DNA of 48,858 nucleotides. It comes from an uncultured Cyclobacteriaceae bacterium. Lineage in GTDB: Bacteria > Bacteroidota > Bacteroidia > Cytophagales > Cyclobacteriaceae. This document shows, one piece after another, positions 1-48,858 of this stretch (the stretch's first letter is position 1; each line of letters opens with the position of its first letter). A model generated the notes under the pieces. The model saw only the letters and a program-made list of their open reading frames with translations. It made no database searches and was not told the origin of the DNA. The DNA lies in the NCBI GenBank assembly GCA_905479015.1, contig CAJQKV010000031.1, positions 1 through 48,858 on the forward strand. Reading direction: 5' to 3'. Made by a program: the position numbers and the translations under genes.

Positions 1-39
1 TTCACTTATTAATGAACTTGCATTTCTCTTCTTTCCCAT
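1..39 (-). CDS. Possible 5' end of a gene running off the left edge
   Basis: On the minus strand an ATG at 39-37 opens 13 codons without a stop up to the window edge; the reading begins MGKKRNASS. The basic, polar start is plausible for a cytoplasmic protein, but 13 codons carry no family information. It would be co-oriented with the decarboxylase at 420. It could be a chance open stretch. Confidence 0.22.
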   Translation of the reverse strand, partial: MGKKRNASSLISE

Positions 40-419
40 TGTAGTTAAATTTAAGTGTTTACTCTGTTTAAAACACGCTCTTATAATTTAACCCTTATTA
101 GTTCACTTTTTGCTGACGGTATACAATAGCTTTATTATCAAATATGTTTTAAAATAAAAATACAATGGGGATTGCTTATTGACCTCATGGGTTGATAATC
201 TCGAAATAAAATAGAATTTAAAGGAGGATTTTATGCGTGAGCTGGAATGGGATAGAGTACAACAAAATTCAAATATTTAGTAATTGCGCATATATTCAAA
301 AATAGGCCACTTAATTTTTTGTTTTATCATCTATGAAGAGATTAAAAATATTTTATAGTAATCCTGAGTACCAGGAAATTTCATTTGTTACTACCTTTTC
401 AAAATACTCATCATAATTA
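40..419. other. Intergenic region, no clear gene
   Basis: No ORF of useful length on either strand. On the plus strand at 221-280 a strong AAAGGAGG sequence precedes an ATG (233) and 15 codons ending at TAG (278-280). It looks like a ribosome site with a very short peptide, but the motif is unusual for this phylum and the peptide matches nothing I know. At 362-376 a perfect 5-bp hairpin (TCCTG, loop AGTAC, CAGGA) lies downstream of the leftward decarboxylase. Read leftward it is followed by only moderately T-rich sequence, so it is at best a weak terminator. Confidence 0.4.
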
Positions 420-1826
420 TTATGCCTGCTCCAGAGCTTCCTTCTTTAATTTTTTAATTTTTGAAGCTTTACGAACGTAGGCTTCAAGTACTTTAAAGAA
501 ATTCAAAATATCATATTCGTCATTATTGGTATTAATTGTTATAAGTCTAATAAATGTATCATTATTAAAAGATCCGAAACCCACGACCGTAATTTGATGT
601 TCATACAGGGCGGTACAAAGTGTCATTGGGTCAATTCCTTGATAATTAAAACAGACTGAGATTGAATCATCAAAACTATATAGCGTATAATCGGGATTGC
701 TTTTAATATATGCTCGAGCAATATCTGCAAGTTCAAATTGTTGATCTACAATTTGTTTCAATCCATTAGTCCCAATTGATTTCCAAAGTGTCCAGAATTT
801 CAGTGCATCATTCCTTCTTCCACATTGGAACGAAGTTTTACCTAAGTTGAAATCGTCACCATCTGTTTGATAAAGATAATCTGCATCATTACTGAAGGAG
901 TTGTGTAAATGTTTTTTATCATTTACTAACAAGACTGAACAAGTTAGAGGAGTTCCTAACATCTTGTGTGCATTATAGCTGAAAGAATTTGATCTTTCTA
1001 TTCCATCAACAAGATATTTAAATTTATCGCTGAAAATAACACTTCCACAATATGCACCATCGACATGGAGCCAAATTTTATATTTCTCTGTGATATCAGC
1101 AATTTTATCTATTGGATCAAAACTTCCTAAAACGGTGGTGCCTGCTGTAGCATTTACGTAAGTGGGAACAAAACCTTCATCGAGATCTTTAATAATTTGT
1201 GCTTCCAAATGGTTCGGGAGCATTTGTCCTTTGGAATCAGTAGGAATATATCTAATGTTGCTCTTGCCAATTCCTGCAAAGCTTGCATTTTTTGAATTTG
1301 AATAATGCGATTCTCGAGAAGTGTAAACAATCATTGGTTTGGACATACCCTTTTCCCTACAATGGGAATCTTTGGTATCTCTAGCCATCACTAGGGCCAT
1401 ATAATTGCTCATCGAACCCCCAGTTGGAAAGGTACCATTACTTTGAGAGCCATAACCGATCATCCCACAAGATTTTCTTATGATTTCTTGTTCAATACCA
1501 ACTTGAGGACCGGCAACCTTGTAGGTATACATGCTATTATTAAGCATTACGGCAAGTAAATCACCCAAAATAGCCTTACCTTGTCTTCCTCCAAAAAGTT
1601 GATTAAAGAATAATTTTGTTGCTGTTTTGGGCGTAGAAATCACTACTTCTTTGAGTAGATTTTTTAGTTTATCATCAACAATGGGAGTAGGGTTTAGCGA
1701 AAGGTCTAGCGTATTGTAAAGTTCGTCAGCCTCTATTCGATCGGCTACTGGATGCTTATGTTCTTCATTTAACAATACTTCAACCAGTTCATTGAAAAGA
1801 ACTAAATCACTATTTATTTTGGGCAT
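420..1826 (-). CDS. PLP-dependent group II decarboxylase, probably cysteine sulfinate decarboxylase
   Basis: A 468-residue cytoplasmic enzyme of the glutamate/aromatic amino acid decarboxylase family. Visible landmarks are His174 (SRESHYS, ring-stacking), Asp256 in HVDGAYCG, and the PLP lysine Lys288 in SYNAHKMLG. The later stretch with LYQ-D, GKTSFQCGRR and LKFWTLWK resembles animal cysteine sulfinate and glutamate decarboxylases rather than histidine or tyrosine enzymes. The gene starts 15 bp after a cysteine dioxygenase, whose product is cysteine sulfinate, so the likely reaction is cysteine sulfinate to hypotaurine plus CO2, and possibly cysteate to taurine. Family assignment is firm; substrate is inferred from the neighbour. 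Glutamate or aspartate decarboxylation cannot be excluded by eye. Confidence 0.8.
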   Translation of the reverse strand: MPKINSDLVLFNELVEVLLNEEHKHPVADRIEADELYNTLDLSLNPTPIVDDKLKNLLKEVVISTPKTATKLFFNQLFGGRQGKAILGDLLAVMLNNSMYTYKVAGPQVGIEQEIIRKSCGMIGYGSQSNGTFPTGGSMSNYMALVMARDTKDSHCREKGMSKPMIVYTSRESHYSNSKNASFAGIGKSNIRYIPTDSKGQMLPNHLEAQIIKDLDEGFVPTYVNATAGTTVLGSFDPIDKIADITEKYKIWLHVDGAYCGSVIFSDKFKYLVDGIERSNSFSYNAHKMLGTPLTCSVLLVNDKKHLHNSFSNDADYLYQTDGDDFNLGKTSFQCGRRNDALKFWTLWKSIGTNGLKQIVDQQFELADIARAYIKSNPDYTLYSFDDSISVCFNYQGIDPMTLCTALYEHQITVVGFGSFNNDTFIRLITINTNNDEYDILNFFKVLEAYVRKASKIKKLKKEALEQA

Positions 1827-1841
1827 ATAATTTTATTGTAA

Positions 1842-2417
1842 TTAACTGATCGTAAAATTAGAAACTGTATGATAACTCATTTTCTTTTGAACAAATTCCT
1901 TTGATTGCTCATCATAAATATTACAATTACGAATAGGCTTTGCATATAAATGAAGTGAGAGCGCTCGGTGGCTGGATAGGTTTTTTAACTGATGACATCC
2001 CATGAAATCAATCATGTAGGAGATGTCACCTGCTTTAAAAAGGGTCGATTTTAGTATATTGACTTCACTGACTTCATTCGATTTATAAACTGTTTCTTTA
2101 AATTCACCATCTATGACTTTTACCCAACACTCCTCACCTCCATGATCATGAATAGGGGTTTTATGGCTTGATTGCCAACAAATCAGGATCAGTTCAAATC
2201 GTTCATTTTCAAAAATACAATTCCGAGTATAGGTTGATTCAGACCAAGAGCAAAAAACTTCAAAAGCACTCTTTGGTATTTCCATTGAATGTAAAATATC
2301 ATGGTATTTCGTACTTTGCTCATTTTTAAGAGCACTAATTAATTCGTTTAATGAATGAAATTTCTTGGGCTTATTTCCGATAGGCTTTATTATTTTTTTC
2401 ATCTTTTTTCTGTTCAT
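1842..2417 (-). CDS. Cysteine dioxygenase type I
   Basis: A 191-residue cupin that oxidises L-cysteine with O2 to cysteine sulfinate. Compared with mammalian CDO the key residues are present: iron ligands His90 and His92 (HDHGG) and His142 (GCHQLKN), the substrate-binding arginine Arg65 (YTRN), and Tyr158 (SLHLYAKP). Cys97 sits five residues after the second histidine, where mammalian CDO has the cysteine that cross-links to this tyrosine; many bacterial homologues have glycine there. So the protein resembles the animal form and could form the Cys-Tyr cofactor. It is the first gene of a leftward pair with the decarboxylase. The N-terminus is lysine-rich (KKMKK). Confidence 0.9.
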   Translation of the reverse strand: MNRKKMKKIIKPIGNKPKKFHSLNELISALKNEQSTKYHDILHSMEIPKSAFEVFCSWSESTYTRNCIFENERFELILICWQSSHKTPIHDHGGEECWVKVIDGEFKETVYKSNEVSEVNILKSTLFKAGDISYMIDFMGCHQLKNLSSHRALSLHLYAKPIRNCNIYDEQSKEFVQKKMSYHTVSNFTIS

Positions 2418-2443
2418 TCAATGAGCAGATCCAAGGTGAGTTT

Positions 2444-2451
2444 CAAATCTA
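2444..2451 (-). promoter_or_regulatory. Candidate -7 box for the cysteine dioxygenase operon
   Basis: Reading leftward the sequence is TAGATTTG, an exact match to the Bacteroidota -7 consensus TAnnTTTG, 27 bp upstream of the dioxygenase ATG. No clean -33 TTTG is visible at the usual distance, so support is the single box plus its position. Confidence 0.4.
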
Positions 2452-2567
2452 ACTAATCTTTTTCAGTAAAGTTTTAGCTTAACTCTACGGTCTAAAGGTA
2501 GTAATCTCCGATCAACTTTTTATAAGTATTTCCGAAAAAGAGTAATTTTTGTTAGTTTTTTAAGCAT

Positions 2568-2598
2568 TTTGGGCATAATTGGAGAATGGGTACTTTTT
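2568..2598 (+). promoter_or_regulatory. Candidate promoter for the sodium/solute symporter
   Basis: TTTG at 2568-2571, a 19-bp spacer and TACTTTTT at 2591-2598 (one mismatch to TAnnTTTG) fit the Bacteroidota -33/-7 layout. The predicted start would give a leader of about 50 nt before the ATG at 2657. It lies in the 239-bp divergent gap shared with the dioxygenase operon. Confidence 0.4.
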
Positions 2599-2656
2599 AT
2601 TTTATTCGAGAGACCCATCTGAAATTAATTGAGATATCTAATAATTTATATTTATT

Positions 2657-4186
2657 ATGAACGACCCAGAATTAGTAATCAAATTAGTTGTTCTCACTTT
2701 TTACGTTGGTATATTATTTTTCATTGGAATTCTGGCCTCTAGGGGAATCAAAGGCATGAGTGATTATTATGTCGGTGGGAAAAATATGGGCTTTTTGGCA
2801 GTTGCTTTTTCTGCAAGGGCTACCGGTGAATCAGGTTGGTTACTCATCGGTCTTACAGGTATGGGTGCAATAGCCGGATATTCAGGCTATTGGGTTGTTT
2901 TGGGAGAACTTCTTGGAGTTTTTGTTTCATGGCAATTCATGGCAAAGCGGTTTAAAAATTTATCTGATCAATATAATGCGATTACTATACCAGACTACCT
3001 TGAGGCACATTTTAAATCATCCACAAATACACTACGAATTGTAGCTGCTTCGGCACTCGTCATATTTGTGATTATATACGTTGCTTCCCAAATGGATGTT
3101 ACTGGAATTGCCTTTGAATCAATGCTTAATATTGACTATCGAGTGGGTGCGATGATTGGATTTTTTATTGTCTTAATCTATATTTTTATAGGTGGATTCG
3201 TAGCCGCGGTTTGGTCTGATATGTTTCAAGGTATTATGATGTTTTTTGGATTAGTTTTATTGCCAATTGTTGTATGGTTTTCTATGGATCATGGGGCAGG
3301 AATTACTGCAGGACTCAACGCTATTGATCCCACCTTAACACAAGTACTTGGGAGAAGCGATAATGGCTGGCTTAATTTATTTACGATTTTAGGTTTCTCA
3401 ATGATCGGATTGGGTTTTTTAGGCTCGCCACAAGTTTATGTTCGCTTTATGTCCATTAAAAGCGAAAAAGAAATTGACAAAGGTAAATGGGTTGCGCTAC
3501 TTTTCACATTATTAACTGATGCTGCAGCCGTTACGATTGGAATTCTTGCTCGAATTTATTTTACACAAAAAGGTCAAGATCCCGAAGTTATATTAGGGAC
3601 AGGAGGAGAAAATGTTTTGAGTTTGGTAACCAATGAATTCTTGCCAACAATTTTAGTTGCTATCTTTATTGCCATTGTACTTTCAGCAATTATGTCAACC
3701 ATTGACTCACTTCTTATTCTAGCCTCTAGTGCAATTACTAGAGATTTCTATCAAAAAATATTCAGACCTGATTTAAAAGATCAAGACTTGACAAAAGTCT
3801 CAAGACTAGTTACCATTGGAATGGCATTAATGTCACTTGGAATTGCAATTTTATTATACTATTTATATCCTGATAGGAAGATTTTTTGGATCATGATTTT
3901 CGGATGGTCCGGTATTGCAGCTACTTTCTGTCCGGTAATTATTTTATCATTATTTTGGAAAGGATTTTCTGAAAAAGGAGCTATTGCTTCTATGATTACG
4001 GGATTTTTTTCTATCATTTTTTTCAAGTTTGTAGTATCAAATATGGAAGGGGTAGGTGATTATTTTATAGAGCTCGATGTACTAGCACCCTCTTTTTTAA
4101 TGGCTATGATCATTGGTTTTATAGTTTCGAAAGTGTCTCCTCCAAAGATGGACACGATAGGAACAGTTGAGAAAATTGATAAATGA
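2657..4186 (+). CDS. Sodium:solute symporter (SSS family, PutP-like)
   Basis: A 509-residue inner-membrane transporter with about 13 hydrophobic segments. The N-terminal region with DYYVGGKNMG, SARATGESGWLLIGLTG and ITIPDYLEAHF is characteristic of the proline/pantothenate-type SSS family, and AIMSTIDSLLILASSAITRD near residues 345-365 is the conserved TM8-like sodium-site segment. PutP-type proline uptake is the closest match by eye, but substrate cannot be read from sequence. It is divergent from the dioxygenase-decarboxylase pair, so a role with amino or sulfonic acids is possible but unproven. Confidence 0.85.
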   Translation: MNDPELVIKLVVLTFYVGILFFIGILASRGIKGMSDYYVGGKNMGFLAVAFSARATGESGWLLIGLTGMGAIAGYSGYWVVLGELLGVFVSWQFMAKRFKNLSDQYNAITIPDYLEAHFKSSTNTLRIVAASALVIFVIIYVASQMDVTGIAFESMLNIDYRVGAMIGFFIVLIYIFIGGFVAAVWSDMFQGIMMFFGLVLLPIVVWFSMDHGAGITAGLNAIDPTLTQVLGRSDNGWLNLFTILGFSMIGLGFLGSPQVYVRFMSIKSEKEIDKGKWVALLFTLLTDAAAVTIGILARIYFTQKGQDPEVILGTGGENVLSLVTNEFLPTILVAIFIAIVLSAIMSTIDSLLILASSAITRDFYQKIFRPDLKDQDLTKVSRLVTIGMALMSLGIAILLYYLYPDRKIFWIMIFGWSGIAATFCPVIILSLFWKGFSEKGAIASMITGFFSIIFFKFVVSNMEGVGDYFIELDVLAPSFLMAMIIGFIVSKVSPPKMDTIGTVEKIDK

Positions 4187-4261
4187 TTCTTAGGATATCA
4201 GGAACGGTTGCTTTTTTTGATTGAACAACGGGACGTTCTTCTCATTTCTGCCTCAAAAGCT

Positions 4262-4301
4262 ATTTATGCTCTTAAAATGAATATAAAGGGAGCTTATAAA
4301 T
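4262..4301. terminator. Weak hairpin between convergent genes
   Basis: ATTTATGCTC (4262-4271) pairs with GAGC-TT-ATAAAT (4290-4301), a 10-bp stem with a two-base bulge, between the ends of the symporter and the leftward DinB-like gene. Read leftward it is followed by TTTT; read rightward there is no T run. It may be a weak terminator for the leftward gene. Confidence 0.28.
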
Positions 4302-4319
4302 AAAAAAACTACACTTCAG

Positions 4320-4859
4320 CTAAGCGTAGGTTCCTTTTGACTTGAGCGCTTGACTTATGTGAGCGAGGTGGTGCTCACCGTGCCAAGCATAGAGGGCTAA
4401 ATTCTCATCCAATCTCATTTCTCGTTGGTGATCGGGGTATACAAATGTTTTTTCAAAATCGTGAGATTTCATGGAATTCAATAGATAAACCCATCGGGCA
4501 TGTAAACCCGAGATTATCTCAAGTGAGGGTTGTATCGGTCCTCGGTAATCGGACATTTGAGCCCATAATGCTTCGTGATAGGTTTTGATGGTGGGTGTTG
4601 ACTCCGTTAGCGCCCATCTAAACCGGGTGACCGATTGCATATGACTGTCGGCACAATGGTGTATGACTTGCTTAATACTCCATCCATCCGGTCTATAGAC
4701 CCAATTTTCTTGTTCCGCTGTAATAGACTTAACCACCGCCTTCAGTTTTTTAGGAAATGAGGCAAGGGCTTCAATACCTTCCTTTATTTCATACATTGCT
4801 AGGGATTTAGGCATTACGAATTTGCCTATGGGGTATTTGAGGTCATTCAAATTCATCAT
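4320..4859 (-). CDS. DinB/YfiT-like putative metal-dependent hydrolase or thiol transferase
   Basis: A 179-residue soluble protein of the DinB four-helix superfamily, YfiT/BstA branch. The N-terminus LKYPIGKF, the segment GWSIKQVIHHCADSHM and the C-terminal AWHGEHHLAHI are typical of this branch; His67/68, His160 and His163/164 are the expected metal ligands. Relatives in Firmicutes are bacillithiol S-transferases; the thiol used here is unknown. It lies 16 bp downstream of the S9 peptidase gene in the same direction and probably shares its transcript. Family is sure, reaction is not. Confidence 0.8.
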   Translation of the reverse strand: MMNLNDLKYPIGKFVMPKSLAMYEIKEGIEALASFPKKLKAVVKSITAEQENWVYRPDGWSIKQVIHHCADSHMQSVTRFRWALTESTPTIKTYHEALWAQMSDYRGPIQPSLEIISGLHARWVYLLNSMKSHDFEKTFVYPDHQREMRLDENLALYAWHGEHHLAHISQALKSKGTYA

Positions 4860-4875
4860 TTTGTTAAAATTGAGT

Positions 4876-6771
4876 TTAACTTCCCTTGAGGTATTTATCT
4901 AGAAATTCCAGTGTTTTTTGAGAAGCTTCAATATTATTTACCTTCTTTGAAAAACCATGACCCTCATCAGGAAAAATAATATATTCAACTGGGATATTAT
5001 TGTTCCTAGCGGCAGCGACTATTTCATCAGATTCAATTTGAAGTACCCTAGGATCATTGGCGCCTTGAAAAACGATAAAGGGCTTGGTGATTTGATGGGC
5101 AAAGAACAAGGGTGACTTGTTGTAGAGGGCAAGACTGTCCGTTTCGGGGTTTCCTAACTCAGTATATAAGGCATTTCGGGAGGCTTCCCACCAGGCAGGA
5201 ATGCTCCGCAGTGTACGTAACCAATTGGTCACACCAAAATAATTAACGCCTACAGCGAATTCATCAGGGGCGAAGGCCAAGGCCGCCATCACCATATATC
5301 CACCATAACTACCTCCCATAATTCCAATTTTATCGGCAGCTACATAACCTGTATTGATCAGGAATTCCTTGGATGCGATGCAATCTTTCAGGTCAACATC
5401 CCCATGTTTTAAATCATCGGCCTTATAAAAGGTTTTACCATATCCCGAGCTCCCTCTATTATTTACGGCAAGTACTACATAACCTTGATTTACCCAATAT
5501 TGTATTCTATCAGTATAATTCAGCCTTGTTTGTCCTCCAGGTCCACCATGGATATACAACAAAGCAGGTAATTTGTCTCCTTTCTGGATGTTATTTGGTT
5601 TGTAGAGAATGGCAGGTATGGAAAGACTGTCAAAGGAAGGAAATCGAACGACTTGTCCCGCGACAAGATCATTGGGATTTATTTCAGGATTGAGTGTACG
5701 GGTTAGCTTTTTAAGCGTTTTGTTTTTAAAATGGTATAAAAATAAGTCTCGAGGCATTTTGGAACTGCTTAGATAGAAGGTCATTTGCTTTTCGCTATCC
5801 GAAATATTGACCGATGAGATATCTCCTTCTGGCAAATTTGGGATGGTAATGATTTCTTTTGAATGATTGTCTTGAATGATGATTTTGGTACTTGCATCCT
5901 CATTGATACCGGTGACTCGGTACGCACCATTTCGAGACAGGTAGGCATAACTTATGGCCCATTCGGCTTTTTGTTCTACTTTCTGGGTTTGGTTAGCGAT
6001 GTCATACGACATAAGGTAGGCAAACTCACTATCAAGGTCAGTAGTGAAATATAAAGTATTATGATCTTTTGAAAAGAACTGAGGTTCATTAAGTACGTTA
6101 CCTTCATGAGGGGTGATCAGAGATACTTCTCCTGTTTGAGTATCCAAAAGATGGATATTTGCATCAGAAGTAGCCACTCTTTCAGAAAGGGCGATGTACC
6201 GTTCGTTATCACTGACTATTGTAGGCGTGAAGCCGTTGTCGTTCATGTATAAGTTGTCGGTTTGAAATCCACCCTCAGCTACCGATGCACCTATTACTTC
6301 GGTTCGATACAAATCAAAATATCTGGGATCTCTTTTGTTACTGGCCCAATAGATGGCCGTATTATTGTGATTCCATCCGTAATAGGAGGCCTTGGCACTA
6401 TCAGGCGTGAGGTCGATCACGCTGCCTTCCTTATTTTTTATATATATCTGGGTCAATTCATTTCCCCCCTCGTCACTCGTATAAATGATTCTATCATCTG
6501 AGGGGAAGTAAGACCGAGCGATGATGGCATTTTCCGAAGAATGGGTAAGTTGTGTTTGTTCGCCTGTTTCAAGATCAATGCTGTAGGCATTTAATACGCC
6601 ACTTGCCTTGCTGGTCATCAAAATTGTTTTTTCATCTGCCGAGAAATCGCCGCCGAATACTTGAGTGGTATTCATAAATTGTTCAATGGTATATCCCTGA
6701 TTTTGAGACAGATCGTCTTTTTGTTCACAAGAAAGAGCAATCAAAAATAAGAGTAAACTAAGCTTTTTCAT
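4876..6771 (-). CDS. S9 family serine peptidase, lipoprotein
   Basis: A 631-residue exported peptidase of the prolyl oligopeptidase / acylaminoacyl peptidase family. The start MKKLSLLLFLIALSC is a lipoprotein signal with the lipid-anchored cysteine at residue 15. Residues about 30-375 form a beta-propeller of WD40-like repeats, followed by an alpha/beta-hydrolase domain with nucleophile Ser488 in GGSYGGYM, Asp573 in GANDPRV and His605 in DEGHGF. It probably trims proline-containing or acylated peptides in the cell envelope. The catalytic triad is complete and length is normal for the family. Confidence 0.92.
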   Translation of the reverse strand: MKKLSLLLFLIALSCEQKDDLSQNQGYTIEQFMNTTQVFGGDFSADEKTILMTSKASGVLNAYSIDLETGEQTQLTHSSENAIIARSYFPSDDRIIYTSDEGGNELTQIYIKNKEGSVIDLTPDSAKASYYGWNHNNTAIYWASNKRDPRYFDLYRTEVIGASVAEGGFQTDNLYMNDNGFTPTIVSDNERYIALSERVATSDANIHLLDTQTGEVSLITPHEGNVLNEPQFFSKDHNTLYFTTDLDSEFAYLMSYDIANQTQKVEQKAEWAISYAYLSRNGAYRVTGINEDASTKIIIQDNHSKEIITIPNLPEGDISSVNISDSEKQMTFYLSSSKMPRDLFLYHFKNKTLKKLTRTLNPEINPNDLVAGQVVRFPSFDSLSIPAILYKPNNIQKGDKLPALLYIHGGPGGQTRLNYTDRIQYWVNQGYVVLAVNNRGSSGYGKTFYKADDLKHGDVDLKDCIASKEFLINTGYVAADKIGIMGGSYGGYMVMAALAFAPDEFAVGVNYFGVTNWLRTLRSIPAWWEASRNALYTELGNPETDSLALYNKSPLFFAHQITKPFIVFQGANDPRVLQIESDEIVAAARNNNIPVEYIIFPDEGHGFSKKVNNIEASQKTLEFLDKYLKGS

Positions 6772-6871
6772 TCAGATAGGGGTTAATGTTTATCCTAAGT
6801 TAACTGTATTTTGTTGACTTCTTTGTTTTAGAAATTAAAACTTACAAGAAAAAAGAATTACTGAAAAAAAA

Positions 6872-7528
6872 TTAAATTTTGACCTTGATGTTAGTCAATT
6901 CTATTTGATGAACACCTTTAGAAAAACAGTAGAGCGCACAGATCATAAAAACATGTGAGATGTCTTGATGTTGGAACCATGGGTGTAAGTTCAATCCGAA
7001 AAGCTCTACAGGGAGCGTCATTAACATGAAGATAAATCCCCAAAAGAGAAAGCCTGCTTTTTCTGTACCTTTTAAGATTCTAAAAGAAAAGGGCATTCCT
7101 AAAAAGAGAACAATCCCGATAGCCGTATGAATGGCGACCCACAAGAATTTTAATTCAAAAACGAGCAAACCAAAGACGCTGGCCATAAGGATTAAGATGA
7201 TCGATTTTAATAAAATATTGTCTTTAGGATAAAGGTAAACGACCATCGCATATTCTAACATAACGATGGATATGATGGTAGTGCTATACCCGGGTATTTT
7301 ACCTAGCATGCCTAAATAATTATAAAATAAATGTGACCAGGCAGCAAAAAAAGTAGAGATGGATATGAATAAAAAGAACTTACCAAAATAGGAAGAAAAA
7401 GGGGAAGTGAAGGAGTTCTTAATTTCACGATAGTAATGAAAGCTTTGAAAACACATGAATAAATTCAAGAATAAAGCCATAGGTTCTAACAGTTGTAACC
7501 CCCATATTTCGAATTCAATTTTTTCCAT
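6872..7528 (-). CDS. Seven-segment integral membrane protein of unknown function
   Basis: A 218-residue protein made almost entirely of hydrophobic stretches, about seven, with short polar loops. It begins MEKIEFEIWGLQLLEPM, and a short amphipathic lead precedes the first segment. No catalytic motif or binding site stands out. It looks like a conserved Bacteroidota membrane family of unknown role, but I do not recognise it with certainty. It lies 100 bp upstream of the S9 peptidase in the same direction and is divergent from the acyl-CoA ligase. Confidence 0.65.
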   Translation of the reverse strand: MEKIEFEIWGLQLLEPMALFLNLFMCFQSFHYYREIKNSFTSPFSSYFGKFFLFISISTFFAAWSHLFYNYLGMLGKIPGYSTTIISIVMLEYAMVVYLYPKDNILLKSIILILMASVFGLLVFELKFLWVAIHTAIGIVLFLGMPFSFRILKGTEKAGFLFWGFIFMLMTLPVELFGLNLHPWFQHQDISHVFMICALYCFSKGVHQIELTNIKVKI

Positions 7529-7700
7529 TTCCGCCGCAATATGCTAAAAAAAAATGAAATTCATGCTTTATAGTACACTAAATGCGTTTATTGAAACATA
7601 ATTATGCTAACGGGGTAAAAAAACTATAACAAAATATTAGAGTTAAAATAATTGTGGATCTAAATAATTTTTAATTGAAACTAAATAAAGATTGATAATT

Positions 7701-7730
7701 TTTGAGAAGAGAAGCAATTATATTATTTTG
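7701..7730 (+). promoter_or_regulatory. Candidate promoter for the acyl-CoA ligase
   Basis: TTTG at 7701-7704, an 18-bp spacer and TTATTTTG at 7723-7730 (one mismatch to TAnnTTTG) give a good Bacteroidota promoter layout, with a predicted leader of about 30 nt before the ATG at 7766. Confidence 0.42.
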
Positions 7731-7765
7731 TTCTCATTCTTGTTCGTATAAAAACGATTGTTAAA

Positions 7766-9460
7766 ATGAAAAATGCTCCATGGTATGCACATTACCCGAA
7801 AGAAGTCCCTCAACAAATTGATAGTGCTGAATACGAAAGCTTAGCCGAACTTTTGAATGATGGTTTTGAAAAGTTTGGTAACTATCCAGCCTTTGAAAAC
7901 ATGGGTAAAGCAATGACTTTTAACGAGTTAAAAATAGCGTCAGATAGTTTTGCTGCTTATTTGATTCATGACTTAGGATTGAATCGTGGGGATAAAGTAG
8001 CGATTCAAATGCCCAATTTACTTCAATATCCTGTAGTGCTCTTTGGCGCTTTACGGGCAGGAATGACGGTGGTAAATGTAAACCCGCTCTATACGTCAAG
8101 TGAATTAAAACACCAACTGAATGATGCTGATGCGAAAGTAATTATTGTTTTAGCCAATTTCGCAAGTATTCTAGAAGGCATTTTGTCTGAAACTAAGTTG
8201 AAACATGTATTGGTTACACACATTGGAGATATGATTGGAGGGATAAAAGGAAGTCTGATCAACTTTGCTGTCAAATACGTCAAAAAAATGGTTCCTTCGT
8301 TTAGCCTTCCAAAAGCTACCGCTTTGATGAAAGCCCTAAAATTAGGAGCCAATCATGACTTTATCCAGCCCCCTATTAAAAGTAGCGATTTAGCTTTTCT
8401 TCAATATACGGGAGGTACCACGGGAGTTTCCAAAGGTGCAATGCTTTCCCATGGTAATTTGGTTGCGAATTTATTGCAAGTAAATGCCTGGATGAAAAGT
8501 GGAGGTTTGAAAGAAGGGGCTGAGGTTTATATTACCGCACTCCCTATTTATCATATTTTTGCTTTGGTCGCCAATGTACTTGGCTCGGTGAGCTCGGGGT
8601 CCCAAAATATTTTAATTACCAATCCCCGAGATATGGATGGATTTGTAAAGGAACTTAAGAAACATAAATTTACCATATTGAGTGGTGTAAATACGCTTTT
8701 TAATGGATTATTGAATCATCCTGAATTTAAAAATTGTGACTTCAGTAAACTTCGCTTCGGCTTTGGTGGGGGTATGGCGGTTCAAAATTCAGTCGCTGAA
8801 AAATGGCTTGAAGTAACAGGAACGCCATTGGCAGAAGGCTATGGCCTTACGGAGACCTCACCCGTGCTTACGATTAATCCATTAGATGGAAGGCACAAAA
8901 TGGGGACCATTGGACTGCCTATTTCCAATACGGAAATAAAGAACTTTGATGATGATTTTGTGGAGGTGGCTGTGGGCGATCCAGGAGAACTCTGTGCCAA
9001 AGGTCCGCAAGTAATGCAGGGGTATTACAACCGACCGGAAGAAACGGCTAATGTGATGCAAGAGGGTTGGTTTAAAACAGGTGATGTAGCCATTATGGAT
9101 GAGGAAGGTTTTTTTAAAATTGTAGATCGGAAAAAAGAAATGATTCTTGTATCGGGATTCAATGTTTATCCCAATGAGATTGAAAATGTCATTTCATCTC
9201 ATCCCAAGGTTCTGGAAGTAGGAGTGATCGGTGTGCCCGATCCTAAATCAACAGAAGCGGTGAAAGCGGTTGTTGTCAAAAAGGATGAAACCTTAAACGA
9301 GGCTGAGATCATTGCCTATTGTAAGGAAAAGTTAACAGGCTATAAATGTCCACGTCATGTTTCGTTTATCTCGGAATTGCCTAAATCTAATGTGGGTAAG
9401 ATATTGAGAAGAATCATTAAAGAGGATGATTTAAAGACGCATACCTACGAGGGGTCTTGA
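7766..9460 (+). CDS. fadD: Long-chain fatty acid-CoA ligase (FadD type)
   Basis: A 564-residue AMP-forming ligase that activates free fatty acids to acyl-CoA, cytoplasmic or loosely membrane-bound. The phosphate-binding loop YTGGTTGVSKGAMLSH lies near residues 212-227, GYGLTETSPV is the second core motif, and WFKTGDVA, DRKKEMILVSGFNVYPNEIE and the terminal KSNVGKILRR with the adenylating lysine complete the family pattern. Length matches FadD. It stands alone with its own promoter, convergent with the QueA/DUF3298 pair. Chain-length preference cannot be read. It could feed the lipid operon at 13.6-17.8 kb, but there is no physical linkage. Confidence 0.9.
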   Translation: MKNAPWYAHYPKEVPQQIDSAEYESLAELLNDGFEKFGNYPAFENMGKAMTFNELKIASDSFAAYLIHDLGLNRGDKVAIQMPNLLQYPVVLFGALRAGMTVVNVNPLYTSSELKHQLNDADAKVIIVLANFASILEGILSETKLKHVLVTHIGDMIGGIKGSLINFAVKYVKKMVPSFSLPKATALMKALKLGANHDFIQPPIKSSDLAFLQYTGGTTGVSKGAMLSHGNLVANLLQVNAWMKSGGLKEGAEVYITALPIYHIFALVANVLGSVSSGSQNILITNPRDMDGFVKELKKHKFTILSGVNTLFNGLLNHPEFKNCDFSKLRFGFGGGMAVQNSVAEKWLEVTGTPLAEGYGLTETSPVLTINPLDGRHKMGTIGLPISNTEIKNFDDDFVEVAVGDPGELCAKGPQVMQGYYNRPEETANVMQEGWFKTGDVAIMDEEGFFKIVDRKKEMILVSGFNVYPNEIENVISSHPKVLEVGVIGVPDPKSTEAVKAVVVKKDETLNEAEIIAYCKEKLTGYKCPRHVSFISELPKSNVGKILRRIIKEDDLKTHTYEGS

Positions 9461-9538
9461 TGAGTGAAGGGCTCCAAGTGTTGAGGTCATTGGTAAATGA
9501 AGGAGTTACTCAAAAACCCTAGGGCTATCTTAAGTCCG

Positions 9539-10390
9539 CTAAGGTGTCCAATTTTGATCTGACCACCAATTCAAAAAATCTTCATAGTACATGAGGATGT
9601 CTTCGTAATAAGGGAATTCAGCGGCATCAGTAACTGATGGATAGGGGATTTTTATCAGTATTGCGCCCTGAATATTATCTCCGATTTCATAATTGTTGTA
9701 ATGGAGTAATATATGTGTGTCATTGCTGCCAATGTTTTCGGGTAAATGAAATTGGTCGTTCTTAAATGTAAAGCCAGTGGCACTCAAGCGAGCATCAGGA
9801 GCAAGTTGGTTTTGGTTTCTAAAAATAATTTCAGCTTGCTTGCGTAGCTCTGAAAAATCCCCAATTTTATCTTCAATATCTATGGTGCGACCCAAAGTAT
9901 CCGTATTTATATATTGCATCCATTCATTGGTACGAACCCCGCCCGTGTATGACTTACTGCTAGAAGCAAAAGAAAGCCAGCCGGAATCATTGTAATTCGT
10001 TTCAACCACAATTTCAAGGAACCAAGGTGTCTTGCTTTCAGGAAATTGTTTTTTGAATATCACATAACTCTTGATAAACAATTTCATATAATCATTAATG
10101 GTTTTTGCAGTACCTACGGAAGGAAGAAACCCTTCTATCTCCTTTTTAAGTATGGATTCAATCCGCTGGTTTAATAAGGGTTGACTTTTAAAAATGGGGT
10201 AATTGACTTCAATCACTGCACAATTTTTATTATTACAATTAGGGTCATTCTCTTTTAGATGCGTGATTCCCGCTATTACGATTCCTTTATTGAAAAGCTT
10301 TGAGGTCAAACGAAGGCGCTGTTCTTCAATTTGCTGGCAAGAGCAGATCGTTAAAATGAGGAGGGCAGCTAGTTTATGGATTTTAATCAA
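9539..10390 (-). CDS. DUF3298-type lipoprotein, TTG start
   Basis: A 283-residue predicted lipoprotein. The hydrophobic start ends in ICSC, with the lipid cysteine at about residue 18. The C-terminal half with YTGGVRTNEW, NTDTLGRTIDIEDKI and HYNNYEIGDNIQGAILIKIPY fits the DUF3298 domain, known at the C-terminus of RsiV-like anti-sigma factors and in many envelope proteins. The only start that keeps the signal is TTG at 10390-10388, 6 bp after the QueA stop, so the two genes are probably cotranscribed. Function unknown; it may bind a ligand at the cell surface. Confidence 0.72.
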   Translation of the reverse strand: MIKIHKLAALLILTICSCQQIEEQRLRLTSKLFNKGIVIAGITHLKENDPNCNNKNCAVIEVNYPIFKSQPLLNQRIESILKKEIEGFLPSVGTAKTINDYMKLFIKSYVIFKKQFPESKTPWFLEIVVETNYNDSGWLSFASSSKSYTGGVRTNEWMQYINTDTLGRTIDIEDKIGDFSELRKQAEIIFRNQNQLAPDARLSATGFTFKNDQFHLPENIGSNDTHILLHYNNYEIGDNIQGAILIKIPYPSVTDAAEFPYYEDILMYYEDFLNWWSDQNWTP

Positions 10391-10396
10391 ATGGTT

Positions 10397-11617
10397 TTAT
10401 TTTTTTGTTATCGTATGATCTGGGAGGTAAGATTTTTTTAAATCCGGTTCAAGATAGGAACTATCGCCGTAGCTTAAAAATCTATAGTCGTGCTTTAGGG
10501 CTTCCTCGTAAATTCTTTTCCAATCGGGGCCACAAAACGCAGCAATTAACATGACCAATGTCGTACCAGGCATATGAAAGTTGGTGACTATTTTATCGAC
10601 TATTTTAAATTTATAGCCGGGGAATATAAAAATTTCTGTGTGACCAATGACCGCACTCAGAGAGTGACTATCCATATATTCGAGTACGGCAGTGAGTGCT
10701 GTTCTTTTATCAGGTAATGATAGATGATTTTGGTAAGGATACAGTTTAGATATGAAAAAATCAGGCGCTCCGTTCATCAATTTGACCCCATACCAATACA
10801 GAGATTCTAAACTTCTCAGGCTTGTAGTGCCTACGGCAATGACCGATTCGTTTTCAAGCAAATGGATGAGATTGCTTCTGGTAATGCGAAGTTGTTCGCG
10901 GTGCATATGATGCTCCTCGGCATTCGTTTTTATGGGCTGAAAGGTACCTGCGGACACATGCAGTGTCAGGTAATCGACTTGGTGCTTGTTTCGCAACTCA
11001 TCGAGTACCTCTTTGGTAAAATGTAGTCCAGCGGTGGGTGCCGCAACGGCGCCTTCAAGGTTGGAATAAACGGTTTGATAGCGGTTCTGATCGGCGCTTG
11101 ACGGGGCTCTTGATATGTAAGGAGGAAGCGGCACTTTACCCAATGCTAAGAGGAGTTCAGACCAAGTCTTTTCAGGCGACCAACTGAACAGAACGGTGTC
11201 TTGAGACATTCTTTTGGCAGTTAATTGGATTTGATCAACGGTGATGCTTAAAACAGTATCATTGGCCCATTTTTTGGCATTACCAATCAGGCATACCCAG
11301 GTACAATTACCTTTGGAAGACATGATTTCTTCCATGATTACCGAAGGCGCTGAGGGCTCAAGCAAGAAAATTTCAATACGGGCACCCGTAGCTTTATGGA
11401 AAATCATTCGGGCAGGAATCACCTTGGTATCATTAAAAATGATCAAAGACTTGGTTTTTATCAACGCAGGAAGGGCAGAAAACTGATGATGGGCTAGGCT
11501 TCCCTTTCGATAATGTAGTAATTTTGAATTGGATCGAACCTCCAAGGGCGCTTGAGCGATAGACTCCTTGGGTAACTGGTAATCAAAATTTTTAGGATGA
11601 ATTTCTTTAATGTCCAT
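10397..11617 (-). CDS. QueA-family SAM:tRNA ribosyltransferase-isomerase, long form
   Basis: A 406-residue member of the QueA family, which transfers the ribosyl part of SAM to preQ1 in tRNA to give epoxyqueuosine. Family segments are NFDYQLPKESIAQAP at the start, FNDTKVIPARM, the central GAVAAPTAGLHFT, LHVSAGTFQPI and the terminal NFHMPGTTLVMLIAAF. QueA is usually about 340-355 residues; the extra length is around residues 90-160. I recall a longer QueA-like form being common in Bacteroidota beside a normal QueA, so this may be a paralogue and the symbol is left blank. Its ATG is 7 bp from the divergent menC ATG. Confidence 0.85.
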   Translation of the reverse strand: MDIKEIHPKNFDYQLPKESIAQAPLEVRSNSKLLHYRKGSLAHHQFSALPALIKTKSLIIFNDTKVIPARMIFHKATGARIEIFLLEPSAPSVIMEEIMSSKGNCTWVCLIGNAKKWANDTVLSITVDQIQLTAKRMSQDTVLFSWSPEKTWSELLLALGKVPLPPYISRAPSSADQNRYQTVYSNLEGAVAAPTAGLHFTKEVLDELRNKHQVDYLTLHVSAGTFQPIKTNAEEHHMHREQLRITRSNLIHLLENESVIAVGTTSLRSLESLYWYGVKLMNGAPDFFISKLYPYQNHLSLPDKRTALTAVLEYMDSHSLSAVIGHTEIFIFPGYKFKIVDKIVTNFHMPGTTLVMLIAAFCGPDWKRIYEEALKHDYRFLSYGDSSYLEPDLKKSYLPDHTITKK

Positions 11618-11624
11618 TTGAATT

Positions 11625-12698
11625 ATGTTGCGCCTCGAATATAAACCCTATACTTTAAATTTTAAATTTATTGCGGGTACAAGTCGCGGAACAATGAAAA
11701 CTAGGGAAGTTTGGTTTTTACGAGTTGGGGATACCAGCAGTTTAGGTGCATCAGGTATCGGAGAGGTAGCTCCACTGCATGGTTTGTCGGCTGATTCTAT
11801 CGATGAAATTCCTCGAAGGCTCAGAGAGTTGGTCAGTGAAATAGTGGATCACAAAACGCCCACTTCGGCTGCCCAGGTTTATGCTTTGGCCAAAACACTC
11901 GCTTTTCAGTTTCCTGCCATCAGGATGGGTTTGGAGATGGCCTTTTTAGATTTGATGCATCAGGGTATGAGGCAATGGTTTAACTCACCTTTTCTTCAAA
12001 ATAAAATGCAGATTAAAACCAATGGCTTGGTTTGGATGGGTGATGAAATCTTCATGCGAGATCAAATTCACGAAAAAGTGGCCTTAGGCTTTGATTGTGT
12101 CAAGTTAAAAATAGGGGCTTTAGATTTTGAAAAAGAACTGAAGTTGGTGTCCTATTTACGAAAAATTTCGTCCAAAATAATCATTCGCTTGGATGCCAAC
12201 GGTGCTTTTGAGCCCCAAAATGCGTTGGATAAATTAAATCAGTTAAGTGAGTTTAATATTCATTCTATAGAACAACCGATTCAAAAAGGTCAGTGGAATG
12301 CCATGAATAAACTTTGTCAATCGAGTAAGATCCCCATTGCACTCGATGAAGAGCTCATTGGCCTCGAACAAGATGTAGAAAAAAAGGCGTTGTTAGATCG
12401 AATCAAGCCAGCTTATATCATCCTAAAGCCTAGCCTTTTGGGCGGATTTATGGAATCCATTCAATGGATCAATTGGGCTGAAGATCGCAATATTGGCTGG
12501 TGGGTAACTTCAGCTTTAGAATCAAATATTGGGCTCAATGCGATTTCCCAGTTTGTCGCTCAATATCCGAATTTATCTCATCAAGGTTTGGGAACAGGAG
12601 CCCTTTATCATAATAATTTTGCTTCTAAAGCCTCTTTGACCGACTTGAAAATGACTTACACTGAAACCGATTTGGATCAACTACCTTTTTTAAATTAA
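11625..12698 (+). CDS. menC: o-Succinylbenzoate synthase (enolase superfamily)
   Basis: A 357-residue cytoplasmic enzyme that dehydrates SHCHC to o-succinylbenzoate in menaquinone synthesis. The enolase-superfamily residues are all visible: Lys160 and Lys162 (VKLKIGA), metal ligands Asp190 (RLDANGAF), Glu216 (SIEQPI) and Asp241 (ALDEELIG), and Lys268 (ILKPSLLGG). The N-terminus (TSRGTMKTREVWFL) resembles Bacteroidota MenC. Dipeptide epimerases share this fold, so specificity rests on that resemblance. The gene is separated from the creatininase-family gene by 9 bp. No other men genes are in view. Confidence 0.82.
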   Translation: MLRLEYKPYTLNFKFIAGTSRGTMKTREVWFLRVGDTSSLGASGIGEVAPLHGLSADSIDEIPRRLRELVSEIVDHKTPTSAAQVYALAKTLAFQFPAIRMGLEMAFLDLMHQGMRQWFNSPFLQNKMQIKTNGLVWMGDEIFMRDQIHEKVALGFDCVKLKIGALDFEKELKLVSYLRKISSKIIIRLDANGAFEPQNALDKLNQLSEFNIHSIEQPIQKGQWNAMNKLCQSSKIPIALDEELIGLEQDVEKKALLDRIKPAYIILKPSLLGGFMESIQWINWAEDRNIGWWVTSALESNIGLNAISQFVAQYPNLSHQGLGTGALYHNNFASKASLTDLKMTYTETDLDQLPFLN

Positions 12699-12707
12699 TT
12701 TGAACCT

Positions 12708-13469
12708 ATGAGACCTTATATTTTAGCTGAATCCAATTGGAAAGAGATCAAGCAGCAGTCAGTTGAACTGGCTATTCTCCCTTGGGGAGCCACTGAGGCG
12801 CATAATTACCATTTACCTTATTATACAGATGTTTATGAAGGCGATGCCATTGGGGAGGAATCTGCCAAAAAAGCTTGGGAAAATGGCGCGAAAGTGATGT
12901 TGTTACCTACCGTACCCTTCGGTGTGAACACAGGTCAGAGAGATATAAAATTAGATTTAAATATGTATCCGAGTACACAAATGGCAGTGCTCAATGATTT
13001 AGTTGAAGTCTTGAATCGTCAAGGGGTTTATAAGTTATTGATTTTGAACAGCCATGGAGGGAATGATTTTAAGACCCTGCTTCGTGAGTTGGGCGCTAAA
13101 TATCCAAAAATGTGGCTAGCTACTTGCAGTTGGTTTAAAATATTAGATCATAGTACCTATTTTGAAACACCGGGTGATCACGCTGATGAGATGGAAACCA
13201 GCTTGATGATGCATTTAAGACCGGATTTGGTTAGGCCTTTGTCTGAGGCTGGGGCGGGCCATGAACGAAAAAGTAAGATTGCAGCTATGCGAGAGGGTTG
13301 GCTGTGGGCTGAAAGACCATGGTCTAAAATCTCAGCAGACACGGGTGTGGGAGATCCCAAAGCAGCGACTCCAGAAAAAGGCGCACTTTTTTTTGAAGCG
13401 GTTACTACTAAATTGGCCGCTATGTACTTAGAAGTTTGTCAAGCCGATATGACGGATTTGTACGAATAA
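12708..13469 (+). CDS. Creatininase-family amidohydrolase
   Basis: A 253-residue soluble metal-dependent hydrolase. The segment LPWGATEAHNYHLPYYTD carries the family's E-x-H-x3-H-x6-D metal pattern, NSHGGND lies in the middle, and GDHADEMETSLMM holds the further acidic and histidine ligands. Relatives act on creatinine, on formamidopyrimidine intermediates of F420 or riboflavin synthesis, or on mycofactocin peptide. None of those pathways is visible here. It is probably cotranscribed with menC (9-bp gap), which may be chance. Family confident, substrate unknown. Confidence 0.82.
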   Translation: MRPYILAESNWKEIKQQSVELAILPWGATEAHNYHLPYYTDVYEGDAIGEESAKKAWENGAKVMLLPTVPFGVNTGQRDIKLDLNMYPSTQMAVLNDLVEVLNRQGVYKLLILNSHGGNDFKTLLRELGAKYPKMWLATCSWFKILDHSTYFETPGDHADEMETSLMMHLRPDLVRPLSEAGAGHERKSKIAAMREGWLWAERPWSKISADTGVGDPKAATPEKGALFFEAVTTKLAAMYLEVCQADMTDLYE

Positions 13470-13575
13470 TGTTCTGAATAAATGTTCAATTTTAGAATGG
13501 ATGTTGTTTGATGCAGAGGTCAGTGTTGTAAAATCAGAGCTTCTTTTTTTGTTTTATTTAAAGATTTCAAAAAGT

Positions 13576-14475
13576 TTATTTAGCGGGAACCACTACGCCA
13601 TCCAAACTTTTATTAAGTTTCATATTTACCAATATCTCGTGAAGTGTTTCTGCAGCCAGGCCATGCAATACCAACCTATAAGCGGCAGTATAAGTGGAGA
13701 CAGGCACCATGGGATGCTTATTATTTACTAAACCTAAATGACCTGGTGTGCCTAAAATCTGAGAAGTATAAATGGCTATTGTTTCATCTAATTGCAATGA
13801 ATTAGAGGCTCTTATAAAATCATTTGAAGTTAGAAATAATTGATAAAAAGGGGTGAAGAGTTCTATCGCCGAACGTAAGTCTATAATGTTTGTCCATTTC
13901 TTCGGAAAATCTATGTGATCAAACTGATCCACTGTGATCATCTCCAAATTCATTTTCTCTGGTGGTCCGATGGTGATGCTCTTTTCTTTAAGTTGACTAT
14001 TGAGCCGGATGACAAAATTGTATAAATTCAAATCGTGCTTTAAAAACAAATCATCTTTTACATCTTCGAAGGTTTTTGGTTTTAGTGGGTCTCCTACCAA
14101 GGCTACTCCAGGTATATTCGCTGCTATAAATTGTAAAATTTCCGTACCTATATGAAAATGTCGAAATATAAGTAAGTTGGCATCTGGACTCACAAACCGC
14201 TTGAGTCCCCAGGACAAAATATAATGAAGCACTTTTGACGAGTTGATTAGTTTGGGGAAGAAAAACTTAAATAGATGTATAAAGAACATCACTACTTTTG
14301 ACCAAACTTTGATGATGGGAGACAGATAATAACTTGATTTAGAGTTATTATCTGACATTAAGGCTTTTTTTGTCTGGTCATTGATTGGAATACTATTGTC
14401 TAAATACAAGGCCAGCCAGGGATTTGGATCTCTGCTATCGTGCTTTTCTGCTTCTAACTCAAAATCTACTATCAT
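13576..14475 (-). CDS. Unrecognised protein, last gene of the lipid operon
   Basis: A 299-residue protein I cannot place. It has a polar N-terminus (DPNPWLALYLDN), a very hydrophobic, basic-flanked patch at about residues 56-75 that could touch the membrane, and then RHFHIGTEILQF at residues 105-116, where His106, His108 and Glu112 fall on one helix and might bind metal. The rest is mixed alpha/beta without a known motif; it ends LDGVVVPAK. It starts 15 bp after the desaturase stop in a four-gene leftward operon with hydroxylase, ketosynthase fusion and desaturase, so a role in making or moving a modified acyl chain is likely. That role is inference. Confidence 0.7.
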   Translation of the reverse strand: MIVDFELEAEKHDSRDPNPWLALYLDNSIPINDQTKKALMSDNNSKSSYYLSPIIKVWSKVVMFFIHLFKFFFPKLINSSKVLHYILSWGLKRFVSPDANLLIFRHFHIGTEILQFIAANIPGVALVGDPLKPKTFEDVKDDLFLKHDLNLYNFVIRLNSQLKEKSITIGPPEKMNLEMITVDQFDHIDFPKKWTNIIDLRSAIELFTPFYQLFLTSNDFIRASNSLQLDETIAIYTSQILGTPGHLGLVNNKHPMVPVSTYTAAYRLVLHGLAAETLHEILVNMKLNKSLDGVVVPAK

Positions 14476-14490
14476 ATGATCAACGAGGTT

Positions 14491-15270
14491 TTATTGCGCT
14501 TCTAATGTATTAATATCATATACTAAATTAAAGAATTTTAAAACAAGTAAAATTCCCCAGCCCACATCGATCTGTTTGGATTGAAATCCCAATCGGGCCG
14601 CACCAGGATTTTTATGATGATCTTTATGATACCCATCACCAAATGTAAAAAAAGCCAAAACAGTATGGTTAACCATACTCGTATCTTCATCTATTTTTTC
14701 ATGACCTAAACTATTGATGCTATCTCCTAAATTGAAAATGACGACAAGGTTTACCCACAAAGCAATCAAGCCATAAAACCCCCAAACCGTATAAGCAAAT
14801 ACAAAGGGTATAAGCAAATGCATTAGAAGCAGTACCCCATAGACTGAGGGGCGTGATATATATCTATAAAATGGATTTGCCGCTATATCTTTGGCCAAAT
14901 GATTGTATTCTTGATTGGTTCGAGGCCTGTTCCACGCATCAATTAGAAAGCGTATGGGCCCAGCCAGTGCATATAAGAAGCAAAGTAGCTTATTTTTTGT
15001 GTTGATGTACCAGCCATTGTGGGCGTACCAAAACCCGTGAATAATAGGAGAGTGAGGATCTATGTCTACATCTGGATGGGCATGATGAAATCGGTGATTG
15101 CCAACCCATTGAATAGGGGTGCCCGCAGGTAATCCTAAAACTACCACAAGGTATTCAAACCATTTCCTCATTTTAAATGCCTGATGCGTAAGAGATCTAT
15201 GGTAGCCTAATACGATAACGGTTCCCGCGATTAAATAATAAATAAAGCAAAATATGAATAAGCTAAGCAT
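14491..15270 (-). CDS. Membrane fatty acid desaturase (acyl-CoA/ACP delta-9 type)
   Basis: A 259-residue integral membrane di-iron enzyme that puts a double bond in an acyl chain. The three histidine boxes are present: HRSLTH (His24-His29), HRFHH (His59-63) and HKDHH (His215-219), plus the conserved FWYAHNGW segment after the second box and NSLGHE (His190), all as in stearoyl-CoA desaturases. Its ATG (15270-15268) overlaps the TGA of the upstream ketosynthase by one base (TGATG), which suggests translational coupling. An in-frame TTG one codon earlier is a less likely start. The substrate is probably a thioester made or handled by the ketosynthase fusion. Confidence 0.9.
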   Translation of the reverse strand: MLSLFIFCFIYYLIAGTVIVLGYHRSLTHQAFKMRKWFEYLVVVLGLPAGTPIQWVGNHRFHHAHPDVDIDPHSPIIHGFWYAHNGWYINTKNKLLCFLYALAGPIRFLIDAWNRPRTNQEYNHLAKDIAANPFYRYISRPSVYGVLLLMHLLIPFVFAYTVWGFYGLIALWVNLVVIFNLGDSINSLGHEKIDEDTSMVNHTVLAFFTFGDGYHKDHHKNPGAARLGFQSKQIDVGWGILLVLKFFNLVYDINTLEAQ

Positions 15271-17120
15271 CAATAATTTCCTAATTCCTCTAATTGCATT
15301 TTATAAAGTTTAGCCGTAGTCTTGGCCGTTTTAACGATGTTTTTAGCCACGGTCATGTTCATTTTTGGATGATTTAATGCTTTCTCCAAGTTATGAAAAT
15401 GGTTTTCATCAGCCACGCCATGGTAGGTGAAAAATGATACCTGATTTTGTGTTAATTTCAATTGATCCTTGATCATTTCTCCCCAAAAACCAGCCAATCG
15501 CTTGCCAATACCTTCAATAATAAACATCGATCCTAATAAATCTATTGGGTTGGGTTTACTGGCTTGCTGAAACATGAAAGAGGTTAAAGCAACGGACCCT
15601 ATATTTTTTTCTCCTGATTGAATGGTCTCTATTTGTCCCCCTAAGGCTACATAATTTTTTTCCAGCATTTGATAATCTTTGTGCTCGGTTGCCGTATGCT
15701 TAATGAAGGCCGACCTCAATTCGAACAAATCAATATCAATATTCGATGCAGCCCGGGAGATCCATTGAGATCCGTCGATGACTTGCTGCCTCATGTCTAA
15801 CAATAACAACTTATAATCAGCCATGCTTAGTTTTCCTTCGTGGATTTTAGTGATAATGGGCGTTTTTAATAGGTCGGTTTCAAAATTGATCCATATCTGT
15901 GTCAATTGTCGAACCAACCATTCTGAAATTTCATTTTTTTGAATGATCAGTTCAGGTGCTTCTATTTCTCTTATCGGATAGCTCTTTATCGGTGTACCCT
16001 CATTATTAGCCACTGTTAACTGCATAAAAGAAGTAATGAATCGACCACTTTCAGGAACCATGCACAAAATGGTATCCCCCTTTTTTAGTTTCCCCGAATA
16101 CATGAGCTCTTCCAACATAATGAATATAGAAGCAGCACCCGTATTACCCTTGGTTATTAAATTTCCGAACCATTTTTCATCCGCAATTTCTCCCCCACCT
16201 TTGCGCATTAATTCTTTAATGGGAGCTTTGAATATTTCTGATGAATAATGACAGCAAAGCCAGTCGATTTTCTCTCTGTCAATTTTCCCCTTATCAATCA
16301 GCTCGAAATAATGCGCCACACCTGTTTGTATGACCTTATTTAATAACCTCGCATCTTGCTTTAAATTGAGGGCTCCTGCTTGGGAGGCCTGCTCATAGCT
16401 GGGGTAATCTAACCAACTAGGCTCATCCTCATCTTTGTTGTTATTTTTGCCCGTAAACATACAAACTGGAAACTCATTGGCATGAGATTTGATATCTATC
16501 CATTCTATTTTTAAGGAAATTCCGTTGGTGCTTTTTTTATTTTGCAATACAAAGGCGCCGGCCCCATCTGAGAGCATCCATCTTAAAAATTCTGATTCAA
16601 AAGGCAATGATTTTAGCCCTTGGGCTTCGAACCTAGAGGACTTAAACAGCCTACTGGCAAATTCACTACCTACACAAACTGCATTTTGTTTTTCCCCACT
16701 TTTTAATTGGAGGAAAGCGTTTTTTAAGGCCATCATACCACTTGCACAGACACTTTGAAAACTAGCTAATTCACATCTTTTAAAATCTAATCGGGCATGC
16801 ACCATACTAGCAAACCCTGGTATGGGCAAATCGCCTTGTGTAGTTCCAGTGGTTAAGAGCTGAATGTCTTTTGATCTAAGGGGGCTTCTTTTGACTGCTT
16901 GATTGATCGAATGAACTGCTAATTGAGCATTGGAGTGTGTGCTTTTTTGTGCCTTATCTAGGGCATAATATCGATTCTTTATACCATTTTGTCTTAAAAT
17001 ACGGTCTTTAACAGGACTATTTTTCCCATTGATTCGGCCCAAATAATCTTCCATTTCATTATTTGAAATGGGCTCATTTGGTAAAAAAATACCCGAACTT
17101 ATGATGTAGACCTCTTCCAT
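15270..17120 (-). CDS. Ketosynthase III-like enzyme fused to a putative haem-oxygenase-like metal oxidase domain
   Basis: A 616-residue two-part protein. Residues 1 to about 370 are a thiolase-fold ketosynthase III (FabH-like) with a full triad: Cys125 in FQSVCASGMMAL, His291 in WLCCHYSS and Asn326 in TKGNTGAAS. Residues about 400-610 are all-helical and recall the haem-oxygenase-like / TenA-like superfamily that includes di-iron oxidases such as UndA. Candidate metal ligands are His475 or Glu479/His480, Glu536 (IIEGIGKRLAG), and His567, Asp571, His574 (HGVADENH). Normal FabH is about 330 residues with no such tail. The gene follows the hydroxylase by 4 bp and overlaps the desaturase by 1 base. 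Likely role: condense an acyl chain and oxidise the product. The N-terminal call is firm, the C-terminal one moderate, the reaction unknown. Confidence 0.8.
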   Translation of the reverse strand: MEEVYIISSGIFLPNEPISNNEMEDYLGRINGKNSPVKDRILRQNGIKNRYYALDKAQKSTHSNAQLAVHSINQAVKRSPLRSKDIQLLTTGTTQGDLPIPGFASMVHARLDFKRCELASFQSVCASGMMALKNAFLQLKSGEKQNAVCVGSEFASRLFKSSRFEAQGLKSLPFESEFLRWMLSDGAGAFVLQNKKSTNGISLKIEWIDIKSHANEFPVCMFTGKNNNKDEDEPSWLDYPSYEQASQAGALNLKQDARLLNKVIQTGVAHYFELIDKGKIDREKIDWLCCHYSSEIFKAPIKELMRKGGGEIADEKWFGNLITKGNTGAASIFIMLEELMYSGKLKKGDTILCMVPESGRFITSFMQLTVANNEGTPIKSYPIREIEAPELIIQKNEISEWLVRQLTQIWINFETDLLKTPIITKIHEGKLSMADYKLLLLDMRQQVIDGSQWISRAASNIDIDLFELRSAFIKHTATEHKDYQMLEKNYVALGGQIETIQSGEKNIGSVALTSFMFQQASKPNPIDLLGSMFIIEGIGKRLAGFWGEMIKDQLKLTQNQVSFFTYHGVADENHFHNLEKALNHPKMNMTVAKNIVKTAKTTAKLYKMQLEELGNY

Positions 17121-17124
17121 GTTT

Positions 17125-17844
17125 TTATTTATTCAGTCCAGAAAATAATTTGTCCAAAAAATTGAGGGCAAAGCCGTAATTTTTTCTGCCTTTTGTGTGA
17201 TGTGTATTGTGCGCGGTTCCAAAATTTAACCAGTGGTCTTTCTTTCCCTCGCCAAAACGGTAATTACAATGACCCGCGAAATTCAATAAAATACTTGCAA
17301 GTGGATAGATGAACACCGCTACTATTGAAAAAGGAATAAATGGCAGTATCGTTAAAGGAACCGTACTTAGTAAAAACGCTTCAAACCAATGGAAACTGTA
17401 AACTGAGTAAATCGTTGGGATTCTTGATTTATGATGAATGAAATGAATATGCCTCATGAAAAAATTGAAATGCATAAGGCGGTGAACAACAAAAAAATGA
17501 ACTTCATTCCAAAGTGTGAGTAGCACAATTCCTAGCATTATATTCAGCCAGGTATTTGGCAATAGCACGATGAAATCTGTCCGGACAAGATAAATTACAG
17601 GGATCACAGAAAAGCCAAAAATGATGATTGATTTTATTGAATGTGCTATTTCGAAAGTCGTCTGTTTTTTTTCTACTGGTTTTAATTCTATTTTATGAAG
17701 AAGCTTCACACGTTCCAATCGTTTACACGCAAATAAGAATAGCGCACCTACCCCAAAGTAAAGTACCATGAAATACCCGAATGATAGGGCAGACAACGAC
17801 CAATAGGAAAAGTCGTAAAGGATGTTTTCGATTAAGCTTTGCAA
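17125..17844 (-). CDS. Fatty acid hydroxylase / sterol desaturase family membrane enzyme, TTG start
   Basis: A 239-residue membrane di-iron oxygenase. Histidine clusters fit the family: HRLMH (His121-125), HIHFIHH (His132-138), His152 in FHWFEAF, GHCNYRF (His192) and HNTHH (His212-216), with four to five hydrophobic segments. Relatives hydroxylate fatty acids, ceramides, sterols or carotenoids. The start is probably TTG at 17844-17842: the first ATG, 25 codons on, would cut the first membrane segment in half. It is the first gene of the lipid operon, so its substrate is likely the lipid made there, perhaps with 2- or 3-hydroxylation. Confidence 0.87.
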   Translation of the reverse strand: MQSLIENILYDFSYWSLSALSFGYFMVLYFGVGALFLFACKRLERVKLLHKIELKPVEKKQTTFEIAHSIKSIIIFGFSVIPVIYLVRTDFIVLLPNTWLNIMLGIVLLTLWNEVHFFVVHRLMHFNFFMRHIHFIHHKSRIPTIYSVYSFHWFEAFLLSTVPLTILPFIPFSIVAVFIYPLASILLNFAGHCNYRFGEGKKDHWLNFGTAHNTHHTKGRKNYGFALNFLDKLFSGLNK

Positions 17845-18186
17845 CCTATTGTTTTTAAAAGAATCATTTATTTTAACCTAAAAAACAAATTGAATTTACT
17901 AAATATTATCCCGTTTATGGCGCTACGTGTAGCTCAATAGATCTCCAATTATAAGGGAACTATTTACTCGGAAGAATAAGTAAATAGTTATCTCAATTTA
18001 AATAATTATTTTGTTTTTTACCATTGATTTCACATCTATCTGTTGTTTTTTGCGTTAACCGAACATCCTTAAAAAGGGGTTTTCATTTCTATTATTCATT
18101 GGGCTGCTTATCTTTACAAACAGAGATCAGTTTTTCATGTCGCTTTGGTCTTTATCTTGTTTGAATGACATTGATTAATTTTTTAT
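17845..18186. other. Divergent intergenic region between the lipid operon and PIG-L gene
   Basis: 342 bp without a gene. It holds a short inverted repeat GCTAC-GT-GTAGC at 17922-17933, a perfect 11-bp inverted repeat at 17958-17989 (separate entry), and a near-consensus -7 box TATCTTTA at 18109-18116 for the rightward PIG-L gene. Leftward, TCAATTTG at 17893-17886 has one mismatch to TAnnTTTG, 42 bp before the hydroxylase start. Control elements for both transcripts probably lie here. Confidence 0.4.
17958..17989. repeat. Perfect 11-bp inverted repeat (operator or hairpin)
   Basis: AACTATTTACT (17958-17968) and AGTAAATAGTT (17979-17989) are exact reverse complements around a 10-base loop. No T run follows on either strand, so a terminator is unlikely. 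It sits upstream of both divergent genes, about 115 bp from the hydroxylase start, where a regulator could bind. Confidence 0.5.
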
Positions 18187-20679
18187 ATGCATTTTTTACG
18201 TAGTATCCTCACCCTGAGTTGTTGGTTAGTGACCAGCTTGCTAGCCGCACAATCCGTTCAAAGAATCCCTTCAGGGGAAGTCAAACAACTATTAAAAAAA
18301 TTGAATGTATTGGGTTCGGTATTGTATGTAGCGGCACATCCAGATGACGAAAACACAAGACTGATAGCCTATTATGCCAATGAAAAATTATTCAATACCG
18401 CTTATTTATCAGCGACTCGTGGGGATGGGGGACAGAATCTGATTGGACCTGAAATACGTGAAAACTTGGGCTTGATTAGGACACAAGAATTACTAGAAGC
18501 AAGGCGAATAGACGGAGGCGCCCAATTTTTTTCCAGAGCCAATGATTTTGGTTATTCCAAAAATCCAATCGAGACCTTGTCCATTTGGGATAAGGAAAAG
18601 GTATTAGAAGATTTTGTTCGGGTGATCAGGACGGTTAAACCAGATGTAATCATCACAAGATTCAATACCCTATCAGGCACTACGCATGGTCATCATACTA
18701 CTTCCGCCTTGTTGGCCTTAGAAGCATTTGACTTAGCGGGTGATTCCAGCGTTTATCCGGATCAGCTGAAAACGCTTGAGGTATGGCAACCTAAAAAGCT
18801 TTTTTGGAATACCAGCTCCTGGTTCTACGCAAGGAACAAGGTTAAGTTTAACCCAGAAGGTTTATATTCAATCAATGTAGGTACTTATAATCCTAATTTA
18901 GGTATTTCATATACCGAGATGGCTGCCCAAAGCCGCAGCATGCATAAAAGCCAAGGATTTGGATCGACAGGTTCAAGAGGTGATGAGCTTGAGTATTTAG
19001 AATTATGGCGAGGAGATAGTTCTGGGACTGATGTTTTTGGGAGTATTGATACTTCTTGGAAAAGGGTTGAAAAAAGTCAAAAAATAGCGCAATTCTTATT
19101 AGAAGCCCAAGAAGTTTATAAAGTGGAGAATCCAAAACCAACTTTGGGCTATTTATTGAAAGCAAGACAAGAGTTGCTTAAAATGTCTGATCAATATTGG
19201 AAGGAAATCAAGTTGAAGGAAATCAATCAGACCATTATGGCGATTACGGGTACTTATTTAGAAGTTATTGCAGATGATTATAGCTATGCAAGAGGTGCGA
19301 CGGTAAAGCTGAGCGTAGAAGCCATTAACAGGATAGACTTTCCTATAAAATTAATAGAATTGACCATCGAACCATGGGGTTATAATGTTGAGTTGGATCA
19401 AGTGATGCTTTACAATCAGAAAATAGTGAATGACTATTCATTAAACATTCCTGATTCTATTGCCATGACCACACCTTATTGGTTAAACGAAAAGAGTACG
19501 TTGGGGATGTACCATGTAGCCAATAAAGATCAAATTGGCGGGGCGATCAATGAGCCGATATTAAAGGCAAGATTTACTTTAGCGATAGGGGACCAATATT
19601 TGGAATTAACACAACCTATTCATCACAAATTTACAGATCCCGTAGATGGTGAAGTTTATCGACCTATCGCGATCCTACCTGATGTAGCCATCAATTTATC
19701 GGTTGACAATGTGGTATTTTCTAATGATAATGATAAACGGGTAGATCTACGATTGATAGCAGGGAAGAATAACGTTTCAGGTAGGCTTAAAATAATTGTT
19801 CCAAAGGGTTGGATGACTGACATCAATGATTCAGCCCTATCTATTTCATTGAAGAATGAAGAACGCTTGATAAGCATCAAGATTAGGCCTGAATCCAAGG
19901 CAAAATCAGGCCTTTTAAAGATGTATTTTGTTTCTGATGATGGGAATATTTCCGACCAGCAAGTTCAAATTATTGCTTACGACCACATTCCCGTTCAAAC
20001 CGTACTTAAACCTGCTGAAATTGATTTATTCAAGCTAAATATGATTAGGGTAAGTAAATCTATTGGTTACATTGAAGGTGCAGGGGATGTGATTCCAGAT
20101 TTGTTGAGACAAATTGGCTATGAGGTGAGCCTCTTGGATAAAGACGATGTGACCGTTGATAATTTAATGCAATTTGATGCCGTTATATTGGGTATACGTG
20201 CCTTTAACACCGTTGATTGGCTGGCCTATAAAAATCAAGAACTTTTTGATTACAGTTTTAAAGGTGGAACGGTGATTGTTCAGTACAATACCAATAGAAA
20301 CTTAGTAACCCAGGAGATTGCTCCTTATCCGTTGTTATTGTCAAGGGATCGTGTTTCAGTAGAAACAGCTCCTGTAATGATCCTTGAGCCTAAACATAGG
20401 TCTATGAATTTTCCCAATAAAATCACGATGCGTGATTTTGATGGATGGGTACAAGAAAGAGGTTTGTATTTTTGTTCAGAATGGGATGAGAAATTCACGC
20501 CCATTTTAAGTTCAAATGACCCCGATGAATCTCCTAAGAAGGGCGGACTGCTTGTGGCTAGTCACGGAGAAGGTTATTATATTTACAGTGGTTATTCTTG
20601 GTTTAGAGAATTACCTGCAGGTGTAGAGGGAGCTTATCGAATGTTCACTAACTTAATTTCCATGGGCAAGGACCACTAG
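18187..20679 (+). CDS. Secreted PIG-L (LmbE) family deacetylase, long form
   Basis: An 830-residue exported protein with a signal peptide of about 21 residues ending LLAAQ. Residues about 40-300 are the zinc-dependent GlcNAc de-N-acetylase fold: AAHPDDE (His51, Asp53, Asp54) and HGHHTT (His167-His170) give the metal site. The remaining 500 residues are predicted beta-rich domains followed by a ThuA/glutamine-amidotransferase-like region around 615-825 (IGYIEGAGDVIPDLLRQIGY, AVILGIRAFN). Long PIG-L proteins of this build are common in Bacteroidota; they probably remove acetyl groups from an extracellular amino sugar. The symporter 100 bp downstream may import the product. Confidence 0.85.
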   Translation: MHFLRSILTLSCWLVTSLLAAQSVQRIPSGEVKQLLKKLNVLGSVLYVAAHPDDENTRLIAYYANEKLFNTAYLSATRGDGGQNLIGPEIRENLGLIRTQELLEARRIDGGAQFFSRANDFGYSKNPIETLSIWDKEKVLEDFVRVIRTVKPDVIITRFNTLSGTTHGHHTTSALLALEAFDLAGDSSVYPDQLKTLEVWQPKKLFWNTSSWFYARNKVKFNPEGLYSINVGTYNPNLGISYTEMAAQSRSMHKSQGFGSTGSRGDELEYLELWRGDSSGTDVFGSIDTSWKRVEKSQKIAQFLLEAQEVYKVENPKPTLGYLLKARQELLKMSDQYWKEIKLKEINQTIMAITGTYLEVIADDYSYARGATVKLSVEAINRIDFPIKLIELTIEPWGYNVELDQVMLYNQKIVNDYSLNIPDSIAMTTPYWLNEKSTLGMYHVANKDQIGGAINEPILKARFTLAIGDQYLELTQPIHHKFTDPVDGEVYRPIAILPDVAINLSVDNVVFSNDNDKRVDLRLIAGKNNVSGRLKIIVPKGWMTDINDSALSISLKNEERLISIKIRPESKAKSGLLKMYFVSDDGNISDQQVQIIAYDHIPVQTVLKPAEIDLFKLNMIRVSKSIGYIEGAGDVIPDLLRQIGYEVSLLDKDDVTVDNLMQFDAVILGIRAFNTVDWLAYKNQELFDYSFKGGTVIVQYNTNRNLVTQEIAPYPLLLSRDRVSVETAPVMILEPKHRSMNFPNKITMRDFDGWVQERGLYFCSEWDEKFTPILSSNDPDESPKKGGLLVASHGEGYYIYSGYSWFRELPAGVEGAYRMFTNLISMGKDH

Positions 20680-20779
20680 ATATGATTCATAAAATAAATG
20701 TATAATAATGAACGGATACAGGAAGATATAGATGTTTTATAATGTTGTAATATTTTTAATGGTAAACCCTAACTATTAA

Positions 20780-22492
20780 ATGAATCAAATCGATTTCTTA
20801 GTACTTACGATCACCCTTCTTTCCATTGTGACCTATGGGGTTTGGAAAACAAGAGGGCAACAGAATATAGAGAGTTATCTACTGGGAGATCACAAGATGA
20901 AATGGGGCACGATTGGACTATCGGTCATGGCCACCCAGGCCAGTGCTATTACCTTTATTTCAACGCCAGGACAGGCCTATGCCAGTGGCATGGGCTTTGT
21001 TCAAAATTATTTTGGATTGCCGTTAGCCCTGATCATTGTATCTGTATTTTTCCTTCCCATTTATTATAAGCTCAAAGTTTATACTGCCTATGAATATCTT
21101 GAACGTCGTTTTGATCTTAAAACCAGATTATTAGGTGCCTTCTTGTTTCTTATTCAACGTGGTTTGGCTGCGGGTATTACTATTTATGCCCCTTCCATTA
21201 TTTTGTCTACCATACTGGGATGGGATCTTTCCTTCACTATTTTAGGTACTGGTATTTTGGTAATCATCTATACGGTTTCTGGAGGGACTAAAGCTGTGAG
21301 TATTACTCAAAAGCAGCAGATGGGTGTGATCATGGGAGGGATGTTTATCGCTTTTGGTTATATCCTTTATTACATAACTGATTTTATCAGCTTGGGGGAT
21401 GCCATAGACGTTGCTGGAATCCTTGATAAAACAGATGCCATTGACTTTGATTTTAGTTTTCAAAAAAGGTATACCATTTGGTCTGGATTAATGGCAGGTC
21501 TGGTTTTACAGCTGTCTTATTTTGGCACGGATCAAAGTCAGGTTCAGAGATATTTAGGTGGAAAGAATGTTAAGGAAAGTCGGATGGGTCTGATGTTCAA
21601 CGCCATATTGAAGATCCCTATGCAGTTCTTTATTCTTTTTGTAGGTGTGATGGTTTATATTTTTTATATTTTCTATACCCCACCCATACATTTTAATGAT
21701 CAATCGTTGGAGGTCATCCGAGAAAGTAGCGCACATGACCAACTGATTACTATTGAAAATTCTTATAATGATTTGATTTTGGAGCGTAAGTACCTCACCC
21801 TATCGTATACTCAAGAAGTCAATGAGAAAGAAAAACTTAAACTCAAGGATGACTTGATAAGCATAGATGCACAGCAAGAAGTCATGCGGAATGAGGTGAA
21901 AGATCTGATTACTGAGGTAGACCCTGAATTAGCGACTAAAGATTCAGATTATGTCTTTTTAACCTTTATTCTTAATTATTTACCGCATGGCTTTATCGGA
22001 TTATTGATTGCGGTTATTCTCTCTGCTTCCATGTCCTCGACCTCTTCTGAACTCAATTCTCTGGCCAGTACGAGTACGGTCGATCTTTATCAAAGGATTA
22101 TAAAAAGGGATGATACGGATAAAAACTATTTGATGGCATCTAAATGGATCACTTTTATATGGGGTGTTTTGGCCATTATCTTTGCCTTTGTTGCGAGTGA
22201 TTCTGAAAACCTTATAGAGACCGTAAACATTATTGGCTCCGTTTTTTATGGGACTATTTTAGGTATTTTTCTGGTAGCATTTTTCATTAAGCGTGTCCGA
22301 GGAAATGCAGTCTTTATCGCCGCAATTATTGCAGAATGTGTGGTGATTGCTTGTCATTTCCTAAATGTGAACGGTTATTTTACGATTGGTTATTTATGGT
22401 ACAACGCCATCGGAGTCCTCGTTACGGTTGTATTGGCTTGGCTGTTCAGCTTCACGCAAGCAGCCCTAGCAGTAGAAGAAACCGAATCTTAA
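20780..22492 (+). CDS. Sodium:solute symporter (SSS family) with charged insert
   Basis: A 570-residue inner-membrane sodium-coupled transporter with about 13 hydrophobic segments. It matches the SSS family (SYLLGDHKMKWGTIGLSVMATQASAITF; YTAYEYLERRFDLKTR; VILSASMSSTSSELNSLAS). Between membrane segments, at about residues 305-390, is a strongly charged, coiled-coil-like stretch of some 85 residues that ordinary PutP-type transporters lack. The SGG/SGLT-like features suggest a sugar, sialic acid or other organic acid substrate, perhaps the deacetylated sugar from the upstream PIG-L protein; that pairing is inference from position only. Confidence 0.85.
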   Translation: MNQIDFLVLTITLLSIVTYGVWKTRGQQNIESYLLGDHKMKWGTIGLSVMATQASAITFISTPGQAYASGMGFVQNYFGLPLALIIVSVFFLPIYYKLKVYTAYEYLERRFDLKTRLLGAFLFLIQRGLAAGITIYAPSIILSTILGWDLSFTILGTGILVIIYTVSGGTKAVSITQKQQMGVIMGGMFIAFGYILYYITDFISLGDAIDVAGILDKTDAIDFDFSFQKRYTIWSGLMAGLVLQLSYFGTDQSQVQRYLGGKNVKESRMGLMFNAILKIPMQFFILFVGVMVYIFYIFYTPPIHFNDQSLEVIRESSAHDQLITIENSYNDLILERKYLTLSYTQEVNEKEKLKLKDDLISIDAQQEVMRNEVKDLITEVDPELATKDSDYVFLTFILNYLPHGFIGLLIAVILSASMSSTSSELNSLASTSTVDLYQRIIKRDDTDKNYLMASKWITFIWGVLAIIFAFVASDSENLIETVNIIGSVFYGTILGIFLVAFFIKRVRGNAVFIAAIIAECVVIACHFLNVNGYFTIGYLWYNAIGVLVTVVLAWLFSFTQAALAVEETES

Positions 22493-22501
22493 ACTAAAAA
22501 A

Positions 22502-22539
22502 AAGGCAGGTTCAAAAGACTTAACCCTTGAATCTGCCTT
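22502..22539. terminator. Strong bidirectional terminator hairpin
   Basis: A 13-bp stem (22502-22514 with 22527-22539, one G-T wobble) around a 12-base loop, lying between the convergent symporter and DUF2911 genes. Read leftward it is followed by TTTTTTTT, the classic intrinsic terminator form; read rightward it is followed by a weak TT-rich stretch. Confidence 0.85.
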
Positions 22540-22557
22540 CTCAGAAAAAGCTAGACG

Positions 22558-23418
22558 TTACTTAGTTTTCAATTCTTTAATGAATGCTTCAGTGCTTTTG
22601 ATATAAGCGCTGTCACTCGCAGTTTTTGCCTTTTCAAGAGATTCTTCTGAAGTCTTTATGGCTTCTTTTTTCATTCCTAGACCTGCTTGAATTTTGGCCA
22701 ACGTATTGAGGTAGAAGTATCTGCGATTACTTTCAACGGCAAGAAAACGCTGTGCCCATGACAAGGCCTGATTAAGATCTTTTCCTGTTTCAAGATAATA
22801 ACCGGCAGCAGCCATATAGCTTGATAAATTGACCTGTGTTTTGGCTGCAATTTCTTTCATGACTATTTCATCAAAATTGACTTCCATGGGCACTTTCCAA
22901 GAAGCGTCGGCCCATTGAAAATGAATATTAGCCTGGGTATTATCCTCAGAGAGATCAGAGATTTGAAAGGTTAGTGTTTCAATCATGCTAGCTGATTTGA
23001 TATTATCAACTTTCATATTGACTAAAATTTGATCTGCTTTGATTTTAGAGAAGTTTGATCCAATGCTAGGATCTCCATAAAGCATGAAATCAAACTGGTC
23101 ATCTCCCGGAGTCGTTATAATGAGGTATGTGCCTGCAGGGACCTCAGCGCCGCCAATTTTGGCTGGAGTACTTAAGGTAAGGGTGGTTCCAGAATTGGCA
23201 CCTGTCCGCCACATACTTCCGTATTCAAGTAAGGCACTTCCATCTGAACCAAATATTTTTCTACCCTTCATCTTGGGTCTGAAATATTTTATGGAGACCT
23301 CAGTGAGACCCACCGTTGTCGTAACCGATGCCGCAGAACTTCCAGCAGGCAGATTGATTTGGGCTTGTACACTGAACATGAAGAGTGTCATCAAGCTATA
23401 GATTATGAATTTATACAT
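22558..23418 (-). CDS. DUF2911 secreted protein
   Basis: A 286-residue exported protein with a signal peptide ending SVQAQ. Residues about 25-185 match the DUF2911 pattern: VSIKYFRPKMKGRKIFG, MWRTGANSGTTLT, AGTYLIITTPG and WADASWKVPM. The C-terminal 90 residues are helical and TPR-like (LNQALSWAQRFLAVE, KEAIKTSEESLEKAK). DUF2911 proteins are widespread in Bacteroidota; function unknown. It is a single gene with its own terminator. Confidence 0.85.
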   Translation of the reverse strand: MYKFIIYSLMTLFMFSVQAQINLPAGSSAASVTTTVGLTEVSIKYFRPKMKGRKIFGSDGSALLEYGSMWRTGANSGTTLTLSTPAKIGGAEVPAGTYLIITTPGDDQFDFMLYGDPSIGSNFSKIKADQILVNMKVDNIKSASMIETLTFQISDLSEDNTQANIHFQWADASWKVPMEVNFDEIVMKEIAAKTQVNLSSYMAAAGYYLETGKDLNQALSWAQRFLAVESNRRYFYLNTLAKIQAGLGMKKEAIKTSEESLEKAKTASDSAYIKSTEAFIKELKTK

Positions 23419-23578
23419 AGTATTTGTTATTTGTTGAATATTTTATAAAACGATTTATTGACTAGCCTAAAATTAGCGGAATTTATTAAAGGTTAATGAT
23501 TAAATTCTTATTTAAGCTAGATTTATTTGAGTGAGCTGTAGTTTCTGGTCTAACTTAAACAAACCTCCAATAATAAAT

Positions 23579-23610
23579 TATAAATATAAATATAAATATA
23601 AATATAAATA
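23579..23610. repeat. TATAAA hexamer tandem repeat
   Basis: Five perfect TATAAA units plus TA, in the promoter region between the leftward DUF2911 gene and the rightward reductase gene (70 bp from its ATG). Perfect short repeats like this can change copy number by slippage, so they could alter promoter spacing, but this is speculative. Confidence 0.8.
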
Positions 23611-23679
23611 GCCTATCGCCCCACATACCCTAGATTCATGAATTATATTTGAGCCTATTGAGATATCTAAATATATATA

Positions 23680-24603
23680 ATGGCGATTTTAATTGATTCG
23701 GTCTCAAAAAATTTAAATCCTTGGTTAAAGGCATTCAAATCTTATGATGCTCAAGTAGAGGTCTATTGTTATGATGATGCGGTGGCGCTTGAGAAAATCA
23801 CTACGGCGGTGGTATGGAATCATAGACCGGGACTTTTCAAGCAACTCCCTAATTTAAAATTGATTGCTTCTTTAGGTGCCGGGGTCGATCACATCATGAA
23901 TGATCCGGACATTCCTCCAAAGGTATCGATTACAAGAATTGTGGGTGAAGGCTTGAGTGGTCCGATGTCTAATTTTTGTATTGGAGCTATTTTACATCAC
24001 CAACGGCAATTTGATAAGTATTTGATAGACCAATCAAACAAGACTTGGGATCAAGAGCCTAATCCTGAGAGGGGGATGAAGGTAGGTATCATGGGTATGG
24101 GTGCCTTGGGGGGTGACCTAGCCGAAAAACTGAATAATCTGGGATTCAAAGTATTTGGCTTAAGTCAATCGAGAAAAAATATTCCTCATGTGGTGAGTTA
24201 TCTCAGTGCTGAACTTGATCTATTTCTTAGTAAAATCAATATTTTAGTCGTCATGTTGCCAGCAACGGAATCAACTCGAGGCATTTTATCTAAAAAATTA
24301 TTTGATAAGCTCAATAAAGGAACTTATTTGATTAACGTGGCCAGAGGCCAACATCAAGTTGATGAAGACATTATAGATGCCATTGAAAATGAGCAATTGT
24401 CGGGGGCATTTTTAGATGTATTTCCTGAGGAGCCCCTTTCCAAACAAAGTCCTTTTTGGAACCATCCAAAAATAATGATAACCCCTCATATTGCTGTAGT
24501 TACAAAGATTAATGAGGCCGTGCCTCAAATCATAGCTTCACACAAGCGGATGATCGCAGGGAAATTACCTGAAATTTTGGTAGATAGAATGAAGGGTTAT
24601 TGA
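23680..24603 (+). CDS. ghrA: Glyoxylate/hydroxypyruvate reductase A-like D-2-hydroxyacid dehydrogenase
   Basis: A 307-residue cytoplasmic NAD(P)H-dependent reductase. The Rossmann motif is GIMGMGALGGDLAE (about residues 143-156), the catalytic arginine is in NVARGQ and the histidine in ITPHIAVV; both places fit GhrA. The early segment SLGAGVDHIMNDPDIP is typical of this branch. It would reduce glyoxylate or hydroxypyruvate to glycolate or glycerate. Its TGA is 5 bp before the preferred start of the OmpA-family gene. Confidence 0.85.
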   Translation: MAILIDSVSKNLNPWLKAFKSYDAQVEVYCYDDAVALEKITTAVVWNHRPGLFKQLPNLKLIASLGAGVDHIMNDPDIPPKVSITRIVGEGLSGPMSNFCIGAILHHQRQFDKYLIDQSNKTWDQEPNPERGMKVGIMGMGALGGDLAEKLNNLGFKVFGLSQSRKNIPHVVSYLSAELDLFLSKINILVVMLPATESTRGILSKKLFDKLNKGTYLINVARGQHQVDEDIIDAIENEQLSGAFLDVFPEEPLSKQSPFWNHPKIMITPHIAVVTKINEAVPQIIASHKRMIAGKLPEILVDRMKGY

Positions 24604-24608
24604 TCGTT

Positions 24609-26147
24609 ATGAAAGGGTTTTTAGATATGCATTTGATTCAGCTGCTTTTCTTATTTGTTTTATTGAACCCATCATTTTTGATGGCGCAAGACGAACCCAT
24701 CATTTTTTACGGTGATTCAGAGCAGGTTCCTCAGGTCAATTCTCCAGCAGATGAAAGTGGTCTTTTACTATCTAAAAACCCAGAATTACTTATTTATTCA
24801 AGAACCCACAATAGAGATAAATCGAGCTCAGCATTTATGCCAACAGATATTTGGGTAGCTGAGGGGACATCAAATAGAATCTTGGATCTAGATTCAAAAT
24901 CCATTCATACCGCGGTTGGATTCTTAAATCAAAATCAAACTTTTGTCTATGCTTCTTTGAGGGAACAGGGGGCTGGCTATCAAACCCAATTAATGATTGC
25001 TGATTGGCTTGATGGGAATCTGGCTAATTCCAGGAGTTTTGAGATGAAGTATTTCAAAAATAAATCACCATATTTTAGCGCAGCTTTCTCACCAGATGGC
25101 AAGCATATGGTAATGTCTATGGAGGCCAATGTGACCATGGGAGTTGAAGATTTGTATGTATCTCATGTACAGGAAAATGGCGATTGGAGCCCTCCAATGA
25201 CTTTAGGATATGACATAAATACGCGGGCACAAGAATTGACTCCTTTTATAGCCCATGACAACGAAACCTTATTTTTTGCGACCAATGGACGAGATGGATG
25301 GGGAAGTTTTGATATTTATTATGCCAAACGGTTGGATGATACCTGGCAAAAATGGTCTGCTCCAATCAATTTAGGATCTAAAATCAATACTTCGGGTGCT
25401 GAGATGTCTTTTGGTTTTTTGGATGAAACTGCGGTTGCCTATTATACTTCCAATACCAAAAGTGATGGGTATGGGGATATCAGGAGTATACGTATTGATT
25501 CAGACTTAAAATATGTGAAAGATACCTTGGTACGGCCTCAACTTCCCGAGACCCCATTAAATCAAAAGATCGTTTTGGTGCTTAACGCTGAAAATGAAAA
25601 AATGGTAGTAGGTGTATTTGATATTAAAACAGATTCATTGAGTTTAAGGGTCGAAAATCCATTCCTTTGGAAAGCATTGAGATTTTCGGATTTGGAGTTA
25701 TCCATAAACATAGACGGTTTTATGAATGCCTCACAATTATTGCCTTTGTCTGAATGGAGTGAACAGGATACCATAAAAGTTTTTGTAGAACCACTCACTG
25801 TAGGGAACAACATCAAACTTAAAGAAGTTTTGTTTTACAAAGGAACCGATAAGATGATTGAGGGAAGTACACGTTCTCTGGATCTTTTGGTCAATGTACT
25901 TAAATCAAACCCATCACTTAAAATTGAGTTAAGAGGCCATACAGATAATGTTGGCAATCCGGCACTCAATCAGATTTTATCAGAAGACAGAGTAGCCGCC
26001 GTTAAAAAATATCTCATCCAAGCTGGAATAGTAGCGAATCGCTTGCGTGGTAAGGGATTGGGTGGCAGCGAACCCCTAACTAAAGAACCATCAGAAGCCT
26101 ATAGAAGCCTTAACCGTAGAGTAGAATTCTTGGTAATAGAGAACTAA
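24609..26147 (+). CDS. OmpA-family envelope protein with beta-propeller repeats
   Basis: An outer-membrane-associated protein of about 512 residues. I chose the ATG at 24609; a TTG at 24600 overlaps the ghrA stop and an ATG at 24627 is also possible. A signal peptide ends LMAQ. Residues about 30-290 contain PD40/WD40-like repeats (FSPDGKHMVMSME, DNETLFFATNGRDGWGSFDIYY), then a short linker, and the last 110 residues are an OmpA peptidoglycan-binding domain with LRGHTDNVG and SLNRRVEF. Such proteins tie the outer membrane to the cell wall. The stop overlaps the stop of the convergent ggt gene by 3 bases. Confidence 0.88.
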   Translation: MKGFLDMHLIQLLFLFVLLNPSFLMAQDEPIIFYGDSEQVPQVNSPADESGLLLSKNPELLIYSRTHNRDKSSSAFMPTDIWVAEGTSNRILDLDSKSIHTAVGFLNQNQTFVYASLREQGAGYQTQLMIADWLDGNLANSRSFEMKYFKNKSPYFSAAFSPDGKHMVMSMEANVTMGVEDLYVSHVQENGDWSPPMTLGYDINTRAQELTPFIAHDNETLFFATNGRDGWGSFDIYYAKRLDDTWQKWSAPINLGSKINTSGAEMSFGFLDETAVAYYTSNTKSDGYGDIRSIRIDSDLKYVKDTLVRPQLPETPLNQKIVLVLNAENEKMVVGVFDIKTDSLSLRVENPFLWKALRFSDLELSINIDGFMNASQLLPLSEWSEQDTIKVFVEPLTVGNNIKLKEVLFYKGTDKMIEGSTRSLDLLVNVLKSNPSLKIELRGHTDNVGNPALNQILSEDRVAAVKKYLIQAGIVANRLRGKGLGGSEPLTKEPSEAYRSLNRRVEFLVIEN

Positions 26148-27844
26148 AATCCTTCGGCATAACTGTCACTTCTCAAGTAATCAGCCCCTCCTTCCAGGCT
26201 ACCATCGTCTAGGACCAGGATCGCATTAATTTTACTTGGGCTTTCTTTAAAAGTAATCGAATGCCCCCGTTTCTCTAAATCTAATTGAACTTCAGCGGAG
26301 ATGCCCCCATTTTCTATAAAAAGGATGTCAGGCAGCCACTGACTGTGGGTTTTTTTAGCGTTAATGGCTTCTTGAAGCCCCATATTAAAATCAATAACAT
26401 TTATGATACTTTGAAAAACCGTAGTAATGATGGTAGCTCCACCGGGCGTACCGGTAACTAAAAATAAGGCACCTTCCTTTTCCACGATGGTAGGCGTCAT
26501 ACTGCTGAGCATTCGTTTTCCGGGAGCAATGGCGTTGGCTTCAGAACCAATGAGACCGTATATGTTGGGAACACCTGGCTTGGCACTAAAATCATCCATT
26601 TCGTTATTTAAGAAAAAACCCGCACCTTTCACCATAACTGATGAACCATAACCTCCATTAAGCGTGGTGGTTAAGGAAACGGCATTACCCGCAGGATCAA
26701 CGACCGAGAAATGGGTTGTTTCTGGACTTTCATAAGGGGCAACGTCGCCTTCCATCACCTCTGAACTGGCTGTTTTTTTATGCTTCTTGATGTTTGAAAA
26801 CCTTTTTTTATTGTAATTTTCGTCCATGAGCGCTTCAGTAGGTACCTCATAGTAATCAGGATCACCCAAATGAATGGCCCGGTCGGCATAAACCCTACGT
26901 TCTAATTCTGTTTTATAATGCAACATTTCAGCACCGTTGAACTCCATTTTTTCAAAGTTCAAGTGCTCTGAGCCCTTGAGTAATTGGATCAGTGCGATCC
27001 CACCACTAGATGGGGGTGCCATTGAATAGATGGTGTGCCCTTTATAAGATCCCTTAATAGGGTCTCGCCAGACGGGTTGATAATTGATCAGATCTTCTGC
27101 AGAAATAATTCCTCCGCCAAGGATCATTTCTTTTACTAATTGGTCCGCTACAATACCTTTATAAAAACCATCACGACCTTGTTTTTGGATAAAAGAAAGA
27201 GTGGAAGCCAATTGCTTTTGAATAGCAGTATCTCCTTTATTCCAACCTTTTTCATTGATGACCCAGGGCTGGTATCGATTGGCTTCTTGAAAATTATTTT
27301 GTTTTTCATTAAGACTATTGGCTATTTTCTCTGTTAATAAATGGCCGTTATGTGCTAAATGAATGGCTGGATTGATCAATTCAGACCAAGAGAGGTGACC
27401 ATATTTTTGATGTAATTCCCACATGCCTGCTACCGATCCTGGAACGCCTGAGGCGAGATGACCTAGTCTTATTTTTGTTTGAACCACTTCACCATCTGGG
27501 TCGAGATACATATCTTTTTTAGACAATTCAGGAGCCTTTTCTCGAAAATCTAAGGTAGATACTTCCCCATCTGCCAACCGGATTACCGCAAATCCACCCC
27601 CACCAATGTTTCCAGCTTGTGGATAGACTACCGTTAAGGCGAATTGAATGGCAATGGCTGCATCGATGGCATTGCCACCTTTCTTCATAATTTCTAATCC
27701 AACAGCAGTAGCCAGGGGATGGGTGGTAGCCACCATGGCATTTTCCCCAATAGCACCTTTAACCTCTTGAGGGGGAGCTACCTTCGGTTGATAGCAGCTA
27801 AAAAAACTAACAACTATTAATAGAAGTAGGCCGATTTTTCTCAT
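26144..27844 (-). CDS. ggt: Gamma-glutamyltransferase, lipoprotein precursor
   Basis: A 566-residue N-terminal-nucleophile enzyme that removes gamma-glutamyl groups from glutathione and related peptides. The lipoprotein signal ends FFSC (Cys17), placing it in the envelope. The autocleavage site is SPE/TTHFSVVD with nucleophile Thr376; the glycine-rich loops PPSSGG and GSSVMVKGAGF match active Ggt. It is the third gene of a leftward operon (6 bp after the M19 dipeptidase), which fits release of Cys-Gly followed by dipeptide cleavage. Expected to be active; no key residue is missing. Confidence 0.93.
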   Translation of the reverse strand: MRKIGLLLLIVVSFFSCYQPKVAPPQEVKGAIGENAMVATTHPLATAVGLEIMKKGGNAIDAAIAIQFALTVVYPQAGNIGGGGFAVIRLADGEVSTLDFREKAPELSKKDMYLDPDGEVVQTKIRLGHLASGVPGSVAGMWELHQKYGHLSWSELINPAIHLAHNGHLLTEKIANSLNEKQNNFQEANRYQPWVINEKGWNKGDTAIQKQLASTLSFIQKQGRDGFYKGIVADQLVKEMILGGGIISAEDLINYQPVWRDPIKGSYKGHTIYSMAPPSSGGIALIQLLKGSEHLNFEKMEFNGAEMLHYKTELERRVYADRAIHLGDPDYYEVPTEALMDENYNKKRFSNIKKHKKTASSEVMEGDVAPYESPETTHFSVVDPAGNAVSLTTTLNGGYGSSVMVKGAGFFLNNEMDDFSAKPGVPNIYGLIGSEANAIAPGKRMLSSMTPTIVEKEGALFLVTGTPGGATIITTVFQSIINVIDFNMGLQEAINAKKTHSQWLPDILFIENGGISAEVQLDLEKRGHSITFKESPSKINAILVLDDGSLEGGADYLRSDSYAEGF

Positions 27845-27850
27845 GTGTTT

Positions 27851-29014
27851 TTATTTTTTAGGTAAATTATGCTTTAAAAATTCAATTTGATTGCCTCCCA
27901 TTATTTTTTTAATTTCTTTGTCTGAAAAACGCTCTTGTATGAGGGCTTCAGTTAGTAAAATGATGTTTGAGGCATCAAAACTGGTGGCAACCGCCCCATC
28001 AAAATCAGAGCCCAACGCCACATGATTAATACCGATTAAATCACTTGTATATCTTATGGCGGCAGCGATAGAAGCGGGGTGGATAGACCCTACGGCCTCT
28101 TGCCAGAATCCAATACCTACCAGACCCCCATTTTTAGCGATGGATCGCAGCGCGGCATCAGAGAGATTCCGAGGACTGTCAAAGGTGCCTTTTACCCCGG
28201 TATGAGAGACGATCACGGGTCTTTTTGCAATCTGAAGGACCTCTTCTATTAATTTGGGTGAGGCATGAGCGAGATCGATGATGATTTCTTTTTTTTCCAT
28301 TTCATGAATGATGCGTTTTCCAAAATCTGTCAGCCCTTGTTTTGATTCACCGGCTGAAGAACCGCCTATTTCATTGTCAAAAAAATGAACAAGTCCCATG
28401 ATCCTAAAACCCGCATCATAAAGTCCATCTAAATTTTGAAAATTCCCTTCGAGAGCATGCAAGCCTTCTATTGACAGAATGGCTCCGATTTTATAACTAT
28501 TATTTTTCCGAAGCCTTAAGAAATAGTTTAAATCATCTTGTGTTTGAATAAATTCTAGCTGTGATGAGTTTTGAACCGCTGTTTTAAGTAGTTCACTTTG
28601 ATACAAGGCACGAGCATAGAGACTGAACCAAGTTTTGAACGGCCATCTATTGGCAGCTGCTAATAAGGTAAGGTTATCAGTGTCGGCCGAATTAGAAAGA
28701 TAATTAAGGTTTCTGGGAGATTTTATGACCGCATCGAATACTTGAAGGGTATAATTTCCTGAGATTAATTTAGGAAGGTCGACCATGCCGTGCGCAGTCA
28801 CTGAGGTGAGGTCTCTGTCCCACAATAAATTGTCCGCATGGAGATCTGCAATGATTAAGTCTCTATGTAATTGTTTGGCATGCTGAGAAGGCTCATAATT
28901 GTCCAAAACCTCAACCTTGTTCATAGATTTATCTGTGATTTTCCCCACTAAGAAGAAAAAAAGCAAGGCCGCTAATGTAAATAAAGTGAAGGTATACTTA
29001 AATAATTTTTTCAT
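27851..29014 (-). CDS. Membrane dipeptidase (renal dipeptidase, peptidase M19)
   Basis: A 387-residue zinc dipeptidase with one N-terminal membrane anchor (about residues 8-24) and a periplasmic barrel. Metal ligands include His59 and Asp61 in ADLHADNLLW, the glutamate in LSIEGLHALEG, and histidines in LAHAS and VSHTGVKG; GSDFDGA near the C-terminus is also typical. Family members cleave Cys-Gly and other dipeptides, and renal dipeptidase works directly after Ggt in glutathione breakdown. It starts one base after the upstream SOD-like gene's stop (TAA-G-ATG), so the three genes are one transcript. Confidence 0.9.
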   Translation of the reverse strand: MKKLFKYTFTLFTLAALLFFFLVGKITDKSMNKVEVLDNYEPSQHAKQLHRDLIIADLHADNLLWDRDLTSVTAHGMVDLPKLISGNYTLQVFDAVIKSPRNLNYLSNSADTDNLTLLAAANRWPFKTWFSLYARALYQSELLKTAVQNSSQLEFIQTQDDLNYFLRLRKNNSYKIGAILSIEGLHALEGNFQNLDGLYDAGFRIMGLVHFFDNEIGGSSAGESKQGLTDFGKRIIHEMEKKEIIIDLAHASPKLIEEVLQIAKRPVIVSHTGVKGTFDSPRNLSDAALRSIAKNGGLVGIGFWQEAVGSIHPASIAAAIRYTSDLIGINHVALGSDFDGAVATSFDASNIILLTEALIQERFSDKEIKKIMGGNQIEFLKHNLPKK

Positions 29015-29015
29015 C

Positions 29016-29612
29016 TTAGTTTATGAGTTCAATCGTACCACAAGCTATTTTTTTGTTATTGTGTTCATGGTTGTGACCTTCAAAACATTCTTGTTTAAAA
29101 TTTTCGGCGACTTCATGAATATAAATAATCTTTCCAACGATGTCTGAAGCGTCATTTGATCCTATGGTATATAAATCTGTCTGTAAACTAAAATCTCCCA
29201 CTCCTGCATCATTTATAAAAATATTACCTAGGTCACCCGCCTTGGGTTTGGCCCATACTTCGTCCATGCTGAGCACGTTACAAAAGTTGTAATCTAAATC
29301 TTTACCTAGATTCCAATGTGATAAGGGTGATTCACAAGTTCCGTTGTGTACATGTATGGCATGATAATAAGACAATTGACCTTCGGGAAAATGAGTAACC
29401 TCTAGGTCTATGGAGACCACATCTGCTTTTTGTGTAAAACGGATGATGCCTATTTCTGTCCCATTGACTTCGTAAGATAAGTCTTCATTGAGTGTCACTA
29501 TTTGCAAGGTAGCTGTCGCTACTATCTCGATGTCATCCGTTTCATTTTTTTGGCAGCCAATTAAACTCAAAAGGTGAGTGCTCACAATAAAGAATGCATA
29601 TTTTAATTTCAA
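29016..29612 (-). CDS. Cu/Zn superoxide dismutase-like lipoprotein with altered metal site
   Basis: A SodC-fold protein of about 198 residues. I chose a TTG start at 29612 because it leaves a compact lipoprotein signal ending LIGC; a longer TTG start at 29654 is possible, and there is no ATG. By pattern (numbered from the longer start) copper ligands His101/His103 (HAIHVH), bridging His113 and His180 (YIHE) are kept, as are the disulfide cysteines 107 and 205 and Asp141 in AGDLGN. The zinc histidine before AGDLGN is Lys138, and the active-site arginine before ACG is Lys202. A Cu-only or non-dismutase role is possible. A His-rich patch (GHNHEHNN) lies near the end. Confidence 0.72.
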   Translation of the reverse strand: MKLKYAFFIVSTHLLSLIGCQKNETDDIEIVATATLQIVTLNEDLSYEVNGTEIGIIRFTQKADVVSIDLEVTHFPEGQLSYYHAIHVHNGTCESPLSHWNLGKDLDYNFCNVLSMDEVWAKPKAGDLGNIFINDAGVGDFSLQTDLYTIGSNDASDIVGKIIYIHEVAENFKQECFEGHNHEHNNKKIACGTIELIN

Positions 29613-29779
29613 TGATTTTTGATTTTCAGATCCATAGTAGGACTCTTTTTTCAATAATTATATCGAAAGTATCTCATAGAGTTGATAAAAAAAATAAAAA
29701 CGAAGACCCATTCGGTATTCTCGCCTCGATGATGACCTAGATTCTAATTATTTGAGCGTAAAAGCATAATAACTTTAGC

Positions 29780-31156
29780 TTAGTTCTCAACACCGTATTG
29801 ATCCAATAGATAAACGAGACTGGCCATGGAGGCCGCACCTAACTCTAGCTCGCGACGATCAACGGCTTCAAAGACATCCTTTTCAGTGTGATGATAACGA
29901 AAATAACGTTGCCCATCAGGGAGCAATCCGATTAAAAAAGTCCCTTGCTTTGACAAGGGTCTGATATCAGCGCCGCCGCCTGTCCGATCAAAATCATGCA
30001 ATCCATACGGCTCAAATAAGACCTTCCATTGTGAAAGTTGTTGTTTCTGCTTCGCACTTCCTGTACTGGTGAAACCTCTAGGGACAAACCCCCCTCGGTC
30101 AGATTCTATGGCTGCAATATGATGTTCCTTTCTACTTTCGCTCAAGTCGGCATAAGCTTTTCCTCCTTTGCTCCCATTCTCTTCATTCATCCACATAACT
30201 GCTCGTAAGGTTCTTTTGGGTTTGAGATTTAATGATTTGAAGACTCTGAGTACTTCGATGCCTTGCATGCATCCACTGCCATCGTCATGAGCCCCTTCAC
30301 CTACATCCCATGAATCTAAATGTCCGCCAACGGCAATATACTCGTCGGGAAATAAAGTGCCTGTAAGCTGACCAATAACGTTATAAGATTGAGTTTCAGG
30401 AAGCATTTCTGCATAATTTTCCATATAAATGTGGAGGTCGGCTTGGTCTTTCAATAATTGACTCAATAAATCAGCATCTTTTGTACTTATGGCCATTGCT
30501 GGAATGGGCTTTTTGTCTTTTTGATAACGCAATGAACCTGTGTGAGGTACGTCATCTAAACTTTGGGTCATCGAGCGGACAATGATGGCTTTGGCCCCGT
30601 AAGGTGCAGTCTGAGCAGCACCTGAAGACCTTTGAGAGACAGCCGCTCCATAGGCGGAAAAAGTTTCTAAGAGGGTTGGATTCATGGGACCGTTAAAAAA
30701 AACAATTTTACCTGCCAGTTCATTTTTGCGTTCTTGGATTTCCGAGAGACCCTTCAGTTCAATGATTTCTGCTAAAATTCCTTGAGGTCCAGTACCAATG
30801 GAATTGCCCAGGGCCAAGGCATTTAAATCTATAACACCTCTTTTTTTTGAATTCGTTATTTTTAGAATTTCTACAGGGCCTCGCTTCCAGTTAGGCACCA
30901 TTACAGGCTGCAGGTATACGGTATCAAAGTCATACGCGATCATTAACTGACGGGTATATTCGACGGCTGCCGCGGCACCTGTTGATCCACTAAGTCGATG
31001 GCCAACATCTTTGCAAAGTACCCTCAAGTTTTCGTATATGGGGCTATTGGACAAGACCTCATCATAAATGGAGGCAATCATGACCTCATCTGATTTTTCT
31101 TGAGCTGAAACCAAGTAGGGGGCAACGAGTAGGAAAGCAATCATTATTTTTTTCAT
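29780..31156 (-). CDS. M28-family zinc aminopeptidase (carboxypeptidase Q-like), secreted
   Basis: A 458-residue exported peptidase with a signal peptide ending LVSAQ. The catalytic domain keeps co-catalytic zinc ligands His279 and Asp281 (GGHLDSWD), Asp291 (GAHDDGSG), the catalytic Glu325/326 (MNEENG), an aspartate in IESDRGG and a histidine in RYHHTEKD. A PA-domain insertion occupies roughly residues 110-250. This build matches plasma glutamate carboxypeptidase (CPQ). It likely trims peptides in the periplasm, like the neighbouring Ggt and M19 enzymes, though it has its own upstream region of 376 bp. Confidence 0.88.
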   Translation of the reverse strand: MKKIMIAFLLVAPYLVSAQEKSDEVMIASIYDEVLSNSPIYENLRVLCKDVGHRLSGSTGAAAAVEYTRQLMIAYDFDTVYLQPVMVPNWKRGPVEILKITNSKKRGVIDLNALALGNSIGTGPQGILAEIIELKGLSEIQERKNELAGKIVFFNGPMNPTLLETFSAYGAAVSQRSSGAAQTAPYGAKAIIVRSMTQSLDDVPHTGSLRYQKDKKPIPAMAISTKDADLLSQLLKDQADLHIYMENYAEMLPETQSYNVIGQLTGTLFPDEYIAVGGHLDSWDVGEGAHDDGSGCMQGIEVLRVFKSLNLKPKRTLRAVMWMNEENGSKGGKAYADLSESRKEHHIAAIESDRGGFVPRGFTSTGSAKQKQQLSQWKVLFEPYGLHDFDRTGGGADIRPLSKQGTFLIGLLPDGQRYFRYHHTEKDVFEAVDRRELELGAASMASLVYLLDQYGVEN

Positions 31157-31532
31157 AATGTAATTTGAAACATTTAGACAAATTCGCCAATCTTAATTTT
31201 TTGAGCGGTCATTGTTTAAAATAACTAACCTTAGATCAATTCCTTTAATTCTAATGGTATGCGGCGTTTTTTTAATAATTTGAATGCAGGCTCTGTATAA
31301 ACGCTATTTTTTTAAAAAAAAATTTATATTTTTTTCTTATACAAAGTTAGGCAAATACCGCATTAATATTTTTATTTGATATTCAAGCACTGAATTTTTT
31401 TGAGTAATGATTTTTTGAATGGCATCAATAAAATGATACTCACATTTTTTATTATTTAAAATAAACTCCTTGATTAAGATAAAATCTTGAAAAATTAGTC
31501 GAATAAATAGGATTTACTACAAAAAAATAAAC
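31157..31532. other. AT-rich divergent intergenic region
   Basis: 376 bp with no ORF, between the leftward M28 peptidase and the rightward sugar operon. It has long A and T runs at 31310-31335. Near-consensus TAnnTTTG boxes with two mismatches occur but none is convincing. I see no RNA gene or clear operator. Confidence 0.5.
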
Positions 31533-32669
31533 ATGGGTAATAAGATAAAATTAGGCCTCATAGGAGGAGGCTTGAGTTCATTTATTGGGATTGTACACCG
31601 GGTGGCGGCTTATATGGGTGAGAATTATGTTTTGACCGGAGGTGTATTTGATATTGATTTTGATAAAGGAAATCAATTTGCAGTACAACTAGAGTTGGAC
31701 GCCGCGAGATCCTATCCGTCATTAGACATATTCATTGAGAAAGAGTTGGCCCTTGCCGAAGAGGAGCGCATTCAAGTAGTGTCGATTTTAACTCCTAATT
31801 TCCTGCATTTTGAGATGGCAAAGAAGCTGGTGAGTGCTGGTTTTAATGTGATCTGCGAAAAGCCCATTACAGTCACGGCAGATGAAGCACGGTCATTAGA
31901 AAAATTGGTGCAAGAAAAAGGGGTAGTTTTTGGACTGACCCATACGTATACGGGTTATCCTATGATACGTCAAATGAAGTCAATGATTGCTCAAGGCAAG
32001 ATTGGGAGGGTCCAGAAAGTAGATGCACAATATTATCAAGGTTGGATTAATCCATCCATTCACCAAGAAGAGGAAAGGAAAAAGGTCTGGCGATTGAATC
32101 CAAAAATGTCGGGCTTGAGCTGTTGCATGGGCGATATTGGGGTTCATGCCTTTAATTTGATTGAGTATACAACGGGATTAGAGATCGATAAAGTATTGGC
32201 TGATTTGGATACCCTTTATCCCGAAAATGAACTAGATGTAGACGGTACCACACTCCTAAGAATGAATAATGGGTCACGAGGCGTTATCACAGCCAGTCAA
32301 ATCGCCACGGGAGAAGAAAACAATCTTTCCATAGCGGTTTATGGAGATCAAGGCGGGCTAAAATGGGAGCAAGAACATCCCATGTATTTGAAGCATTTGA
32401 TTGAAGGCGCCCCCACTCAAATTTATAAACCGGGCAATCCATACAATAGTGAGTTTGCCTTGGAGAGCACTAAAATTGCTCCAGGTCACCCTGAAGGCTT
32501 ATTTGATGCGATGGGCAATATTTATAACGGCGTAGCGGCGGCCATTCAGGGGAGACCCCATAGGGCGGGTGCTTTCCCCACGGTCCATGATGGAGTAAGG
32601 GGAATGTCGTTTATCGAAGCGGTATTGTCATCAAGTAGCCAAGGACAAGTATGGGTAAAGGTCAGCTAA
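31533..32669 (+). CDS. Gfo/Idh/MocA-family NAD(P)-dependent sugar oxidoreductase 1
   Basis: A 378-residue cytoplasmic oxidoreductase, first gene of the sugar operon. The Rossmann start is LGLIGGGLSSFIG; the catalytic lysine is in VICEKPIT and the catalytic Asp/His pair in CCMGDIGVHAFN. No signal peptide is visible. It is a clear paralogue of the next gene (shared YYQGW, MGDIGVH, PTQIY and GHPEG segments). In 3-keto-glycoside pathways such enzymes oxidise C3 of sugars, or reduce the released 3-keto sugar; which applies is unknown. A gap of 11 bp leads to the second copy. Confidence 0.87.
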   Translation: MGNKIKLGLIGGGLSSFIGIVHRVAAYMGENYVLTGGVFDIDFDKGNQFAVQLELDAARSYPSLDIFIEKELALAEEERIQVVSILTPNFLHFEMAKKLVSAGFNVICEKPITVTADEARSLEKLVQEKGVVFGLTHTYTGYPMIRQMKSMIAQGKIGRVQKVDAQYYQGWINPSIHQEEERKKVWRLNPKMSGLSCCMGDIGVHAFNLIEYTTGLEIDKVLADLDTLYPENELDVDGTTLLRMNNGSRGVITASQIATGEENNLSIAVYGDQGGLKWEQEHPMYLKHLIEGAPTQIYKPGNPYNSEFALESTKIAPGHPEGLFDAMGNIYNGVAAAIQGRPHRAGAFPTVHDGVRGMSFIEAVLSSSSQGQVWVKVS

Positions 32670-32680
32670 AATAATGATTC

Positions 32681-33853
32681 ATGAAAACGAATAGAAAGCT
32701 CAAAATGGGAATGGTAGGTGGCGGAAGTGGTGCTTTTATCGGAGGAATCCATCGAATGGCAGCGCAACTAGATGGTCAAATTGAACTGGTTTGTGGCGTT
32801 TTTAGTTCAGATGCTGATAAATCTATCGCCTTTGGCAAGGAAATTTATCTCGATGAGGACAGATTGTACAGAACATTTGATGAAATGATGGCGTCCGAAG
32901 CACGTCGACCTGAGGAGGAGCGAATGGATTTTGTTTCTATTGTTACGCAAAATAATATGCATTTTGCTCCGGCGATGTCGGCTTTAGATCATGGTTTCCC
33001 TGTCATCATAGACAAGCCATTGTGCTTTACGATGGACGAAGCAAAGCAACTTAGAGCCAAAGTCAAATCGACAGGTTTGCCCTTTGGACTGACTTATACG
33101 TATGCCTACTACCCGATGTTGATTCAAGCAAAGGCTATGGTAAAAAACCACGAAATCGGTAAGGTTCGAAAGATAATGGTAGAATACCCGCAAGGATGGT
33201 TATCAGATAAGTTGGAAGACACAGGTCAAAAGCAAGCCGCATGGCGTTCAGATCCCCAAAAAGCAGGTATAAGCAATTGTTTTGGAGATATAGGGACCCA
33301 TTGCGGGCATTTAGCTGAATATATTTCTGGATTAAAAATAACCGAAGTATTGGCAGAGCTCAATGCTTTTGTGCCTGGAAGAACCTTGGATGATGACGCC
33401 GACGTGTTTTTTAGAATGGAGCAACAGGCTCAAGGTGTGATTTCTGCCTCACAAGTTGCACATGGCGATGAGAACAATCTTAAATTTCGAATCTATGGGG
33501 AAGAGGGTGCACTAGAATGGAGCAATACTGATCACAATACACTTCTGGTAAAAAAACAGGGAGCGCCCACACAAATCTATAGGACTGGGGTAGACCATTC
33601 TTATTTGCACGAAGAAACGCATTTGAATATGAGAACGCCTTCAGGGCATCCTGAAGGATACATCGAAGCTTTTGCCAACATCTATAGAAATTTCTCGGAT
33701 CATGTACGACAATTCAAAGTCCATTCATCCCCTGATTCCGGAGGGACTTATCCCAATATTGATGATGGTTTTAAGGGAATGGCTCTCGTGGCTGCGGTAG
33801 TAGCTTCTTCCGCTGATGGAAATATTTGGACTAAAATCAAAGATTACACTTAA
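32681..33853 (+). CDS. Gfo/Idh/MocA-family NAD(P)-dependent sugar oxidoreductase 2
   Basis: A 390-residue paralogue of the preceding gene. Rossmann start MGMVGGGSGAFIGG, catalytic lysine in VIIDKPLC, and Asp/His in CFGDIGTHCGH. The C-terminal part keeps GAPTQIYRTG and SGHPEGYIEAFANIYRNF. Tandem copies could act in opposite directions (oxidation of the glycoside, reduction of the free 3-keto sugar) or on different stereoisomers. It ends 25 bp before the TIM-barrel gene. Confidence 0.87.
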   Translation: MKTNRKLKMGMVGGGSGAFIGGIHRMAAQLDGQIELVCGVFSSDADKSIAFGKEIYLDEDRLYRTFDEMMASEARRPEEERMDFVSIVTQNNMHFAPAMSALDHGFPVIIDKPLCFTMDEAKQLRAKVKSTGLPFGLTYTYAYYPMLIQAKAMVKNHEIGKVRKIMVEYPQGWLSDKLEDTGQKQAAWRSDPQKAGISNCFGDIGTHCGHLAEYISGLKITEVLAELNAFVPGRTLDDDADVFFRMEQQAQGVISASQVAHGDENNLKFRIYGEEGALEWSNTDHNTLLVKKQGAPTQIYRTGVDHSYLHEETHLNMRTPSGHPEGYIEAFANIYRNFSDHVRQFKVHSSPDSGGTYPNIDDGFKGMALVAAVVASSADGNIWTKIKDYT

Positions 33854-33878
33854 TTTTACACTAAACCTTCACTTGAAT

Positions 33879-34937
33879 ATGAAAACGATAAAAGGCCCTG
33901 CTATTTTTTTAGCCCAGTTTTTGGATGATGTTGAACCTTATAATAATCTTAAGAGTATATGCGAATGGGTAGCTTCTTTGGGATACAAAGGCGTTCAAAT
34001 TCCTGCTTGGGATCAGCGATTGATTGATATTACCTTGGCAGGAGAAAGCAAAACCTATTGTGATGAGATCAAAGGCGTGGTCAATGAGGCGGGTTTAGAG
34101 CTTACCGAGTTATCAACTCATCTTCAGGGTCAGTTGGTGGCGGTGCACCCTGCTTACGACACCATGTTTGATACGTTTGCTCCTGATCATTTAAAAGGAA
34201 ATCCCAAAGCACGTACTGCCTGGGCGGTGGACCAAGTCAACTCAGCAGCCTCGGCCAGCAATCATCTAGGAATTAATGTGATGGCTAGCTTTTCTGGTGC
34301 CTTGGTATGGCCTTTTATTTATCCATGGCCTCAACGGCCCACGGGTCTGGTTGAAGCAGGGTTCAGTGAGCTAGCCAAAAGATGGCTGCCCATTTTAGAT
34401 CACTGTAAGGAGGTAGGTGTCGATATGTGTTATGAAGTTCATCCGGGTGAAGATTTACATGATGGCGTTTCTTTTGAAAGATTTTTAGAGGCAACGGATC
34501 ATCACACTGCGGTAAATTTATTGTACGATCCGAGCCATTTCGTTTTACAAAACTTAGATTATCTCCAATATATTGATCATTACCATGAATATATAAAAAT
34601 GTTTCACGTCAAGGATGCCGAGTTTAATCCGACGGGTAAATCAGGAGTTTACGGTGGATATCAAGATTGGGTGGATAGACCAGGAAGATTTAGATCTTTA
34701 GGTGACGGTACGGTTGATTTTGCAGGTATCTTTAGTAAGCTGAGTCAATACGGTTTCGAGGGATGGGCGGTACTCGAATGGGAATGTTGTATCAAGTCTC
34801 CAGAGCAAGGGGCGCAAGAAGGCGCCGATTTCATTGCGGATCACATCATCAGTGTCACGGAGAAGGCTTTTGATGATTTCGCAGGAGGAGAAGCAAATGA
34901 TGTGATCAATAATAAGATTCTAGGAATAGATGAATGA
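33879..34937 (+). CDS. Sugar phosphate isomerase/epimerase (xylose-isomerase-like TIM barrel)
   Basis: A protein of 352 residues from the ATG at 33879, which begins MKTIKGPAIFLAQFL as expected for the family; an upstream in-frame start at 33816 would overlap the previous gene and add an unrelated lead. Metal-binding residues of the AP-endonuclease-2 barrel are visible: Glu in CYEVHPGEDLHDG, Asp/His in LYDPSHF, His in MFHVKDAEF and Glu in AVLEWECC. It likely isomerises or epimerises a keto-sugar released by the pathway. IolE-like inosose dehydratases share this fold. Confidence 0.85.
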   Translation: MKTIKGPAIFLAQFLDDVEPYNNLKSICEWVASLGYKGVQIPAWDQRLIDITLAGESKTYCDEIKGVVNEAGLELTELSTHLQGQLVAVHPAYDTMFDTFAPDHLKGNPKARTAWAVDQVNSAASASNHLGINVMASFSGALVWPFIYPWPQRPTGLVEAGFSELAKRWLPILDHCKEVGVDMCYEVHPGEDLHDGVSFERFLEATDHHTAVNLLYDPSHFVLQNLDYLQYIDHYHEYIKMFHVKDAEFNPTGKSGVYGGYQDWVDRPGRFRSLGDGTVDFAGIFSKLSQYGFEGWAVLEWECCIKSPEQGAQEGADFIADHIISVTEKAFDDFAGGEANDVINNKILGIDE

Positions 34938-35009
34938 TCAATTTTTTATTAAAAAAAGTAATGCCATTTTGATGAATTTCATCTCTTTACACAAAAGCAT
35001 TAGATTAAC

Positions 35010-38000
35010 ATGAAGCAGATATTGTCATTTCTTACAATTTTATTTTTCATTTCCTGCAATACGCCAAGTGAAGAAAGTCACCCACGAGAGGTTTGGGTTT
35101 TCAGATCTGTATTGGATGAAATGCCACGAATGGTCACTGCGGCGCTTGACGAAAAGCTATGGGTAGCCTATGATACGCAAACGGGGCTTTTATACAGAGC
35201 ATGGAGTGGAGACGTTTTGTTTGATGGTGCAGTTTATACTACCGTACATGGACCGCAACCTCAAAGTTTAGGGGCTACCTATTATCAGATGGGGGCATCC
35301 GAATGGATGCTGACCCAAGCGGATGAGATGGTTGATTTTGATCTCCAGTATAAGGGCCATTTGATTAAAAATGAGGAGGTATTTTTTAACTATGAATTCA
35401 TTACTCCAGAAGGCGATAAAATCAAGGTTTCGGAATCACCAAGATATGTCAACCGTGGGACAAGACACGGTCTTAAGAGAATTTTTAATGTTGAAAATAC
35501 GACGGGTTATGAGGTGAAATTAAAAACTTCATTGGGATTATTGTCAAGTGGAGATGATTATGAAACGGATGGTTCTTTTTCCGTGATTGATCAGAACTCC
35601 TACAAGCAACAAGGCTTTCAATTCAGCAGGATAAACGGTATTTTAAGTCTCAATAAACAAGTACTCCACTTGACCACCTATTTTCACGCTGAGGTTGAAA
35701 ATCTTACGGAAACGAGTGATACGGATGAGACTTCTGAGGTTGTAAGTGGGGCATTATTAATTGAAAAGAGTGATTGCGCCGCCTGTCACAATGAAAAAAT
35801 AAGAACCGTGGGGCCGTCTTACTTGGCCATCGCAAAAAAATACAATGATGATCAAGCCGCAATAGATGGATTGGCACAAAAAATAATCAAAGGTGGATCT
35901 GGGGTTTGGGGCGTTGCTTTGATGACTCCGCATCCTGACATCATGCCTGAGGATGCAAAAACCATGGTCAGCTATATCTTGGGTCTTGATGATAAACTTA
36001 GTACACCCTTTGATAAATACACGCTGGGTTTAAAATCTATTCCAGTGAATTTATCTGAAAAATACGAAGGGGATGATGGTCAAGGGTTTTTGGCACATTT
36101 ATATTTAAATTTAGAGAAAGGTGATCCACTTGAAGTCATCAAAAAGTCGACTCCCGTTTTACAGGGTAAGATCAGTAAAATCCATACGTTATCTGAAACG
36201 GATTTTTTAAATTTCCAAGAACACTTTATTATAGAATATAAAGGCTTACTGAACATTGAAAAAGAGAGTAGCTATGACTTCAGACTGATCAGCGACGATG
36301 GTTCTTTGCTTTACATAGATGAGCAGTTGGTTGTAGACAACGGTGGTGATCATGGAACAGAAATTAGGGATGGAGAAATGTTTCTTAAAGCAGGAAAACA
36401 CCCCATTAGATTATTGTTTAATCAAGGGGGGGGAGGGGCTTTGGTTTCACTGCAGTGGTTTGATAGAAATGCGGGAAGCTTTGTACTACTTGATGACCAA
36501 TTTGTGTCTTTTGAATCTAGTGAGTTGCTGGAAACCAAGCCTTATATTGCTCCAGGGGAGTTAAAAAAAGGGATTCCTGGCGATGCGCTTCCTTTAGCCG
36601 GTGTACATCCTGCTTTTGATTTATCTCAAGCGAGACCCAATGATTTTACACCTAAAGTAGGGGGGCTTGATTTTCTTTCAGATGGGCGTATGGTCATTTG
36701 TACTTGGGACTCTTTGGGTTCAGTATTCATATTAGAAAATTGGGATTCGGGTATGCCTGATCAAATCAAAGTGAAGCGAATTGCCGCAGGGCTTGCTGAA
36801 CCCTTGGGATTGAAAGTGGTTGATGAGGAGATCTATGTATTACAAAAACAAGAATTGACCAAGTTGATAGATCATGATGGAGATGAATTAATTGATGAAT
36901 ACCAAACGGTCAGTAATGATTGGAAGGTATCGGCCAATTTTCATGAATTTGCTTTTGGATTGGTCTACCAGGAGGGTTTTTTCTATGGCACGTTGGCAAC
37001 CGCTATCATGCCGGGTGGTGCCAGTGCAAATCCCCAAATCCCCGATCGGGGTAAAGTCTTAAAAATAGATAAAGCAACAGGAAAAGTGGAGTTGATCGCT
37101 ACAGGTTTAAGAACGCCCAATGGCATTGGAGTTGGCAAAGACAATGAAATATTCATCGCAGACAATCAAGGAGATTGGTTACCGGCTAGCAAAATTGTGC
37201 ATGTGCAGCCTGGCGCATTTTATGGTTCAAGGTCGGTTGATTTTGAAGGCACAGCCGGATTGAAAGAAACCTTACCTGTGGTTTGGCTGCCTCAAGATGA
37301 GATTGGTAACTCTCCTAGCACCCCTATTGGCTTAGATGTCGGCCCCTATCAAGGGCAAATGATTCATGGTGAAGTGACCAATGGAGGGATTAAGCGCGTT
37401 TATGTAGAGAAGGTCAACGGCGCTTATCAGGGTGCTTTATTTAGGTTTACACAAGGTTTGGAAGCAGGAGTGAACAGGATATTGTGGGCACCCAATGGCG
37501 ACCTAGTAGTAGGAGGCGTAGGCTCGTCTGGAAATTGGGGCCATATAGGCAAGCTCAGTTATGGACTGCAAAGTCTCTCTTTCAATGGAAATTCTGTATT
37601 TGAAATGTTAAAAGTAAGTGTTCGAAGCGATGGTTTTGAAATTGAGTTTACAGAACCTATCAAGGAAGGGCAAAATGTCAATGCTGAAGATTTTTTGATC
37701 CAGCAATGGCGTTATGAGCCTACCGAAGTGTATGGGGGACCCAAGTTGGATTTAGAGAACTTGGAAGCGAAAGCGTTTCATCTATCACAAGATCGGAAAA
37801 AAATCTTTGTTGAATTACCAGGTATTAAGGAAAATCGGGTGGTTTATTTCAGAATCAATCGTCCTTTTATCAGTGATTTTGATCATTCACTTTGGACCAC
37901 TGAATCTTGGTACACGCTCAACCAAATACCAAAGGACCAACCAGGTTTTAGTACGGACTATCAGGTGATGCACAACGCATTGACTGAGGCCGAACAGTCT

Positions 38001-38633
38001 GCAGGATGGAAATTGCTATTTAATGGCAAAGACCTTAGCGGTTTGCGTAATTACAATTCCGAAGACGTTGGAAGTAAGTGGGATGTCGAGGATGGGACTC
38101 TTCATTTGTCGGCAACGGCAGTGAGGGCCGATAAGATTTATCCCACAGGTGACAATATAGTGGTTACAGATCGCATTTATGAGAATTATGAATTTTATGT
38201 AGAATGGAAAGTAGCCTCATGTGGTAACAGCGGCATTATATACAATGTAATCGAGGACGATCAATACGGAGAAGCTTATTTAACGGGACCTGAAATGCAA
38301 ATTTTAGATAATTCTAGCCATACCGATGGGCAATATTTGGCTCATCGAGCGGGTGATTTGTATGATATGATTCCGGCAGCTTTTGTGACGGCCAATGGGC
38401 CAAATGATTGGAACAGAGTCAGGCTTATTGTTAAAGAGGGTCATGTGGAGCATTGGCTCAATGGTTACAAGCTTTTGGAATTTGATATGTGGGATGATAT
38501 GTGGGATGAAAGAATTAAAAATAGTAAATTTAAAGAAATGCCCGCCTTTGGAACGGGAAGGTCAGGGCACATTGTACTCCAAGACCATAGAGATGAAGTT
38601 TGGTTCCGAAATATCAAAATTAAGACCTTATAA
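35010..38633 (+). CDS. Multidomain lipoprotein: cytochrome c, PA14-like, beta-propeller and 3-keto-glycoside hydrolase-like domains
   Basis: A 1207-residue surface or periplasmic lipoprotein (signal ends FISC, Cys16). In order: a beta-rich N-terminal region (about 25-240); a cytochrome c domain with heme motif CAACH at 256-260 and a later MPEDAK methionine; a PA14-like domain (about 375-500, FRLISDDGSLLYIDEQLVVD); a sorbosone-dehydrogenase-like six-bladed propeller (about 525-860); an Ig-like stretch; and a C-terminal DUF1080 / LamG-like domain from residue about 1000 (WKLLFNGKDLSG). DUF1080 includes 3-keto-disaccharide hydrolases. It probably binds and cleaves oxidised glycosides, with the heme moving electrons. 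The gene abuts the next one with no gap. Confidence 0.85.
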   Translation: MKQILSFLTILFFISCNTPSEESHPREVWVFRSVLDEMPRMVTAALDEKLWVAYDTQTGLLYRAWSGDVLFDGAVYTTVHGPQPQSLGATYYQMGASEWMLTQADEMVDFDLQYKGHLIKNEEVFFNYEFITPEGDKIKVSESPRYVNRGTRHGLKRIFNVENTTGYEVKLKTSLGLLSSGDDYETDGSFSVIDQNSYKQQGFQFSRINGILSLNKQVLHLTTYFHAEVENLTETSDTDETSEVVSGALLIEKSDCAACHNEKIRTVGPSYLAIAKKYNDDQAAIDGLAQKIIKGGSGVWGVALMTPHPDIMPEDAKTMVSYILGLDDKLSTPFDKYTLGLKSIPVNLSEKYEGDDGQGFLAHLYLNLEKGDPLEVIKKSTPVLQGKISKIHTLSETDFLNFQEHFIIEYKGLLNIEKESSYDFRLISDDGSLLYIDEQLVVDNGGDHGTEIRDGEMFLKAGKHPIRLLFNQGGGGALVSLQWFDRNAGSFVLLDDQFVSFESSELLETKPYIAPGELKKGIPGDALPLAGVHPAFDLSQARPNDFTPKVGGLDFLSDGRMVICTWDSLGSVFILENWDSGMPDQIKVKRIAAGLAEPLGLKVVDEEIYVLQKQELTKLIDHDGDELIDEYQTVSNDWKVSANFHEFAFGLVYQEGFFYGTLATAIMPGGASANPQIPDRGKVLKIDKATGKVELIATGLRTPNGIGVGKDNEIFIADNQGDWLPASKIVHVQPGAFYGSRSVDFEGTAGLKETLPVVWLPQDEIGNSPSTPIGLDVGPYQGQMIHGEVTNGGIKRVYVEKVNGAYQGALFRFTQGLEAGVNRILWAPNGDLVVGGVGSSGNWGHIGKLSYGLQSLSFNGNSVFEMLKVSVRSDGFEIEFTEPIKEGQNVNAEDFLIQQWRYEPTEVYGGPKLDLENLEAKAFHLSQDRKKIFVELPGIKENRVVYFRINRPFISDFDHSLWTTESWYTLNQIPKDQPGFSTDYQVMHNALTEAEQSAGWKLLFNGKDLSGLRNYNSEDVGSKWDVEDGTLHLSATAVRADKIYPTGDNIVVTDRIYENYEFYVEWKVASCGNSGIIYNVIEDDQYGEAYLTGPEMQILDNSSHTDGQYLAHRAGDLYDMIPAAFVTANGPNDWNRVRLIVKEGHVEHWLNGYKLLEFDMWDDMWDERIKNSKFKEMPAFGTGRSGHIVLQDHRDEVWFRNIKIKTL

Positions 38634-39473
38634 ATGGACAAAAGATCATTTTTAAAAACTACGTTAACGGCCGCAATGGGACTGGGCACCTTGCCATTAT
38701 TGAGTAGATGCGAATTTAAGGCGAAGCCAAACACGGGTTTGCAATTGTATACACTGCGAGATTTAATGTCGGTAAATCCAAGGAAAACACTCGAGTATGT
38801 CGCCAAAGTAGGCTACAAGGAACTCGAAACAGCAGGTTACAGTGAGGGAAAAATGTATGGGTTGGATCCTTCTGAGTTTCATGGGATCGTCACCGATTTA
38901 GGGATGAAAATGGTAAGCGGTCATATTTCATTTAAAGATTTAAAGTCTGATTGGGGTCGAGTGCTTCAAATGCTGGAAGATACAGGTCAAAAATATGTAG
39001 TGCTTCCTCATTTAGAGGAGAACGAAAGGAACCTTGAGGTATATCATGAGGTGATTGAACTGCTCAATGAGAAGGGTGCAGAGCTGCGTCAGTTAGATAA
39101 AGTGATGGCCTATCACAATCATGCTTTTGAATTCGACAGCATTGGTAGTGTTGTGCCTATGGAGCTGTTGTTGAAGGAAACGGATGCTGAGGTAGTCGAT
39201 TTTGAGTTGGACCTCTATTGGACTGTGAAAGCAGGAGCGTCTGCATTAAATCTTTTTAAGAGATACAAAAATCGTTTTTCTTTATGGCATGTCAAAGATA
39301 TGAATCTGGCAGGAGATTTCACTGAGGTCGGCAATGGAGTGATTGATTTCCAAGAAATATTTGACCAGTCTCAGGTGGCTGGGATGCAACATTTTTTCAT
39401 TGAACAAGACCAATCGGTAGATCCTGAAAAGAGCATTGCGACTTCTTTTAAAAACCTGCAGGGTTTGTTGTGA
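38634..39473 (+). CDS. Exported xylose-isomerase-like TIM barrel protein (Tat-type lipoprotein signal)
   Basis: A 279-residue sugar isomerase/epimerase with a signal KRSFLKTTLTAAMG resembling a Tat motif (one Arg replaced by Lys) and a possible lipobox LLSRC. The barrel keeps MAYHNHAFEF, VDFELDLYWT and LWHVKDMN, with metal residues as in the cytoplasmic relative at 33879. The ATG follows directly on the previous stop, indicating tight coupling. An exported isomerase beside an envelope 3-keto-glycoside hydrolase suggests that part of the pathway works outside the cytoplasm. Confidence 0.85.
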   Translation: MDKRSFLKTTLTAAMGLGTLPLLSRCEFKAKPNTGLQLYTLRDLMSVNPRKTLEYVAKVGYKELETAGYSEGKMYGLDPSEFHGIVTDLGMKMVSGHISFKDLKSDWGRVLQMLEDTGQKYVVLPHLEENERNLEVYHEVIELLNEKGAELRQLDKVMAYHNHAFEFDSIGSVVPMELLLKETDAEVVDFELDLYWTVKAGASALNLFKRYKNRFSLWHVKDMNLAGDFTEVGNGVIDFQEIFDQSQVAGMQHFFIEQDQSVDPEKSIATSFKNLQGLL

Positions 39474-39492
39474 AGATTTGATTTTTTATGAC

Positions 39493-39882
39493 ATGAAAAA
39501 TAAAACGTTAAGTCTTGTTTTATCTGCGACCTTTCTCATTTTTGCCTACTTGAATTTAAATGATCCCGATCCTCTGTTATGGGTCAGTTTGTACGTATTC
39601 ATTGGGGTGATTCACTTATTAGGTTTATTCAAAACCCATTTTCCGTCACCTTTTAATCTTTCCTCAACTTGGCTTAAGTTTTATGTAGTCATATCCTTAA
39701 GTTTGCTAGCATATGGATGCTTTTATATTCCTGATTTAATCATTTGGTTATCGGCATCAGATAAAATGGATCTGGTGGGTAAAATGAAGGCTGAAAAATC
39801 TTATGTTGAAGGGACCCGAGAGCTTGGGGGTCTTCTTATCGCCAGTATGTCTATGGGCTACCAATATCTAAGTCAGAAATAA
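39493..39882 (+). CDS. TMEM220-type small membrane protein
   Basis: A protein of 129 residues from the ATG at 39493, 19 bp after the TIM-barrel gene. Four hydrophobic segments are seen, with the short motif LNDPDPLLW after the first, as in the transmembrane 220 family. The upstream start at 39436 overlaps the previous gene and adds no conserved part, so I reject it. Function is unknown; it may be a passenger of the sugar operon. It ends 23 bp before the metH promoter box. Confidence 0.75.
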   Translation: MKNKTLSLVLSATFLIFAYLNLNDPDPLLWVSLYVFIGVIHLLGLFKTHFPSPFNLSSTWLKFYVVISLSLLAYGCFYIPDLIIWLSASDKMDLVGKMKAEKSYVEGTRELGGLLIASMSMGYQYLSQK

Positions 39883-39905
39883 TTTTTCTTCTTCCGTGGG
39901 TGATC

Positions 39906-39913
39906 TATATTTG
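39906..39913 (+). promoter_or_regulatory. Promoter -7 box of the metH operon
   Basis: TATATTTG is an exact TAnnTTTG match. The predicted transcription start, 5-8 bp downstream, falls at the first base of the riboswitch, so box and RNA support each other. A T-rich stretch stands at the -33 place, without a clean TTTG. Confidence 0.6.
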
Positions 39914-39914
39914 C

Positions 39915-40020
39915 GTTATTATCAAGAAAGGTGGAGGGGTAAGGCCCATTGAAACCTTGGCAACCCCTGTAAAGAAAGGTGCCAAATCCTACTTCAGATA
40001 GTTGAAGAAAGATAACAAAC
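39915..40020 (+). promoter_or_regulatory. SAM-I (S-box) riboswitch upstream of metH
   Basis: The S-box core is intact: AAGAAAGGTGGAGGGG at 39924-39939, GGCCCATTGAAACC at 39943-39956, TTGGCAACCCC at 39957-39967, AGGTGCCAAATCC at 39977-39989 and GAAAGATAA at 40007-40015. P1 is formed by TTATC (39919-39923) with GATAA (40011-40015). There is no terminator after it. TTCTTGAT at 40036-40043 can pair with ATCAAGAA at 39921-39928, the 5' strand of the aptamer, so a switch that exposes or hides the metH start (40060) is plausible. SAM binding would lower methionine synthase output. Confidence 0.92.
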
Positions 40021-40059
40021 GAGGTTTTAACATCCTTCTTGATGATTTAATAGATAGAA

Positions 40060-41058
40060 ATGACGATTCAAGAAGTTATCAAAGAAAGAATATTGATCCT
40101 CGATGGTGCCATGGGCACCATGATTCAGCGGCATGATCTGCAGGAAGAAGATTTCAGAAACGAGGCACTTAAGGACCATACTATTTCTCTCAAAGGGAAC
40201 AATGACTTGTTGTCTCTGACCCGTCCTGACATCATCAAATCAATTCATGAAGCCTATTTAGAAGCGGGAGCTGATATCATAGAAACCAATACCTTCTCAA
40301 GTACGAACATAGCACAAGCGGATTATGGTTTGCAAGAGTGGGTATATAAAATCAATTATGAGTCTGCCCGCATTGCCCGCGCGGCGGCGGATCAATATAC
40401 GGCATTAGACAGCAATCAACCCAGGTTTGTTGCGGGTTCTATTGGCCCTACCAATACGACGGCCTCGTTATCGCCCGATGTCAATGATCCAGGGTTTAGA
40501 GCGGTGACCTTCGACGCATTGAAATTAGCCTTTCGACATCAAATTGAGGCCTTACTGGATGGTGGAGTGGATCTACTTCTTTTTGAAACGATCATCGATA
40601 CCCTAAATGCCAAGGCAGCGCTTTTTGCGGCCGAAGAAGTCAAGGCCGAGCGCAATATTAATACACCGATCATGGTTTCGGGTACGATTACCGATGCCTC
40701 AGGACGGACACTTTCAGGTCAAACCACCGAAGCTTTTTTGATCTCTATTTCACATTGTGAGCTGTTCAGTGTGGGGTTAAATTGTGCTTTTGGTGCCGAA
40801 ATGATGCGACCTTTTTTAAAAATATTATCAGATAAATCTGACTTTATGGTCAGTGCTCATCCCAATGCAGGTCTGCCCAATGAGTTTGGTCAATACGACG
40901 AAACTCCTGAAGAAATGGTAGACCAAATCACCGCCTATTTAGAAGACCATATGGTCAATATCATTGGAGGTTGTTGTGGAACGACCCCTGATCACATTAA
41001 AGCAATAGCCACATTGGCCAAAAATTATAAACCTAGACAAATAGCGTATGCCCATTAA
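40060..41058 (+). CDS. metH: Methionine synthase, homocysteine-binding part (split MetH)
   Basis: A 332-residue protein equal to the first module of cobalamin-dependent methionine synthase. It binds zinc and homocysteine through Cys242 (GLNCAFGAE) and Cys305-Cys306 (IGGCCGTTPDH). The start ILILDGAMGTMIQ matches E. coli MetH near its N-terminus. The methylfolate, B12 and activation modules are in the separate gene at 41511, so both proteins must meet for the reaction. It lies under the SAM-I riboswitch and overlaps the QueF-like gene by 11 bases. Split MetH is known in Bacteroidota. Confidence 0.93.
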   Translation: MTIQEVIKERILILDGAMGTMIQRHDLQEEDFRNEALKDHTISLKGNNDLLSLTRPDIIKSIHEAYLEAGADIIETNTFSSTNIAQADYGLQEWVYKINYESARIARAAADQYTALDSNQPRFVAGSIGPTNTTASLSPDVNDPGFRAVTFDALKLAFRHQIEALLDGGVDLLLFETIIDTLNAKAALFAAEEVKAERNINTPIMVSGTITDASGRTLSGQTTEAFLISISHCELFSVGLNCAFGAEMMRPFLKILSDKSDFMVSAHPNAGLPNEFGQYDETPEEMVDQITAYLEDHMVNIIGGCCGTTPDHIKAIATLAKNYKPRQIAYAH

Positions 41059-41485
41059 ATTACATCAAGCCATCGACAAAAGTATTTTGAAAGCCATTCC
41101 TAATCCGACAAAGGAGGCTTACGAAATTAAAATAAAAATCCCTGAATTTACCTTTTTGGGCGTTCAAGAACAGCCGGATTTCGCTAATGTATACCTTACT
41201 TTTTATCCAAAAGGTAAGGTCATTGAGTTAAAGTCTTTGAAGCAATATGCCTTTCATTTACGTGACATAGTAGTTTCTTATGAGCGTTTAATTAATGTTT
41301 TTTATGACCACCTGATGGAGGTCTATGATCCTGAACGGCTTCGCATTGTGATGAATTGCAATCCAAGAGGGGGCATCAGCTCAAGGTTGACCATAGATTC
41401 TGATTGGGCGACTCGTGGAGGTGAAGAAAAATTTAAGGATTGGTTGCATGGTGGATCTGACGATTCATGGCAAGTTGTAATGTAA
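41048..41485 (+). CDS. QueF-like tunnelling-fold protein lacking the catalytic cysteine
   Basis: A 145-residue protein aligned over its length with type I preQ0 reductase Que[38 protein letters not shown] and NPRGGIS are in order. But the cysteine that binds the nitrile (FTSLCP in B. subtilis) is Gly38, with one residue missing after it, and the histidine of FHE is Tyr78. Asp44 and Glu79 remain. The only cysteine is Cys104, elsewhere. So nitrile reduction by the known mechanism is unlikely, while the purine/pterin pocket may persist. The gene overlaps the MetH N-terminal gene by 11 bases and is 25 bp from the MetH C-terminal gene, under a SAM switch, suggesting a role with MetH or its folate. 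Confidence 0.82.
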
Positions 41486-41510
41486 TTTTCATAAATCCTT
41501 TTTCCAATAT

Positions 41511-44162
41511 ATGAAACCCTTGATGTTATCGGGCCTTGAGCCGTTAATTGTTACTGCTGAGACCAACTTTGTCAATGTAGGTGAACGTACCAATGTGACT
41601 GGAAGCCTGCGTTTTGCTCGTTTGATTAAGGAGGGAAAATATGATGAGGCGCTAGAAGTAGCCTTGGATCAGGTACGTGGAGGCGCTCAAATTTTGGATG
41701 TCAACATGGATGACGGCATGTTGGATGGTAAAGCGGCGATGGTTAAGTTTTTACATCTGGTCGCTTCTGAACCTGAGATCGCCAGAATACCGATCATGAT
41801 AGATTCGTCCAAATGGGAAATCATCGAAGCAGGTCTGAAATGTGTTCAAGGAAAGGGAGTGGTCAATTCTATTTCACTCAAGGAGGGAGAAAAGATTTTT
41901 ATTGATCAGGCCCGAAAGATCAAGCAATACGGTGCGGCGACGGTCGTGATGGCTTTTGACGAAGACGGTCAGGCTGATACGTACGATCGGCGGATTCAAA
42001 TTTGTGAGCGGGCTTATCGGGTTTTGGTAGACCAGGTCAAATTTCCACCACAGGATATTATATTCGATCCCAATATTTTTCCTGTCGCTACCGGAATTTC
42101 AGAGCACAACAATTACGCCATTGATTTTTTTAAGGCCACAGAATGGATTAAAACTCATCTACCGGGAGCCAAAGTAAGTGGAGGAGTCAGTAATGTTTCT
42201 TTTTCATTTCGAGGCAATAATGTCGTTCGAGAAGCGATGCATTCCTCGTTCTTATTTCATGCCATCAACCATGGAATGGATATGGGGATTTTAAATGCGG
42301 GCTTGGTGGAGATTTATGACTTGATCCCCAATGAATTATTGCTGCATGTGGAAGACGTACTACTCAACAGGCGTGAAGATGCAACTGAAAGATTGGTGGA
42401 TTTTGCCGAAAGCGTCACGGGTACCGGTAAAGTAAAAATCGTTGATGATGAGTGGCGGAAAGGAACGGTAGAAGAAAGATTGGCACATGCCTTGATCAAA
42501 GGCGTCATTGATCATGTATTGGAAGATACCGAAGAAGCCCGACTCAAATATCCAAAACCCCTTCACGTCATAGAGCAGCCCTTGATGGCAGGGATGAATA
42601 CCGTTGGGGATTTGTTTGGCAGTGGTAAAATGTTCTTACCTCAAGTAGTGAAGAGTGCGCGGGTCATGAAGAAAGCGGTCGCTTATCTCTTACCTTATTT
42701 AGAAGCTGATAAGACAGAAAACAACAGCAGCAAGGGAAAAATATTAATGGCTACGGTCAAAGGGGATGTACATGATATTGGCAAAAACATTGTGGGTGTG
42801 GTGCTGGGATGCAATAATTATGACATCATAGATTTGGGTGTGATGGTTCCTGCTCAAAAAATATTGGAAGAAGCTGTAAATCATCAAGTAGACATCATTG
42901 GATTGAGTGGTTTAATCACTCCTTCTTTGGATGAGATGGTGACGGTGGCAGAAGAAATGGAGCGTAAGGGAATGAAAATTCCGTTGCTCATCGGAGGGGC
43001 TACGACTTCAAGAATCCACACTTCAGTAAAAATTGCACCTAAATACAGTGGTCCTACGATTCACGTACTGGATGCTTCAAAATCTGTAGCGGTAGCCTCC
43101 AAACTTTTGGGTGAAGACACAGCCGATTTCAGTGCGTCGATTCGGGCTGAATATGAGGGATTGGCCGTGGACCATCAGAGCAGGCAAGAAGCCAAAACAT
43201 TAATCACGATAGGTGCTGCCAGATCCAATCGAGTAGGGATTGATTGGCAAGAACATGAAGTACTCAAACCTTCTTTTTTGGGGACTAAAAAATTTGAGAG
43301 CTATTCATTGGAGGAAATCAGAAAATACATAGATTGGACGCCTTTTTTCTCGACATGGATGTTGAAGGGAAAATATCCTCAAATTTTTGAAAATGCGATC
43401 GTGGGAAGTGAGGCAAAGACACTTTTCAAAGAGGCCAATGCATTGCTCGATCAAATCATAGCGAAGGGCTCTCTTCAGGCCAATGCAGTCATTGGTTTTT
43501 TTGAAGCACAAGCAGTTCAAGATGATGTTGAGGTCAAAAATAACGCCGTAAATCGGCTTCATTTTCTTCGACAGCAAGGTAAGAAGGGATCTCAAATTCC
43601 TAATATTTCATTGGCAGATTATATTGCCCCTAAATCCTCCGAGAAGGGAGATTATATTGGAGGATTTGCGACGACCGCAGGGATAGGCATTGAAAAATTA
43701 ATAGCTGATTTTGAAGCAGATCATGATGACTACAATGTGATCATGGTAAAAGCGATTGCCGATCGACTGGCTGAAGCCTTTGCAGAATTAATGCATAAGA
43801 AGGTGAGGAAAGAATACTGGGGCTATGCACCAGAAGAAGATTTTGAAAACGCAGCATTGATCAAGGAAAAGTATCAAGGAATCAGACCGGCGCCAGGCTA
43901 TCCCGCGTGCCCTGACCATACCGAGAAAAAAGCACTTTTTGAATTACTACAAGTTGAAGAAAATACAGGGATTACCTTGACAGAATCCTATGCCATGTAT
44001 CCAGCCTCGTCGGTCAGTGGCTTTTATTTCTCGCATCCCAAGGCCCGATATTTTGGTTTGGGAAAAATCGGAGAGGACCAACTGGATGATTATGCAAATA
44101 GGAAGGCAATGGATAAGCAAGAAGCTGAACGTTGGTTGGCACCTGTATTAGGTTATAAATAG
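41511..44162 (+). CDS. metH: Methionine synthase, folate-, B12- and SAM-binding part (split MetH)
   Basis: An 883-residue protein with the remaining three MetH modules. Residues 1 to about 280 are the pterin-binding barrel ([32 protein letters not shown]); about 310-400 the B12 cap; about 405-540 the cobalamin domain with the lower axial His421 in GDVHDIG; and about 560-880 the activation domain with [15 protein letters not shown] at 792 on, where SAM binds for reductive reactivation. With the 332-residue partner the total is 1215, close to E. coli MetH (1227). No metF follows; a weak terminator lies downstream. Confidence 0.94.
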
Positions 44163-44170
44163 TCCCTGAC

Positions 44171-44203
44171 TGGGCTGATTCGAAGAAACCCAATTCCTTT
44201 TTT
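44171..44203 (+). terminator. Weak terminator after metH
   Basis: TGGG (44171-44174) can pair with CCCA (44189-44192), followed by ATTCC and six T's at 44198-44203. The stem is short and the loop long, so this is a weak candidate placed where an operon end is expected. Confidence 0.35.
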
Positions 44204-44256
44204 ACTATTTAAATTTTTACTAAAAAATTGGAGGCACCTTGGAGGTAATTGAGATG

Positions 44257-44493
44257 TCAATTCAAGCTATTTTTAAATTCCGTGGGACTGCAATTAGTAA
44301 CTTTCAGGAAAGTTTTATAGAAAGTGGAATAGGAGGAAAAGCCAACAAGTGGTGCTAGGGTATCCATCGTATTCATTTTTAGGTAGCCAGATCTAATCAT
44401 CTCTTGGGCATCAGATATTTGGACTCTTTTTATAAACTCAAAAAAGCCTAATGGAGAATGATATTTGAACACAAAATATAGATGACTTCGGGG
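44257..44493 (-). pseudogene. AraC-family regulator remnant (C-terminal DNA-binding part only)
   Basis: About 79 codons on the minus strand read as an AraC tandem helix-turn-helix: SHLYFVFKYHSPLGFFEFI, then AQEMIRSGYL, LAPLVGFSSYSTFYKTF and NCSPTEFKNSLN. The frame is cut by an in-frame TAA at 44496-44494, before the rest of the helix-turn-helix, and no sensor domain is found upstream. The longest in-frame piece with a usable start opens with GTG at 44472. It is most likely a decayed gene, with a reading-frame scar. Confidence 0.75.
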
Positions 44494-44629
44494 TTATATT
44501 GAGTTATCAGCACGTATGAGTAATGGGAAACTCATCATATACTATGGGGTGGGTAATGAATACAAAATCAAAATAGGTTTTAAACTCCTACCAAAGACTT
44601 CACAAAACAACCCTTCCCTTACCTCCTCT

Positions 44630-44653
44630 GTAATTTTGTAAGAAACAAATTAC
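44630..44653 (+). promoter_or_regulatory. Promoter box and inverted repeat at a gene start
   Basis: TAATTTTG at 44631-44638 matches TAnnTTTG exactly, 16 bp before the ATG at 44654. GTAATTTTG (44630-44638) and CAAATTAC (44646-44653) form an imperfect inverted repeat with one extra T that ends at the ATG. A regulator binding here would cover the start site. The leader would be only about 10 nt. Confidence 0.45.
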
Positions 44654-45130
44654 ATGAGATTAGACTCCTTTAAATGGAATGACCACACCTTCAAACAGCT
44701 AACCAAAGAAGCCAAGTTGATCTACTGTTTCCTAGAAGCACATTGCAGTACTGCTGGCTTTCTTCAAGCAGATGAATCAGACATCGCTAATGGTATTGGA
44801 CTGGAGCGTAGATTGGGTCTTAATCCTTTTGGTAATGTGATTATTCTCGCTATGGAAGAGCTAGAAGATTCAGGCTTTATCGTACTAGGAGATCATGACT
44901 TTATCCTAGTCAAAGGAACGCACAAGAAGCGAGCGCATGGAAAGCTAAAGGTGAGTGATAAGGCTAAGGATTACTATAGAGTTGGAATACTCAAATCGGG
45001 CATGCATACAGCCGTTTTAAAGGAGATTAATAATACTTGTGAGTGTTTCTCTAAGAAGGTGATATTGGAGGAGTTTGAGGCTTATTTTGAAGTGTTAGAG
45101 ATGGGGGTATTTCATGAGTTGTTGAGGTGA
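44654..45130 (+). CDS. Small winged-helix-like protein, perhaps replication-initiator-like
   Basis: A 158-residue soluble protein. The first 90 residues (FKWNDHTFKQLTKEAKLIY, then AGFLQADESDIANGIGLERR and ALEELEDSGFIVL-like pattern) resemble the N-terminal winged helix of phage and plasmid DnaD-like replication proteins, which share KLIYCFLEAHCSTAGF-like segments. The C-terminal half is acidic and helical with no known motif. No phage or plasmid genes flank it; it sits between an AraC remnant and a damaged T9SS gene, in a rearranged tract. It may be an orphan left by a lost element. Family call is weak. Confidence 0.5.
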   Translation: MRLDSFKWNDHTFKQLTKEAKLIYCFLEAHCSTAGFLQADESDIANGIGLERRLGLNPFGNVIILAMEELEDSGFIVLGDHDFILVKGTHKKRAHGKLKVSDKAKDYYRVGILKSGMHTAVLKEINNTCECFSKKVILEEFEAYFEVLEMGVFHELLR

Positions 45131-45687
45131 GGGGGTACTGTTTGATTTATGGGATAACTACTGGGATATAATGTTTCAGGAGTTTTTTTTAACATTCTTT
45201 AAGAAGCCATTTTAACATTCTTTATGAGAATTTAAAGTGGAAAACGATCCATCCTTATCAATTTTGAGTTTTCATATAAGTGTTTGGTTTTAGTTGATTT
45301 TTAAGGGTATGATAAACAGATTTCTCTCTTTCTGTTTTGATTGCCCTTATTTTTATGACCCACAAGCTTCACACTCAGGATCATCAATGGAGCGGCTACC
45401 CTTTCAACTTCATATCGGCAAACACATACCCAGTTGAATCCACTGATACGTACCTACCGAGAGTTTATACTTTTTTTTCTTATACAGCCTCTTGACTTGT
45501 GCGTAGCTTAAATCCATTACACAAAATTAAATTGGACTCAAGCAATACCTTCGGATGAGAAGAAATCACTGAGGTTGGAGATGATTTTTGCTATTTACAA
45601 TATTAAAGTTATTGAAGAAAATAATGTAGATAACTTGTTTATTTAGTTTTCAGTATTTAGCTTACTAATACTTTTTTTTTTGTAATT
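45131..45687. other. Long intergenic tract with decayed sequence
   Basis: 557 bp without a supportable gene. Plus-strand frame 45355-45495 is open for 46 codons from an ATG (MTHKLHTQDHQWSG start) and has a protein-like composition but matches nothing known to me; it may be a gene scrap. From 45574 on it is the upstream half of a duplicated segment (separate entry), including a candidate promoter TTG (45612-45614), 16 bp, TAACTTG (45631-45637), kept in both copies. Confidence 0.45.
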
Positions 45688-45912
45688 ATGACGTTATGGA
45701 TGAAATTAATCGTCTTAATAACCACTTTTTATTTCAGTATTTCACTGCACGCTCAAGAAGGCTTTTCTACCTCAGGAGGACAAGCGCTGGGAGAAGTAGA
45801 AAGTTCAAGCTATGCAGTGGGTCAAACGGTGTATGATACCTACACAGGTAGCACGGGTTCGGTAGCTCAAGGCATACAGCAAACCTATGACATCACCGCA
45901 CTGCTGGGAGCA
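45574..45912 (+). repeat. Duplicated segment, copy 1
   Basis: Copy 1 of a direct duplication with 48306-48650, about 2.73 kb apart. It runs from GTTGGAGATGATTT upstream of a secreted-protein gene through its promoter region, signal peptide and about 75 codons, ending at GGAGCA. The copies differ by scattered substitutions and a few short indels. Similarity stops sharply at GGAGCA. Confidence 0.9.
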
Positions 45913-45957
45913 GCACATGCCTTCTTTCGGCGTTGTAAAATTCAATGTACTTTCTAA
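45688..45957 (+). pseudogene. Truncated T9SS-type secreted protein gene
   Basis: An 89-codon ORF: signal peptide ending SLHAQ, then EGFSTSGGQALGEVESSS and a GQTVYDTYTGSTGSVAQG segment that matches the gene at 48429. After GGAGCA at 45912 the two diverge: this copy runs into 14 unrelated codons and a stop, while the other continues into a T9SS sorting domain. So copy 1 has lost its C-terminal sorting signal and would not be handled by T9SS. It is probably a pseudogene; a short secreted product is possible. Confidence 0.72.
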
Positions 45958-45993
45958 CTCCTTCATATATCTAGATTCCTCAAAAATAAAACA

Positions 45994-47280
45994 ATGAAAA
46001 GAAAATTATTTACGTTGCGGTTTTTTACGGTCGCCTTCACTCTTTTGGTCTGTTACATCTACGAAAAATGGATTTATCCACCAGATTATACCGGAACCCA
46101 AACCACCAACATCGCTTTTCTCTTTCTTGCAGGATTGGCTTTCTTATCAAATATTGGTATTATTTATTATCACATAACCGTACCCCCTCATCCCAAATTT
46201 CTGATGATGGCAGATCGTAAATTTTGGATTCGTACCCATGCTATTTCAGGTGGACTCGAACTCATATTAGGCATTGTAGCATGGTATTTAATGGATAAAA
46301 ATTTAGCTATAGTAGTTGGTGCAATAGCCATATTAGGGCATGTGCCCGCTTCTTTTTTTCAAAGCCCTGGAGCTTTTGGGGCGAAAGGGATTACGGTTCC
46401 GGCCTATTTCATGATTGTGGCTATTCATCTGTATTGTGCTTCTCGACTTATCATGACGGGTGGGGATATTGTTTGGTTGGAGCGAACATGGATTACTTTA
46501 CAAGCATACGCTTTCATGCGCATATACATGATTGTGTTGGCTGACCTAAAGGTTTTTAAAGGCTCACATTATACGGTGACGGAAATACTCGCTGGAACAA
46601 CTATTATGCCATTTTTATTTGGCTACTCAGGTGTATTATTAATCTTATTTGGTAATCTTTTTTATCTTGGATTGTACCGTCTTTTGTTAAAGCCATCAAA
46701 GGAGCAATGGGATCAACTATTTGAAGAAAAAGAAAGGGAGTCACTTATAGATGCTGAAACAAGAAATATATGGATTGCCAAACATATTGCTACCAATCCC
46801 GGGGATGACAAGATGAAAAATGCTAGAATGGTATTTAATTATTTCGATAAGGACAAATCAGGATATATTTCCAAGGAAGAAATTCAAGATATATCAAGAG
46901 AGTGGGGGATTTCAGAAAATTATATGCTCTCATTTATAGAAACCTATAATGATCCTCGCGGAATTGATTATAATACTTTTTTATCTGGTATTTGGGTGTT
47001 GGGAAATTTGCAATCTGAAATTACCAGAAAAGTGTCCAGTGGAATTAAGGATAAGAAAAAACAGGCAGAGGTAGTGTTTAACCATCTTGACTTAGATGCA
47101 AGTGGTTATCTGGAGCTCATTGAAATTGAAATGCTCCTGCTGGAGTGGGGATTGGAACCAGCAGAAGCGAAGGCTTATATCAACAAATTTGCTGGCGAAG
47201 ATAAGAAAATCGATTTTGAAGAGTTTTATGCCGAAATGAAACCTATATGGAGCTTTGGGTATAAAGAAATGTTTGCATAA
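45994..47280 (+). CDS. Membrane protein with C-terminal EF-hand calcium-binding domain
   Basis: A 428-residue protein. The first 235 residues hold about six to seven hydrophobic segments with no transporter motif I recognise. The last 150 are soluble and hold two full EF-hand loops: D285-K-D-K-S-G-Y-I-S-K-E-E296 and D366-L-D-A-S-G-Y-L-E-L-I-E377, each followed by a weaker partner (NDPRGIDYNTF and EDKKIDFEEF). The pattern is of two EF-hand pairs, as in calmodulin-like regulators, which is rare on bacterial membrane proteins. It could gate or sense calcium. The short-chain dehydrogenase starts 34 bp later and may be cotranscribed. Confidence 0.75.
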   Translation: MKRKLFTLRFFTVAFTLLVCYIYEKWIYPPDYTGTQTTNIAFLFLAGLAFLSNIGIIYYHITVPPHPKFLMMADRKFWIRTHAISGGLELILGIVAWYLMDKNLAIVVGAIAILGHVPASFFQSPGAFGAKGITVPAYFMIVAIHLYCASRLIMTGGDIVWLERTWITLQAYAFMRIYMIVLADLKVFKGSHYTVTEILAGTTIMPFLFGYSGVLLILFGNLFYLGLYRLLLKPSKEQWDQLFEEKERESLIDAETRNIWIAKHIATNPGDDKMKNARMVFNYFDKDKSGYISKEEIQDISREWGISENYMLSFIETYNDPRGIDYNTFLSGIWVLGNLQSEITRKVSSGIKDKKKQAEVVFNHLDLDASGYLELIEIEMLLLEWGLEPAEAKAYINKFAGEDKKIDFEEFYAEMKPIWSFGYKEMFA

Positions 47281-47314
47281 GTTATTCAAAATCACATTCA
47301 AAAAACAAGAAGGT

Positions 47315-48103
47315 ATGACCCCTAAAACTGCTTTAATTACTGGAGGAACGTGCGGAATAGGCCTTGAAATCGCTAAAATTCATGCCGCTTCTGGTGGGGA
47401 CCTTGTTATTGTCGCCAGGAACCTTACGGTATTGAAAGAAGTGAAATCAAAATTGGAATCTGAATTTAAAATCAATATACATATTTTTCAGATAGACTTA
47501 TCTAAAAGTGATGCTGGCACCAAATTGTACGCTGATATTAAAGAACAAGGGATAGAAATTGATTATTTAATTAACAATGCTGGTATAGGGGGGTATGGCT
47601 ATTTTCAAGAACGCAAATGGTCAGAAGACGTGGCTATGATGCAATTAAATATGATAAGTTTGACAGAATTGACCCGTCTATTTTTATCAGATTTTATCAA
47701 CAAAAATAGCGGTAAGATACTTAACGTTTCATCTTCAGCTGGATTGATGCCTGGGCCACTTCAAGCTGTTTATTTCGCTACAAAAGCCTATGTGAACTCT
47801 CTGAGTTATGCTATTTCACAGGAAATAGAAAATTCTTCTGTCACTATGACGGTACTCATGCCAGCCCCAACCAAGACCGATTTTGTTGCTAAATCAGGAG
47901 TTGGTGATATTAAAATGTTTTCAGATTTGGCAGACCCTTTTTTTGTGGCTAAGGAAGGTTATGAGGGAATGATTGCAGGTCAATTAAAGGTCATTAGTGG
48001 TTATACGTTTTGGCAAAAGATAAGAATTAAGTTAATTCCTTTTATCTCACTGAAATTGTTACTTCAAATGATTTATAAAAATTCTAAAAGAACAATTGAT
48101 TGA
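47315..48103 (+). CDS. Short-chain dehydrogenase/reductase (SDR family)
   Basis: A protein of 262 residues from the ATG at 47315, which begins right before the cofactor motif TALITGGTCGIG (usual form TGxxxGIG). A start at 47255 would overlap the EF-hand gene and add a basic lead, so I reject it. NNAG is present (LINNAGIGGYG), the catalytic Ser is in NVSSSAG and Tyr/Lys in VYFATKAYV. It resembles the classical SDR branch of 3-ketoacyl or ketosteroid reductases acting on acyl or hydrophobic alcohols, but substrate is unknown. C-terminal hydrophobic patch (IPFISLKLLLQMIY) hints at membrane contact. Confidence 0.85.
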   Translation: MTPKTALITGGTCGIGLEIAKIHAASGGDLVIVARNLTVLKEVKSKLESEFKINIHIFQIDLSKSDAGTKLYADIKEQGIEIDYLINNAGIGGYGYFQERKWSEDVAMMQLNMISLTELTRLFLSDFINKNSGKILNVSSSAGLMPGPLQAVYFATKAYVNSLSYAISQEIENSSVTMTVLMPAPTKTDFVAKSGVGDIKMFSDLADPFFVAKEGYEGMIAGQLKVISGYTFWQKIRIKLIPFISLKLLLQMIYKNSKRTID

Positions 48104-48144
48104 CCCTATTGTAATATGATTGACATAAGGGAAGAATGATCTTT

Positions 48145-48163
48145 AAACAGCTCTGTTTTATTA
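48145..48163 (+). terminator. Weak hairpin after the SDR gene
   Basis: AAACA (48145-48149) and TGTTT (48154-48158) form a 5-bp stem with a 4-base loop, followed by TATTA. It is short but lies 40 bp after the SDR stop. Confidence 0.3.
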
Positions 48164-48185
48164 TAAAAATAGATATTTAGTTTGA

Positions 48186-48338
48186 AGACTTACACTAAAT
48201 AGTCTTTTCCGTGCTGATGAAACGCATAGTTACAACATAACCAAGGTAACATTTAAGGCAAACGCCACCTTGGATTGGCATACCACCCCTCAAGTTTTAA
48301 TAATTGTTGGAGATGATTTTCGCTATTTACAATATTAA
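48186..48338 (+). pseudogene. Open fragment before the T9SS gene, possible gene scrap
   Basis: From the stop at 48183-48185 to the TAA at 48336-48338 a frame of 50 codons is open with no ATG. The reading includes FRADETHSYNITKVTFKANA and LDWHTTPQVLIIVGDDF, which has a protein-like pattern of beta strands. The last 11 codons lie inside the duplicated segment, where copy 1 also ends VGDDFCYLQY at a TAA. It may be the 3' end of a former gene that was carried with the duplication. Evidence is composition and frame only. Confidence 0.35.
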
Positions 48339-48650
48339 ATTTATTGAAGAAAATAATGTAGATAACTTGTTTTTTAGTTTTCAGTATTTACATTACCAAT
48401 TCTTTTTTTTGTAATTATAACGTTATACATGAATTACATGAAATTAATCGTCTTAATAATCACTTTTTGTCTCAATATATCACTGTACGCTCAAGAAGGC
48501 TTTTCTGCCTCAGGAGGACAAGCGCTGGGCACAGCAGGAAGTTCAAGCTATACAGTGGGTCAAACGGTGTATGATACCTACACAGGTAGCACGGGTTCGG
48601 TAGCTCAAGGTATACAGCAAACCTATGATATCGTCGCACTGCTCGGAGCA
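48306..48650 (+). repeat. Duplicated segment, copy 2
   Basis: Copy 2 of the direct duplication with 45574-45912. It includes the same candidate promoter (TTG at 48344-48346, 16 bp, TAACTTG at 48363-48369), signal peptide and first part of the T9SS gene. Compared with copy 1 it carries a 9-base insertion near the start codon. Confidence 0.9.
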
Positions 48651-48858
48651 GAAATCTCAGCCATCAAGCTAGAGCTAGTCGCTTATCCCAATCCCACCCA
48701 AGAAATTCTCACCCTGAAGATCAATAATTACAAGAACGAAAAACTAACCTATCAACTCTACGATCTGCAGGGCAAATTATGGGACAGTCAATCTGTGAAG
48801 GGAGCGCACACTCAACTAGATATGAACGACCTAGCGGTAGGCACCTATTTACTAAGCA
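48429..48858 (+). CDS. Secreted protein with T9SS type A sorting domain, cut by the window edge
   Basis: About 143 codons to the edge. The start is ATG at 48429 or the in-frame ATG at 48438, which lines up with copy 1. A signal peptide ending SLYAQ is followed by a short repeat-like domain (GQALGTAGSSSY, GQTVYDTYTGS) and then by a Por-secretion/T9SS C-terminal domain: AYPNPTQEILTLKI, YQLYDLQGKLWD and MNDLAVGTYLLS. So the protein is exported by Sec and then passed over the outer membrane by T9SS, which points to Bacteroidota. The few last residues are missing. Confidence 0.88.
   Translation, partial: MNYMKLIVLIITFCLNISLYAQEGFSASGGQALGTAGSSSYTVGQTVYDTYTGSTGSVAQGIQQTYDIVALLGAEISAIKLELVAYPNPTQEILTLKINNYKNEKLTYQLYDLQGKLWDSQSVKGAHTQLDMNDLAVGTYLLS

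Follow-up and report, generated by a model that had tools for sequence, protein, structure and literature searches.

We propose, with a probability of about 0.65, that a cysteine-less homologue of QueF is a flavin-free, NADPH-dependent methylene-tetrahydrofolate (methylene-THF) reductase. The enzyme would derive from QueF, be able to replace MetF and feed the methionine synthase MetH. We refer to the protein as CQH, for cysteine-less QueF homologue. This name was chosen here because an archaeal enzyme is already called QueF-Like in the available portion of PMC5485725. It is also fairly probable that CQH defines a third structural class of methylene-THF reductase. The class would consist of a cysteine-less, flavin-free enzyme of the tunnelling fold (T-fold) that arose from QueF and took over from MetF in several lineages of Bacteroidota and in some Gammaproteobacteria.

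The window is the whole 48,858-nucleotide stretch of DNA analysed, from an uncultured Cyclobacteriaceae bacterium. Its CQH gene is real and lies between metH-N and metH-C, into which metH is split, in an operon headed by a SAM riboswitch (Table 1). As the sequence-only reading had claimed, the open reading frame is present, shares 11 bases with the 3' end of metH-N and stops 25 bp short of metH-C. The riboswitch that it placed ahead of the operon was likewise detected. The metH-N product matches positions 2-320 of the 1182 in the NCBIfam metH model. Directly 5' of the riboswitch is a TMEM220-like membrane gene (39436-39882), relatives of which occur at loci L039-L045.

Table 1. Elements of the CQH locus, in window coordinates.
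Feature	Coordinates	Strand	Details
SAM-I riboswitch	39916..40018	+	Upstream of operon; Rfam RF00162, 82.5 bits, E 4.6e-18
metH-N, homocysteine-binding part of split methionine synthase, 332 aa	40060..41058	+	Pfam S-methyl_trans 1.5e-101
CQH, cysteine-less QueF homologue, 145 aa, candidate flavin-free methylene-THF reductase	41048..41485	+	Pfam QueF 7e-17
CQH-specific C-terminal stretch, residues 118-145, absent from QueF	41399..41482	+	Discriminating columns D117-W120, G124, G125, W141
metH-C, 883 aa, methyl-THF-binding, B12-binding and activation domains	41511..44162	+	Pfam Pterin_bind, B12-binding_2, B12-binding, Met_synt_B12

We compared 36 CQH sequences with 11 cysteine-bearing QueF sequences in one alignment. 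Residue 38 is glycine in all 36 CQH rows, and all 11 QueF rows have cysteine in that column. This substitution had been read correctly from the window; indeed, the catalytic cysteine is missing from all 49 distinct CQH members read. The loop at the lost cysteine is one residue shorter than in QueF. Asp44 and Glu79, which had been noted as kept, are invariant in both groups. So are Glu60, Leu61, Lys65 and Tyr67 of the NADPH motif, for which E(S/L)K(S/A)hK(L/Y)(Y/F/W) of QueF was the reference. CQH reads ELK(S/A)(L/I)KxY at this motif. Lys62 is present in all QueF rows and in 35 of the 36 CQH rows, the other having R for the first K, and the L/Y position of the motif is variable in CQH (Q, L, M, H and others). 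Twenty-four positions are specific to CQH, with at most one of the 36 rows deviating at any of them; they include Arg80, beside the anchoring glutamate. The sequence-only reading also took Tyr78 to be a lost histidine. Histidine precedes the anchoring glutamate in B. subtilis QueF, but in Bacteroidota QueF rows that bear the cysteine the residue is Tyr or Phe (FYE, FFE, YFE). Tyr78 is thus ordinary.

Nor does the resemblance to QueF run the full length of the protein, as had been supposed. Both QueF profiles, Pfam and NCBIfam TIGR03139, end at residues 117-118 of the window protein. What follows, about 27 residues to the C-terminus (DSDWxxRGG...W), is an extension conserved within the CQH family. 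Against TIGR03139 the window protein scores 84.8 bits, under the 86.9 cut-off. Eight other members range from 80.1 to 95.7 bits, four above the cut-off and four below; two cysteine-bearing QueF proteins score 168.7 and 176 bits. A structure model of the window CQH has a pLDDT of 79.7, with residues 133-145 under 50. In a PDB fold search this model matched B. subtilis QueF (4f8b) best, then GTP cyclohydrolase I (FolE) and archaeal QueF-Like. The predicted fold thus places CQH in the T-fold superfamily. A Pfam scan of CQH at E values up to 1 gave no match to PF02219, the MetF family.

CQH relatives were gathered from 24 loci of named records, which encode proteins of 70-100% identity, and from searches of further genomes, many of them MAGs; genomes reached through loci come without completeness values. 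The proteins form one clade: the branch separating 46 CQH from 26 QueF sequences is supported 100/100, in a tree whose root is arbitrary and whose separating branch is long. Relatives from other orders, including records labelled as Gammaproteobacteria, still share at least 70% identity. Three within-genus pairs allowed dN/dS to be scored; the values are 0.02-0.05, with synonymous sites near saturation (dS 1.3-2.8). CQH is uncommon. It was found in 2 of 395 genomes of a phylum-wide sample, namely the window genome and G289. Samples of single orders gave 8 CQH genomes among 291 in the window's order, 15 among 299 in the order of G700 and 4 among 109 in the gammaproteobacterial order of G702. 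The window's genus has CQH in 7 of 10 genomes, the remaining three being 67-81% complete.

MetH requires 5-methyl-THF. Therefore, we looked for MetF in CQH genomes. Here, MetF means PF02219, the standard flavin-dependent methylene-THF reductase, and this search covered that family alone. The window genome (G000; 99.88% complete) has no PF02219 match. Counting this genome, MetF was not found in 17 of 27 CQH genomes tested, and the same model detects it in 11 of 14 control genomes. The comparison was then made within orders, using one-sided Fisher tests. In the order of G700 (299 genomes; MetF in 215), MetF is missing from 13 of 15 genomes with CQH versus 71 of 284 without (p = 2e-6, kinship ignored). 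In the window's order (291 genomes; MetF in 242), the counts are 7 of 8 versus 42 of 283 (p = 2e-5, or 5e-5 with seven weak matches counted as absent; kinship ignored). All 41 other genomes listed for the window's family have a MetF match. Several of the 42 genomes of the window's order with neither gene are small (~0.7-1.6 Mb). For the order of G702 (109 genomes; 80 with PF02219), two of the four CQH genomes have no match and two have divergent matches only (106-113 bits); the other 76 matches score 256.8-380 bits. Here p is 0.29 if the divergent matches are MetF and 0.007 if they are not. Pooling gives an odds ratio of 14.8 (p = 8e-12), with any PF02219 match counted as present and kinship ignored. 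Overall, 44 CQH genomes were tested: 30 have no PF02219 match, 2 have divergent matches only and 12 have an ordinary MetF. Hence, with exceptions, CQH is concentrated in genomes where no MetF was found and methyl-THF is needed. Separately, G1012, G1038 and G668 encode full-length PF02219 homologues, scoring 93-113 bits, that are distinct from ordinary MetF.

The exceptions speak against replacement of MetF. The 12 genomes with an ordinary MetF include 6 of the 7 Marinilabiliaceae tested, and at L046, L062 and in G668 both genes are in or near the same operon. Moreover, the order of G700 includes seven genomes with MetH and neither MetF nor CQH (L115-L122). Contig ends cut or split at least three of these seven MetH genes, and inspection by eye of the few frames neighbouring MetH showed no evident reductase. 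Either the assemblies are incomplete or a further substitute exists. In favour of replacement, these seven are the only ones with the MetH activation domain among the 71 genomes of that order that lack MetF and CQH. By contrast, all 13 genomes with CQH and no MetF have metH-C within the CQH locus, a count that is partly circular because CQH lives in that operon.

Gene order suggests how the two genes may have been exchanged. At L046, from Marinoscillum pacificum, and at L062, metH-C is followed by metF, an HMGL-like gene and a transporter gene, with one small insert in L062. At L045, the HMGL-like gene comes after metH-C with no metF between, and at L047 and L048 the transporter gene comes after metH-C without metF or the HMGL-like gene. 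None of these last three genomes has a PF02219 match. It looks as if metF dropped out of a syntenic operon that already contained CQH, genomes with both being an intermediate state.

We examined gene neighbourhoods in 50 genomes: 7 of the window's genus, 18 holding L045-L062, G026, G289, G668, five of the f8 family, 14 of the order of G700, G1012, G1038 and G1067. L039-L044, by matching coordinates, are six of the window-genus genomes and were counted once. The order of G700 totals 15 CQH genomes including G700 itself, which holds L050. A methionine gene (metH, metK or a Cys/Met-metabolism gene) adjoins CQH in 39 of the 50. Split metH is the neighbour in the window's genus, at L045-L048, L050, L051 and L062, in G668 and in the order of G700. 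At L105 the stretch contains only metH-C, and CQH is the first gene after the riboswitch. An extra gene separates metH-N from CQH at L051 and L062. Inserts in these metH operons encode a TerB-DnaJ protein at L051 (5132-5893) and two 23S_rRNA_IVP-family proteins at L062 (5585-5938 and 9214-9579).

Other arrangements also occur. In the gammaproteobacterial records L052 and L053, CQH is divergent from a full-length metH. At L125 and L126, in the same gammaproteobacterial order, it is divergent from a metH that is unbroken across the N/C junction and cut by the end of the stretch. At the five f8 loci CQH follows metK. In G289 it lies between a gene for a Cys/Met-metabolism PLP enzyme and a homoserine dehydrogenase gene. 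No methionine gene adjoins CQH in 11 of the 50 genomes: L049, eight Marinilabiliaceae (L054-L061), G026 and G1067. In seven of the eight Marinilabiliaceae (L054, L055, L057-L061; at L058, 6571-7665), CQH is directly followed by a selU-like gene with a rhodanese domain, which we take to resemble tRNA 2-selenouridine synthase. In five of these seven, TusA/YedF-like, class-V aminotransferase and AIRS/SelD-like genes come next. A membrane protein of family DUF6580 (PF20221) also recurs beside CQH (L066, 937-1494; L124, 911-1432; L065; L067-L069). Its gene lies between CQH and metH-N, on the side away from metK, at the five f8 loci, and between a cobalamin adenosyltransferase gene and CQH in G1067. 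At a guess, it could be part of a corrinoid transporter.

Of the Bacteroidota metH or metK loci scanned for riboswitches, most have one of SAM class ahead of the operon, as the window does; L048, L039-L043 and other window-genus loci were outside the scan. A SAM-class riboswitch is 5' of 14 of the 15 loci from the order of G700; the remaining stretch ends in metH-N. A SAM-I/IV riboswitch precedes all five f8 loci. SAM-class riboswitches also precede L044-L047, L051, L062 and L063, and L010 has one cut at its 5' end. None reached the gathering score at the eight Marinilabiliaceae loci, L049, L064 or the gammaproteobacterial loci L052, L053 and L124-L126.

The TIGR03139 scores, which lie near the cut-off and exceed it for four of nine members tested, would fit a CQH that still reduces preQ0 using another nucleophile. 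We consider this highly improbable, and a preQ0 reductase identity was rejected. The cysteine is absent from all CQH members read, and QueC was not found in the window genome, where the best match is partial (20.9 bits). QueC matches of at least 213 bits occur in only 13 of 44 CQH genomes. The match in G945 is split (63 + 35 bits) and the remaining genomes score 36 bits or less. Nine of the 13 QueC genomes carry a second QueF-family gene besides CQH (G441, G702-G704, G706-G710). All five second copies that were read have kept the cysteine (G702, G703, G441, G704, G709). In seven of the nine genomes the second gene is on the QueC contig, 0.2-1.9 kb from QueC. G705 has CQH only, with a QueC cut at the contig end. 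The search for second copies covered the QueC genomes other than G491, G1012 and G1038; weak second matches (20-27 bits) occur in G026, G454, G466 and G699. Hence, CQH is unlikely to be a queuosine enzyme, and it has very probably lost nitrile reduction, as the sequence-only reading had supposed. Loss of the cysteine might instead mark a decaying, functionless remnant of QueF. That reading is refuted because CQH is conserved: the low dN/dS, the identity kept across orders into gammaproteobacterial records and the invariant new residues rule out a pseudogene, leaving it a negligible chance.

CQH could alternatively be a non-catalytic partner of MetH, for folate binding, chaperoning or reactivation. 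Loss of MetF would then be coincidental or otherwise compensated, for instance by DMSP demethylation or import. Tight linkage to metH, also where metH is full length, agrees with this, as does the company of DUF6580 and cobalamin adenosyltransferase in G1067. Even so, we think it unlikely. A partner role does not predict the anti-correlation with MetF in two orders and gives no reason for the NADPH motif of QueF to persist. Moreover, CQH adjoins a Cys/Met-metabolism gene without an adjoining metH in G289, and is beside metK at the f8 loci. The narrower proposal that CQH helps the two MetH parts meet was discarded, given the unsplit metH beside CQH in gammaproteobacterial records. The L052, L053, L125, L126, f8 and G289 contexts also mean that CQH is not always in split metH operons. 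A further possibility, which we rate as quite unlikely, is that CQH uses NADPH to reduce a different pterin or one-carbon intermediate, such as dihydrofolate or an oxidation-damaged folate. Such a reductase would be co-regulated with methionine synthesis and might act elsewhere in Marinilabiliaceae. In favour of this, CQH retains the anchoring glutamate and most of the NADPH motif, some genomes carry both MetF and CQH, and the selU-like gene is a frequent neighbour in Marinilabiliaceae. SAM riboswitch control and the absence of MetF nonetheless point to the methyl-THF step itself. In Marinilabiliaceae, where MetF is usual and methionine neighbours are missing, CQH could have a different or additional role.

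The earlier interpretation therefore stands in part. Two of the refuting observations that it named did not arise: homologues adjoining metH also lack the cysteine, and the arrangement recurs in other genomes. A folate link, which had been suggested as binding of a pterin such as methyl-THF, is likely. Because CQH tends to be found where MetF is not, it more likely makes methyl-THF than just binds it.

We infer the substrate, cofactor, reaction and residue roles of the proposed methylene-THF reductase as follows. Glu79 would anchor the 2-amino-4-oxo pyrimidine of the pterin, as Glu97 of QueF does with preQ0. Asp44 (or Glu79) would act as the acid, opening 5,10-methylene-THF to the N5 iminium. 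NADPH, bound by the retained motif, would donate one hydride to give 5-methyl-THF for use by MetH. Glycine, in the remodelled shorter loop, would stand in place of the thioimide-forming cysteine. That cysteine would be dispensable because the iminium takes hydride directly; a cysteine-less QueF could keep its hydride chemistry since the substrate is already an iminium. In the available part of PMC5372742, Glu97 of QueF anchors preQ0 and NADPH is bound through the motif. According to the accessible text of PMC11094777, known methylene-tetrahydropterin reductases use a glutamate to protonate the substrate, forming a 5-iminium that accepts hydride. The donor is FADH2, F420H2 or NADH, and the same text describes mycobacterial Mfr as managing without a flavin.

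If correct, our proposal would explain how CQH bacteria without MetF run MetH. It would also correct a misannotation, since four of nine CQH members tested pass the preQ1 synthase model. Finally, it would show C=N reduction on the QueF scaffold to be possible when the cysteine is gone. The literature searched, which leaves out most subscription papers and preprints, shows no report of a QueF-like substitute for MetF. Likewise, by title and abstract, nothing relevant in it links QueF with methionine synthase, MetF plus MetH, methyltetrahydrofolate or a SAM riboswitch.

Among known systems, CQH has its best sequence match (7.5e-16) and best fold match in unimodular QueF, the preQ0 nitrile reductase of B. 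subtilis (PDB 4f8b, 4fgc, 5udg). CQH retains the counterparts of its Asp62 and Glu97, and the greater part of its NADPH motif. Unlike B. subtilis QueF, CQH lacks Cys55, has the shorter loop, the 24 family-specific positions and the C-terminal extension, and comes from a genome in which no QueC was found. Sequences without the catalytic cysteine are treated as non-QueF in the available part of PMC5372742. Archaeal QueF-Like, an archaeosine synthase (PDB 5jyx, 5k0p), is a T-fold relative and, from what the available portion of PMC5485725 describes, an earlier example of a QueF homologue that acquired another reaction. It has the thioimide cysteine that CQH lacks, and works with ammonia in archaeosine synthesis. 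FolE shares the T-fold and is a distant match to CQH by fold only. It makes a pterin from GTP without NADPH. MetF (PF02219) catalyses the reaction, at the pathway position, that we propose for CQH, but is an unrelated barrel with a flavin. The flavin-free methylene-THF reductase Mfr, identified only in mycobacteria as far as the accessible text of PMC11094777 goes, is also a barrel, and we claim no homology to CQH. Mfr does combine, according to the same text, flavin-free hydride transfer with an acidic residue that forms the 5-iminium, which is the chemistry proposed here for CQH.
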